64,000 nucleotides of DNA, taken from assembly GCA_037074765.1 (NCBI GenBank), contig JBAMDO010000231.1:21230-85229 (forward strand), in the 5' to 3' direction. The stretch comes from Mansonella perstans (Eukaryota > Nematoda > Chromadorea > Rhabditida > Onchocercidae). The notes beneath the pieces were generated by a model. That model did no database searches. It was not told where the DNA came from and saw only the letters and a program-made list of their open reading frames with translations. This document shows, one piece after another, positions 1-64,000 of the stretch. How positions within the stretch are numbered: the stretch's first letter is position 1; the number at the start of each line of letters is the position of its first letter. The translations under genes and the position numbers were made by a program.

Positions 1-55
1 ATTAACTTAGTAAGAGGTCACGAATAGAAGTACACGATTATTTCATAAATAGAAA

Positions 56-240
56 TATGTACTGCACAAGTACAACTTTTATAAATTAATAAAACTGTCC
101 ATTTAATTAAAAAAAAACCTTAGTGTCTTCAGATATTGCCTATTTTTACAGTTTACATGTTTTTTGTTAAGAAATTACACAGAAAATTTCTTCGAATTTA
201 AATTAAATTAAAATGCATTGTGTGCACAATTTTCCTTCGT
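56..240. repeat. Direct repeat copy A flanking ISCA1 exon 2
   Basis: This stretch begins TATGTACTGCACAAGTACAA and ends AATGCATTGTGTGCACAATT. The same ordered blocks recur at about 607-780 (copy B). The copies share the first 25 bases, the AAAAAAAACCT block, a TTTACATGTTTT block and the last 40 or so bases, with small indels between them. It lies in the intron 3' of ISCA1 exon 2. Confidence 0.85.
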
Positions 241-462
241 GATCGAAAGAATTAAACTAGAAACGCTACATCATCCAATCAATGGAAAGTTGTATCTCAC
301 CTCACTCAATACAACACCATCTGATGGGGTCATATAGCTACATCAATGTTAGATCTGCCGGCAAGTTCACCTTAAGTATCAATTAATTGGAATCAAAAAT
401 CTCTTCACCACATTTTAAATAAATGAGTTTAATAAAAATGCAAGAAAATCATTAATATTCAC

Positions 463-1223
463 CTGGACAACTTCTTCATCAAATTTTGCTTTATGCTCGG
501 CATAATCCAGTGTATACGTCAATCCATTACAACCACGTTGCCTTACGCTTATCTGCACAAATTCTTTTTGCTTATCCTCTTACAGCATTGATTTTTTTTT
601 TCAAATTATGTACTGCACAAGTACAACTTTTCCATAAATGAATTAAAAAAAACTGTTCATTTAACTAAAAAAAAACCTAATATTTTCATTTATAATTTAC
701 ATGTTTTCTATTAAAAGTTTACATAGAAAGCTATCTTTGAAGTTAAATTAAATTAAAATGCATTGTGTGCACAATTTTTCTATATATCGTTTTGCTCCAG
801 GCAACATAAACAGAATTGCTTGCTTTTCATCCTCACATTTCTTTCATCTTTCATCCTCTCCCTTCTTCCAAAAAAAAAAAAAACACTAAGATTCCATATA
901 TATTACCAGATTTTTTTCAGAATTTTTCACGGTATAACCAAATACGTAAATCGTACGCTAAACCAGCTACTCGAGTCTTAGTGTTCATTCATATTGCTAA
1001 ATTTTTTTTCCTCCTATTTGACAAAATTTCCAATATCAGTTTTCAATAGTGAGACAAATCGAAAGCATACTTTTAATGCTGCTATTCCCGGTTGTTTGCT
1101 AAGCAAATATTTCACACGTTTCACAGCCTCCGGTGTTAATAATAATGCAACCTTTGCTTGTACGCCTTGACGAATTGTACCTTTGATGACGCGTGCAGCT
1201 GTACTAGCATGCCGTGAAATCAT
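463..1223 (-). CDS. ISCA1: ISCA1-like mitochondrial iron-sulfur cluster assembly protein, 5' exons (partial)
   Basis: Two coding exons read leftwards: 1223-1071 (51 codons, start ATG at 1223-1221) and 552-463 (30 codons), joined in phase 0 by a GT-AG intron. Exon 1 holds LLLTPEAVKRVKYLLSKQPG, and exon 2 holds RQRGCNGLTYTLDY followed by FDEEVVQ. These match the A-type Fe-S carrier ISCA1, which helps mature mitochondrial [4Fe-4S] proteins. The Cys in RGCNG is the first of the three conserved cluster-binding cysteines. The C-terminal CGCG-type motif is not in the window, so the gene continues beyond base 1 after the donor at 462. The basic, Ser/Thr-containing N-terminus (MISRHASTAARVIKG) suits a mitochondrial targeting sequence. 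Upstream in-frame codons exist, but 1223 is the natural family start. The donor GTATGC after exon 1 is non-consensus but phase-consistent. Confidence 0.9.
607..780. repeat. Direct repeat copy B flanking ISCA1 exon 2
   Basis: Diverged copy of the segment at 56-240, in the same orientation, lying in the intron 5' of ISCA1 exon 2. The offset between copies is about 551 bp. The exon between them (463-552) has no second copy in the window. Confidence 0.85.
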
Positions 1224-2074
1224 ATGCTTCAACAGCTTTGAATTGATTTCTTCAAAAAAAAAAAAAATTAATTTAAATAATAGACAAATTGAAACAGGAA
1301 CATATAAAAAGAAATGTTTCTTGATGAATCGGATGTAAGACGAAAAATACATATATTTGAGGAAATGCAAAATTAAAGCAAATAAAAGAACACAAATGGA
1401 TGAAATTAAAATATAAGATAGCCTATCTAAATATTAGTTTATCATGATTAAAAAAACTTCCAGAAAGAATGTCTATAAAAAATATTATTTCCCAAATTGA
1501 TATTCAGTCGCACCAGTTGTAGTTTTGAAAAAAGAGAGCAAATTTAAGATATAAAAAAAAGGAAAACCTTCATTTTACATTGAAACAATTAATGAAAAAA
1601 AATTTATTTTTCACATGAACATATTCTACATTGAGATATATATATATATATATATGAGGAACTTCTTCTCCTTGCATAGAATATTTAGTGAAAGAAACAT
1701 ATCCCACAATCAATCGAAGTGAATTTCAAATTAATTCATTGACAGTATTCGGTATTAATTGACTCAGCCTTCCAAAAACGTTTTCCATCAACATCCATCC
1801 CATGCTCACCCTTAAGGTGGTTGAAATTTGGTTAATTAGCGAAAAAAACCATATCCTTCGACCAAAAAAAAAAAAAAAATGTTAACAAACCCTTTGTTTG
1901 GATTTCCCTTATATAAAATTCTCCGAATTGCAAGGAGTTAATTAATTACTTGATGATCTGTACATATTCGAAATATGCATCTAAGATAAACTTCTAGTTC
2001 TTTGGGACAAAACAGGAAAATTGCATAAGTTATGAGGCAAAATTTAATTGATAGTTATCACTTATTTGCGAAAT
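1224..2074. other. Intergenic, ISCA1 5' side to TDRD3 3' end
   Basis: A+T-rich, with poly-A/T runs (1253-1267, 1863-1879) and a short (TA)n run near 1637-1656. No coding region is supported. TDRD3 3'UTR and polyadenylation signals and the ISCA1 promoter or trans-splice site should lie here. A TTTATT (AATAAA on the minus strand) occurs near 1601. Confidence 0.5.
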
Positions 2075-5000
2075 TCAAAATGTTTGAAACGGAAGAAGTA
2101 CTCCAACAGGCACACTGCTTCTATTTCCGTATTCATCATATTCAATAGTGCACATATCAGCCGGACCCAATGATATCAACGTTGATGGATAAAACTGCAA
2201 AAACAGGAACTGGACGCTTTTAACGATGAAAAGGAACGAATATTAATTAAAAATATATTCCTAATATTTTTAGAAATATATTTTTAATAGACTTAATTAA
2301 TATCAAATACTCTGAATTACGTCAAATCCTTTTACCGACTTTATAACGAAAAATTATTATCGATAAATTTAGATGTCATATATCATCAGGCATTTCAAAA
2401 TGTTACAACATGTACATATTCCATTTACCTACGCAGCAGTGACCGGTGAAGCATCCAGTATATAAGTTTCTAATAAAATTAAAACGCAATCTCTATACTG
2501 CATTTCAAATTTACAGATGGACAACAAGAAGGAAAGGCTTCAGTTCTGATTTTTCAAGATTATCTCCTATGGAATCCATTCAATTCTTTCAAAAACATTT
2601 CCGGCCGCTAGTAATGAATTTAAATTTTAGTTTGTACTCAGCATACAAAAATTTACGTATCGCAACCATCAAAATTAAAGAAAAAACACTTGCTTGGCCG
2701 TCACTCCAGGGTGCAAGACATTTGTCGCCAATTTTCCACGTCGAAGGCATTCTTCCGTTCGTCCCTACATTATCGAAAGGTTGTTGCTGTTGCCGTTCTT
2801 GTTGATGGTACATTGGCCGATAAACTGTATTCTGCTGATGATCATGATTTTTATTCCCAAAAAATACAGTTTGTCGTGGAATATTATGATCCTTACTAAT
2901 AACTGCTGATTGTTTATTAGCCGGAGAAATGTGCAATGTCGACAATTCTGCAAACCAAACATACAAATATAAACTACATTTCATTAATGATAATGACCTG
3001 CGATATGATAATAGCAGAAAATTTTGCTTCGAACAGATGTTAGTGAATTAGCGCATTTGTCATCATTCAAGTAATTTACTCTTGTGAGGAATCAGTATCA
3101 GGCACTGATTGCCTACGATAAAAAGATCAAATCATCTATAGTGGCTACTACAATCTTTCCAGCTTGTACAATCTAATCTAAGCTTCAATGCTCAAGCAAA
3201 TTCTATGAGTTGCAGTCTTAAAATTGACACAATAATTATCCTTAAAAATAAGGAGATTAGTTTGCCTTAAAAATTAATGGAAAAAATATCATGGGATGAT
3301 AAAATTTTGATTTTTCTCAATCAAAATGAGTAATCGAAAAAATAAAAATTAATTTCTATAAATAGCGACAAGTTATGTAACCTTTGCTGGTCGCTGAAAG
3401 TGACTTTTCGTCCGCGCAATTCGATCGAAATTCATTATCCGTTGCATCTGATCGAAATCCATTACGCATCACAGTTGTTGCACGATTTTGTTCGCGCTCC
3501 GATCGCCAATTACCTTGTTTTCGATACCTATTTGAGTTCAAAATTTCGATCTTACGTGAACCAGCACTGTTATCAGGGTTTTGCCGACTACGAAGTCCTA
3601 CAAAATTCAACTTATTAGCATGACAGGAACTGAAAGCTAAAATGTGGAAAAATTCTATAAAATAACCTTTCTCATTAACTCTACTTTTTCGCGATCGATC
3701 CATTCCTTGAATTTCAGCATTTTGCATATTTGCTTCAATTTTTTCCATCTGAAACTGAATCCCCGTGACAATAATTACACGCATTTAAAACGATCCATTA
3801 TAAAACAATATTAGAATTATTGTGATAAAGCATAAAGCGAAAACGTAGAATCATTGACTGCTTATGAAAATACGAATATTCTAGTAAGTCCTGCAAAAAT
3901 ATGTTCATAGATCAAAAGTTTCTAAAAGAAAAGCATAGAAAAGAATAAAAGAAGTTTTGCAGAAACACATTAATAGAACACAAACAAGAAAAGAAGTAAA
4001 CAAAGCTTATGATAATTGAGCAAGCATTGCACCATCGATGTAGAAACCAACTAACCTCCAGATTACGATAATCATGATGTCCGAGAGAATTACCAGAGAC
4101 AGGAACTTTCGACTGCAGAAAATCAAACAGAGTGGGAGGATTCGATGGTCGATGAACCGGCGACAAGTTTTTTTTGTCACGAACAAAACGCCGGTTCTAA
4201 ATTGTAAGATTATTATTTCTAAAAATTTATTTCTAAACTATTATATAGAACTAATCCCAAGCACTGAAGTGATACGAAACACTCATTCAATATTGACAAA
4301 CAAAGTTCTAGATCGTTCAGTAGCGGCTATCAAAAAATGTCAGAAAATCCCGAACTTGGGATTTTTTTTCAAATTGATGTGATAAAAGATCGAACATTAC
4401 TTAAACATCTTTTCAAAATTTTGAAATTAATACTACTAAAAGAAGAAACGAAACTGTATCTTCCTCATCAGTTTTGCCTTTTATCAACGGGTCTTTCTTG
4501 CCAAAATTGTTACAAGAGATCGAAGCAGAATTCGCTGGCAGTTTCGGCTTCAACTTAAACAAAAAACAGCTTAACATGTTTCGTTATAATCCTTATAAAA
4601 TTATGAAAAACATAAAAAAAATAAAGAGTGATTTGTCGACTGCAATAACAATTTCCCACAAAAAATATGCATTGGCGTCATTAATAGCATCATATTCAAC
4701 AGTGAAGGAACAATGATTCCTTAAATTTTTTCTCAAATTGATATAAGTTACCTGACTGCGCGCAAACTTTTTTATGGCATTATTTTCGATAACCTGCTCA
4801 ATCTGAGCTTTTCTAGCAGCACTGAAATCATCAGCACGCTCATCAATCATTTTTTTGCACACTCCATTGATTACATCATTGGCTCGAAACACTTTATTAA
4901 TGGCATTATCCGGAAGAAAAGGCTGTCGTAACTGCTGAAAAAAACAGCAGGAATTCAAAAAATCACAAGCTAAGATTGCAAAATTATGAAACAAAAACGA

Positions 5001-7492
5001 CAAATCAAAAATTCATTCCAATCGCCGCTTTTATATTACGCCATCAAATCGCAAAACACTGATAGATAGTTGTATTATTATTATTCACAAAAGAATGATT
5101 TCTTTTCGTGATTACACTTATGTAAAGGTGATTGGGTAATTGCTGAAAAACTGCAAATTATTATTTTCGATTAGCTGACAATTTACCTGTTTGGAAAACG
5201 GGATCCATTTTGGAGCATTACTTTCAGTTGTTCGTACTGAATTCTGTTGCCAGTCCTGCGAAAATCTACCTTTTATACGCTTGCGAATTTGAAAAAAAAA
5301 CTTTAAAAAGCAAAGATTCATTTTGAACATTTTTGCTGCTGCAAAAAAGTACTACAAGAAACCTTCTCCATATTCCATTTTTCGATCATCTTTTTAACAC
5401 TGCCACCCAAGACCTTGCAATTAGTTTCGTTGATTAGCAACATTCCATTCTCGACTGGGATTTTTCCAGCTAGACAAATTTTTGTACCCGGTGGCGTTTC
5501 TGCGCTGAGAATTTTAATAGCGACAAAAATAAAGAAACAGAAAAAAAACAATTAACTTTTTAAAGATTCGCGGAAGTTGTTAAAGTTATGTAAAATTTTT
5601 CATTGTCAATATCAAGGTTATCAGTGGTGCACCAATATTTAGACATCAACTTCCCGAATGTTAAAAATGATTTAAAAGAGATATACTAAAATCCCGCATC
5701 AGATTACAATGTTTCAAATAGCATACTTCAACTTTGGTAAAGGTTCAAACAATAATGCTTGAATGCTGGAAAAACCATCACTTAATTGAATCTTGATAAG
5801 ACCATCGGTATGCTTTGTTTCATTATACTTTGGATATGAAATATTGCGTTGCCTTGTAATTTGAACTACCAAAGGTCCCTGAAGATCATGCGCTTTAAAT
5901 CAACTGAAATTTGAGTAAATGTGAAATTCAGAAGTTATTTACGATTCACCAATAATTATTAAAAGGTTAAGTTGCGATAACTAGATCGTCTGGTCTTTAC
6001 TGGATTACTGTTAAGAACATTGAAATGCTCAAGTACAAAGATGCACTTCAAGTCCATCATTTTATAAGTCCTGATTTTCGGAATAATCGATCAACTTTTG
6101 TTCTTGGTTACCTTGCTACAAATACCTACCAAAAATTGAAATCTATTTCCTACTAATCCTACGCTAATTCAATTGTGAAAAGTTGACGTTGGAGCTATAT
6201 CAATGCTAAAAAAAATTTAAGGCCTCTTACGTAAGATGAAGGAAGCGAAAAAATTTGCAAAGTTTGGAAAAAAAGTACTCGAAGAATATCGAAAAAAATT
6301 GAAACAGTAAGATAAATAACAGTAATATCAAATTGATCATACGCATCAACATAATTTAACTTACCTTAAATTCACCTAATTGTTTATTGATACGATCTGA
6401 AAGCAAAGGCAAAGCATATTCACGAATATCAGCCTGAAAAAGATACAAGAAATATTTATGAAAAATCGTATGTTTTTCGATGATACCATCAAATAAATTT
6501 ATTCATTCCAACTGAAAAATAAAGTAATGAAGTACATAATTTTGAAAAGAAAAATGCGAAATAGAATTGAGGCATAAAATCATAATTTAAATTGAACTTG
6601 CTGTTTATGTCATAAATTAGGCGAAATTAACAATGATCACACATTCGCAAAAAACTCTTTTACGAATACAAAATACACACAAAAAATATCGCTTATGGAT
6701 TTGTACCTAGGAGATGATATTTCCTAAAGGTTGAAAATCCATTAGGAATGAGGAATCGCACGATTAATATTGCTCAATTTATAACCACATGAATATATCA
6801 TAAAATTTAACATGTGGGATATGTGAATGAGCATAATCGTTCGAGTTTAAAGAAAGAAATATCTGGATAAATGACTGCTACTTCAATGATATGAAACGTG
6901 CAAACTAAATTCAAAAATCTGTTTGAAATAATTTGTGCAAATTTCATAAATATTAGCTAAACACAAAACACAAACTATCCGATGAAACATTAGTACTGTA
7001 CATAAAAAATGAAACATTAGTACTGTACACAAAAAATTAAACTACATGTACTTCCTTATAAGATATTCATGATGTGATACATTTAATATTCATAACATAA
7101 CTCTTTAATTTTTTCCCTTCGAACAACTTTTACAATTTGCTATGAAGATATACTAAAAAAAAATATATACATTCATGCTCTCTATCTCATCCCGAAACTA
7201 ATATAGCACCCAGACCGGAGAGAAGTTAAGGCGGAATGATAATATCGTGCTTGATTAAAGTGATTTCTGCTTTAACCTTTCGCAAGAATTCAAGAGTTCT
7301 TTTACAAAAGTATTTATATAGAGAGATAATTTAAAGTTAACTTACATCGAGAAGCCGTTTCCTCAATTGATTAACATCCTGAATTTGTGAAATTGATTCA
7401 CCAATAAAATCATTCAACTGTTTTCCACTTATCGGCCATCCCTCACATATCAGGTTACTGGCCATCTTTTCCAGTACATCTTCGCCGCTCAT
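2075..7492 (-). CDS. TDRD3: Tudor domain-containing protein 3 (TDRD3)
   Basis: TDRD3 partners topoisomerase TOP3B and reads methylarginine marks. The exons, in order of transcription and all phase-compatible, are 7492-7346, 6433-6365, 5878-5727, 5504-5363, 5255-5187, 4934-4752, 4196-4056, 3748-3667, 3597-3382, 2947-2694 and 2194-2075, giving 524 aa. Residues about 1-170 form the DUF1767/OB-fold region, with GPLVVQITRQRN, TPPGTK, NGMLLINETNCKVLGG and IEKWN. PTLFDFLQSK (about 275-284) is the family's exon-junction-complex binding motif. The Tudor domain is about 470-522 (TWKIGDKCLAPWSDGQ, then FYPSTL and EYDEYGNRSSV). I do not see a UBA domain. A possible extra exon at 4553-4455 (33 codons, phase 0 both ends, AAG acceptor) sits where human TDRD3 has its UBA and following linker but does not look like one. 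The last intron uses a GC donor. ATG at 7492 directly follows TTAATAG, a possible trans-splice site. Confidence 0.92.
2195..2693 (-). other. GC-AG intron inside the TDRD3 Tudor domain
   Basis: The exon ends WSDGQ (CAA at 2696-2694) and is followed on the minus strand by GCAAGT. The next exon begins FYPSTL after TTTTTGCAG (acceptor CAG at 2197-2195). Only a GC donor at 2693-2692 keeps the Tudor domain in frame. The GT four bases further on would shift the frame. Confidence 0.8.
4932..4937 (-). promoter_or_regulatory. NAGNAG tandem splice acceptor (TDRD3 exon 6)
   Basis: The minus strand reads TTTTTTTCAGCAG before TTACGACAG. Either CAG gives an in-frame exon, so one glutamine can be included or skipped. 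Confidence 0.55.
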
Positions 7493-9278
7493 CTATTAAT
7501 ATATTAGACCAATATAAAAAGAGCAATTTTCGCATAAAATTCTATTTCAAGTATATATAAAATTGTTAGAAAATTAACTTTACTATTGTAATATAATAGT
7601 AAATAATGATTTGAGATAAATACGTGAAACTGATGAAATTTCATTTCTTCGTGATAAAAATTAAATTGCAACTAGCAAATTTTAAAAAACCATCAAATAT
7701 ACTCGCATAAATAATATGAAGTTTGATTGAAATAGCACTGGACATAACTAAATTAAATACAAATAACATAATATGAGTAAATAATATTATCATCTATTGA
7801 AAATAAATAATCATCATTTATTATCATTATAATTAAAGCAATCATTTTTTAGATGAATTTTATCAATATATTTCAAACATAGCAGCACGAAAGCAACAAA
7901 AATAAAATAGTAATAACAGTAAAAAATGATTTTCATGAAACTATTGACAAAATGATTAATCTAAATTATATTTAATCAGATTTATTAATTTCAGAAATAT
8001 CATATATTTAATAAAATTAAAATTTTAATTACGCGATTCATATGAAAAATTTGGTATGAAAATTTGAGAAAATTTGAATTTAACAAAAAAACAAAAGACA
8101 TAGAAAGATAAACTTTTGTTACAAAAGGAGCACAATTTACCGACCGCTTTTTTTTTGAAGTATTAGTATGATAAAAACTGAAATGTGAATTACGAAATTA
8201 AAATTATATATATATATATATATACCATAAAATTATGCATTTGGACAGAATATTACATGATTGTTGAATTGAAAGAATGAATAAACGAGAAAATGATAAT
8301 TTCCATTGATAGTTAATACATTTCATTTTTAAAACAATATTGTTTATTTATCTTAGAAAGTTAATTATTTCAATTTAATTCAAATTTTGAACTTTACCAG
8401 AAACTGATAAGTAATCCCAAACATAACAAAATTTATAGCAAAATTGAGCGTTTTTGATCTTCACTCAACCTACTGGAAAAATATTATTACCTCCAATTAA
8501 TCTTCTTTCAATAATTTACTCTTTTCGCATGTCGAATGTAAACCTGCTACAGATAAGTATTTTCCTGATCCGGCAAACAATATAGTTGATTGATGATTAC
8601 TGTGTTATTTATAAATTTTTACTTATATTATTTATTTATTACATTAAATAAAGTAAAAAATAACTTTACCAATAACAGACAGTTTTATTCTCTTCAATTA
8701 TATTTTTCTCAATTTCTCTCACTCTCCTCGTTGCTCATCATCACCATGCTATTTTGTCTTTTCTAATCATTCTCTGTTGTTTCTTAATATTTCACACATT
8801 CTCTTAAATAATGGCTTATTATATCCCGGTAATTCTTTTATATAACTTGTTATTGTCCCGGCAATTCTTTTATATGGCTTGTTATTGTCCCGGTAATTCT
8901 TTTATATAGCTTATTACTGTCCCGATAATTCTTTTATATGGCTTGTTATTGTCCCGGTAATTCTTTTATATAGCTTATTACTGTCCCGGTAATTCTTTTA
9001 TGTGGCTTGTTATTGTCCCGATAATTCTTTTATATAGCTTATTACTGTTCCGCGAATTCTTGTTCTATTTGGAGAAATAGTAATACCATTGCAACATATA
9101 TTTCCGGCATACTGGAGATCACTTAAAGATGGATCTAATAATTGGAATCATATCTTCATGAACAGTTTTCACATATGGCTAGACCATCATGGTCTGTGTT
9201 GAATTGAATAGGTGTTGTAGTTGAAGACAAGTCATTTCATTTCAACAAATTTCTCCTTGCGAATGTTATCTTTCCAGG
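7493..9278. other. Divergent intergenic region between TDRD3 and NAA40
   Basis: The two genes are transcribed away from each other here, so both promoters should lie within this 1.8 kb. It holds a (TA)n run near 8207-8224 and a 32-bp minisatellite at 8825-9062, and is otherwise A+T-rich without coding signal. A TTTCCAG just before the NAA40 ATG (ending at 9277) could be a spliced-leader acceptor. Confidence 0.6.
8825..9062. repeat. 32-bp minisatellite with alternating subtypes
   Basis: Seven full 32-bp units, each starting CCCGGTAATTCTTTTATAT or a one- or two-base variant, then a partial eighth (TCCGCGAATTCTTG). Two tail types, GGCTTGTTATTGT and AGCTTATTACTGT, alternate in units 2-7. This gives a 64-bp higher-order period. 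Confidence 0.95.
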
Positions 9279-11215
9279 ATGAAATTGGATGTAAAAAAAA
9301 AGTTGGTGAAGAAGGCTACAAAATTGTTGAATACTGAAAATGCTATTGATGGTAGCATACGTTTTGAAAATATTCCCAGGTTATTTTCTCATATTTTTCT
9401 ATATTGAATAAGTTGGCGTTAGTTATTTTTCATTGGATAAGTTGATGGTAATTCTTCAAATCAAAATCAATTTTAAAAGCAGCTCGGCGAAGAAAAAGCC
9501 TACAGACATTAGTTACAACATCTTTTTTTTTGTCTTCTGAACGGTTGACAAATAGTTATCAAATATTGCTATTGTTTAATTTTAACAAAAAATTGCTTAA
9601 ATTAACTTCACTCAAAATTTTCTTTTTTAATAGTATTTTTGTTCTGTTCTCAATACAAAACCGTTGTTTTTGTTTTTTCCCTACTAGATTATTATTGTTT
9701 TATTTCGAAGGAAATTTGATGGAATATTTTTCTAATCATTAGCCATTTTCTTTTGGAATATAGTTTGTTTATCAATGAATTTTCAGTGAAAAAGTTCATT
9801 TTACATTTACTTGGGCTACGCATCTGAGTGACGAAGAATTTGAGTGGATTTTCAAGTTGTTCGAGACTAATATGCGCACAATGTATCAAATCTCTCAATG
9901 GGGTTACGATGAAGTGAGTAAAAAGCAAGAACTTCGAGCAACTACATCGAGGTATTTGTATGGAAGAGTCGTAACATAAGAATGTTTGTATTAGAGTAAA
10001 ATGAAAGAGATGAGTTTATTTTTTTGGTTAACTGAATTGTAAATATTAGTTGATAGAAATAATCATTCTACATGCGAATAATTACTTTTATCAGATAGAA
10101 CATATCTCATATTCTATGTGAATATGTTCTATCTCATATTCTATAAAAATAGTCTGATCGATTAGATTGTGGGAGAAAACTTATCAGATTTTTTTATTTT
10201 AGTTTATTATTCTTGACTTTATCATTTTGTATTGGTAAATAAGATCTTAGATGGAAATACTACTTACAGATATGTTATTGCGAAGAATCAGGACGGTAAA
10301 TCGATCGCTTATTTACATTATCGTTTTGTTATTGATTTCGATTCAGCTGTATTATATTGGTTAGTCAGTGTTTGCATATCACATACCATTTTAAAGTTAC
10401 AGTACTGCTTTTATTTTTCCAAAAATTGAATTTGTTAGTTTTTTGCTTTTATTTATGCTGAAACTTTTTGCTGCGTCCAGTATCTTTTCATTTCAGTTAT
10501 GAGATACAAGTTGAAAGCAAATATCAAGTTAAAAATATTGGATCGGCTCTTTTGTCCATTATCGAATGTCTTGGGAAAAAGTAATTACCATTATGTTGCT
10601 TAATTTTTTTTTTATTTTTTGGATGGTAGGAAATGGATCAAAAGGAAGCTCTGTAAGGCTTCAGTAAGTAGTCGATAATTGGCTATCTTATGCCATATTT
10701 AAAATTTTTTTTTTCGGGAATTTCGGAGAAATTAATAAAATCAAATTTATGTTAACTTGTAATAGATTCTGTTGCATGCAGTTCCTGAAATAGTAATTCT
10801 CAGGATGCTCTCAATTCTTATACAAATGACAATATTTAGATGGCACATACTGTTCGTGGTAAGTGGGAGTAGCTCTTCTCAGTAGTATTAAAAACAAGGC
10901 ATTGGACACTACATGACTTGCCTGATTTTATTTTCAGTTACTTTTTATCGCCCTACCTCATTCTGTGTTGATGAACTAGCACCAACTTTAACTTGGACCA
11001 TTATTAAATTTTAATTTTATAATAATAAATTTTTGATAAGCTAATTATTTCAAATTCTGAATAGTTTCAGAATGTCAATGGATAAATTAATGGCTACAGT
11101 GTTTGCATTTAATGGGAATTCACTTGCATTTTTCCACAAGAATGGATTTAGTGCTGATCCATCATGTCCAGACAATGGTGATTATTTGATTTTATCAAAG
11201 CCGTTATCTGATTAA
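9279..11215 (+). CDS. NAA40: N-alpha-acetyltransferase 40 (NatD), histone H2A/H4 N-terminal acetyltransferase
   Basis: Five exons, 9279-9379, 9787-9951, 10270-10359, 10497-10580 and 11071-11215, join in phase to give 194 aa ending at TAA 11213-11215. The family match is clear. NMRTMYQISQWG corresponds to human NMQTMYEQSEWG, and TSRYVIAK to the DRAWYLIA block. AYLHYRF and VLYCYEIQVESK are the GNAT core strands, and NGDYLILSK is the terminal block. NAA40 acetylates the N-terminal Ser of histones H4 and H2A using acetyl-CoA. The acetyl-CoA loop reads QVKNIG (residues 129-134), with Asn where the canonical R/Q-x-x-G-x-G/A motif has its first Gly. The protein is shorter than human (237 aa), mainly through a short N-terminus and lack of the His/Cys-rich tail. 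The ATG lies one base after TTTCCAG, so trans-splicing there would give an almost leaderless coding start. An upstream exon cannot be excluded. Confidence 0.92.
10098..10143. repeat. Short intronic direct/inverted repeat
   Basis: ATCTCATATTCTAT occurs twice about 27 bp apart, with GAACATA and TATGTTC forming an inverted pair around the middle. It lies inside NAA40 intron 2. Confidence 0.6.
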
Positions 11216-12798
11216 CGATCTCACTGATGTGACTGCTTTATAATTCCACTTAAAAAAAAATCGTTTATTTTATGCTTTAAATGTACATAAACGTTATTTC
11301 TATTTTATTATAATTAGCATAATTTACTACTAGCTGGCAGAAAAAAAGAACAGATTCTTGCAAATTTAATAACTTATCATAGTTTAGATAAAAATGGAAT
11401 AATTTATAACCCAAGTTATAGAGCACTAAAAAAAGATATTTATGTATAAATACATACTGAAAACACATAACAATTCAATGAGTTGCTAGTATGCACAAAT
11501 GAAAAAGACATAACCGTTGCACTTAATGTAGAAAAAATGTATATATGAAATACTTGATAACTCCAAGATTGTCCTCTTCCGCTATGCTGATCCCATGTTC
11601 GAAATATAGGTATTGATATCGAATATAAAAGACGTAGAAATTCCTGGAGGGGGGACAACAGAGTTCGCTTTTAAATGATAAAATTTAAGGATATGTTTAA
11701 GATTTACTAATTTAATGTGCAAGTATAGAGATTCAATTGTCAAACATTCAGATGGGTTGCATTAACTTATCACATATCATTTATTTATAGCTGATACTGT
11801 GCTCTGTTTACAGTAATTTTCATTTTTCATTATTTAGCGCATTTTGAATTTATGAGATTCGTTATATTCAATAAAGAGGTCACTTTTAAATCATTGATTT
11901 TCATGTTTGTTCATTGTCTATGTTTTATTTCGAATGCATTGATATCTTTACTTGTATTCATCATAAAAGTAAAGTCGAATTATAGTTATGACCTCTGTTC
12001 TTATACCTCCTCTTGTCACCTTCCTAATTGGCCCTAATTGGACCAAATTTAGATGTAATTATTATTAATTCGAATTAATTATCATGTTAAAATGTCATTT
12101 TATGTGAAATTAACAAATACGCAAACATCAATCAGTTCATTGTTTGCTCATAAAAAAAATTATGTAATACTCAGTGCTGTTTCTTCTAAAATCGTTTTCA
12201 TCGATTTTCTTATAATATTCACTAATTTGCTTAATATTACTCAACTTATTGATTGCTTATTACTTTGATAAAAGTAATGTAGGAGTTAAGTAAAAAGAAA
12301 TGATTTCAGATTTGCAAGTAAATATTCATGAATTAGAACACATTTAAAAATATATCATTTAACGCTAAGGAAAGAAGAAAAAAACTTGTCCAATCCTTTG
12401 AACAAGAAATTACAATTTTATCTCTGTATGTATTGTTTACAATTTAAGAGATTACTAACGAATTCTTATTGTATTACTCGAAAAAAAAAAAAAAAAAAAA
12501 ACAGTAATATCGGCAAAACAATGTCCTTACTGTATTATTTGAGAAGGATACGATAATTTTCTAAATAATATACTTTGAATTTTTTTAAAATCTACAATGT
12601 CTATCATATTTCATACAAATACACACAAAAAGACATAAATAATACTACTTCATCTCCATTTTTCTGTAACAAACAAAAAAAGTCACAAGTTTAAAGATTC
12701 TGAGCAAAAAAGTAGGGAACGAAACTTGATGGTTGCTTTGAAAGAAAAATGTTCATTGTACCCGGGCTGAACAGCTATAACCAAACTCTTCTAAATAA
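11216..12798. other. Convergent intergenic region (NAA40 3' end / secreted-protein gene 3' end)
   Basis: Two genes point at each other across 1.6 kb. The region contains a long A run (12480-12501) and short chance open frames, and no coding exon I can support. Confidence 0.5.
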
Positions 12799-15700
12799 TC
12801 ACCGTTTCCTGCCTGGAGCAAAAAGGTACTGGAATTGCGGTGGTACGGTAGGAATTAAATGGTCTGGTATAGTGTAGTTCCTGATGAATTTTACAAGCTA
12901 AAAAATTGTTTGAATTATTTAATATGAACGAATAAAGTAGAAAAAAATATCTTTGACATATTTAAGAGAAAATTGCACTGGTTTTTAAATTGATATTTCT
13001 TTAAAAGTTTTTCTGTTTTTATTTCCATTTTTGATTATAATAAGTATTCCCAAAAAAAAAAAAAAAATTTTCATTATTTCAGAAATTTTTTAAAAATTGC
13101 TCTTTTTTTGTATTTTTTTAAATGGATTGTTTTATTTAATCAATTTTAAAGTGCAAATCTTTCAAGGCTATAATACCTGTTCTTTGATAACATCCAATGC
13201 ACCGCCTGTATTTGCCCATCGTTGTAACCGCTGTAAATTATCCAGACCAATTGTTCGATCAATGTGGCCTAGCAATTTAGCTTGACTATCTAATTTTTCG
13301 CTGCCTAATGCAACCTAAAAATTTAGGAACTGTTAAAATAATTATTTGGAATATGTATATATATAAAGAAACTGTAGTATTTTACTACACTACAGAAAGC
13401 ATCGTCGGTATACGATAGTAGACGGAATACTATATTCCTAACAATATCGTGTACTATCAGTGACTGTATTACTGTAATATTTGGTGTTCTACATGATAAT
13501 CGGCGGCATATTGTATTAATTGGTAATAAAATAATTCATTAATAATTGTATTTATTACTGATATCATCAAGAGTATCATTACCGGCATAATTGATTTATA
13601 ATATTTATCTCTCTTGCTTACAGTGTAAGCATAAAAAGAAGGAAAAATAAGGCAACAATTATTCTGTAAAAAAAAAAATAAAATGCAGAAGTAAATAAGA
13701 TCCTATTGGTAACGATTTAATTAAGGTGATAACTAAACTACTTTCATGAATTTTCGAGAAAAAATATGCAAATACAAGATTTACTTCTAAAATATCGATT
13801 GCAGCAGATTCAATTGGCGTACCCTGCTCGAAATGATTGATCGCTTGATTGAAGCCAATATCTGCTCTAGTTAGGAAATTCAATAACGCTGATGGTTTAA
13901 TCTGGAAAAGTTTAAAAAAAACAAATGTGCTTTTGAATTCCGAATTTTGAATTTAAGCAATCAAAGTTTTGAACATTTAAATTAAAGGCTAGGAAAATAA
14001 AAATTTAAAAAGAGGAATGACAAATGTACAGTTCTAGTAATTAATGTGATAAAAATGCAAGAAAATGAGTATTTTTTCCGTTTAAGATTGTCGCTTTTTT
14101 TAATTTAAATTTTTTTGCATAAGAAAATTTGTTGACAACAAATGAACCTTTGTTTGAGTTCAATTAATTTCTTTTTTAAATTTCAAACGACAGAGAGAAT
14201 GAATGAAAAAGGTCAACGTTAACTTCATAAATAATGCATGAAAAAGAATGTCATCAAATTAATTTGAAAAAAAGAAAAGTGACAAATTTTATGATAACTG
14301 TGCAATCATGTCATATCTGAATTCCTTACTTCATCGTAAAATTGTTTTGAAAATTTCGCAATATATTTTAAAAATTTAGAATACCTTAGATTACTTAGAT
14401 TACCTGGAAGAAACTTAGATTACCTGGAGGAAACTTAGATTTGATGGAGGAAAAAAGATTTTTTATCATTGCTTATCATTGTTTGCATCACTCATGTTGT
14501 AGCGGAAATAACTATACTGATATTTATAATTAAATTTTAAAAAAAGCAAAAAAAATAACGGACCGTGGTAGGCGGATTTTGTGTTCTAATATGGCGATCT
14601 GATGAGGTGGGTAAGATGCCGGCTACAGCACCACCAATTCCAACTGCTGGTACCGGTGGCGGGATAGCTGCACCAGATATAATTGGTGGACCGAGACCAT
14701 CACCGGTTGGACCAATTCGATTTGGTGTTAATGCCGATTCACCCGTGAATATTGATTCTTTCAGTTCATTATCTTAATAACATATCATTACACAAAATAT
14801 ATCCAACATGTGCAACAAATTATTTACAAATACAATTCATCAATTAATTCATTGAAATTTTAAAATGCAACTACAATTTGTTCTTTGCTTTTTTTGAATG
14901 AATTTTTATTTTTAAATTTTTCAAAACTAAGCTGATCTTTAAAATCAAAAAAATTACCAAAATTTCCGGGTTCCGGTTGTAATTCATGAAATGGATTGTT
15001 TAATATCGGTCTTCCTTTCCCTGTTCCAAAATCACCATCAAAATCTGAAGGTGGTGATGCAGGAATCAATCCAGAATTTTGCAATTTCGTTTCTGGCAGT
15101 GATTTTTCTACAAGTTCTGATGAAGATGACGAGATCAATGCTGTTGTTTCACTGGAACTAGCAATTTTTTCCGTTGTCATTTCTGTTGTTTCAACATTGC
15201 TGAAATTTTAATAATTTTTCATTTTTGCAAAAACTACGAAAACACTAAAGAGCATTAATGTTTTGAAAATTTCAATAAGATCTTTTGAAGTCGCCGTCTG
15301 AAAACTTTTTGTTGAAATTATGATGAATATTCGATATTTCCAATATTTATGAGTAAAAATTTCAGAAAAAAATGTGATTCTTAGATTGCTATCAAAATTA
15401 CTGTAAATAGAACACTTTATATAGCTAGCAAAAGAAGAAATAAATCACTCGTTAGGATTGTCATCTGTCGCTGGCTTCTGATCGTTGTTATCAAGAACGC
15501 CTATACCATCAGTCATACTAAAATCAACTGGTGGTTTTTTACCATCACCAAGTGCCGTTAAATCAAAATCGTCAATCGGAAGCTTGTCATTGCCAAACTG
15601 TGCATCATTTTCTTCAATTTTATTATTTTTTGATGTGATCTCTGCCGATTTACCTGAATTATCAAAACCGGTTGATGATGCATTAAAACTGTTCCAACTC

Positions 15701-15827
15701 ACTCGATGTATCCATCATTATTAACTATGGCATCAATCGAATCACTTGAAAAATCTATCGTGAAAAAAAAGATAAAAATAATTAAAAATTTTTGGAAAGG
15801 CACTTTCAAAACAACTCACAACTCATA

Positions 15828-15886
<59 letters not shown>

Positions 15887-18800
15887 CACACATACACGTA
15901 TTGCAAATTTAATTTTTTTGTTCTGATACAATTTGAAAAGTTTAAAGGACGGAGTTTTTTTTTTAAAATTTTTTCCCAACTATTTCATGTTTTTCCATCT
16001 TTTAAATGATATTATCCTTATTCTTCTAATCTATATATCATCATATCTTATTATCTTATCACATTGGTTATTTTCATTCACTTTACATTGGACAAACAGT
16101 ATTTGTTTACTTTTTCATTTTCTTTTTACAAATTAAATACGATTATTGGTGGCATTTAATGCTGGAAACATAAAATAAATAGATGAAAATAGGTTAATCT
16201 TTCATAAAGATTTAGTACAAAATTTTTCATAATTTATTGTTTCTCCTTCCGTATTCTCTCTCTCTCTCTTTCTCTCTCCTGTTGTCTCTCCCTTATCAAT
16301 TTTATTACTTAATCCTTTGACCTCTTTTCGTGCTTTCTTTAAATTTATTTTATTAGTAATAATTTCAATTTATTTGATAATAGAAATTCTCAATTCAATA
16401 ATATCATAAATTACAATTTAATCGGTTCGATTAATTTCAATTAATTGTTATTTTGTAAGGATTTTTAACAAAGATTTAAATGAGAAAGAGAAAGAGAGAG
16501 AGAGAGAGAGAGAGTAGATAATAATATTTATAATTTTACAAAGATTTACCATTTGCTTCATTGTGTAAAAATACTTGTTCAATTTCACTTTCCAAATTTA
16601 ATGGTTCGAGTTGAGGCAAAGAAATTGGACTTCGTCCGAATGCTGTTTGATTGCCTCTTAAAAGTCCTTTCTCATCTTAAAAGATTGAAGAATGAAAATT
16701 AAGCAATTAAAATTGATCATTTCATTTGATGACACATACACATACCCACATATTTTTATTTAATAAATTTTTATTAAATCCTTTAATTTCAATTTCCATT
16801 GAATTTTATTGCAAAATTTAAAAATACCAAAAAATTTTTTTAATTAAAATTGAATTTTTGAAAGTTTTTTTCAATCAAAAATTGAAAAATTATAAATTTA
16901 AAAACGATAAGTTACAATATCATTGAATGTGAAAGGCCTGATTAAAAATTGTGGGGCGAAAATGAAAGCGCACTTGGCTTCCGTATTTTAAGCCGTGGTT
17001 GTCGTCGAAATTTCTGAGCAAATTTAAATTTCTTTATCGGTGTAATTTTCCGAAAGTGATAATCGTTTGCTTCTGTGCTGAACGAAAATAATTTTGGTTC
17101 AATGGTTGTTACATTATCAAAATCCATGAATTTTGAATTGAACGAAGATGAGGATGAAGAAGCGGTAGCAGTAGTGACGGTTGTTTCATTCATAACAGTT
17201 GCTGTAGTAGCATTAAAAGCGGTTTCAATGATTGTTGATTTTGGTGTAACTTCGGTAACAAAATCGGTAACAGGCACCGTAGTTGCATTAATTGCAATAG
17301 TTGATGCTGTGGTAGTTGTTGGTTCTACTATTTCCCTTGGCCATTCATCCACTAAAAATTACCATTTTTTATATATTCAAAATGATTTAGTGTGAAATAA
17401 TAATAAAACAGTTTACTGAAATAATAATAATAAAACAATGCCTCTGGAATCATTAAAATATTTAATAAAAAATTTTAGTAAAAGTTGAAAATTTTCAAGT
17501 TTCTTACGAAATTTCGAAAGTATAAAAAGTTATCAGGTTAATTAGAAAAAAATTGCTTTTCAGATCAATTAAATTTGAACTTTTCAAAAAAAAACAATTT
17601 ACTCCTCTCCCCCCCGCAAAGAATCAATTAATTTAATAGAAATTTAATTCTCAGCTTGATTTGAAATGATGATGACAATCAATATGGTTGACCTTAATTT
17701 AACCAAGACAAATGTCGTATAAATGACACAAAATTTTAATTACTTTTCATTTTCCAAACTAATTCTGACATTCGGAATTCTCAGCGTAGTTCTTTGATTG
17801 GATCAAAATAAATTTATGAGAGATTTAAGGAATTTCAAGAATTGACAAAAGTAATTGGACAAAATTTTCAGACAATGCGCACAGTTTTCTTTTGTTTTAC
17901 ATCAAATAATTATTGATCTCTCCAACTAGTTAACTAATTAATTAATCAGTCAGTTTTACTAATTGGGAAAAAATGGAAGAAGTAAAAGTGGTATACACGC
18001 GAAAAAATTCACATTACTCCATTTTATCAATTCTCGCATCAAATATTTCTTTTTTCTTTTATGGTAAAACTAATTTCAAAAAGAAAAAAAGGAAGCAAAA
18101 AAAAGTGAAAAAAAGAAGGAAACCTTTATTGTTGAGTAACTTTGACTTTACTTCAGCATTTGAAAGTAATATTCCACCAATACGTGGGCGTTTTTCGACT
18201 CTTTCACTATTTGTTTGTTTCATGTGTTTTTGTAGCTTTTTCATAATCTTTTGCATTCGATTTGAAAAATGTGATGGACCGTTGTCACCTTTTGCTAAAA
18301 CAACACGCTGCCAATTTCGTCGCCTGTACGGATACTGTATCGTTTTCACCATTGGACCTAGCTTACGCCATCTAACCTGTATATATGGATTAAATTGGAA
18401 CTGAAATTGGAATTCGATTATTATTACTATTACTGCTTCTTGTCTATTATTATTATTGTTATAATTATTACTACTCTATTACTGTTATTGTTATTGTTAT
18501 TAATGAGAGTATTGCCAATGTCATCAGTATTATTTTCAATATTGTTGTTGCTGTTATTATACTATTATTAATATTATTGCTATTACTGTATTATTATTAT
18601 TGTTACAATTATATTATAATTACAATTATTATTGTTATTATTGCCGACACTTGAAAGCGAAACAAACAGTGCAATTATTGTTGAGATTGATTTAAAAAAT
18701 TAGTATTTATATCGTCTAATTATTGAATTTATTTATTATAAATGAAAAAATGAAATGAGCCAATATATTATAATTGATCACTGGAATGTTAAAAAAAGCT

Positions 18801-21770
18801 ACTGATTTTCTATTTTTAAAAACCAATTTTTTTCTTTTTTTTTCAAAATTTTCTTTGAAATTTTCTTACCTCTGTTCTTGATTCTTTTGCTTCATCAATT
18901 GTAGTTGTTGGCGATACACGACTTAATAAAACTGGCTGTATTATTGAAGGAGTTACTGTTATTGCTGTTTCCATTATCGTTACAGTTGTTGTTGCTCTTG
19001 TTGTTGTTAATGTTGTTGTTGTTGTTGTTGTTGTTTTTTCTGTTGTTGTTTCTCGTAATTTTGGTTTTACACTTATTGGCTTCTCTTCCTTTTCGTTGCT
19101 ATAAAAACTTTGCAAAAATGGCGAGATTGCTTTCGATAACGCATAATTGATTTCCTGAAAAAAAAATAATCCGTTTAGAAAAAAAAAATGAAAAATTGAA
19201 ATCTGTTATATTCATTATGACGGTGTTATAATACATTGTTACCGTATTATATTATGATATCTGATACGCCTTTGTTACCGTACTATCTTTTAGAAACACC
19301 TAAGAAACGTTTTTTTTTTTTTTTTTTTTTTTTTTCAGCATTATCGCCGATTAGAGAAACAGAATAATTTAACAGAAATAATGGAGTATAATAGTAACGA
19401 AATGCAGGAATGGAATAGCAATAGAATTCAGAAATAAAATACTAGTAGAATAATAAAATACAGGAATAGAACGGTATAAAATAATGGAATGCAGAAATAT
19501 AGTGATAACAAATACATGAATAGAATGATAATAAAATAACGGAGTTAGAGAATATGATAAGATCGAAGAAGGGCATAATAGGCAAGGATATAAGAACGAT
19601 TAATAGTAAGATAATAATGACAGTACTGTAAAATTGAATATTAAATACAGAAAAAGTAATATAAATACAGAAAATATTAATGGAATGTAGATAAAGTGAA
19701 TTTATGATTTTTTAAATTCCTTCAAGTCATCTTTTTATTTTTTCAATTTTCATTTCATTTTTTTTTTTTTTATTTTTCAGCCAAACAGAAAAAATGCTAA
19801 CATTTCTGGGGTAAGAAGCGAATCCTTTTGATCGCGAAGGATAAACTTCGTCTACCGTATTCTGTAACTGTGATTGTTCTTGTGGTTGCTCCAATTTTGC
19901 AATGTTCATTATTCGTGATGATTGTTTCCTGATAATAATCAATGAAAATCACTGAAGTCACAATAAATACAAACAAATAATTTTCGTTGTGATTTCAAAA
20001 CTTATACGAATTCATCTTTTATATTAATTACTTTCTTGGTACTAATTATTGTATTAATTAGCATTAATTACTTTTATAATTACTTAAAGAAAATTTGTCT
20101 TCAATATCAATTGCAGAAAATTCAGCTTTTACATTAATTACTTACATTTGTGGATCAAATGTATTTGTTGCTGATGACTTGAATGGTCGCAACCTTTTAA
20201 TATTATTCAAAAGAAAACGACTTGGACGAGAACGATAATCGAAGTTTGAGATGTATTCAGTTTGCTGAAAATTATATGACTATGAAGATTATATGACTAT
20301 GAAAATCATATGACTATGAAAATTATATAACTATAAAAATTATATGAAATTGTATGATCGCTGTAATGATCATGATTAGTATGTTGTGATTAAGTGAGAT
20401 TAAATTGTATTAAAGTAAATAATATGTGAATTTCGTGATATTTATATGCTGTAATATACGTTAATAAATCGTCAAACTAATTTTTTATAAATTAATTAAA
20501 TTTTTGATAAATGTCTTTAAAAATTTTTCAGTCTTATACTGATAATAATAATAATAATAATAATAATCATTTTTACTCCATTAATTCACAATCTTTAATT
20601 AATCATCTTCGTTTTTTTCAATTTTGTTTAGGTAAATTATTGTGATTTATATCGCGGGGTTGATTAATTAATAACTTGATTAATTAATTAATCCTGCATT
20701 TTTTCAAAAATTTATTAACCATGCTTGTTCATAAATATTTTCTTTTGATAAATGTACAAAATAATAAAGGACGCTTATTGGATGTGTCTGAATTAATTAC
20801 TGAACGGCAAGGTTTTTCGGATAGATTTTTTCTTACTTCCAAACTAAAACTTAAATTCAAGTACCAGATCAAAACTACTTTAGGCACTAGATGAAATGCT
20901 TCACATATTAGATAAAGCAGCAAAAAGATATGCTTGCAATAAATATATTTTAAAAATCAGATAGGACTACAAACACATTTCATTATTAAATCCTGCAACT
21001 AATTAATTGAAATTACAGTAAATACAATGAGTATTTCTTTTTCTCCATTTGTCCACTTTTCCATTCTATTATTATTGATAATCAATTTAATTAAGTAATT
21101 GGTTGAAATTACTTCAATTATTCATTAAATCAATGAAAAGTTTTGAAGGTTATTCAACATGAAAACAAATCAAGAAAAAAAATTCATTGTTGTGAGTTCT
21201 TTGAAAAATTTTTTTCCGAAAAATATTAGCAGATGGGTCGAAAAAAAGACAAGAAGTGAAAAAGAAATGAAAAAAGAAGGATAAAAAATCATCAGCTGGA
21301 GAAAATTACTTTTTTAAATTTAAAGAGAAAGAAATGAGAGCAAAATAACGGAAAAACAAAAATGGAGGAGTGGATGGGATGATGGTACATTATCTTCGAA
21401 TGATAACTGATAATCGCTGTTTGATTATCTTAGAATGGCAATTGATAATTGTTGGTTTATCATTTCAAAATTTGAAATAGTTTATAAATTTTAAACTTGA
21501 ATTAAGAAGCAACATTCATCTCTAACATTTATTGGATAAATTTGAGCAATCAATGAATTTTTTCCCAGTAAATTTTTTTCTCAAGGATAATTTTAATTAT
21601 GGCATGATGTAGCATATTGTTTTATGCTATCATCAAGCCTATCAACTTAATTTAATATCATTAGGACTTCCATACCGATGTAGTATTATTTTCAAGATCC
21701 ATCCTAATTTGTCAACAACGGCGCATTTGCCAGTCATATGTGAGTGTGTATGTGTGTGTGTGAATGTGTG

Positions 21771-21849
<79 letters not shown>

Positions 21850-24800
21850 ATATGTTATCATTAAACACTTTGATATGCTATCACCGGTTTTGAACGGATT
21901 TGTGAAATTTAGCCTATTTATTAAATTTTAAAATTTTAATTTATTTCCGAAGTTTGTTTACAAACTATATTAATTACACATTAAGTAATTACATTTATTT
22001 AATCTAATCTTTCGCTTTCTAAATTATGTCAAATAAAAAGTCTTGAAAAAACTAAATTAAATTTAACGGAATAATAATGTTTTGTTATCATCTTATTGAT
22101 TTATTTTCTAATGTTGTGATAACTTATCTCAAACAGTTATTTTTAAGCCACTTCTGCAAGATTATAAAGTAATTTGTAAATGGAAAATCATACAGATATA
22201 AATCAATTTTCAGAAGCACAATGTTAACGAAATTGATAATAATAAAGATAAAAAAATTGAAAATTTAATATTTAATTTCAAAAAGTAATTTATTACTTTT
22301 TTTGCCTTTATTTTTAGTGTAAATACACTTTGAATAAAAATTAATCACCTATTGGTGCGACAATAGAAACCATTTGAAAATTATTTCGTCCAAACTTTAC
22401 CTAGTTCAAAAGTTCCGAAACATTATCATCTACTCCTAATCGTGATTTTCTTCTGTACGCTGGGAAGAAAATTACAACTTACTATGAAACTGATAAGAGA
22501 TGAGTCATAAGTAATGTAAACAAGTTATTATAGCCTTTCAATACTTTATTCTAAATTAATGTATCCTTTATACATGTATGTTAATTCCAGTTTGAAATTT
22601 AACCAGACAAAAATTATTTCCTAAAAAAATTGAGATCAGCCAAAGAAGTAAACAAATATTTATTTTAGAAAAGATCCTATGATATAAATGAATAAATTAT
22701 TTGGTCTGTTTGTTAAATTTTGAATGTGTCTGATTAAATAAACAAAAACATTGTCGCATTGTCAAATATCATTTTTTTAAATTTATTTCTTCCATTTTAC
22801 TTCATCCTTGAAAATCACTTCACTCATTAAAAAGCTTGTAGTTATGCTTAACTTGTTAATTATCTTTTCGATATTATATTGATTGTAAAGGAATTTAAAT
22901 AAATGAATTGGTATAATTATTTGTTAATTTTATCATTCTTTTATTGTGGCTTTCTTAAAATGTGACAATGTAAAAGATCAAGGCAATACATTATTTGATT
23001 ATATGATAACAGTTGGTGGGATGAATTAGTAATCTTAGGCAACGCTCTCAAACTGACAGATTATAATATCCGGTACAAGAAACTAGTTTTACCGGAAAAC
23101 AAATCAGATGAAAGAAAACCGGTTCACTCAACTATTTCAAATTTGAAGTGATAATTTCACTGCATCCTTATGCGGCAAAGAGGAAGAATACGATTTTTGC
23201 AGTGAAATCAATCTAAATGAGAAAAATTTTTTTCCGTCAAAACAGAAGAACAAAACTAATCGAAACCAATTAAAATAGTAAAAGTTTAATTATTTCAAAT
23301 ACTTAAATCCTTTATATAACTGTAATTTAAATTACATTAGAAAATTTAAAAAAAAAGAACGAAATACTTTTCGTTCTTGCCTTAGCACGAAATTATTTCT
23401 TTATTTACCTAACAAATTAAATATTATTATTAATCGATAGTTTTATACACTGAATAATGTGCGACAATTATAGTAACCACTTAAACTTTTCATTTTTTAA
23501 AATCACGTGTATCACATACTTTACATTTTGAAACGGCATACGCCATTTATCTCGTTACAATATTAGAGATAATGAATAACTGCATTATTTCTTTTTCTGA
23601 TAACTATTGTTTTTTTTCTGTTTGTCATTGTTATAGATAATTTTCATTAAAATCATTACCATTCTTCACTTATCGCTATCATTACTAATATTATTACCAT
23701 CGTTGTTTTTATTATTATTATTCTTACTACCATCAATATTATTGTTTTATAATTACGTTGTCAAATATAAATAGTGATAATAATGACGTTAATAATAAAA
23801 ATCTCAATCGCATGATCATTTTAAATTATTATTTAATAGGAGTTTCGGAACATAATGGAATTCGAATACAAAGATAGAAATTAACACTATCTTGTTAATG
23901 CACTTTTTAATTTTTAATTTTCATTTGACTTTTATTTATTTTTATTTTATATGCTTCATTCGGAACAGTTTTTGCAAATTCTAGATTTTATTCGATTACT
24001 GATTTAATTAATTATTCCTTCGATTGATCTATTTAATTGTCTCTTTCCAGTGCAATTAATTAAATCAATAAATTAAAAAAAACTTCAGTAAAAAGTGACG
24101 GATTTTTTTCTGAACTATAATAGAAAAATTTTTAATCAATGTTATTATTCATTTATATTATCACTATTATTATTGTATAATAATAAGAAATTGCAAACCA
24201 CTATTAATCACGCTTTTTTGCAAATCAATAAATTTTGGTATTAATTTCTTAATTATTAAATTTGTGGTAAAACAGTAATTATATCTATAATTTTTAAATC
24301 AAATAATTATTTAAGGCAATATCGAAAATAATAATAACTACGCCACTTCGAATAATTGCATAAAATCGCTTTCATAAAATTTTTTCCTTAAAAAAACCAG
24401 TTTTAAAGTCGAATTTAAATAATTTCACGAATTTCAACAAAACAAGACGTGAGAACAGGAAAAAAATGTTTTTTTCATAGTATTAGGCAAAATTATTGAT
24501 AAAAAATTTTATAATAAGCCTTTTAAATTACAATTACCTTTATAGTTATTATTAATTAATTATTTTTTTACAGCAATACATATGGACTTAAAATATTTTC
24601 AACCATTTCAATTATTCACACAAGTTTTGTTGTTTTCAATTCTTTTGATTACTTGTCTTAAAGTTAATCAAATCTCATTGTTTGACAATTTTACATTTCA
24701 ATGTGAATCTTCTTTGATTTTGAAACAAACTGAAAGTAAAGCTTGAAATTTTCAATTAATTGTTTTCTCACTTAATTTCACTAATGTTATAATTAAATAA

Positions 24801-27800
24801 TTGTTGTAATCAAAATTAAATGAAAAAACCATCTATACATGCATTCTATTTGAAATGACAAACAGAAAGAGAATAATTCAATTCATCTATTTCAAAATCA
24901 TTGCAAAAAAAATTTATTTAAATTTCAAATTTAAATTTTTGTTAAAAGAAGGTGTTAAAATATCTTATAAGAATGTAACTTCTGATAAGGATGATGAAAA
25001 AGTGGGTCAATTAAATCAAATTTCAAGTGTGAAATTTTTAATCTTTTATTGGTAATTGTGTGACTGATATGAATGTTATCAATTTATCACTGATGAATAA
25101 TCAGTTAAGAAGTGCAAAAGATCGTAACCAACGTTCATTACTCTAAAGCATATAATTTTACTTAAATAGGGAAAAAATGAAATCACTGGTTTTCGATTAC
25201 TTTCTAAAATAAATCTTTAAAAGCAATGGCAAATTAAAAAATATAAGGCCCCAGGAAAAAAGATTAACCAGATCGTTGAGGTTTTAGTTTAAAAATAGTT
25301 TCATTTAATATTTACAAAATTTTCATTTAATTTGTTTAACACTAACCGTTTTTTGTTTTTCATTTGAATTCAGTGTTTAAATGAGGAAATTAAAATTGAT
25401 TAAAATAAAAGAAGAAATTAGAATTAATTAAAATTCCATTCATTCCATTTATCAGTAAAGTTTAGAACATTTCCTTTCGTTTTATTAAATTCATTTCAAA
25501 TTTCCAAACTGTTTGCATTTTTCCATGTCCCCTTTTTCTTTCATTTTTTATTTACCTTTCTTCTCTTCTTTCTTTTTAACAAAATCCGGTTTTTTCTAAT
25601 TGAATTTGAAATATTTTTAAAATTTGCTCTCAATTTTGTGCCAGTCAGACATCAAAGATGACCATTTCTTTGCTTTCGAATGAAAAAAAATTTAGCTTAA
25701 AATTCGTCTTAAAAAATCAAACATATTCATATGGTATCAGTGCAAAAGTAAATTAGCTAAATTACATATTTTTCAAAAAAAAAAAAACCTTAAATTCAGA
25801 AATCTAAATTAGAAAAAAAAGTATGTGATAAATTTGCTTGTTTGAAATTTTTAAATAAATTCCACTTTTTCTTTTTCAATTTCAATAAGTTTTCAGGTAA
25901 ATTCGAAATAAATTTTGAAAATAAGCGATATAATTACATAATTACTTCCGCTCATTTACATACAATTAATAGCTAAACTATCATTCATTCAAGCTAATCT
26001 TCCTTTCCATTTAAATTATAGACCAAGTGATCTATTTTAAGATAAATCATTAGTTAAAAATAATCAAATATTCGTAAGTCGTCTGCTATCGTCTCATGCA
26101 TTCCTTAAATTGTGTGTTCTCTCTTGTAAAGTAACAATTTAAAAAAAAAAAAAAATTCACTAAAACACATAATTTATAGAAAAGCAAAAAAAATAGAAAG
26201 ATTTTTGAAAAAAAAAAATGTTCACAAACAATTTAAAATTTTTTATTCATTTTAAACTATTTCATTTTTTTGCATTTTTATTAAATTCTTTTTTCCATTT
26301 CAAATTCAATTTTTTCATTTTTATTATAAGCCTTTTCAGTTGTTAAAAATGTCCATTTATGTATTTTGTGTATTTATCTGTTCATTTGATTTAATTTAGC
26401 GACAAAATCACACAACCCAAACAGGATGACGCATTGAAAATTTTTGTAAATGAAAAAGCGGGTCTAAGTCAAATTTAAATCATCAAATCATTCCGATCCC
26501 TTACATTCAAAATTGAGTCGGCCGAAATCATTTCAATTACCGGATTATACATCTTTCATTCATTAGTTCATTCTCTTTCTTTCTTTCTCTCTCTCTTCCT
26601 CTCTCTCTCTTTCTCTCTCTTTCTCTGTCTTTCATTATTTTCCTTTTTCCCTTTTCCTTTTCCGTTCCTCTTTTCCCACTTCACTTTTTTGTTCATTTTA
26701 ACTACTTGTTAATTCTCTTTCCCTCTCCCCTTCATTCATGATAATAATGATGATTTTATTGAATTTTGCATATTTGAAGAAAATCGAATTGAACTTTCTA
26801 AAATACAACAATGAAACAGAATGTTTTGTTAATTGTAAAATTTTGGAATAAAATAAAGAGAATGGAATAGAATGAGATGAAAACGATGAGAGAATGTGAT
26901 AAAATGAGATGAAAAGAAACGATAGAAAATGAAAAGAAAAAGAAATGATTTTAAAATTTTTTAATTTTTATAAAAATTTTAAACTAATTAAACTAATTGA
27001 TAAATTTTTTAATATATATGCAAACAACTAAAGGAATATTTAATCACTATAAATTATTAAATAATCCAAATTCATTCATTAGTTCATTCTCTCTGAATTC
27101 ATTCAAAAAATTAATTGAACAAATATTTTAAAGTGATTAGATGGATGTAGTGTTGCATAATTATAAGTATTTAAACAATTTAAAGAATATTTTTTATGAA
27201 ATATATGAATTTATTAAAGTAATAAAAGCAATAATTTGAATAGAAATTGAAATGACCAAAAAAAAAATTCAATTTCAGCAAAAAAAGCTCAATTTTGGAA
27301 TCAAAATTTTAGCAAAAAAAGAAATCATTGATGATTGCTGCAAATATTTGAGAATATTTAAGTTTCGAAATTTTTTGCTCATTTCTTTGCTTGCTCTCCT
27401 ACTCTTTTCATCAATGCAACAAGATTGAAAAAGGACAGAAGACATTTTCAATTCTGCAATAGAAAAAAAGGAAATCGCAAAAATGAGAATTTTTTTGAAT
27501 GATAATTATATGAACCAAATGATTTAATAAATTCATAAATTTGTATAGTACCAATAAAATTATTTTTACCAACCAAAAAAAATTTTTAACTGAAAGAGAA
27601 AGGAATGAATTTCAATAAATTGAAAAAATTTTTCGCAAAGTATTAAATTTAATCTCAAAAATGACGAAAGCATCATTTCCTAACTTTCTTCCCTGTAATT
27701 AATTGTAATTAATTTTCAAATACACTAATAATTAATCAATCAATCGTAATCATGATCATGAAAGTAGCTATATTTACAATTATACCAATAGTGTTATTGA

Positions 27801-28975
27801 GAAAGATTGTATACTTTGAATAATCATCATGTATTTTACCATCTCTTCCATTCTATCTTGTCATACAAAAAAATAATCGACGCTGATTGATTTAATTAAC
27901 GCAGAAATTATTCAACAAATATTGTAGTCAATATATTTTACTTTTTCATCATGATATTATGTAGATTAATTGTTAATTTAATTAACAATTATTAACTTCT
28001 AACAATTCTGCCTTCAAACCATAGTACATGCTGTGAAACTTGATACAAATCTGATTTACTTTTAATCTTTTATTTCTTGCTATTTTCGAAAAATCAACGA
28101 CTCAAGGTTTTTGAAAGTAAGCTGAAATTCTTTTGCAAATAATTTTCCACAAAATTAGTTGCTAGATAAGAAAAAAAAAGAAGTAGCAAAAAGCAAATTA
28201 AAGTTTTAGATGCCATTTGAAAAAATAAACAAAATTTTCGCCAGAATCCATCAGTTTGATCCCATTAATCTCTGAAATGATCCGTACACAAAAAGGAAGA
28301 ACGATCAAAAATGAAAAAATTTGAAAAATTCGCTATGAATAATTTTAGTTTAAATATTAAACATTTTGAGTTTAAGTTGAAATAAACCTGCGAAACTACA
28401 AATAGTAGAATGAGTCATAATAAGTACTTCATAAAAAACTAGTATTAATTTTTCAATTTTTGTAGTTGGAATTTTTAAAAGTTAAAAAAGCCATATTTAA
28501 CAATTCTTAATCTTTTTATTGACATTTATCTAATTTTTATTTCATTTTCCACATACTATTAGATTTTTCAGTTTCACAAATTCCGGCAGTAAAACTTTAG
28601 GATTCAATCAACGATAAGATAAGCCCGTAGCATATTTTGTGTTTGTTATTAGCATTTGTTTATCTTACAGCATGTTTGTCTTTAACGTTCCACAGTATAA
28701 GCCTTGAATGAACCACAGTATATGACCCAAATAAGCTTTGGAATAAGCTTTTTTTGATATGTTCATTGATTTTCCTAGGCTTATTAGTTTTTAAATGTTT
28801 ATTAACTTTTTATGAACTTATGAAGTTTTAAAAGAGTAAAAAAAAAGGAAAGAAAAAGGTGAAAGAAAAGATAAAATAAACTTACCGCATAGGTAATTTG
28901 TCGATTAGTAATGAATGATAAAAATATTGAATATAACAGCAATAAATATTGTAAACAATAGAATGACGCGAACAT
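12799..28975 (-). CDS. Large secreted Thr/Ser-rich protein with structured C-terminal region, function unknown
   Basis: I do not recognise this gene. The exons, in order of transcription, are 28975-28886, 20264-20146, 19928-19802, 19154-18870, 18400-18124, 17351-16974, 16675-16550, 15653-15449, 15181-14958, 14772-14564, 13901-13785, 13314-13177 and 12897-12799. They are phase-consistent and give about 797 aa. Exon 1 is a signal peptide (MFASFYCLQYLLLLYSIFLS, then FITNRQITYA). Residues 113-207 are mucin-like with Thr runs, and 208-299 are basic (RWRKLGP, YPYRRRNWQR). Residues 300-425 are again Thr/Ser-rich, and 426-680 are acidic, Ser- and Pro-rich. The last 117 residues are quite different: compact and helical-looking (ALLNFLTRADIGFNQAINHF, ILEVALGSEKLDSQAKLLGH, LQRLQRWANTGGALDVIKEQ), ending FAPGRKR. 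The weaker junctions are donor GTGCGC at 16973, an AAG acceptor before 16675, the acceptor chosen at 15181, and the frame break near 15703. An extracellular or cuticle role is inferred only. Confidence 0.75.
15704..15754 (-). other. Exon-like segment excluded from the main model of the secreted gene
   Basis: After CACGATAG the minus strand reads open as DFSSDSIDAIVNNDGYI in the phase left by the preceding exon (16675-16550). It runs to a GTGAGT at 15702-15697. The composition (Ser, Asp, Asn) is like the neighbouring exon. Including it breaks frame with the exon at 15653 by one base. Confidence 0.45.
15835..15880. repeat. (CA)n microsatellite
   Basis: Uninterrupted CA dinucleotides, followed by imperfect GACACGCACACATACACG. 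It lies in an intron of the secreted-protein gene. Confidence 0.98.
16485..16514. repeat. (GA)n microsatellite
   Basis: GAGAAAGAGAAAGAGAGAG-type run in an intron. A CT-rich run (16255-16280) lies about 230 bp to the left. Confidence 0.95.
18420..18650. repeat. Imperfect ATT/TTG trinucleotide-rich tract
   Basis: Long run of ATTATTATT, ATTGTTATT and CTATTACTG-like triplets in the intron between exons 4 and 5 of the secreted-protein gene. A similar tract occurs at 23640-23790. Confidence 0.85.
21740..21846. repeat. (GT)n microsatellite
   Basis: Imperfect GT repeats from 21740, uninterrupted from about 21779 to 21845. The translated HTHTHT frame across it is an artefact. Confidence 0.98.
26575..26735. 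repeat. CT/TTC-rich polypyrimidine tract
   Basis: CTTTCTTTCTTTCTCTCTCT-like sequence inside the large intron. It is purely low-complexity. Confidence 0.9.
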
Positions 28976-29852
28976 TACTGATCATTTAGATGGATACTGT
29001 GACAAATTTTCGATAAAATTTGTTTACCGCAAATGATTTGTCTTATTTGTCTAGCAACAATATCGATAGCATGCAGTAATGAATTGCTTCGCATTATCGA
29101 ATATAATAATCTGTATGATTGTCCATTTTTATTTCTTGTAGATTTCCATGGAACATATCCATTAAAGTCACCATAACAAGTTTTTTCGAACTAATTTTAA
29201 AATAATTGTTACAAATTACCAAAGGTCAGACACGAACGGTGTAGAAGTCACGTAGAACGGAATAAACAAAAATTTCCACAATTAGTAAAAGTCATACGCG
29301 GAACAGTTAAGTTTTTTTTTTGCTATCTTCGAAAGATCCAATTTTCGGATTACAGTTTTGTGATTTAGGAAACAGTGCTGAATTGAGAATAAAAAGGAAA
29401 CACTGTTCATTTAAAAATTAATGAATGGTTGACTGAATAAATAAATGGTCAGATGAATGAATGGTTGAATGAACGAACCAAATAAACAAATAAATTAATT
29501 AATCAACAAAACGATTGAGTGAATGAACGAACGGTTGAATGAATGAACGAACAGTTAAATGAATGAACGAACGGTTCAATGAATGAGTAAATTAATAATG
29601 AATAAAAGATTAAATGAATGAATAAATGAATGAAAGAATGAATGAATGAATGAATAAACGAATAAATGATTGAATGCTTTGATGACATCAGCACTAAACT
29701 GTACAACAACAGAGAGAAAAAAGAAAGAGCGGAAAAAGGAAGTTCGAAGATCCTAACGATAATGAATAAATGAATTTTTTTTTCTCTTCTTAATTTTTTT
29801 TTCTTTTTTCTTTCTTTAAAAAGAATTTCTGAAAAAGCAAAATTTAGGATAT
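28976..29852. other. Upstream region of the secreted-protein gene
   Basis: This should include that gene's promoter and 5'UTR. It carries the AATG-type tandem tract at 29405-29670. No exon is supported. Confidence 0.45.
29405..29670. repeat. AATG/AACG tetranucleotide-rich tandem tract
   Basis: Imperfect GAATGAACGAACGGTTGAAT-type units, then AATGAATGAATG. The open frame on the minus strand (SFIHSFIHSF) is a by-product of the repeat. Confidence 0.92.
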
Positions 29853-30026
29853 TCATGTGTTGGAAGAAGGAAGAAGTGTAATAAAGGATGGAATGAGAAT
29901 GAACAGCAGTAAAGGATCATTCTGATTTTGATGGCACCAATCTTGGCGACAACCGGGATAATGACAACAGCGACAATGACACAATTTAGAACCGTAGGGA
30001 TTGACGTAGTACCACCTCTCACAATC
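29853..30026 (-). CDS. Terminal exon of a small cysteine-rich protein with hydrophobic tail
   Basis: After acceptor ACATTTTAG (TAG at 30029-30027) the minus strand reads 57 codons to TGA at 29855-29853. The frame begins DCERWYYVNPYGSKLCHCRC, continues CHYPGCRQDWCHQNQND, and ends with a hydrophobic segment (PLLLFILIPSFITLLP). It has eight cysteines in the first 34 residues, including a C-x-C-x-C-C cluster. That suggests a disulfide-rich or metal-binding extracellular module followed by a membrane anchor or GPI signal. The family is not recognised. A longer open frame in another register overlaps it, but has no comparable residue pattern. The upstream exons are given separately. Confidence 0.45.
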   Translation of the reverse strand, partial: DCERWYYVNPYGSKLCHCRCCHYPGCRQDWCHQNQNDPLLLFILIPSFITLLPSSNT

Positions 30027-30952
30027 CTAAAATGTTGCAGTAAAAACCATAGTTGATATCGCAAACATATCATGAACACCGTATCATAAATTTTTGAAAG
30101 ATCATTCAGTGACAAATTTTTCAACACATTAATTGTTTTAGCTGAATTGAATGAGTAATATTAAATTATAAATAGGATCATTTAGTATTGAATTTCATGT
30201 TAACAAATAATTTGATAATGTTTTTTCTAAAAATTATTTAGCTTATCACTATCGATGAACATAATGTAGTATGATAACTGGATTAAACAGCATCGGATAA
30301 TCAATTTGCAACTTTTAATTACAAAATAGACCAAAGAACTCATTTCTTGAAACACTTTAAATAACAATTAGTTAAAATACTTTTTCTAATTGTGTTATAG
30401 GTAAATAGTAAAATGTCCTTATACAATTTATGGAACTACTTATTGTTTAATAGAGACAGGTATCATTTCGTGATACTAATTGATAGTGCGACAATGTGAT
30501 TGCTGAATTGTTAAAGATTTTATTCAATTATTCTACAGAATTTTAATTTATGCTTTTGTACAATGTAACTGAAAAGAAACAAGCAATATCAGAATTATAC
30601 TTTACATTCCATTCATTTATTCTCGTTTAATTAATATTGATCAAATGAAATAGAAGGAACAATAGCAATAATTTAATTAAATTGGAAAAATTATCCGCAA
30701 ATGAATTAATATCGATTACCAAAAACTATGTCATTCGTTAATATAAAAAATTGCTTCCCATTAATTAACATGTAACATAGCGCTCATTCATCAAACAATA
30801 ATCATGATAAATATAATAACATCGGTAGTAATAATAATGACAAAAACAATAATAAAATCATTAATTAATTATATTAATAATGTTTTATGCTTTAGATTAT
30901 TTCACGAAAATTATACCATTTACTAAAAGTTACTTTTGTGCCATTGTTTGGT

Positions 30953-31065
30953 TTTTTGATCGTGAAAAATAATAATTTATTAAATATTTATTTAAAAAAA
31001 TTTTTTTCTGCTAATAAGAATTAATTTAATTTCTAGAAATCATTATTATTTTTCACGATCAAAAA
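30953..31065. repeat. Perfect 24-bp inverted repeat (hairpin, about 65-bp loop)
   Basis: The left arm 30953-30976 contains GATCGTGAAAAATAATAAT, and the right arm 31042-31065 is its exact reverse complement. The loop is A+T-rich. It could be a MITE remnant or a structured RNA. It lies in the intron of the tentative Cys-rich gene. Confidence 0.9.
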
Positions 31066-34000
31066 TCATTTTTATCAAACCTTTTATTTGTAAAAAGTAG
31101 AATGTCTAATCAATTATTTATAGAATTTCAATTTTTCACTTCAAAAGTATTCTTCTACCGTAATACTGTTACATTGAGTAACTATTGCTGCATAATAGCA
31201 CATAATTAGCTGCTACCCGCATTCCAACACATCGATTGTTACCGTATTCTGCTGAATAGAATGATCTACATAAATTATGATTTACAAAGAAATGAACATT
31301 AAGATACTAAAAATGGAAATTAAAATAAATTAAACAAAAGACGAAAAACAATAGCGAAAAAAAAAAGACATTGCAGAGGAATGAAGCAGTAATTAATTAA
31401 ACAAAAATGTATGAAATTTAAAAAACAAGACAAGTTGCCCTGCACCTAAGAGCAGATACTAATTTATTGATACAAAATAAATCCAGAAAAAAATTCTATA
31501 AAATATTTAAAAATAGACTACTAGAAATTCTGTCAACTTAAAAACCAATTTATTGGTAGTTTTCGACTTCAAAACTAATCTCTGGTCAGCTTACAAATAA
31601 CTGAAAAATGAATAATTTGAATTATAATGTCAATAAAAAAACTTTTAAAAATATTTTGTGAGAATTAATTACTTTAGAGATTTACATCTCGGACAATAAC
31701 ATATTGTCGTTTCACCTGTTTCACCTATCATTGTAACAATGTTTGAATATCATTCAAAAAAAAGTATTGAAAAACATGAAATGATAAATTTGTTTGTTCC
31801 TTTCGTCGTATATCAAATCAAGTATATTGAAGTGAAACAGTTATGGGACCGATAGAGCATTAACCTAATGTGTATCGACCAATTTTAAGGATAATATACA
31901 TTTTTTATTTTTTATTTTTTATTATATTTTTTTATGAAACGTGCAGGCAAAATTAGTACCGCCGTTATTCAGAACGGGAAAAATAAAAAAAAAAACTCGT
32001 GCTTGTTATCGCACATTTACTTCTGTCACTAATAAAAAAATTCAGTGCAGAAAAGTTTCACAAAAAAAAATAATTTAACCCAAAAAATTCTTTGAAATTT
32101 AATTTAAGGTCTTTTAAATGAAAAATTTGATATATTTAAAGCTTTTTTTCAACATAAGTAATTAACTTCCATAAATTGATCATTTTTATTTTTTACTTTC
32201 TTATTACAGGTTAGTTAGTAATTGTTAATTAATATTTACCTGTAATTATGTTTAAACATGTTCCAATTTTTCTAATAATACAAAATTTGTTCTATGCACA
32301 AAAGGAAATGTATAAAATGCAATGAATTAATGTCAGAATTTTACTAATGCTGTTGTCATTCTATATTCATTCTCAAAATGCAGTACATCCATTAAAAGAT
32401 ATGTGACTCATGCTTTTCCTCAAACTTGTTTCTTACTTTTCTTACTTTGCAATGAAATTTCAATATCTTAATTACAAGTCATTTCAAATAGCAAATTTCA
32501 CTTTTTTGATGATAAAGAAAAACGTAAAAGAGTGGTGATAAATATGCATAATTGAAACTGTAAATCCTATTAATTATTAAAAAAAAAAAAATCGGTCCTT
32601 TATCATATGCACTATCTTATGCATTGTCGCAATACAAGTGATAAGAGTCGGTGAAATATATTGATTAAAAAATTTCCTTTTTTTGAAATTTTGATTCAAA
32701 AAGAATTTTTCGAATTTAAAAAAAGTCAGTACATTATTTTTTTTTTTTTGCATTATTCACGATACCAGTGATAATATACAACGAAAACTTAAGCCTAAAA
32801 TCTTTTGTGTCATAATTTAAAGATAATTTAATGATCAATTTTTGATTAAGGTCATATTAATTGTCAAGAAAATTCCATTCTCGGGTCAGCACGGCAAATG
32901 GCAAATTTTGAGTAATATCATTCATTCCGTATTGCCCTGAAACTAGAATGCATTGATATCACAGGATATGGTATCAATTTTGGATTTAATCAAAGATTTA
33001 AAAAAAAATTCTCGCAAAATTGTCAAGTTTGGAGAAATAAATCACTTCGAATTATTTTCTTAAAGTTGGCATTGAAAAGATATGAAATATTGTTAGTCTT
33101 CGGCTGTTCATAATAATGGAAAAGGCGGGCATGTTCATTTGCTTAACAGTTTCATACTGTATTCTTTTTTCAACTTATCGAAATAGTAAAAAACAAAGTT
33201 TAATCAAAGCACACAGTGAAAATTATGGGACAAAATTTCAGTTTTAGACTAAATAGGAAAGTGAAACAAGGAATTTTACGAATTTCCGCCATATTTTTTT
33301 AAATTTGTTTCTCACATTAAATAGTTTTAGAGTACTTTTTTACATTAAACTTTGTGAAATCAAACCTTCATGATTTCTTTTTTTTCGATGTTGCATTACA
33401 GTGTTTTTCTAAAATTTATTTTCAATTAAAAATTTCATCACGCATTTGTTACATTTTTTTTTTTTTTTTTTTTTTTAACAATTCAATCATTTTAAATCCA
33501 TTCATTTTGCCTATGACTAGCAAATCATGTCGTTATTTTTTGTTAAATTCAATTGTACATTGCAATGTTTCTAATCCATTCAACTTCGTATTTCAATTTT
33601 ATTTAATTTTACGTATTTCAATTTTATTTAAAACGATTATGAAATTTCCCTCTTAGCATAATTATTTCCAACACGCAACATTTTGTATTCATTTCATAGA
33701 GACACTGAACTACTTTTAAAATTTCCATATTTATCACATTAACAAATACTATCAGAAAATTTCACTCGCAATTTTTTCAACTTTTGCAAAAAAAGAAGAT
33801 TGAGGTAAATACAAAAATGAAAATACTTAAGAAATAGCATGTTTGGAAATAAAATAACAAAGTTATGCATTCATTAAATGCTTGCAGCAATTTATAGTTC
33901 CTTTATTTCTTGCTAAAAAAAAAAAAAAAAATAGAAAGGAAAAGAAGAAGCAACAGCAATTGCCATAACAATAACAACAATACCAACAGCAAGAAGAACA

Positions 34001-36759
34001 AAAACTTTTGCTAAAAATAAACTGCGGATTACTTTGCTATCAAATTTCAAAACGTATTTGCTATTTTATTTACTTTATCTCTTTTTCAAAATTTAAATGA
34101 GGAAAAATAAATAAGTATAGTATATAAAAAAACCAATTCTTTACTGAGTTGAAAGTTTTTACTCCGTGCGAAAGCATTGTGAAATTCATTTTCACTCGTT
34201 TTTGTTTAATTGAAATTTTTTTCGTGCAGAAAAATTTTTGCTTCAATTTGATAAATAATTTAAATTAAAGAGCAATTTTGACTTTTGCAAATAAACTTGA
34301 AATTTGAAGAACGTTTTGTCAAATAATTTTCACCATTCATTTTCCTTAATTAATACTTATTTCTTACAGTACGCTTATTTCGCCCTACTTTGTTTTGCTT
34401 TGTTGAATTTTTTACACAATTGAATTAAAATTGCTATTTGAGTTAGGGATCACTGCATTAACTTAAGAAATCAGTAAATAATTTTGTAACAGCTGTAAGT
34501 TATTTAATCATTGCGAATTGCATTGCTATAATAAAACCAAAAGAGGTAGAAAAAAATTAATAAATAAATTTTAAAAAAAAGTATAAAAAGTGAGAGATTG
34601 TAAATTTAAAAAAAAAAAAAAAAAAACTCAAATCTAGCCGAAAAATCAAATAATTGGTTTCAAGTATTTTTATCATTGTTATTCATTTCTAATTGAGCAG
34701 CGCACATTAAAATATCTATGAAGTTGCATAAAAACTAAAATTGATTAGAAATTTCTGAGAAATTCATATTTCACATGAATTTAGCTAAATGCAAATCATT
34801 GGCCAAGCCAAATTTGTTCCTGTTCCACATTTATTGACACCTTTTCCCTCATACATTAGTGGTACATTGTAGTATAATGTTTAAAATTGCCTAAAAAATT
34901 GCCATGAAGAGCAGTTAGGTATCGATTGCCTCATTCATTAATATTAATGTAAATGTATAAGAAGAGAGAAATATTGGAAATAAAGCTGAGATAATTATTT
35001 CAGACACTTCATTGGGCAGCATCTAAGTTTACGCCAAGTTCAATGCTTAATTAGCCAAATATAATTAATTGGGTTCTTACAAGTTATAATAGTAGCTAAA
35101 AATTTTTTCATTCAAAATGAGTGGTTTTTTTTCAATTTTTAACGCTGGTAAGGAATAGGTTATCAAAAAATTTTGCTTTGTAATCTATTTCTTTCTCTCT
35201 TCTTCCCTGAAATATATTTCTTGTTTCTAAGTAATTAAAAAAAAATGTTTTTAATTGCTTTTTAATTAGATTATTAATCAAAATTCATTAAATTTTATTT
35301 TATAGTATGTTAATTCGAGTTTCAAATTTTCACAACTTTTTTTTCAATGAAAAAATGTGCATTTATTTTAATCGCAGTTTTCCATTCTTCCTTTCAGTAT
35401 CTCACAATATTTTCTCAGTTTGTTAGCGTGTTGGAATTTAATTTTTGGCTTAGGTTGTAAAAAAAAAATTTTATTGTAAATTGTAAAAAAGGAACGAAAA
35501 AAACTTGAATTGTTACTGTGAATTTGTTTTGTTTAAAGTCTGAATGTATTTAAAAGAGAAGGACAAAAGAAAAGAAATTTGTCATAAAAAATAAGTCTAG
35601 CAATGCTCTTCGCTAATAGTAAAAAATTTTGAAACATTTAAACAAAATTTTAAACATTGTAACTGATGAATAGTTGTGAAGAAAAAAAAGCTTAATTTCA
35701 AAAAACGCTATTTTGCTATAGAATTGCAAGAAAAAATCAGCTTATTGGTCAAAAAAGGTTTATTTGAGAGAAACTGAAAGTTTAAAAATTGCAAGAGTAA
35801 AAAAAAGAATTGAGGACCTCAAAGGCAATGTCATATTTAGCACTTAATTAACCTAAATACTTATCGTTAGTACAATTGCTGCAAAAAGTTAAGGCTCTGA
35901 TTTATGTCGCATGCTTTATTGAAATCAGCAAAAAGACCAATTGGAAACTTTGCTTTCTAGCTTTTTTTTTTTTTTAAAATGATATGACAGTACTTTCATT
36001 GAATTGTTATCAATGTACCAAAATGTTATGGGAGCATTAATTTTTTTACCAGTATATCAAATCATTTTAGCCGGAAAGAAGAGAGAGAAGAAGAAAAAAA
36101 AGATTTTTTTTAAAATTTTTCTCATTTCAAATTTATGTCAAGAATAAAGTTCTCTTATTCGAAAAAAAATTACACCAAGGTATAAATTTAAATTGTAAGA
36201 TTATTTTGATCACTTTTTGTGTTTCAAATTTAAGTTAGAGAGAAGTTCAATTTGAAAAAACTTAATTATACGTCTTAGGGAAACTTTGATTTCTTTCACC
36301 AAAGCAATGGAACCAATGTTGCCCATGTATCGTTCTTCCTTTCATTTCTTCTTTTTGTTAAATCGCATTCTAATTTGATGGTTTAATATTAAACTTTAAA
36401 AAATTATTTGGAAACATTTTTGCTTGGCAAGCTTCTTTGTACAGAATTACAAAACGTTTACTTCTACTATTTTCATATATTTCATTACTTTCCTATTTTC
36501 ATGTATACTATAAAATTTATTGACGAGAATTTTTTCTCTCAAATTTTCAAATTTTGGATTTTTCTGAATTTTTTTCCGAATTTTGAGAAAAAAAGTTGCA
36601 CATATTTTTTCAAGCAAATTTTTCCTGCAATTATGCAAAATTCTGCATAAAATTTATCACTATAAATTTGTTAGAAATATTTTTTTCATTTATTTGATAA
36701 CAATTCTTTTTTTCCAACTTTACTAACTTTTGTACTGGTTTTATCCTCCTTCAACTAGC
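31066..36759. other. Mostly non-coding A+T-rich region
   Basis: Apart from the tentative tiny exons listed above, I see only homopolymer-rich sequence: T run 33458-33476, A runs near 33915 and 34608, and similar. No supported gene lies here. Confidence 0.5.
31159..35111 (-). CDS. Tentative upstream exons of the small cysteine-rich gene
   Basis: Three short segments fit the phase of the terminal exon 30026-29853. The first, 35111-35081, reads MKKFLATIIT before donor GTAAGAAC. The second, 31724-31686, reads ETGETTICYCPR between AG and GTAAAT. The third, 31187-31159, reads IVTQCNSIT between TATGCAG and GTAGAAG. Together with the terminal exon they would make a 90-aa Cys-rich protein with a short N-terminal hydrophobic leader. 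Splice sites were picked by eye, and tiny exons arise easily by chance, so this is a hypothesis only. Confidence 0.22.
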
Positions 36760-39700
36760 ATGGCACTAATTACCACACCGTTTAGTCATTTAGGAATTCA
36801 ACTTTGTGCACCTTACAGATTAGGGTAATTCTTTATAGTTTTATTCTATTTTTTTCCCAATAAATAATTCATCTGAATGATGATTATGCAAATAGGAAAT
36901 ACAAAACAAATATAAGCAAGCTGGTAATTAATTTATTTTTAGCTAAGTTTGATTATTAATTTCTTAATAACCATAATAGTTTTTAGTATGGTTTAAAAAT
37001 ATAGAAATCAAGCGCAAAAAAAAAAAAAAAAAAATTCCAACCATCTATTCGCCTTCACAATTCCTTCCTGTCATAATTCCGTGCATGTAAATTAGATTTG
37101 ATTTTGATAAAGCTAATTCGGTTCTTTAATTATTTTGCTCCAGAAAAAATTAAAAATTTTTTGATTTGCAATTTTGGATATCCTGAAAATGAACTATTAC
37201 GTCGTCGAGTATATCCAAATTTCACAACTGAATATATGAAAACGACTGATGAATTGGTGATATTTACACATTGTTATTCTTTTGAATTGCGCAAGAATCC
37301 TATGGAAATTGGTCGCTCAAATTTTGCAACCGTTCATTGCTTACGATGCATCGAATGGTATTTTACCATACAATTATCTTTATGAAGCATGACATCATCT
37401 TGATTGTTAAGACGTTGATATTATCATTGAGAATAATAGTTAATTAAATTATTACATGAAGGAAATGATATCATTCTATTTATTAATAAAGAGATATCAC
37501 TCACTGATCGTCATTAGTTACAAAATAAAAGCGAAACTTCACATTCAATTTAACTATTTAAAAAAGTCGATGTTTAATCATTGAAAAAATAAAATCTAAA
37601 TTTTTCATTCCAAAAAAATTTCTTATTTTAAAAATCATTTCTGGAAAATCAAATGTTTGAAAAAATTTTTAATTAAATAAGATTTAAAATCCCAAATGAT
37701 TTAGTTTTGTAAATTAGTTCAATTTTTATATGGTATAAAAATTTTCTTTTTTTTTGCTTATAGAACATCTTAGATTTGATAATATAAAATTTTTTTGAAC
37801 AAAGGAAAATATTTTTAATAAAATAATCACAAATGGAAAAAGCAAATTTTTTTTCAAATATAATTTGATATTTTTTAAATGAATATTGATTTAAATACAT
37901 ACAGGTATATTTTGGATTTGTAATTTAATTTTTCCTCTTTGTATTTTTTTTTTAAATATCACTTAATAAATAATTAAATATGGAACAGTTTATTTTTTTT
38001 CTTGCGCAGGACATTATTTGTAAAGAAAATAAGAGAGGAGCTCAGTATTAAATTGGTACGACAAACTGAAGTTGAAATTAGAGGTGAATTCCGTGTACAA
38101 ATACGGGCGCAGACAGGTCGCAAAAAAAATCGCAGAATGAGTTCGTGTTGCACATTTCAGTTACTTTACAGTTATTCGAATATTTAATTGTATTTTTCCT
38201 TCTTGCAAATTAATTAAAATGAATTATTGAATTTCTCAAAAAAATATGATCAAAAAGAAATTTACTCTAAAAATAATTAAAGAGAAAAATTCACATATTT
38301 TATAGTGAGATAATTTTTTATGGTTTTCTTAACAATTCACTTACAGTAACTTGTTAGTTTTGCTTTTTTCTTTTTTTTAAAAATAGGAGAAAAAGAAATT
38401 TACTTTTTTTTTAAAACAGTTCTAAAGAAGATGATGGAGGAAGAAAGAGGGAAATAAAGTAATTGAGAATAAAATTAAATTTCAAAAATAAGAATAAATA
38501 AATGAAATTAACATTAATTTTTTAATAAGATAAAAATGAGGATAACGTAAGAAAAATTTTAATCAAAATTATTCTATTCATTACTTACTACTACATTTCA
38601 TTATTATATTAAATACATGAAATGTTAAAAAAGAAAACTGAAAACAATTTTCGGCTTTAATTAAATTTTTAATAAGCTACCAGAAAATTATTTACAAGTG
38701 ATACTCGTCTTCCTGCCTGTTCCTTTTCCTACTAATTTATTCAGAACTTAACCTGCGAAGGAAATGAAAAATTTGTTCCAGTTGACTCCTTTCCGGCACG
38801 ATGGCAAGAACTGAAATATCGTTCTGAAATTATTTCACATTATCCGGAATCATTCACCAAATTTTATCAGAGTAAAGAGTTTAAACGAGGAGAACTAATA
38901 TTTGAAATAAAATTAGCATTTGCATTGGATGATTTCGCTTATCCTATATCAGTTGTTGATTTAAATCCGCTTCTTTATCTGGATCAGGAATATAAAGGTG
39001 ATGAACGACTAAAAACATTATCATTGGTTAAAAGACGTAGTGATTTGTACGTTTTTTGCCAGTTTTTCATTTCATTTGCTTTTTTGACTTAAAAGTTTAT
39101 TTGAAAGAAGTTCGGAAACTCAAAAGTTTCTGCTCAATTCTCATTCAAATGATTTATTTTGAAATATAATTTGATTAACACTTTGAAGAATTTACAATAA
39201 GACAAAGACTATCAATTAAACATTTGTATTACTGCACTAGATAATATTCCTGATAGAAGAGTTCCGTATTATTTTCTCCTGATAAGAGATAAGTGAAAGA
39301 AATAATAGTGGTTGAAAAAGGTAAATGAATTTACTGATTATATCAAGAGAAGTGATGTTGCCCGAGCATAATCTTTATTGTATTAATAATAATTAATTAG
39401 ATAAATAGTTAAATGTAATGTGTGTACAATTTGAGACGTATCAATTTGAGTCGTTTTCTATGGATGCTAGAAATTCATTATCAGTAATGGAATTTACAAA
39501 ATTTTATTAGAAATTCTAAAAAACTATTTTTGCAACCAAATTTTATGTATGATAAAGAAAAAAGACTGTAAATTCCATTTTTTTCTGAATGAAAAATTTG
39601 AAAAATAGTTTTCATAAAAGATTTCAAATAAAAAAACAATTGACTCAATATCGAAATTTGAAATCGAATCCTAAATTTAAATTTTTGTTGGAAAATTTAT

Positions 39701-41721
39701 TTACAGAATGTTTTATATTCAATGCATAGACAGAACAATACAATATGATCGGTACGTTCTGTACATAACATGCCGATATCTTCACGAATGCATGGATAGA
39801 GATCCGGAGTTAAATTCAGTCTCTTTACGATTCTATTCAGATTCAGTTGAGAAGGTAATTTTAGAATAAAAGAAAAAGTGTTAAAAATTTTTCACAAAAA
39901 TTTGATTTTTTATGGAAATGTAATATTTCAAATTAATAATGTGACGTGACGAAGTTTAGAAATTTTGCAAAACTTTCAATTGTTGTCTTTTGGTCTAATT
40001 AATTAATTATCTTTAATCAATTATCAGGCTAAAATTCCTTTTTTCTTTTCTCGTTGAAAATTTTTTTTTTTGAAATTTGTTGTTGTTGTAACAGAATTTT
40101 GTCTTTAATTGAAATAAATCACATAATGAATGCTTGGTTGAAACAAATTTTTTTAACTCCAGACCGAAACTTGAATTAACAACTTAATAAAATCTGAGAA
40201 AAATTTATTTTGCTTTCGTTTTGATAATATTAATTGTTTCCGAATTTCAATTAGTTCATTAATTATATAAATAAAAGTTACGGCTAATATTAAATATTTT
40301 CAATTTGCAGGTGTTATTTTTTGCATTTACTGGTATTTGCAAGTTCGAATATCATGGTGGCAGCATAGATTCATGTGATTATCAGAGCTATCAACAATTT
40401 CTTGTTTGTTTAAACTTACTGAAACCATTAATGTATCAGGAATTGCTGCTAATGCATGACGATCATTTTTGTCGCATCTTTCAGAAGGTAATGAAAACTC
40501 TCTGATCGACTGATTAATTTATTGGTTGATTGATTTATTGATATATTCATTTGCTTTTTACTAGGCAACACTTAATTTTTTAAATACCCATTTATTTTTC
40601 TTTCGTCCGGTAATACATTTTATTTCTTTATCAAATATTTCATCAGCTATTGTAGCAAGAAAGAATTCTTAATTATCTTGTAATCTTATTTTCTAATTAA
40701 ATATCTTATAAATTAACAAAGGATTTTCTGCTATTTGAACTTACTTACTTAGCTACTTGAAATGTTATTTTAATATAGCTTTATTGTTCAATAATTTGAT
40801 TAATTTAGGTTTGCAATTCATCAAAACCACCATGTGAAGTCAATTGTTTGCAATTTTTGAGACTTGCGATACGATTTGGTCTGGCGAAACTTCAATCTTT
40901 TACAATTGCATGGATCGTTTCAGAATTTCCTGATACATATTCGTAAGAAAGACATTCCTTTTAGTTTTGCTCTTTCGTCTTCATAAAATTTAGTTTAATT
41001 CCAATTAAAATTTATAAATTGAAAAATTTTAATTTTAAAACAAAAATTTGGATTAAAAATTGTTTGGAAGAATTTAATTAGTTTTTGCTTTATTTTTTTA
41101 AAATTTGATTTGCAATTAAAAACAAACAGTATAAATTCTATTCACAAAAAGTCAAATTTTTTAATCACAAAAATTTTTATACTTAAAACTTTGCATTTTG
41201 TACAGATTTCATTAAAATCTTGGAAAATTTAAAAAAATTTACAAAAGTTATAAATTACTCGCATTTCTTTACATTCATCAGCGTTTTCAATAATTTTCAA
41301 CTTAAATTTCAATTCGAAATTTAGTTTGCATTTGAATATCAATGAGCAGCCACGAATCATTGATGAACTGATCCAAGCGCGATCTGATCGTGAGATGTAT
41401 ATGAGGCAAGTTTTGGAGCATGATGATTCGACTAAACGTACAGTAGCACGGTCTTCACCGATGGAACGAATTGAATTATTGAAGGCTAAAAGCAGAGAAG
41501 TGGCCAAATGGATTGGCGAAGGTTTATACACTGATATACCAGAACCTGTCTTACCAAACAGTTTCGAAGAATGTTTTTCAAATTATGCAGCAGCAGCCGA
41601 GGAGGATACTTTTCAAGGTTTTCCAGCACAAGCCGATGAGGCTGCTTCTGAAGGTTCTTCAACAATAACCGAGGGAAGTCGATACTATAGTGCCTGGGAG
41701 GATTTTGATGAAACAGATTAA
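36760..41721 (+). CDS. MATH-BTB-BACK type protein
   Basis: Confident exons are 37113 or 37144-37357, 38010 to about 38150, 38745-39046, 39707-39854, 40311-40487, 40809-40942 and 41325-41721 (stop TAA). From 38745 on all phases agree. The BTB fold spans the 38745/39707/40311 exons: RRSDLMFYIQCIDRTIQYDR, VLYITCRYLHECM, then SVSLRFYSDSVEKVLFFAFT ahead of GICKFEY. The next exon has a BACK-like helix pair (CLQFLRLAIRFGLAKLQSF). The N-terminal part (CIEWTLFVKKIREELSIKL, EIRGEFRVQIRAQTG) looks like a MATH domain. Such proteins are typically Cullin-3 substrate adaptors; this role is inferred. The C-terminus is a 130-aa acidic tail. The N-terminus is tentative: ATG 36760-36824, then 36896-36923 fits in phase. 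The exon-3 donor is unresolved. An AATAAA lies at about 41929. Confidence 0.72.
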
Positions 41722-42711
41722 AAGAAAACTAAAAAAAATTTGCAATTTAAAGCATTGATCTAATTGAAAAAAAGTAAATTTTCATAAAATTTTCATCAAT
41801 TTTTTGGTGAAAATTGCATGATTAGTTGATAATTATATACTCGGTTGACAATTGTATGATCAATTTTCACTGAACTGACAAATATTCAATAATAATGAAG
41901 AGATAATTGGATTTAATCATATGACCCATAAATAAACATTTTATACATTCATACATTTTAAAGCAAATTTGAAAGTTAATTGAAAGTTCGCTTCTTTTGC
42001 TAATTTCACAATTTTTCTTTTTTATTTGCTATATTTACTCAAAACATTACTTCAACAGGAATGATAAGTAATGAAAATTCAATTTAAAATTAAATAAATG
42101 TTTAATTTGCATCAAACCAGATCAAACCAAATCATTGAATTCAGCTTGTTAACTATTGTCCAGTAGCTAATACATATTGATTCACTTCATACTGTCAATC
42201 AAAAAAAAAAAAAAAAAAAACCAAAAAGAAATGAAAGACAGAAATTTATTTATTTTTAATTTAAATGTAAAATCACGCGGAATATGCTAAATTATAAATC
42301 ATTTCATAGATTATTCCATGAAATATAGCAGCGATTTGTTTTTTGAACAGTCGCATTTATCGCTTCAATCTAGAGTAAGCCTTGTTAGTTCATTAGGGAT
42401 TACCTGATGATGCAATCTTGATATAGCTGTCATTTCTTAATATTCTACAGACATTCCATTAATATATCGATTTATTCCATTGAACATATTTTTAATTGTT
42501 AAATTTTGACACATTAAAAATTTTCAAACATATATATTAATTATTTCAACTATTAATCGTAAATCAATAATTTAACACATCTATTCATCAATTATCAATA
42601 ATTAGAAAAGAAAAAAAAGTGATAGTGATATAATACAAAACTAACAACGTAACGATTTTATAAAATGTAAAACATTTCAATCATTTAATTCCATAAAATT
42701 TAAAATTTATT
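41722..42711. other. Convergent 3' intergenic region
   Basis: Lies between the tails of the MATH-BTB gene (plus) and the Cys-rich gene (minus). It contains an A run (42199-42220) and no coding signal. A minus-strand AATAAA (42711-42706) sits immediately after the Cys-rich gene's stop codon. Confidence 0.5.
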
Positions 42712-45700
42712 TTATGATAAATTAAACAAAATAAGTAAAGTGATAAAATTACTAAATTGAATTGTATTTGCTTTTGATGGAATTCTATTTCTTCTTATTT
42801 TAATTGCTGTAAATTTTCCAACAAAATTATCACAACCTGATTTACAATATATCACACCTGCCTGAATATTTATATCATTGCAAAGACACTTCGCTACTTC
42901 ACCACAATATCGTGTGCGGTACTGAATAAGCTGAAGAAAATGTGAAAGATTTTCATGGGGCTTAAAAATTAGATTAATTAATTGAAAAGACAATCTTTCA
43001 ATGATGTAATTAAATAAGTTGATGACATATTAATCAGAAAATTAATTACTAACTCGAAGAAGGATTTTTTCCATAATTTTAACACAGTATGATTTAGTAC
43101 CATTGTACGAACCAGGAAATTCAATTAATATTTCAAAAAAGTAACTTTCATGTTTTGTATACAGTAATTAATTTCATTATACGTTTTGAAAAGTTGAAAA
43201 ATTAGTTATTTATTTGGAAAAATTAATGAAATATTATTGCGATCACATATATTTAAAGGCAGGCAGAAAAAGTTATCAAATTAGTTGCGAAATGTTCGTA
43301 ATTTGAAAAGTTTAAATGCTAAATTTAATTCCAATGTTTAATTAACAATCATTCGAAATTTATTAACAATTATTTAGCACTTTGATTACCTAGGTATACA
43401 CTTATAAAATATTAGATACAATGACAAACAAAAAACTTTTTTGCAATTTAAATAATTTAGGCATTGTATTTAATTCTATTATAAATTTTGAGTATTTTAT
43501 ACATTCAATTATAAGCTAAAAAATATTAGCACCAATATCGTTGAGCAAAATAACAAGTTCCTACAATTTAAAGAATTTAAAAAAAAATTCAATCTAAACT
43601 GATTTAAATGACTTGTTGTAGTATTATTGCTATAGAAATTATTCAATCGAATGCAATCATACATGTTACATTACCTTTTTTAGAATTAACGTGAAGCGAT
43701 GACATAGGCTAGTATCGTCAATAATGCTCGTTAAACTTATTTTCTTCGCTATTTTCACCAATTTCAAATAATTTCCATGCTCGTCTAGTCGTCCTTCAAT
43801 GCTTAGCATTTGCTGACATCTCATACGATTCTCATGTGAACATGTTTGTGAGCATAGCTAAATAGTTGACAACTATTAATTCGATATTAAATTTTACTTT
43901 TAAAGGAAAAAAAGGTTATTTTTTAAAATCTACAACAATTCATATTTGAGACCTTATCAGTAAGCAAAGGTTGTGAGAAAAAAACGGATATGATAATAGA
44001 AAATAATTAAAAACTAATTAAGACTGTAAATATATACGGCACAGATTGAAAAGTCCCATAAAATAAAGAAATAAATTTCATTCCGATAGATAGACATGAA
44101 TATTGCGCCAGAATTTTGCATATATAAAACGATTCGTCACCGAATACTGATCATATTAATTAGCCGGATGTTAATTGATTCGGATAAAATAAAGTGAATA
44201 AATAAATTATAATAACCAAATCAATGAATGCATTTACGAATAGCAACGATTCATTCCTTTTTTTTGATTGGACTTATAAATCAGGCATAAGCTCATTGTA
44301 TCTATATTTAATTTAGTATTTTAATTGATTGAATCAAATAAGAATTAATGCAATTAATGAAGTATACTGAAATAACGAATTTATACACACAAATCAAATC
44401 GATGCTAAGCTTGACAAAATGGCTGGAAGAAGTTGTAGTTTGATAAGCGCAAAAAAATTTGAAATACTTCATTCTGATTTAAAATTTTTTCTATAATTCC
44501 GAAAAAAATATAAAACTAATAAAAACGCAGAAAAAAAAGTCTGATATTATTGGCATTCTTTCAAACATTATAAGAAATAGAATTTGTAAAAAAAAGATTT
44601 TTGGAAAGTTATCAGACTAACAATCTATTCCTAACATCCATTGATTATTTTTCAATCAAAATTTAACAAATATATCGAAATTAGTCGATGCGATTGCAGC
44701 AACAAATTTCAATGAGCTTCTTTTAAAATTTTTAAAATACAGTTGTAAAATAATTTTCAAACGATTTGTTGCTGCTAAAATTTCATTGATAAATTTGCTC
44801 ATTAATTGCTTTCGTTTTTACAAGCAAGCTTCTTGAAACATTTTATATTTAATTTCAATTTATTAAACATTTTTAGTGTCATAATTTCAAAAACTTTTTG
44901 ATAAGTACTGGTAAAAACATTCCTTCAAATGAGTGATAATTATGTACAACATAATTATCACACATTTGCCTTTTAGCCAGATAATCGATTATCTGGCCTG
45001 TTGCTGCAATGGGGCCAAATAAAATTGAAATTAACAGAATTATATCTGCTGATTTCAAAAAAAAAAGACAATAAGAAAATTCTCTCACTCCCAAAACGTA
45101 GCCTCGATGTGCTAAAAACATTTGGATTGGTAAAATGCGTCCCCGAATTTGATTAAACACAGTTGATGCAACCTGCAAATATATTTCATGCTTAAATTCA
45201 TCCAAAAAATTTTGAATAAATTTAAACAAATTATTAAAAAAATTAAAAGCTTTTACAAAGGTTTCGTAAAAATTTAGAATGCTAAAATTCAAAATTTGCA
45301 TTTAAATTTCGGCATTCAAATTTAAGATAAAAGTAATTTACATGTGCCGTATAATCATCTCGACATCCATTATTGTTGAAACATGATAAATAATAGTGGT
45401 TTGCTGCACACAGATGCTGATTTGTCGGCGTCGTAACGTATGTTGCACTGCTTAGCGTGCGCCGATGACTTATTTCTGAAGTCATTTCCTTAGATTGATT
45501 TTGATTATTGCCAAAATTTCGCTGAATACGCATTGTCTAAAATACATTTTTTCTTAACATTTATCTGTCTTTCACATAGTATTTGTGAAAATGGCAAAAA
45601 CTTTCGAAAATAATTTTCGTGACAAATTCAAATTATATTTTGTAAACTTTCATCAAAATAAAAGCGACATTACTGTACAAAATTGCTGCTTTTTTTTTTT

Positions 45701-46075
45701 AAATTTATGCAACTTTTTTCCCAAATGCTTTCGCAATTTATTTCTTCATTTTTTCATTATTTGTTATTGCACTTAAATTCATAAATAATTTATTTATTTA
45801 TTTTTTGCATGTACAATACATTATTTTCCAATCATTTGTGTGCTATGCAAAATAATTTCTTCCAAAATGAACTTTAAGAAAAGCTTAAAAAGGAACAAAA
45901 CTGAACAGTTGAAATATGAAAATACCTGAAAAGCAGTTTCAAAACATTCTTCAAGTTTCAAACGATCGCAATGTTTTTGATCAGCTTTGTATCCAAGGAA
46001 GTATGCCATAATTGGTAACGATATTAATAAAATTAATAAGAATATATATGTTATCACTGTAGTTATTGTAATCAT
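42712..46075 (-). CDS. Nematode-type cysteine-rich membrane/GPI-anchored protein
   Basis: The exons, in order of transcription, are 46075-45926, 45536-45342, 45172-45089, 44992-44951 (weak), 43857-43675 and 42930-42712. All are phase 0, giving about 290 aa. It starts with a signal peptide or anchor (ITYIFLLILLISLPIMAYFL). About 15 cysteines then follow in blocks: KHCDRLKLEECFETAFQ, HLCAANHYYLSCFNNNGC, LCSQTCSHENRMRCQQML and TRYCGEVAKCLCNDINIQ, then YCKSGC. The last residues are hydrophobic (FSNFITLLILFNLS), like a GPI-attachment signal. The cysteine spacing recalls nematode extracellular Cys domains (DUF19/T20D4.11-like or CPG4-like). I cannot assign the family firmly, and the function is unknown. 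The frame from 45172 is also open straight to a stop at 44879, giving a possible alternative ending with a second hydrophobic stretch. The fourth exon is the weakest. Confidence 0.62.
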
Positions 46076-49000
46076 TTGTATGCTGTCATCTTACTAGTGA
46101 ATGTATTAGTTATAATTGTAATTATCGTAATCATTTGTGTGTTATCATGCTATCAGTTCACCGTTATCTTTCTCATCATTCCAATCATTTTAAAATCGAT
46201 GATGAAAAAATTTTGTCGAAATCTGAAATAAACTACTATAATTTTGCATAATTTCAAAGTGGTAAACATTTGAATTGAATGCTGTAAACAAATTCACCTT
46301 TGATGATTATACAAACACATGTCTATACAAATTTATTTCATTTGGTATATAGCAGGTGTTGTTTGACATTCGATATTGTTGTAAGAATTTTCAGACGTAA
46401 TCATAAGCTAGAACTAGGATTAGTTTAATAAATTAGGATAAATGGTTGCAAAAATGGCAGTACTCAAAACCAATATTCCACTTGTGATGACTGGACAAAA
46501 GAAATAGGCGATGATGTGCAGCATTTGTTGTGTGCACGGTATATACAGTATGCAATATAAATACCGAAAGAATCTTAAGAAAACTTACTGTGATTATTTA
46601 TTCAAATTTGGAATAATAGGAGGACAATATTTATCCAAAAAACATTTGTAAATGGGCGAAAATGGGATGATAAAGATAGTATGAAAATAATAAAACTGAT
46701 TTTAAACAAACTAGTGTTCCTTGAAAAATTGTTTAAAATTTTTTAAATATTCAAGTTATGGTAATTTCATATTTTTATGCATGTAACAAATGAAAATAGC
46801 AAAACATGGAAAGAAATTGTTGCAAAATTAATTGAAGTTGACAAAATAAAATGATTAACTTTAAAATTTTTTGCAAGTACATCGATACTTTGAAATTTTT
46901 TCCAAACGAAAAGTATATTTAAATTTTAATGAATCATTTAAAAGATACTTCTCAAGAGAAAATTTCCTACTTTACTTCACAATTCCGATTTAAGCAAAAA
47001 AAAACTTCTTCAAGCTAATTAATTCTATTTTAGTAATTATTGTTTAAAACAAAGCAAAGAAAAATTTAAATAAAACTTTCATTTAACTTGAATTTTTTCT
47101 ACAACGGAGATTAACCAAATTTACTTAAGCTAAAATTAATTAATTAAATCAATAAATTAAGTTAAATTAAATTGAGATTAATTTTAAAATTAAAATAAAT
47201 TAAATAAATCTTAAAATTAATTGAATTACGATCAATTTAATTGGGGATTAATCAAGAGATTATTTAAATTAATTAAGAGATTAATTCGATTAATTAAATC
47301 GAATTTCTGCGGTGATTAATTTTTCTTCCAATTTCGTTAACTGTTTATAATTTAGCTTGCATTGGTTATTTTACAAGCAACTTGACTTTTATCATATTTT
47401 GATTTCAAAACAAATTCGAAACTCTTTTACATTTAACGCACTTTTGTTGACATTAAGAGAATATGCCTATAAAAGTGCAATAGAATTTATCACTATCAAA
47501 TTTTTTATACAATAACCATTGAAAAATTAAAAAGGGAAAAAAATGATTTCCTTTCAACTTCCTCACTTTCAATCCTCGTGCATTTGCATTATAATTTGGT
47601 TTCACTGAATCCAATTCGCTGTCTTTTCCAATCTTACTTTTAATTTACATCAACTTATTTCACATTTAAATGTCAAACGGGAAAAGAATTCATTGCCACT
47701 TTTTTGACATTCATTGGAAAGCAATAAATTTTTAATTAAAAAAAGCCAAAGCATAATTTTTTAATGTTATATTTTTATTTAGTAAAAAATTTTTTCTTTT
47801 GAAACGAAATTTTTTTATCAAAGAAAAAAAGAAAATGGAAAAATTAAATGGAAGCAAATTAAAAAGTAATGAAGGTGGAGAAAGAAAAGAGTAATATTAG
47901 GAAAGAATCAATTTTCCTTCATATTTGAAATCTATTTTAATTGCTTGAATATTTTTTATGCGTAAGAAAGATTCTTTTGGCCTAAAATTTTTCTTACACT
48001 GATAAGTGTAAGCCGAAGAGTGAACTGTAAGTCAAAACATCTTTCTTGTTTTGTTATAAATGGATCGAAAAATCTTTCACAAGCAGCAAAACAATCTGAA
48101 TGTTTCCTTTGCTATTGCAAAAATTCACTTTTTTAGTTCACATACTTTTGCTTTGTTTCTTATCTAAGAAATAAGAAGAAAAGCAACAATGAAAGTATCA
48201 TTTTAATAAATTGCCCATTCATTAATTTAGCCAAGAGAAAAATGACCAAATACTGGAAAAAAGGTTCGATAAGGGATAAAAGAAATTTATATATATATAT
48301 ATCTCCCCAAATATCCAGAAAAAACTTTAAAACATTTCAAATGAAATTTCATTGTCTTAATTATTGATTCAAAAGGTAGAACTAAACAAGACATTAAACT
48401 TTAGCAAATTTCAAAAATAAATATTTTTTCAGTTCTTTTTTAAGACAAAATATGAGTGAAAAAAAAAAACGATGCAGATGTTAAGAACAAAAGGAAAGAG
48501 AGAGGGGCGAAGAGGAAAATAAAATTTGTCACAGTAGGCTAATTAAAATTTTAACTTGACATGTCATGAGCAAAAGGATGAGTGGCACAGAGGGAAGATG
48601 GAATGAAATAATATAAATTAAAAGTTCTACTAATTTCCCTTGTTGTTTTTCACTTTTTTCCTCAATTTTTTTCAAGAGACAAAATGATAAGTTTAACTTA
48701 AGCTAATTTGAAATTTTAGCTTTATTTGTCCAGTGCAGGAAAAATTGCAACAAAATATAGAAATGAGTCGAAATAATTTGAATTAAAAAGAAATATTTCT
48801 TCTTTCCACTTTTATCTTCTCTTACTTCGTTTGACAGATAAAATGGAAAGTTTCATTTACATTTCCTGATTTTACTACAAATGTAAATTATTCCATTATT
48901 TATTAATCTCTTAATATTACTTTAAATAAATGAATCAATCATTTTCGAATATGAGTGAAAGTTTACTTAATTAATTATATCAATTATTTGCATGGGGAAT

Positions 49001-52000
49001 TATTTCTAATTATTTCCAATAGCATGAATTTATCGAATTGCTTGGTAAGCGGTTAAGTATATTTAAGTTTCTAAATTAAAACTGGAGTGCTACTTAAGTA
49101 ATTCGGTTTTTCTTTTTTGTCAAAATGAACAAACTTTTTGGTGTGTAAAACTGTTCCAATTGTCACAGACTATTTCTTCCCCTTATTGAAATGAATTTTG
49201 CTTTTTTTTGATTTCATAAATTAATGCCAAAGGAGAGCGCAAGTGTACAATTGAGAAAAGTGGCATTGAAAGTTAAAAGATATACTCTGAGAGAAAAAAA
49301 AAATGGGAAAATATGAAAAAAGGACATGCATAAAATTTTGCCTAATGAATTTAGAATAAATAACGAATCATTCTGTCTAAATTTCTAAATAATTTTCTCT
49401 CAGCAAAAAATTCAATACATTTTAAAATTTGTAAATTCTTTTTTTTAATTCATCGCTTCCTTCTTTTACAACTTCTTCATTTCTCTGCATCGACCTGATG
49501 ATCACGTTGATTATGGCGGGAAAAACTCGAATTGTGAAAAAAAATTAATTTTTCAAAAAAAAAAAAAAAGGAATTTAAAGAAAAAACAAATAAACAATGG
49601 AACAGACAAGAAATTACTTGTTCCTATTGTTTCACTTAAAAATTTCTAACAATTTTAAACCTCTACCCCTCTAAGAATTCCGAAAGCGTTCAAAAGTCAT
49701 ACAAATTTCATAATTTAGATCGCTTTTTAGAATTTTGGACAACTGAATTGAAATTTAAAAAATTTAGGCGGATCCTAGTAATCCTACCAATCGTTGCTAA
49801 TTTTATTCATTGTAATAAAACAGCCTAAAAAAATTTTGTGTGAGAAAGTTGAGGTAAAAATGAAAATTGCACTTTTGACTTTTATTTTCTGAGTCAAATT
49901 TAAATATTAAGGTTTTTGTTTTGAGTCTAAGTATTTTGACAGGTTAATTGCAGGTGAGCGCATTGCTCTCAATTTTAATGATTTTTCTATAAATACTGTT
50001 ATTTGTTGTTATTGATGAAAAGTTTTTCTTATGATTATTAATAACTTATTCTGAACATGGAGAAAGTTCCAGGAAGTTCTTTTTTTAAAATATTAGACAA
50101 ATTTTATGAATAAATTTCGTTCAAAAAAAATGTATCATTGTCAAAATATAAAAGTAAATTATGACAACAAGATAGATCTGTGTTCCAATGAACATAATTA
50201 TTTCTTTCGGACTTGACCAATTAAGATTTAGACCATCATGTATATCTATATCTTGTAACGTTTGGGTATTTCTTGCAATAGGACAAATTAAGGCTTAGAC
50301 TATTCTATTTATTGGTAAGAGAATCAAATTTTTAAAACTCAAAAAAAATCAAATTTTTTAAAAAAAAAATTATGCCAATGTCATTTTCTTATTTTTATAT
50401 GAAAAATTTATGTAAGCCCATTCGTATAGGAGATTTATAATTCTATGTGTTTTGTTTTCTTTTTTTAGGAATTTGAACTGATGTCTTAGCTAAATAAAAT
50501 AGCCTTGCCAATGGCTATCGCCTTGATGGACCATATTTTAGTTCTCATCATGGATCACTGGCTGTGATGATCAGTTGACCACCGATTGTGGACAATTAGT
50601 TTAAATAGAAAAGAAATATTTGATAGAAAAAAAGCTGTTAATTTTTGAAAATTCAACGCAAGAGAAAAAAAGAATTATCAATTTGTAAACATTTTGCAAC
50701 TTAATTTTTTACGAATTAATAGAATAATGCTTTGTCGTCTTCAGAAGCAATTTGCATTTTCTTGTGTACCGAATTTATCTCACTAAATAAGAAAAGCAAA
50801 TTATCATTCATCGATCCAATCACTGAAATTTAAAAAATAAAATTCACTTGGAAAGTGAAGCAAAGACATTAATGAATGAATGTGAATTATTATTAAATCA
50901 TGAAATCATAACTTATTTTCAACTACTGTTTTGTAAAAAAAAAATCACAAATTATGCATTTCACTTACAAAGGCAACAAAAAATGAAACAATAAATTTGT
51001 GAACTAAATTTTGAATAATTGGGAAATATATAGTTTTAAATTGCTTTTCAAAATTTTCATTTAATTTTAAAATTCTTTCGCAAGAAAATTCAAGATTTAA
51101 TGAAAATTAATGCATTTAATCTGTGTAGCAACTTGATATTTAAATGTACGTTGAATTTAACGACTGTACAATAAAAACATTTCACAAAATTTTATTAATT
51201 CCTGTATGCATACACTTAACAGTATGTTTTTTCAATTTAAAATTTGCTTAAATTTAGCTAACAAAGATAAGTTGTTTTATTCTGAAATTACAAATTAAGT
51301 CTGTAAAGTTTGATGAAAGATGTGAAATTGAAACAGCTAGCATATTTTGTTAATATTTCGATTTGAATTTTTGTAAATATGTTTTATATATATATGTACT
51401 CAAATCTAATATTTCAATCTTACATTTATGTACATATATAAATTTGAGTGCACTTATATGTACGGAGAAATGTTGTTAGACCAATATTGTTGGATGGTAC
51501 ACGAATTGAATATTAAAAAAGAAACAGAAATTTTTAAAATTACAGAAAAGCACAAAAACACTTAAGAATAATTTTTTATTAAGCTATCAGCATTATCACG
51601 CAAGCCACAGCATCGCAATCAGAACACAAAAAGAATAAAATAGGACGAAAACTTTCCTTCTTCCTTTCCTTCCGTCCTCCTCTTTTGTTTTTTTCATTAA
51701 ACTTTTCCAGTCCTATCTTTTCTCATTTTTCTTCTCGTCTTTTTCTGCTTTCAACTCTTCAGTAAAAATAAAAGTAAAAAGTTACGACAAATTTAATTTT
51801 CGACTGACAGATTTAACTTTAATTTAATCCAAAAAAAATGTAGTTAAAAAAAATTAAGAAAAGAATGGCTGAGTGTTTCTACAAATCGTTTTTGTTACAT
51901 TATTATTGCCATAGAAAATAATTTGTTAAAATTCGAATTATTATTTTAAAATTAATGCATAAATCAATATATGAAAGGATTTAAAATAAGTTAGTTTGTT

Positions 52001-52350
52001 ATAACAAGGTTAGGTTTGTTGCGACAGTGCTACAGTAGCACTATTAATGCTACAGTAGTCGCTGAAAAGCACTATATGTAAAACGAAACGAATTCGATGA
52101 ACAGTGTAAAAAAAACTGTATACGATAATGTGCAGTAGTTTTTGAAAGAATTAAATTGTATACAAAAAAAAAAAAAATTATCACAAAATATTAAAATGCC
52201 TTATTAAACAAGCATGCCATCATGCAATAAATACTTCAGGAACTTGGCTTCAGCTTACAATTATCTTATGAAATAAATATCTTCCGAACAATTAAGCACA
52301 ATTAAGACTGTGCTATGAGAGAAATACCTCAAGAACTTGGCTTAAGCCAA

Positions 52351-52470
52351 GAGATAAAGTAAGTAATACAGTACGTCCGGGCGATAAAATAAATAAAACA
52401 GTACTTCCAAGAGGCAAAGTAAATAATACAGTACTTCCGGGAGGTAAAGTAAATAATACAGTACTTCCGA
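52351..52470. repeat. 30-bp tandem repeat, four units
   Basis: Four 30-bp units of GAGGTAAAGTAAATAATACA followed by GTACTTCCGG, with few mismatches. Because 30 is a multiple of three, one frame stays open (STVLFTLPPG-like on the minus strand). I regard that as an artefact. Confidence 0.95.
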
Positions 52471-52569
52471 TACAAATATTTGCATACTTTGATGTAGTAA
52501 TTATCATAGCAAAGGTAAGTAACTTTTCGAACAAATAGAATGAAGACTAAAATGTTAAAGAAATGAATT

Positions 52570-52840
52570 ATTTCTCTCCTCCATTTCCTTCTCTTTTTCC
52601 TCCCCCTCCTTTTTTACTTCCTCCTCCTCCTCTCTCTCTTTCTCCTCCTCTTCCACTTTCTTCCTCTTTCTCTCCTTCCTCCCCTTATTTTCCAATCCTC
52701 CACACTTCCTTTTCGGTCTTTTTCATTCTCCGCTTACAACTATTTTTATCCCTCAATCCCCTTCCCGTATCTCCTACTTTGCATTTTTCCATTTCTTCTT
52801 TATTTTCCCACTTTTTCTCTCGCGCTTCTCCTAATATCCT
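52570..52840. repeat. Polypyrimidine (C/T-rich) tract
   Basis: TCCTCCTCCTCTCTCTCTTT-like low-complexity sequence. The plus-strand open frame through it (PPPPFLLPPPP) is low-complexity and rejected as a gene. Confidence 0.93.
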
Positions 52841-53410
52841 TTCATCATTAAATGCAATAATTTTTTATTGCTGCTTTCAAGTTATAATTATTAATTCCGC
52901 TAAAATTACAAATGTCAAAGTATGAAATAATTGTTGATTAGATTCATGCATTGTTGAAATTACTAAAAATTTTCCATTCTTCAATTAAAATTTTCTCGCC
53001 ACCTTTCAATTTTCGAAATTATTAAAAAAAAACTTCGTCTTATTTTTAATTGAGCAAGCAAAGAAAATTGAGTCTTTTTTGTTATTTCAACTTTTTTAAA
53101 TCTATTCACATCAATTTATTTTTTTATTTAAACAAAACTCATAAAAATATCGCCACATCATTTCCCATAAAAAAAAAAAAACTTTCCAAAACAAAACTTT
53201 TTCTTGAAAAATTTTTCAAAAAAAAAAGGAAAAAATAAAACTAATCATAAAATGCAAATTTAAATTTGTTTGGGGAATTAAATCTTTTTTGAATGTTAAA
53301 TATATTTCCTAAATGACTAATAATAATATAATTTATGCATATTAGGAAAAAGATTATATAATGTAATTGCATTCAGTTGTAAATTTTTTTAAAATGCTTA
53401 CATGCCATCT

Positions 53411-53643
53411 TTAGGATTGAGTCATTTTTTGGAAGATTTGCTCCCAAAACACAAACATATCCGGCTGAGTGAATTCTATCAGTTCAGTGAAAGCGGCATG
53501 AGCCTGGAAAGAAATGACTCTACCCCTTACAGACTTCTATGTCGTAATAATTAGCGGGAACAAACCATATGAAGAATTCCAAGAAAACAAACCTTCACTC
53601 TTCTGTATCATAATATTTTAACACGATGGTCTAAATGCTCCAT
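53411..53643 (-). CDS. Possible very small gene or orphan exon 3' of rpl-10a
   Basis: After a good acceptor (TTTCTTTCCAG, CAG at 53506-53504) the minus strand reads 30 codons to TAA at 53413-53411: AHAAFTELIEFTQPDMFVFW, then EQIFQKMTQS. The composition is unlike the surrounding A+T-rich noise. A mini first exon 53643-53623 (MEHLDHR, donor GTTAAA) joins in phase 0, giving 37 aa. It sits about 350 bp downstream of the rpl-10a stop on the same strand. It could be a tiny protein, an alternative last exon, or chance. Confidence 0.22.
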
Positions 53644-53989
53644 CCAATCTCAAGTTTTAATAAAGAAATTTAAAAACCAAAACAATGCTTGTCAACTGAC
53701 TGCGAAGAAAACTCAGAAATCTACCACAACAATATTATCACTTGCAATTGCTGAAATTGTTCCGATATGATTCAGGATTCTATTTATTTATAATCCATAC
53801 GGAATACCATTTCTAGAATTACGTACTTTAACAATACAACTCAACCATACGTTTTTGAAATCATCTTCCAAAAACTTCATTAACTTTTAACCGATAGAGC
53901 AATACCAGGATTTTATGTACTCTGAATGGATCATAAACTTTTATCATCTTACTTAATGCAATAACAAGTGGTTGACAATAAAATAAAAA

Positions 53990-55682
53990 TCAATAAAGTC
54001 GCTGGGGTGGCCCCATTGTGCTTTTTATGTGTAGCGACCTAACATTTTGCCAATTCTTCTTTAACATCGACACAAGAAAATTGATGGAAAGCGCAATATT
54101 TGAAACGAGCTCGTCCGTGGTCATTCCAACATGCCCAATTGCAACCGACAGACATAATACCTGCAATTAAAATCATGCTCTAATAAATGTCAGAAATAGC
54201 AATCATCAGTGCTTGAGACAGACTTAAGTCATCATCTGAATAAGGAAAGTACTCACCTTTTTCATTTGAAATTTGATCGTTGAACGAATCTCCTCAATTT
54301 TGGCTACTAGCGCTTCAGAATGAGCAACGACACTTGGAAATTTACCAGCTTTATTTAAACCTGGACCAAGTATACGTGGAATTTGTTTGATCAAGGCTTC
54401 CGAAGCCAAGAATGCATCATATCCCTAAAAATGTGGAAATATTACATCTTTTTTCCAGTATTAATTGCTGATCGGTGATAATGACACAGATCTTTTTTTT
54501 AAATAGACAATGAGCAAAGTATATTAGTCCTACAAATTGAACATTTAATCAATAACACATATGTGACCAAAAGAGAGTAATGACAAAGAAGTGAATGGAA
54601 CCTTTGCCAGCTTTTTAATAAGCTTCTTGTTTTTATTCAATTTCTTCAATTCATCTGCATTCATGCAAGGTATATTGTTTGCATTAGCTTCATCGCAATG
54701 TTGCTGATCACCCAGCACACACACTTTCATATTTGGTCTTGGAATATTTTTCAACCTAAATTATAAATGTTAAGAGGAAACAAATTTCTCGAAATGAAAG
54801 GAAATATATAAGAAATTCCAATTTAAACTCCTCCGTCCTCAAATTATTTGAGACTTTGACGTAATCTAAAATTTACCCAATTAAAAGGATTACAAAAACA
54901 TTGCACCACTAAAAATCGGGCATACCAACTGAGACAGAGAGATGGAAAAGGAGTTTTTCCACGGACTCGAATTACAATTAAGTGAATTTATCGAAATCAA
55001 TCAAATCGGACATGCATGAATAATCGTCTTAAAATATGGAGGGCGTAAAATATGACCAGGAAATTCGTCAAAAAATGTTCATATCCTACCTTGCTGTATC
55101 CCATCTTCTTCTTATTTTATCCAACTTAAATGAATTTCTATTTCATTCCATGGTATTAAGTTCTCATTCCAATCTACTCTATCCTACTTATTCACCACTA
55201 TTGGAGCCATAAATGAAATTTTTGTTTTAACGCAGATTACTATGATCATTCTCCATTATCAATTCGTAATTCCTTTATTTCTCAGTTGATAACAAAAAGC
55301 GTTAACGCTTACTGTTTTGGCTATTCGTTAACATAATTAGATCGGATTTCAAACAACGAAAAAGTGCGTGAAATCCTTCCCATTATTTCAAGACTCTGGG
55401 TTAAAGTCTTCGCCGTTTATTTTAAACGACTTCCTGCTCATTTGTATCAGTATTTAGATATGATTGGAAGAGTAGGCATGATGTAGAAAAGAATTGATGC
55501 CGAATTGATGGCTGTTGATAATACCTTACGGATCCACTGAAACGCTTATCTTTCTGCGGATCATAATTCTTCAGCGCTATTTGCAATTCGACTGTTTCAC
55601 GAAACTTCCGCTTCTTTTCTTTCGATGCTTTCAACACCTCATTGACACATTCGATTAGCGTATCACGTGGAATCTTACTCAT
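53990..55682 (-). CDS. rpl-10a: 60S ribosomal protein L10a (uL1)
   Basis: Four exons, 55682-55525, 54755-54602, 54424-54257 and 54160-53990, join in phase to give 216 aa, the normal family length. It starts MSKIPRDTL and contains [53 protein letters not shown] and STIKFQMKK. It ends [15 protein letters not shown] then [11 protein letters not shown]10a is the uL1 protein of the L1 stalk that guides exiting tRNA. The exon-1 donor is GTATTA at 55524, not the nearer GTAAGG, because only this gives SVRLKN in frame. The exon-2 donor GTTCCA is weak but phase-correct. An in-frame ATG 15 bases upstream exists, but MSKIP is the family start. TTTTCCAG at 55718-55716, 33 nt upstream of the ATG, is the likely trans-splice acceptor. 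Minus-strand AATAAA at 53788-53783. Confidence 0.97.
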
Positions 55683-56067
55683 TTTGCAGTATTTCACGCC
55701 CTACTGAATAACACCCTGGAAAATTAACATGAATTATATTGTTAATCATACTCAGAACACTCTCACATCAAACACTTTGATTATCATGTACGGAGGATGT
55801 TATCATCGGTACATGCCATACAAATTAGAATCCTAAAGCACGTAAAAAAAAATTCCTAAATTAAATTCAATATTTTTTGAAAATTACCAATCAGTGGAAA
55901 ATTTCGTAAAAAAACTCATAAAAGAATACATGTATAGCGATGCATCTGAATGAAATGTATCCTAAACACGTACTATATAAGTGATGTGAGTGTATCCATC
56001 ACTTATATCACACACACACAAACACAGAAACACACTAAACAGAATGAAAAACTTGCAGTCACCAGTC

Positions 56068-56240
56068 ACCAAATTATCACCTTCAACCCCCCGTATCTAC
56101 CAAAGAACCACCTTCAACTCTCTATAGCCACCAAAGAACCACCATCAGTTCCCCGTAGCCACCAAAGAACTACCTTCAACTCCCGCAGCCACCAAAGAAC
56201 CATCCTCATCTCTCCATAGCCACCAGAGAAATCACCAGCA
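56068..56240. repeat. 31-bp degenerate tandem repeat
   Basis: About five units of ACCAAAGAACCACCTTCAAC followed by TCCCCGTAGCC, 30-31 bp each, with point differences. It is C-rich on the plus strand, unlike its surroundings. Confidence 0.9.
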
Positions 56241-58221
56241 ATACCCAAAATTCGCACTGTTTCGTCACCTGCGTTTCGAGACGCAAATTAGCTCTTGCAG
56301 CTTTATAACTTCAACAGACTTTTCGTACTAATTTAAAACACTTTTTTCTTTAATTCTTTCAACAGTAGCTGTATTTCGTTCTTCATTTCAACATCATATT
56401 TGAATATGTTGCAAGAAATTTCGATTTTTTAAATTTAACAAGTCATATTATTTACTAATTAATTAGATTTAAAAAATTTTTTCTTTTACTTTTAGAATTT
56501 TCCTTCGTACTTACTTAAAATTACTTTCCCTGTTGTTCCTTTATTTCAAACAATTGCGTATTGAAATAATTCTTTAATTTCATTGGTAGAAATATAAATG
56601 AATAAAGATGATAAGAAACAGGACAAATATGTTATTAGAATATTATTGTTCTTTTCTTTCATTTTCATTTCATCAAATATATCCTTTAATTAATCATTAA
56701 TTAAATAATATCAATTTGGATGAAATATTTGTTGTATTTTATATCTTTTTCTACAATGAATTTATTTTAGCTTCTTAACACTTTTATCTCATTAATTCAC
56801 TACTTTTCTTTTTTTTTAGAAATGATTTCAATTTTTGAATTTTCGATGTAACAAGAAAAAGAATGCTTGAGAATAATTTTCATATCTAAGAAATTCTTAG
56901 TCAATATTGCAACGAAAATTAAGTATTTGTTGAGAAGTTTAATTTTATAGCTGTGATTTGCGATTATTTCAAAAATTCTTAGCCAAATTATTCCATTTGA
57001 TCATAAATAGTTCACCAAAAACTTAAAAAAAATTAAAATCTATCGAAATTTTAACTAATTTATGAAGTAAAGATTAGTTAAATTTATTAGCCCAAATTAA
57101 TTGCCCGTAATGATTTTCAAAACTCATCTAATGCTTAGATATGAAAACATATTCAAACTCATATTTAAATATTACATGATTAATTAATAACTGATATTAA
57201 TGGTTGTGTATAACAATTGTGTATAACAAATAACAAGATGGATTGGAATAGTTGCATTTCTTCTAGAAATACTATATAACATGAAAAAAATATTGTAATT
57301 TCTATTTCGTTTTCGAATAAACATTTGATAGCTTTGAAATAAAAAAATTGATGAAAATGAAGAATTGGTTATTTTAATTACCAGAATAAGAATTGAAATT
57401 TTGCTGACCAACTATAACCAACGTGATCGATACGTCGTGGTTATCCGATCATTTAGTAAGACATTTCTATATTGACAAGTTATGGCTAACAGCTATAAAA
57501 GTTCAAATCTCTTCGGGGTCGAGATTCTGGAATGGAGAGACCCCAGAAGTTTCAATGATTCCGGATAGTTCAAAAATTACGATAAATTTGAAACGAGTGT
57601 TAATTTTCATCCAGTGATAAATATTCTAACGAATATTTGGACGAAATTAAAACAACATTTGATATAATGATACAATTCCTGATCTCCAGCCGAAACCAAT
57701 TAAGATGTCGGAGCTGAAACATTATTATTACTTTGGCAAAGGTTTCGGAAACTTGAACTTAAACTGTCGGAAAAACCAAAACAGCGTTTGATACAAATAT
57801 TTAGGTTTGAGATATACTGAAATGAATGTTGTATAAAATTCTTGTTAGGAGATCTTCTATTCCTCATTACGCAGTAAAATTTATAATCTTTTTTCCACAG
57901 CAATAATTTATTTCTCCAACATGGGGTAAGTGGTCAGTGTTGTTAATGTTCGTGGCAAGTGGTCAGTGTTGTTAACGTACGAGGCTTCCCCCTGTTCATC
58001 ATCAGTCTCTATAAACCACCATGTCTACGATAACAGAGAAAGCACCGGTATAATCGTATGTCCATGCATCTACTAATTGTCGATATCCGTATTACAAATC
58101 CTTTGTAGAACTCTATAGTGTAAACTTTTTTCAATCTATCATATATGAAAACTATTTATTATAAAAGAGATGAGAGTCAGTTGCGATCCTTAAGATTTTT
58201 ATTTCATCTCCAGTTCCCTGA

Positions 58222-58479
58222 ATTTCCCAAACTAACGGAATTACTGACGATCCAAGTAAAACAGCTCCGATTTCATTATTTTCCTATACTGATTATTACT
58301 TCAAATCAATAAACAATTTCAAGAATCGTTTCCACGACACTGAGCCAAAATTAGTGCAAGGAAATCTCGGCGAAATGAATGATTCAGTGAAAATGATACG
58401 AACACATCGAGACGATGAAGCATCAAAAGACACAATGACAAATTTACTAGTAATTCCCGCTTCATTTGTTTGTTCATAG
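58222..58479 (+). other. Unassigned 85-codon open frame without start codon
   Basis: Open from just after a TGA (58219-58221) to TAG 58477-58479. It has a polar, well-mixed composition (for example DTEPKLVQGNLGEMNDSVKM and RDDEASKDTM). A splice-acceptor-like ATCTCCAG ends at 58213, but it opens a different 33-codon frame (FPEFPKLTELL). It could be part of a decayed gene. No family is recognised. Confidence 0.2.
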
Positions 58480-59423
58480 TTTTTTTTTTATTAAAAGATT
58501 TTATAAACTTTTGTCGAAAGTTAAAAAATTTTTTTGTTTTTAAAATTTGTAATTAAATTGCTTTATTTCCAATCTTTTTTTATTCAAATATTTTTACACT
58601 TTTGTAATTGAATAATTGAATACAAATGCATTGTGTGACTTTTGCGTTTGTATAATTTGAATTTACTTACATTTTCGACAGCAAAACAAAATTCAAAATT
58701 AATCGATGATTTAAGCTCTGCCCATTAAATCAGCCATATTCCATTCAATGTACTCTTCGCTTCTCCATCTCATATACATTTCTTCAATCATTTTCGTTGT
58801 TAAAAAAAATTGAAAAAATTGATTTGTGACAAGTCACACAGCACTAAAATGTGCTTTTTTTTATTGTTCTGTGATATGTTTTTTTAATAGTGTTTACAGT
58901 GTAGTTAAATCATTTTTAACAAATTTTTCAGTCATAAACACTTGTTGCATTCTATAACGATTCTGAATAAAAAAAAAGGTATGACTAATCATTAAGATGA
59001 ACGTAAAAGTTTAATTGAAGAGCAAAGAAAAAAGCCTGAAAAATTACAACGAAATATACTTTTTTATTCGAAAAAAGCAAAGCAGATAGAAAAACCAACA
59101 TATGATTGCTTCATTTAAAACTAAAATTGCATTTACATTCCTTTAGTACTGTCTTATTAACTGAGCAACGTAGCCTAGCAAGTTAACAAAATGAATAACA
59201 ATAAATGCCTAAAATGTCGCAACATAGAATGGATGAATAAAAATAACATTTAATTGTTATCTAATAAAATGACGTTTATTTAAGTATACATTCAATTTTT
59301 TTCCTTGAATATAAATCTTTTTTTCTTTTCAAATTGCTTTTTTTTATTAAAAAGTAAAAGATAATGCGAGTTTTGGAAAGGCAAAAGAATAAAATAAATA
59401 ATTGAAGTTTTAAGTTTGTTCAT

Positions 59424-62400
59424 TTAAATTTGCTTCTTACAACAAATAAGGAAAATTCCTTGTGAACAGTAATAAATGCTTGATTGCTCATCATCAACTA
59501 GGAGGTTCACGTCACGTAATGCTTCAAATAATAAATTTTCGGTAACATATAAACATGAAAATTTATGTCCGCCAAATGAGCACCATGTTTCTTCCAATAC
59601 ACCACCCATTACAAACCAACCTGAAAAAGATTATTCATTTTAGTTGATAAATGATTGATTGTTCTCAGTCTCAGTCCTTCGCTTGTGTAATATATAGGAC
59701 AATTTTAGAATTTTCTTTGCCTTAAATTTCTATGTAATTTCACATTAAATTATTTAATTAATTACTTGAACCTTACATTACACTTATTCGTCCAATGGAC
59801 AGTAATTTTTTCTAATATAAAACACAGAAAATGATATTTTGTTCAATATTAAATTAATTAATCAGTTGTTCACGCGTCACATTCACTCAATTTGTCTGTA
59901 AGCAATACTTTTTTCTAATTAAAATAGATAAAATTTCAAAATTTTCTTTACCAAAAACTTTTGTAGAATTTCATTTTAAATATAATTGATTTACAGAGAA
60001 TAAAATATCTTTTCTCAATAATTTCTGAGAGGAAAAAATGAACGAAATTTACCCCCCGGCTTCACTTGATCCACAACATTTCGTATCGCTTCCTTATATT
60101 CCAACACACTACTACAACAGTATTCCAGGCAGAGAATAGTTACAACTACCTAAAATATTGGAATTCAATAGCAAAAAAAGTTTAGGAAAGTTTCATTTTA
60201 TTTAACAAAAGTTTTAATTAAGTCAAAAATTTTTGCTAATTCAAATGCTAATAAAGAAAATAAATATTTATCTCGAATATCATTTAAATCATTCATACCA
60301 TTTTAGTAGCTGAAATCAAGACATTATCATTAATTTAGTGTGAAATGAATAAAGAACTTCAGTATTAATTTAGTCTTCACTTACATCGAAATTATTTTGG
60401 ACATTTTTGGGAGCATCTATTGATGGCTTCTTACGGCAATCACAATAAATAATTGAACGAATCTGCAAAAAAATTAAAGTGAGTCCTAAAATTATATACA
60501 TAGCAATAATTTCATAAAATTAACAATGCTCCATATTAATTAGTTGCTAATTAATATTTGTAAGTTGTTAATCAATATTTATTAATTTATAAATATTTTT
60601 TCCCTTACTTTTTTTCTTTTACAATTTACAGACGAAATTTCTCAAAATTTAATTTATACTATTTGAAATTATAACCTTCGATTTAGCGCATTGCTCCATC
60701 TCTTTAAGTTGCAACCAACCGGAACCTTCTACCGTCGCAATCATTTTGATGGCCGGAGTCCAGTCAAATGAACTTTGACCGGTAGTCCAAAGAGATAATT
60801 CATTTCGATTTTGTGGCAAATAATCAGCTAAATATATCTGGAACATACTTTAGTGAAAGAATCTTTCATCAAAATGAACTAAGCACAACAAAAACGCAGT
60901 CTGTCATGCCCAAAATAAGCCAAAAAAATAGATTCTGCTTTGCATACAAAATGAACTAGGCATATAAACATATTTATAGTCTATTGATTCTATCAAACAT
61001 TTCATTCCGTTCTTTATAGATTTCCTGCGCATAAAAATTTGAAATTTGAAATTTTTTAGAACTGCTTTTTTTCTGGAAATTTCGTGCTAATTATGCATAT
61101 ATGAAGATTTCTTTGTGCTTTATAAAAATCAACAAATATGAAACAAAAATTCGAATAATTTCATAAAAAATTTAAAATTCTCTTATTTCGTTTTTGCTGA
61201 ATTTCAAGTTATTTCATAAAGAATTCAAAATTTCAACAATTCATTCAGTTTAAATTACCACTTACCAATCATTTCAGATTAAATTACACGTAGATTAAAT
61301 TACACGATGTTCGTCAAATTTTATAAACGTTTCTTAGCTGTTTTCTCTTCCAACAATTTCACAAATGTTTCATTCCAAAAATTGTTAAAATTTTAGAAAT
61401 TTATTTGCTAAGTTGTTCAAAAATAAAAATGCACGCATTAAATTTTTTTTTAATAATTTTTTAAACAAAATGTTTGGATTTCAAAAAATTTTGTTGTAAG
61501 AATTTGAGGATAAAATTGATGAATGATTAATTGCTTTATTGAATCTCTCTTAAAAAAACTTGCCATCTTTTCTACAAACATCGATTTATTTTATTTTTTT
61601 TTCGTTTCAAAATTTTTTTTAAATATCGATTTATGCGGATTTTTTTTTTGTTTTCATTTTTTTTTTTAGAAAAATTTTTTTTTTTTTGAACTTTATATTT
61701 CATTTAAAGTCTAGAATGTTCAACATCTGGAAGTTAAGCTTTAAAATTTTTGTCTGATAAATATTAAAGGAACAAAACAAATGAAAAAAATTTTCATTGC
61801 TTCCATTTGTCATAGCAAATATTGCACCTGCGTAAAACTTCAAATTTCGTTAAAATTTATCTGGAATGTACAGAAAAAGTAAGTTTGAGTCACACTGCCT
61901 GTTATTATCATAAGTTATTGATTTGTGAAACTCTGAATCATATTTTGTATTCTAAAATTTTTTTTGTCATCGATTAATTTAATTTCAAAAATTGTTTAAA
62001 AACATTATTTCAAAAAGAAATGAAAAATAAACGTCAGTAATATAATGTTGATGATATTTTAAAAAACGAAAAAATATTGTTTTGAAATTTTAATTCTTTT
62101 TCTCATTATTTATTTAAAGAAATTGAAAAATGAAATAAAATTTCTCGCACTCTTCTTTCTGTACATGAAATTTGCTCGTTTAATTTACTTCATTAAGAAA
62201 AATTCTTGATATTAATTCATCGCATCAGGAAAATATCCGGGTAAAAGAGAGAAAGAAGAAAAAGAAATTGTTCCGGTTTGTATGATCTCACTTACATTGT
62301 TTACTTTATTCCTGAAAACAACTGACACATGTATGGTTGGTCCAGCACCGAAATCCAACAGATTTTCCGAGTAATCGATACGTTGTGCAATTGTCGGTAA

Positions 62401-63063
62401 TAACATAATCATCATTTGCATTGCTGGATCATCAATACGTTGATAGAAATCCTAAATTTAATAATTTCATAAGTTCAATTTAATTTAATATTCCAAAAAA
62501 ATTTAATTTAATATTTGCAAAAAATATTTATTGTAAAATAAAAATTTTGTGGGAAAATAAAATTTCCCGCCATTTAATTACTTTGAAATAAGGCAATCTT
62601 TTATATTCTATTCTAAATTTTTCGTTTATTCTAATTATTTTTCTATATAATTTACTTGTCAGTTCTGCAGACAACATAAAATCATTTTTACCTTATGTCC
62701 TTATTTCATTATTTAATTATTGCTCATTAAAATTATAATGGGTATTCATGAAATATATTCATGACACTGTATTAAGTGACTATGCGTTAAATTTTGATTG
62801 CCTTGGAATTTTGTATTCCAATCCTGATTAATTCCAATTTTTGTTTCATTTTATTATTTCAATTAGTCAAGTCTCTAGTCCTCATTTTATTAATTTAATT
62901 AGTCAAGTTTCTAGTTCTGTTGACACAAAGACATCATGCAAATTTATCCACGAAAATCTCGTTATGTATGTGGAAGAATATGAACCCAAAGATAGGCCTG
63001 AGAATCGAAATTATTTTCCAAACCATCTGGTCCAATAATTACATCAGCTTCATTTGGCATCAT
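59424..63063 (-). CDS. Nicotinamide N-methyltransferase-like SAM methyltransferase (NNMT/PNMT/INMT family)
   Basis: Six exons, 63063-62986, 62451-62296, 60837-60676, 60462-60385, 60149-60053 and 59620-59424, all agree in phase and give 255 aa (human NNMT 264). LLDFGAGPTIH (57-67) is the SAM-binding motif I, matching LIDIGSGPTIY of NNMT. ADYLPQNRNELSLW and FDWTPAI match the TDYSDQN and FDWSP blocks. VVVTILCLEYC and the VKPGGWFVMGGVLEETW stretch match the later strand and loop, followed by KFSCL and YCSQGIFLICCKK. The family transfers methyl from SAM to nicotinamide or small amines. Nematode members produce 1-methylnicotinamide in vivo, while the substrate here is inferred. The ATG lies 5 nt after TTTTTTCAG (CAG at 63071-63069), a strong candidate spliced-leader acceptor. 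ATG ATG is doubled at the start. Confidence 0.9.
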
Positions 63064-63068
63064 TCTTG

Positions 63069-63077
63069 CTGAAAAAA
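63069..63077 (-). promoter_or_regulatory. Candidate trans-splice acceptor of the NNMT-like gene
   Basis: The minus strand reads TTTTTTCAG then CAAGA then ATGATG. No upstream coding exon is visible, so the acceptor most likely receives a spliced leader. Confidence 0.6.
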
Positions 63078-64000
63078 TTTGAATGTTACTGAAATTTCGA
63101 TATTATTTCAATCAATCAATAATTCGTACAAAAAAAAAATAAAAAAAAAAACTATGATAAATTTGTTGTTTATTTTGAAACATTGCTTATCTACATTTCA
63201 AAAAACAATCGATAAATCAGAAGAAAGTGAAAACTATCAAATAATGTATTTTTAACAATTATATTCTTTTCTCATCGAAATTTTACAAGCGAAAAATTGT
63301 TTCTTAAGGCTATTCTGATATCTCTGTTTGTTAATTATCATTATCAGAGGCAAGCACTGATTTCATCTTTTCACTTATCACAAAAAATTAATTTTGTTTA
63401 ATTATTCTTGCTACCTGTCCTGTTCACATGTTAACAAGTAATTTCTGCATGTTCAAAGTTATTTACAGTGTCTATCAATCATTTGTTTATTTATTTTCTT
63501 ATAACATTTAAGCTAAGTGTTAAAATTATATGTGATAATTAGTGAGTTAAAATAAATAAAGCAGGATAATAATGAAAAACGGAAACACAAGCTAAAAGTA
63601 AGTTTATTTTAGTAAGAAGAATTAAAGCTTTATAAAATGGATAAGTTAAAGCTCTTGCTTTAGCTGCACTTGCTGTGAAGCGTATAAAATTATCGCTCGA
63701 ATAACACTTAATGACTGAAATATGTTATGCTAGCCAACAATACACTATCATTATCATTATTATTACTATCGTCATTATCACATCATCATTATTGATATCA
63801 TTCATTTTTACAAGTATTCGCTTTATGAAATGAAATTGCTTCAATGACACTATCAGATTTTTAATTTACAGATAAACAAAATTTCATTTTTCTAATTTAC
63901 AGGTAAACGAAATTTCATTTTTCTAATTTACAGGCAAACAAAATTTCATTTATTGCATACTTCTGCATTACTTATTATTTGTTAATCGCAAACAATAAAT
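63078..64000. other. Upstream region of the NNMT-like gene to window end
   Basis: A+T-rich, with A runs at 63129-63150, TCATTATCATTA-type sequence at 63745-63800 and the 31-bp repeat at 63861-63952. No gene seen. Confidence 0.5.
63861..63952. repeat. 31-bp tandem repeat, three units
   Basis: Three units of CTAATTTACAGGTAAACGAA followed by ATTTCATTTTT, with one to three differences each. Each unit carries a TTTACAG, which resembles a nematode splice acceptor. Confidence 0.93.

What the first reader, a model, noticed from the sequence alone, without database searches (positions are those of the whole stretch)
12799..14772. Large secreted protein with an unrecognised compact C-terminal region
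A signal peptide, long Thr/Ser-rich and acidic low-complexity regions, and then about 117 residues with clear amphipathic-helix patterning and no low complexity. The final three exons carry phrases such as RADIGFNQAINHF, EVALGSEKLDSQAKLLGH and RTIGLDNLQRLQRWANTGGA that look under strong constraint, yet I cannot place them in a family. This is the best candidate here for an undescribed extracellular protein family.
Basis: partly seen in the sequence, partly recalled or inferred. Interest (0 to 1): 0.75.

Follow-up and report, generated by a model that had tools for sequence, protein, structure and literature searches.

The report
Undescribed conserved nematode secreted-protein tail
A filarial worm gene makes a predicted secreted protein whose tail is nearly unchanged across many parasitic and free-living roundworms yet matches no named domain or solved structure, so it looks like an unstudied roundworm protein family, possibly part of the body surface.

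Summary
The finding is real. A minus-strand gene (23819 to 12799) encodes a predicted secreted, cysteine-free protein of roughly 800 aa. Most of the body varies fast; the conserved tail lies in the last four exons (14772-12799). Of 98 homologues found, 77 align over at least 105 of the last 117 residues at 66-89% identity. All 80 with a source name are nematodes, from filariae to Caenorhabditis and Plectus. Over residues 1-640 mean identity is 6-37%. The tail has no credible Pfam, NCBIfam or PDB match, and the DUF148 (SXP/RAL-2) name on seven records is not supported. AlphaFold gives helices but no trustworthy fold (pLDDT about 50). One copy was found in this genome. A database name points to C. 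elegans T19A5.3 as orthologue; one paper in the library names it, on splicing. Best guess: an apical extracellular-matrix protein with a conserved C-terminal interaction module. Location and function are inferred. The sequences are already public as hypothetical proteins; I found no description of the family.

The parts
23757..23819 (-). Putative exon 1: MIMRLRFLLLTSLLSLFIFDN, signal-peptide-like, followed by GTAATT donor in phase
   Evidence: Read by hand; translation and donor checked; hydrophobic 12-mer score 2.55. Not confirmed by a homologue or transcript.
20146..20264 (-). Exon 2: mature N-terminus with NIKRLRP block (GIRRL-type block in 36 of 51 long homologues)
   Evidence: Splice sites and frame; block count
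19802..19928 (-). Exon 3
   Evidence: Splice sites and frame
18870..19154 (-). Exon 4: Thr-rich low complexity (36% S+T)
   Evidence: composition
18124..18400 (-). Exon 5: basic region with RWRKLG block (RWxKLG type in 41 of 51)
16974..17351 (-). Exon 6: Thr/Ser-rich region then PRLKIRKP block (37 of 51)
   Evidence: The donor (gtgcgc) was chosen by frame and by match to Brugia.
16550..16675 (-). Exon 7
   Evidence: Splice sites and frame
15703..15754 (-). 52-base open segment, possibly an optional exon; if spliced to 15653 it gives a stop at once; matching residues are in Brugia, Wuchereria and Dirofilaria models and lacking in Litomosoides and Acanthocheilonema models
   Evidence: unresolved
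15449..15653 (-). Exon 8 of the 13-exon reading, acidic (the open frame reaches up to 15688 or further without an acceptor)
   Evidence: In-frame join to exon 7 shown
14958..15199 (-). Exon 9: Ser/Thr-rich, then NSGLIPASPPSDFDGDFGTG block (43 of 51)
14564..14772 (-). Exon 10: conserved linker FTGESALTPNRIGPTGDGLGPP...IPPPVPAVGIGG (FTG block 47 of 51, GPxGDGxGP 47 of 51)
13785..13901 (-). Exon 11: IKPSALLNFLTRADIGFNQAINHFEQGTPIESAAIDILE
13177..13314 (-). Exon 12: VALGSEKLDSQAKLLGHIDRTIGLDNLQRLQRWANTGGALDVIKEQ
12799..12897 (-). Exon 13: LVKFIRNYTIPDHLIPTVPPQFQYLFAPGRKR and stop
   Evidence: end matches Brugia P0027

Best explanation
The gene is the filarial member of an uncharacterised protein family found across chromadorean nematodes (C. 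elegans T19A5.3, by a database name). Shown by sequence: a strongly conserved stretch of about 185 aa, a Gly/Pro linker followed by a helix-rich, cysteine-free tail, on a fast-evolving body rich in Thr/Ser, Gly or acidic residues, with no clear membrane segment after the N-terminus. Inferred: the signal peptide sends it out of epithelial cells; the disordered and probably O-glycosylated body is a flexible, hydrated spacer in an apical extracellular matrix (cuticle or precuticle); the nearly invariant tail binds a fixed partner and so anchors or assembles the protein there.
For: Conservation gradient. 77 of 98 homologues align over at least 105 of 117 residues at 66-89% identity; 29 columns invariant among 39 sequences and 23 among 81 by the tool's count. 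Signal-like hydrophobic start in the window and in 27 of 51 long homologues; several of the other 24 models start at what is the mature part here (by eye). No 19-residue stretch of the window protein after exon 1 reaches the membrane cut-off of 1.6 (top 1.53, in the Pro/Gly linker); 3 of 51 homologues pass it, two near the start and one in a model that runs into an intron (reading mine). No cysteine in the window protein, and none after residue 40 in 44 of 53 homologues over 550 aa. Shared by free-living and parasitic species, which fits a basic role of the nematode body (inference).
Against: No expression, localisation or mutant data seen. 24 of 51 long homologue models show no signal-like start. 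Both AlphaFold models have pLDDT near 50, so a compact fold is not shown. Many nematode cuticle proteins are collagens or cysteine-rich (recalled), unlike this. The one paper found does not mention cuticle in its text.
Confidence: 0.42

Rival explanations
1. A secreted epidermal regulator of the mucin-like OSM-8 kind: it acts through a membrane protein or in the lysosome lumen rather than as a matrix part, and the tail is the active portion.
For: General build is alike: signal sequence, Thr/Ser-rich body. OSM-8 is made in the hypodermis, carries an N-terminal signal sequence and co-localises with lysosome markers (passages of PMC12248090).
Against: The OSM-8 C-terminus, read by hand from a primer in that paper, shows no likeness to this tail. 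No other OSM-8 sequence was compared.
Confidence: 0.2
2. The tail is a diverged SXP/RAL-2 (DUF148, ANIS5 cation-binding) domain, so the protein belongs to a known nematode family.
For: Seven of 98 records carry that name: P0007, P0043, P0056, P0067, P0070, P0072, P0074; P0070 and P0072 come from one gene. Both are helical (tail: low-confidence models; DUF148: recalled).
Against: No DUF148 match in 10 proteins at E <= 10, five of the seven among them, nor in any of 81 members at E <= 1. The same Pfam model finds two matches over its cut-off elsewhere in this genome. Foldseek on the weak model did not list one.
Confidence: 0.07
3. The tail exons belong to a separate short gene and the long protein is a false join.
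For: Some records hold the tail alone, for example P0013 (120 aa).
Against: Long predicted proteins from many species hold upstream blocks and tail together; the window's junctions agree in frame.
Confidence: 0.03

Closest known systems
C. elegans T19A5.3 (uncharacterised) and orthologues such as Brugia malayi Bm5827
   Same: Homologues over the tail and the upstream blocks: Bm5827 89% over 94% of the last 201 residues. The T19A5.3 link rests on the name of an Aphelenchus record, P0053.
   Different: Nothing on function found; the C. elegans sequence itself was not read here.
C. elegans OSM-8 (mucin-like secreted protein)
   Same: Signal sequence and Thr/Ser-rich body (and recall).
   Different: C-terminus differs as far as a primer in PMC12248090 shows.
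SXP/RAL-2 family (PF02520, DUF148)
   Same: Helical nematode protein; shared automatic names on seven records.
   Different: No profile match in 81 members.
Low-complexity nematode cuticle and precuticle proteins (for example the cysteine-cradle family, seen in a search listing only: PMC11925461)
   Same: Secreted, nematode-restricted, low-complexity stretches beside a small conserved part (inference).
   Different: The present tail has no cysteines in the window.

Membership tests
T19A5.3/Bm5827 homologue group | Tail of about 117 aa with KPSAL, L[DE]SQ and QRxxNT | tested here: met
T19A5.3/Bm5827 homologue group | Upstream blocks RWxKLG, PRLxIRxP, NSGL...PPxxF, FTG[ED]SA, GPxGDGxGP | tested here: met
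   All present in the window protein
T19A5.3/Bm5827 homologue group | Direct match to the C. elegans T19A5.3 sequence | not tested
   Only the name on P0053; no C. elegans record was shown
SXP/RAL-2 (PF02520) | Match to the Pfam model | tested here: not met
   the model works on this genome
SXP/RAL-2 (PF02520) | Same fold | tested here: inconclusive
   Models too weak (pLDDT 52 and 50)
OSM-8 | OSM-8-like C-terminus | tested here: not met
   By eye against a primer-encoded stretch in PMC12248090; rest of OSM-8 not compared
Apical extracellular matrix protein | Signal peptide and no other membrane segment | tested here: inconclusive
   Hydropathy only: window met; 27 of 51 long homologues have such a start
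Apical extracellular matrix protein | Epidermal expression and location in cuticle or precuticle | not testable with these tools
   No expression data at hand; the one paper found does not report it (passages)

The most novel reading that the evidence does not exclude
The tail is the founding case of an undescribed extracellular domain confined to chromadorean nematodes: cysteine-free, nearly invariant, perhaps ordered only when bound, docking a rapidly evolving glycosylated body onto an unknown but strictly conserved matrix partner. In addition, a frame-ending optional exon upstream could switch between a full protein and one without the tail.
Probability: 0.4. Interest if true: 0.62.

Novelty: new member of a known kind. 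Interest (0 to 1): 0.46.

Why it matters
A tail kept at 66-89% identity across chromadorean nematodes, in a protein whose body has diverged almost beyond alignment, implies a strict conserved interaction that no named domain captures. A C. elegans orthologue would make it directly testable. If it is a cuticle or precuticle protein, it adds an unstudied part of the surface that parasitic and model nematodes share.

Tried and rejected
OSM-8 was my first guess from memory; its C-terminus, read by hand from a primer in PMC12248090 (passages), does not match. The 2011 OSM-8 paper is not held.

DUF148 (SXP/RAL-2) was weighed because seven records carry the name; profile scans gave no support, while the same model works on this genome.

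Structure: two AlphaFold jobs (120 aa with 39 sequences; 181 aa with 81 sequences) gave pLDDT 52 and 50. One Foldseek run on the first gave 36 matches with E <= 10 and none with E <= 0.001; nothing is concluded from it.

Bacterial/archaeal and viral collections: 20 and 15 pattern matches, none confirmed. A search from the Plectus protein at E <= 1 returned 69 of 308 candidates, the query among them and no protein that was not already found. No Enoplea or non-nematode name appeared among named hits, but the search needs shared 5-residue words and limits length, so distant relatives could be missed.

Papers: seven searches, seen as listings. Only passages of PMC2265522 and PMC12248090 were read. 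Supplements could not be searched.

Full report
What is there. Walking upstream by frame and splice site gives 14772-14564, 15199-14958, 15653-15449, 16675-16550, 17351-16974, 18400-18124, 19154-18870, 19928-19802 and 20264-20146, and a signal-peptide-like exon at 23819-23757. The window lies in a 75.7 Mb assembly of 539 contigs; that it is filarial is my inference from the nearest hits (Elaeophora, Brugia, Acanthocheilonema).

One place is unresolved. A 52-base segment, 15754-15703, has a splice-site-like border on each side. Skipped, exon 7 joins 15653 in frame; included, that join gives a stop at once. Read straight on, it changes frame before 15688. Brugia, Wuchereria and Dirofilaria models have matching residues; Litomosoides and Acanthocheilonema models lack them. 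In C. elegans, T19A5.3 has a cassette exon that is not a multiple of three, confirmed by RT-PCR, that differs between embryo and L1 and in sym-2 mutant embryos (passages of PMC2265522). Whether the two exons correspond was not tested; an assembly fault is also possible.

Homologues. The last 187 aa found 26 proteins. The last 201 of a 625-aa query, which admits longer proteins, found 72: 98 in all. Eighty carry a source name with an organism, all nematodes by genus (my knowledge); 18 carry none. None shows a precomputed Pfam domain. Of 98, 77 align over at least 105 of the 117 residues, at 66-89% identity (median 72); the other 21 align over less and are left out of that range. By the tool's count 29 columns are invariant in 39 sequences and 23 in 81. 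A search from the Plectus protein added nothing new.

Shape of the conservation. Against 51 homologues of at least 600 aa that contain PSAL, mean identity to the window per 40 residues is 0.06-0.37 for residues 1-640, then 0.65, 0.54, 0.82 and 0.71 to residue 800, and 0.43 for the last 23. Gaps count as differences, so incomplete models lower the N-terminal figures. The conserved stretch thus begins in exon 10, with FTGESALTPNRIGPTGDGLGPP and IPPPVPAVGIGG. Upstream blocks recur: RWxKLG in 41 of 51, PRLxIRxP in 37, NSGL...PPxxF in 43; a run of four Thr is found in 40 and of four Gly in 35. Some database models stop just past the window's exon ends (ILE|V in P0017 and P0098, PPTT|V in P0021, KEQ|V in P0001), which fits shared intron positions.

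Known families. Pfam at E <= 10 gives nothing for the window's tail. Among 81 members at E <= 1, 17 families appear, each in one to four members; the best is a Gly-rich family at 0.0012, under its cut-off. NCBIfam gives one match, 0.18, among five proteins. PDB by sequence gives none for the tail and one at E 8.4 with the profile. DUF148 names on seven records find no support. In this genome P0013 matches three exons, all of this gene; counts there are lower bounds.

Fold. Both AlphaFold models put helices at the same places, but with pLDDT 52 and 50. I draw no fold from this. The amphipathic pattern is only slightly above shuffles (89 of 2000). Low confidence despite many invariant positions fits a new fold with too little diversity in the alignment, or a segment that orders only when bound.

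Secretion. The window's exon 1 is hydrophobic, and no later 19-residue stretch reaches the membrane cut-off (top 1.53 against 1.6). Of 51 long homologues 27 have a hydrophobic start; 24 do not, several of them models that begin at the mature part. Location is therefore predicted, not shown.

Mechanism. A secretion signal, a fast-changing Thr/Ser-rich body and an almost fixed tail suggest a spacer-and-anchor protein. Since free-living and parasitic species share it, a basic nematode role is likelier than a host-directed one. Apical matrix is my best guess (0.42); a regulatory secreted protein like OSM-8 is the main rival (0.2). All of this paragraph is inference.

Print. 'T19A5.3' occurs in one paper of the library. 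Bm5827, LOAG_12505, ANCCEY_10911, Tcan_05334 and DICVIV_02272 occur in none. Supplements and most subscription journals were out of reach. The T19A5.3 link rests on one record's name (P0053).

Verdict.

Noticed in passing
15754-15653 (-): Possible optional 52-base exon that would end the frame before the conserved tail; C. elegans T19A5.3 has a regulated cassette exon that is not a multiple of three.
   Followed up: partly
62212-62451 (-): Piece of an NNMT/PNMT/TEMT-type methyltransferase (Pfam PF01234, E 8.2e-9).
   Followed up: partly
55422-55700 (-): Start of a ribosomal protein L1-family gene (PF00687, E 1.4e-4, under its cut-off); looks like RPL10A from memory.
   Followed up: partly
about 9300-11215 (+): Exons that look by eye like an N-acetyltransferase of the NAA40 kind (recalled); a 43-aa piece gave no Pfam match.
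   Followed up: partly
homologue records P0007, P0043, P0056, P0067, P0070, P0072, P0074: Database names DUF148 or SXP/RAL-2 on members of this family that profile scans do not support; a likely misnaming in public records.
   Followed up: yes
15834-15879 and 21777-21844: Long CA/GT dinucleotide runs inside introns of this gene.
   Followed up: no
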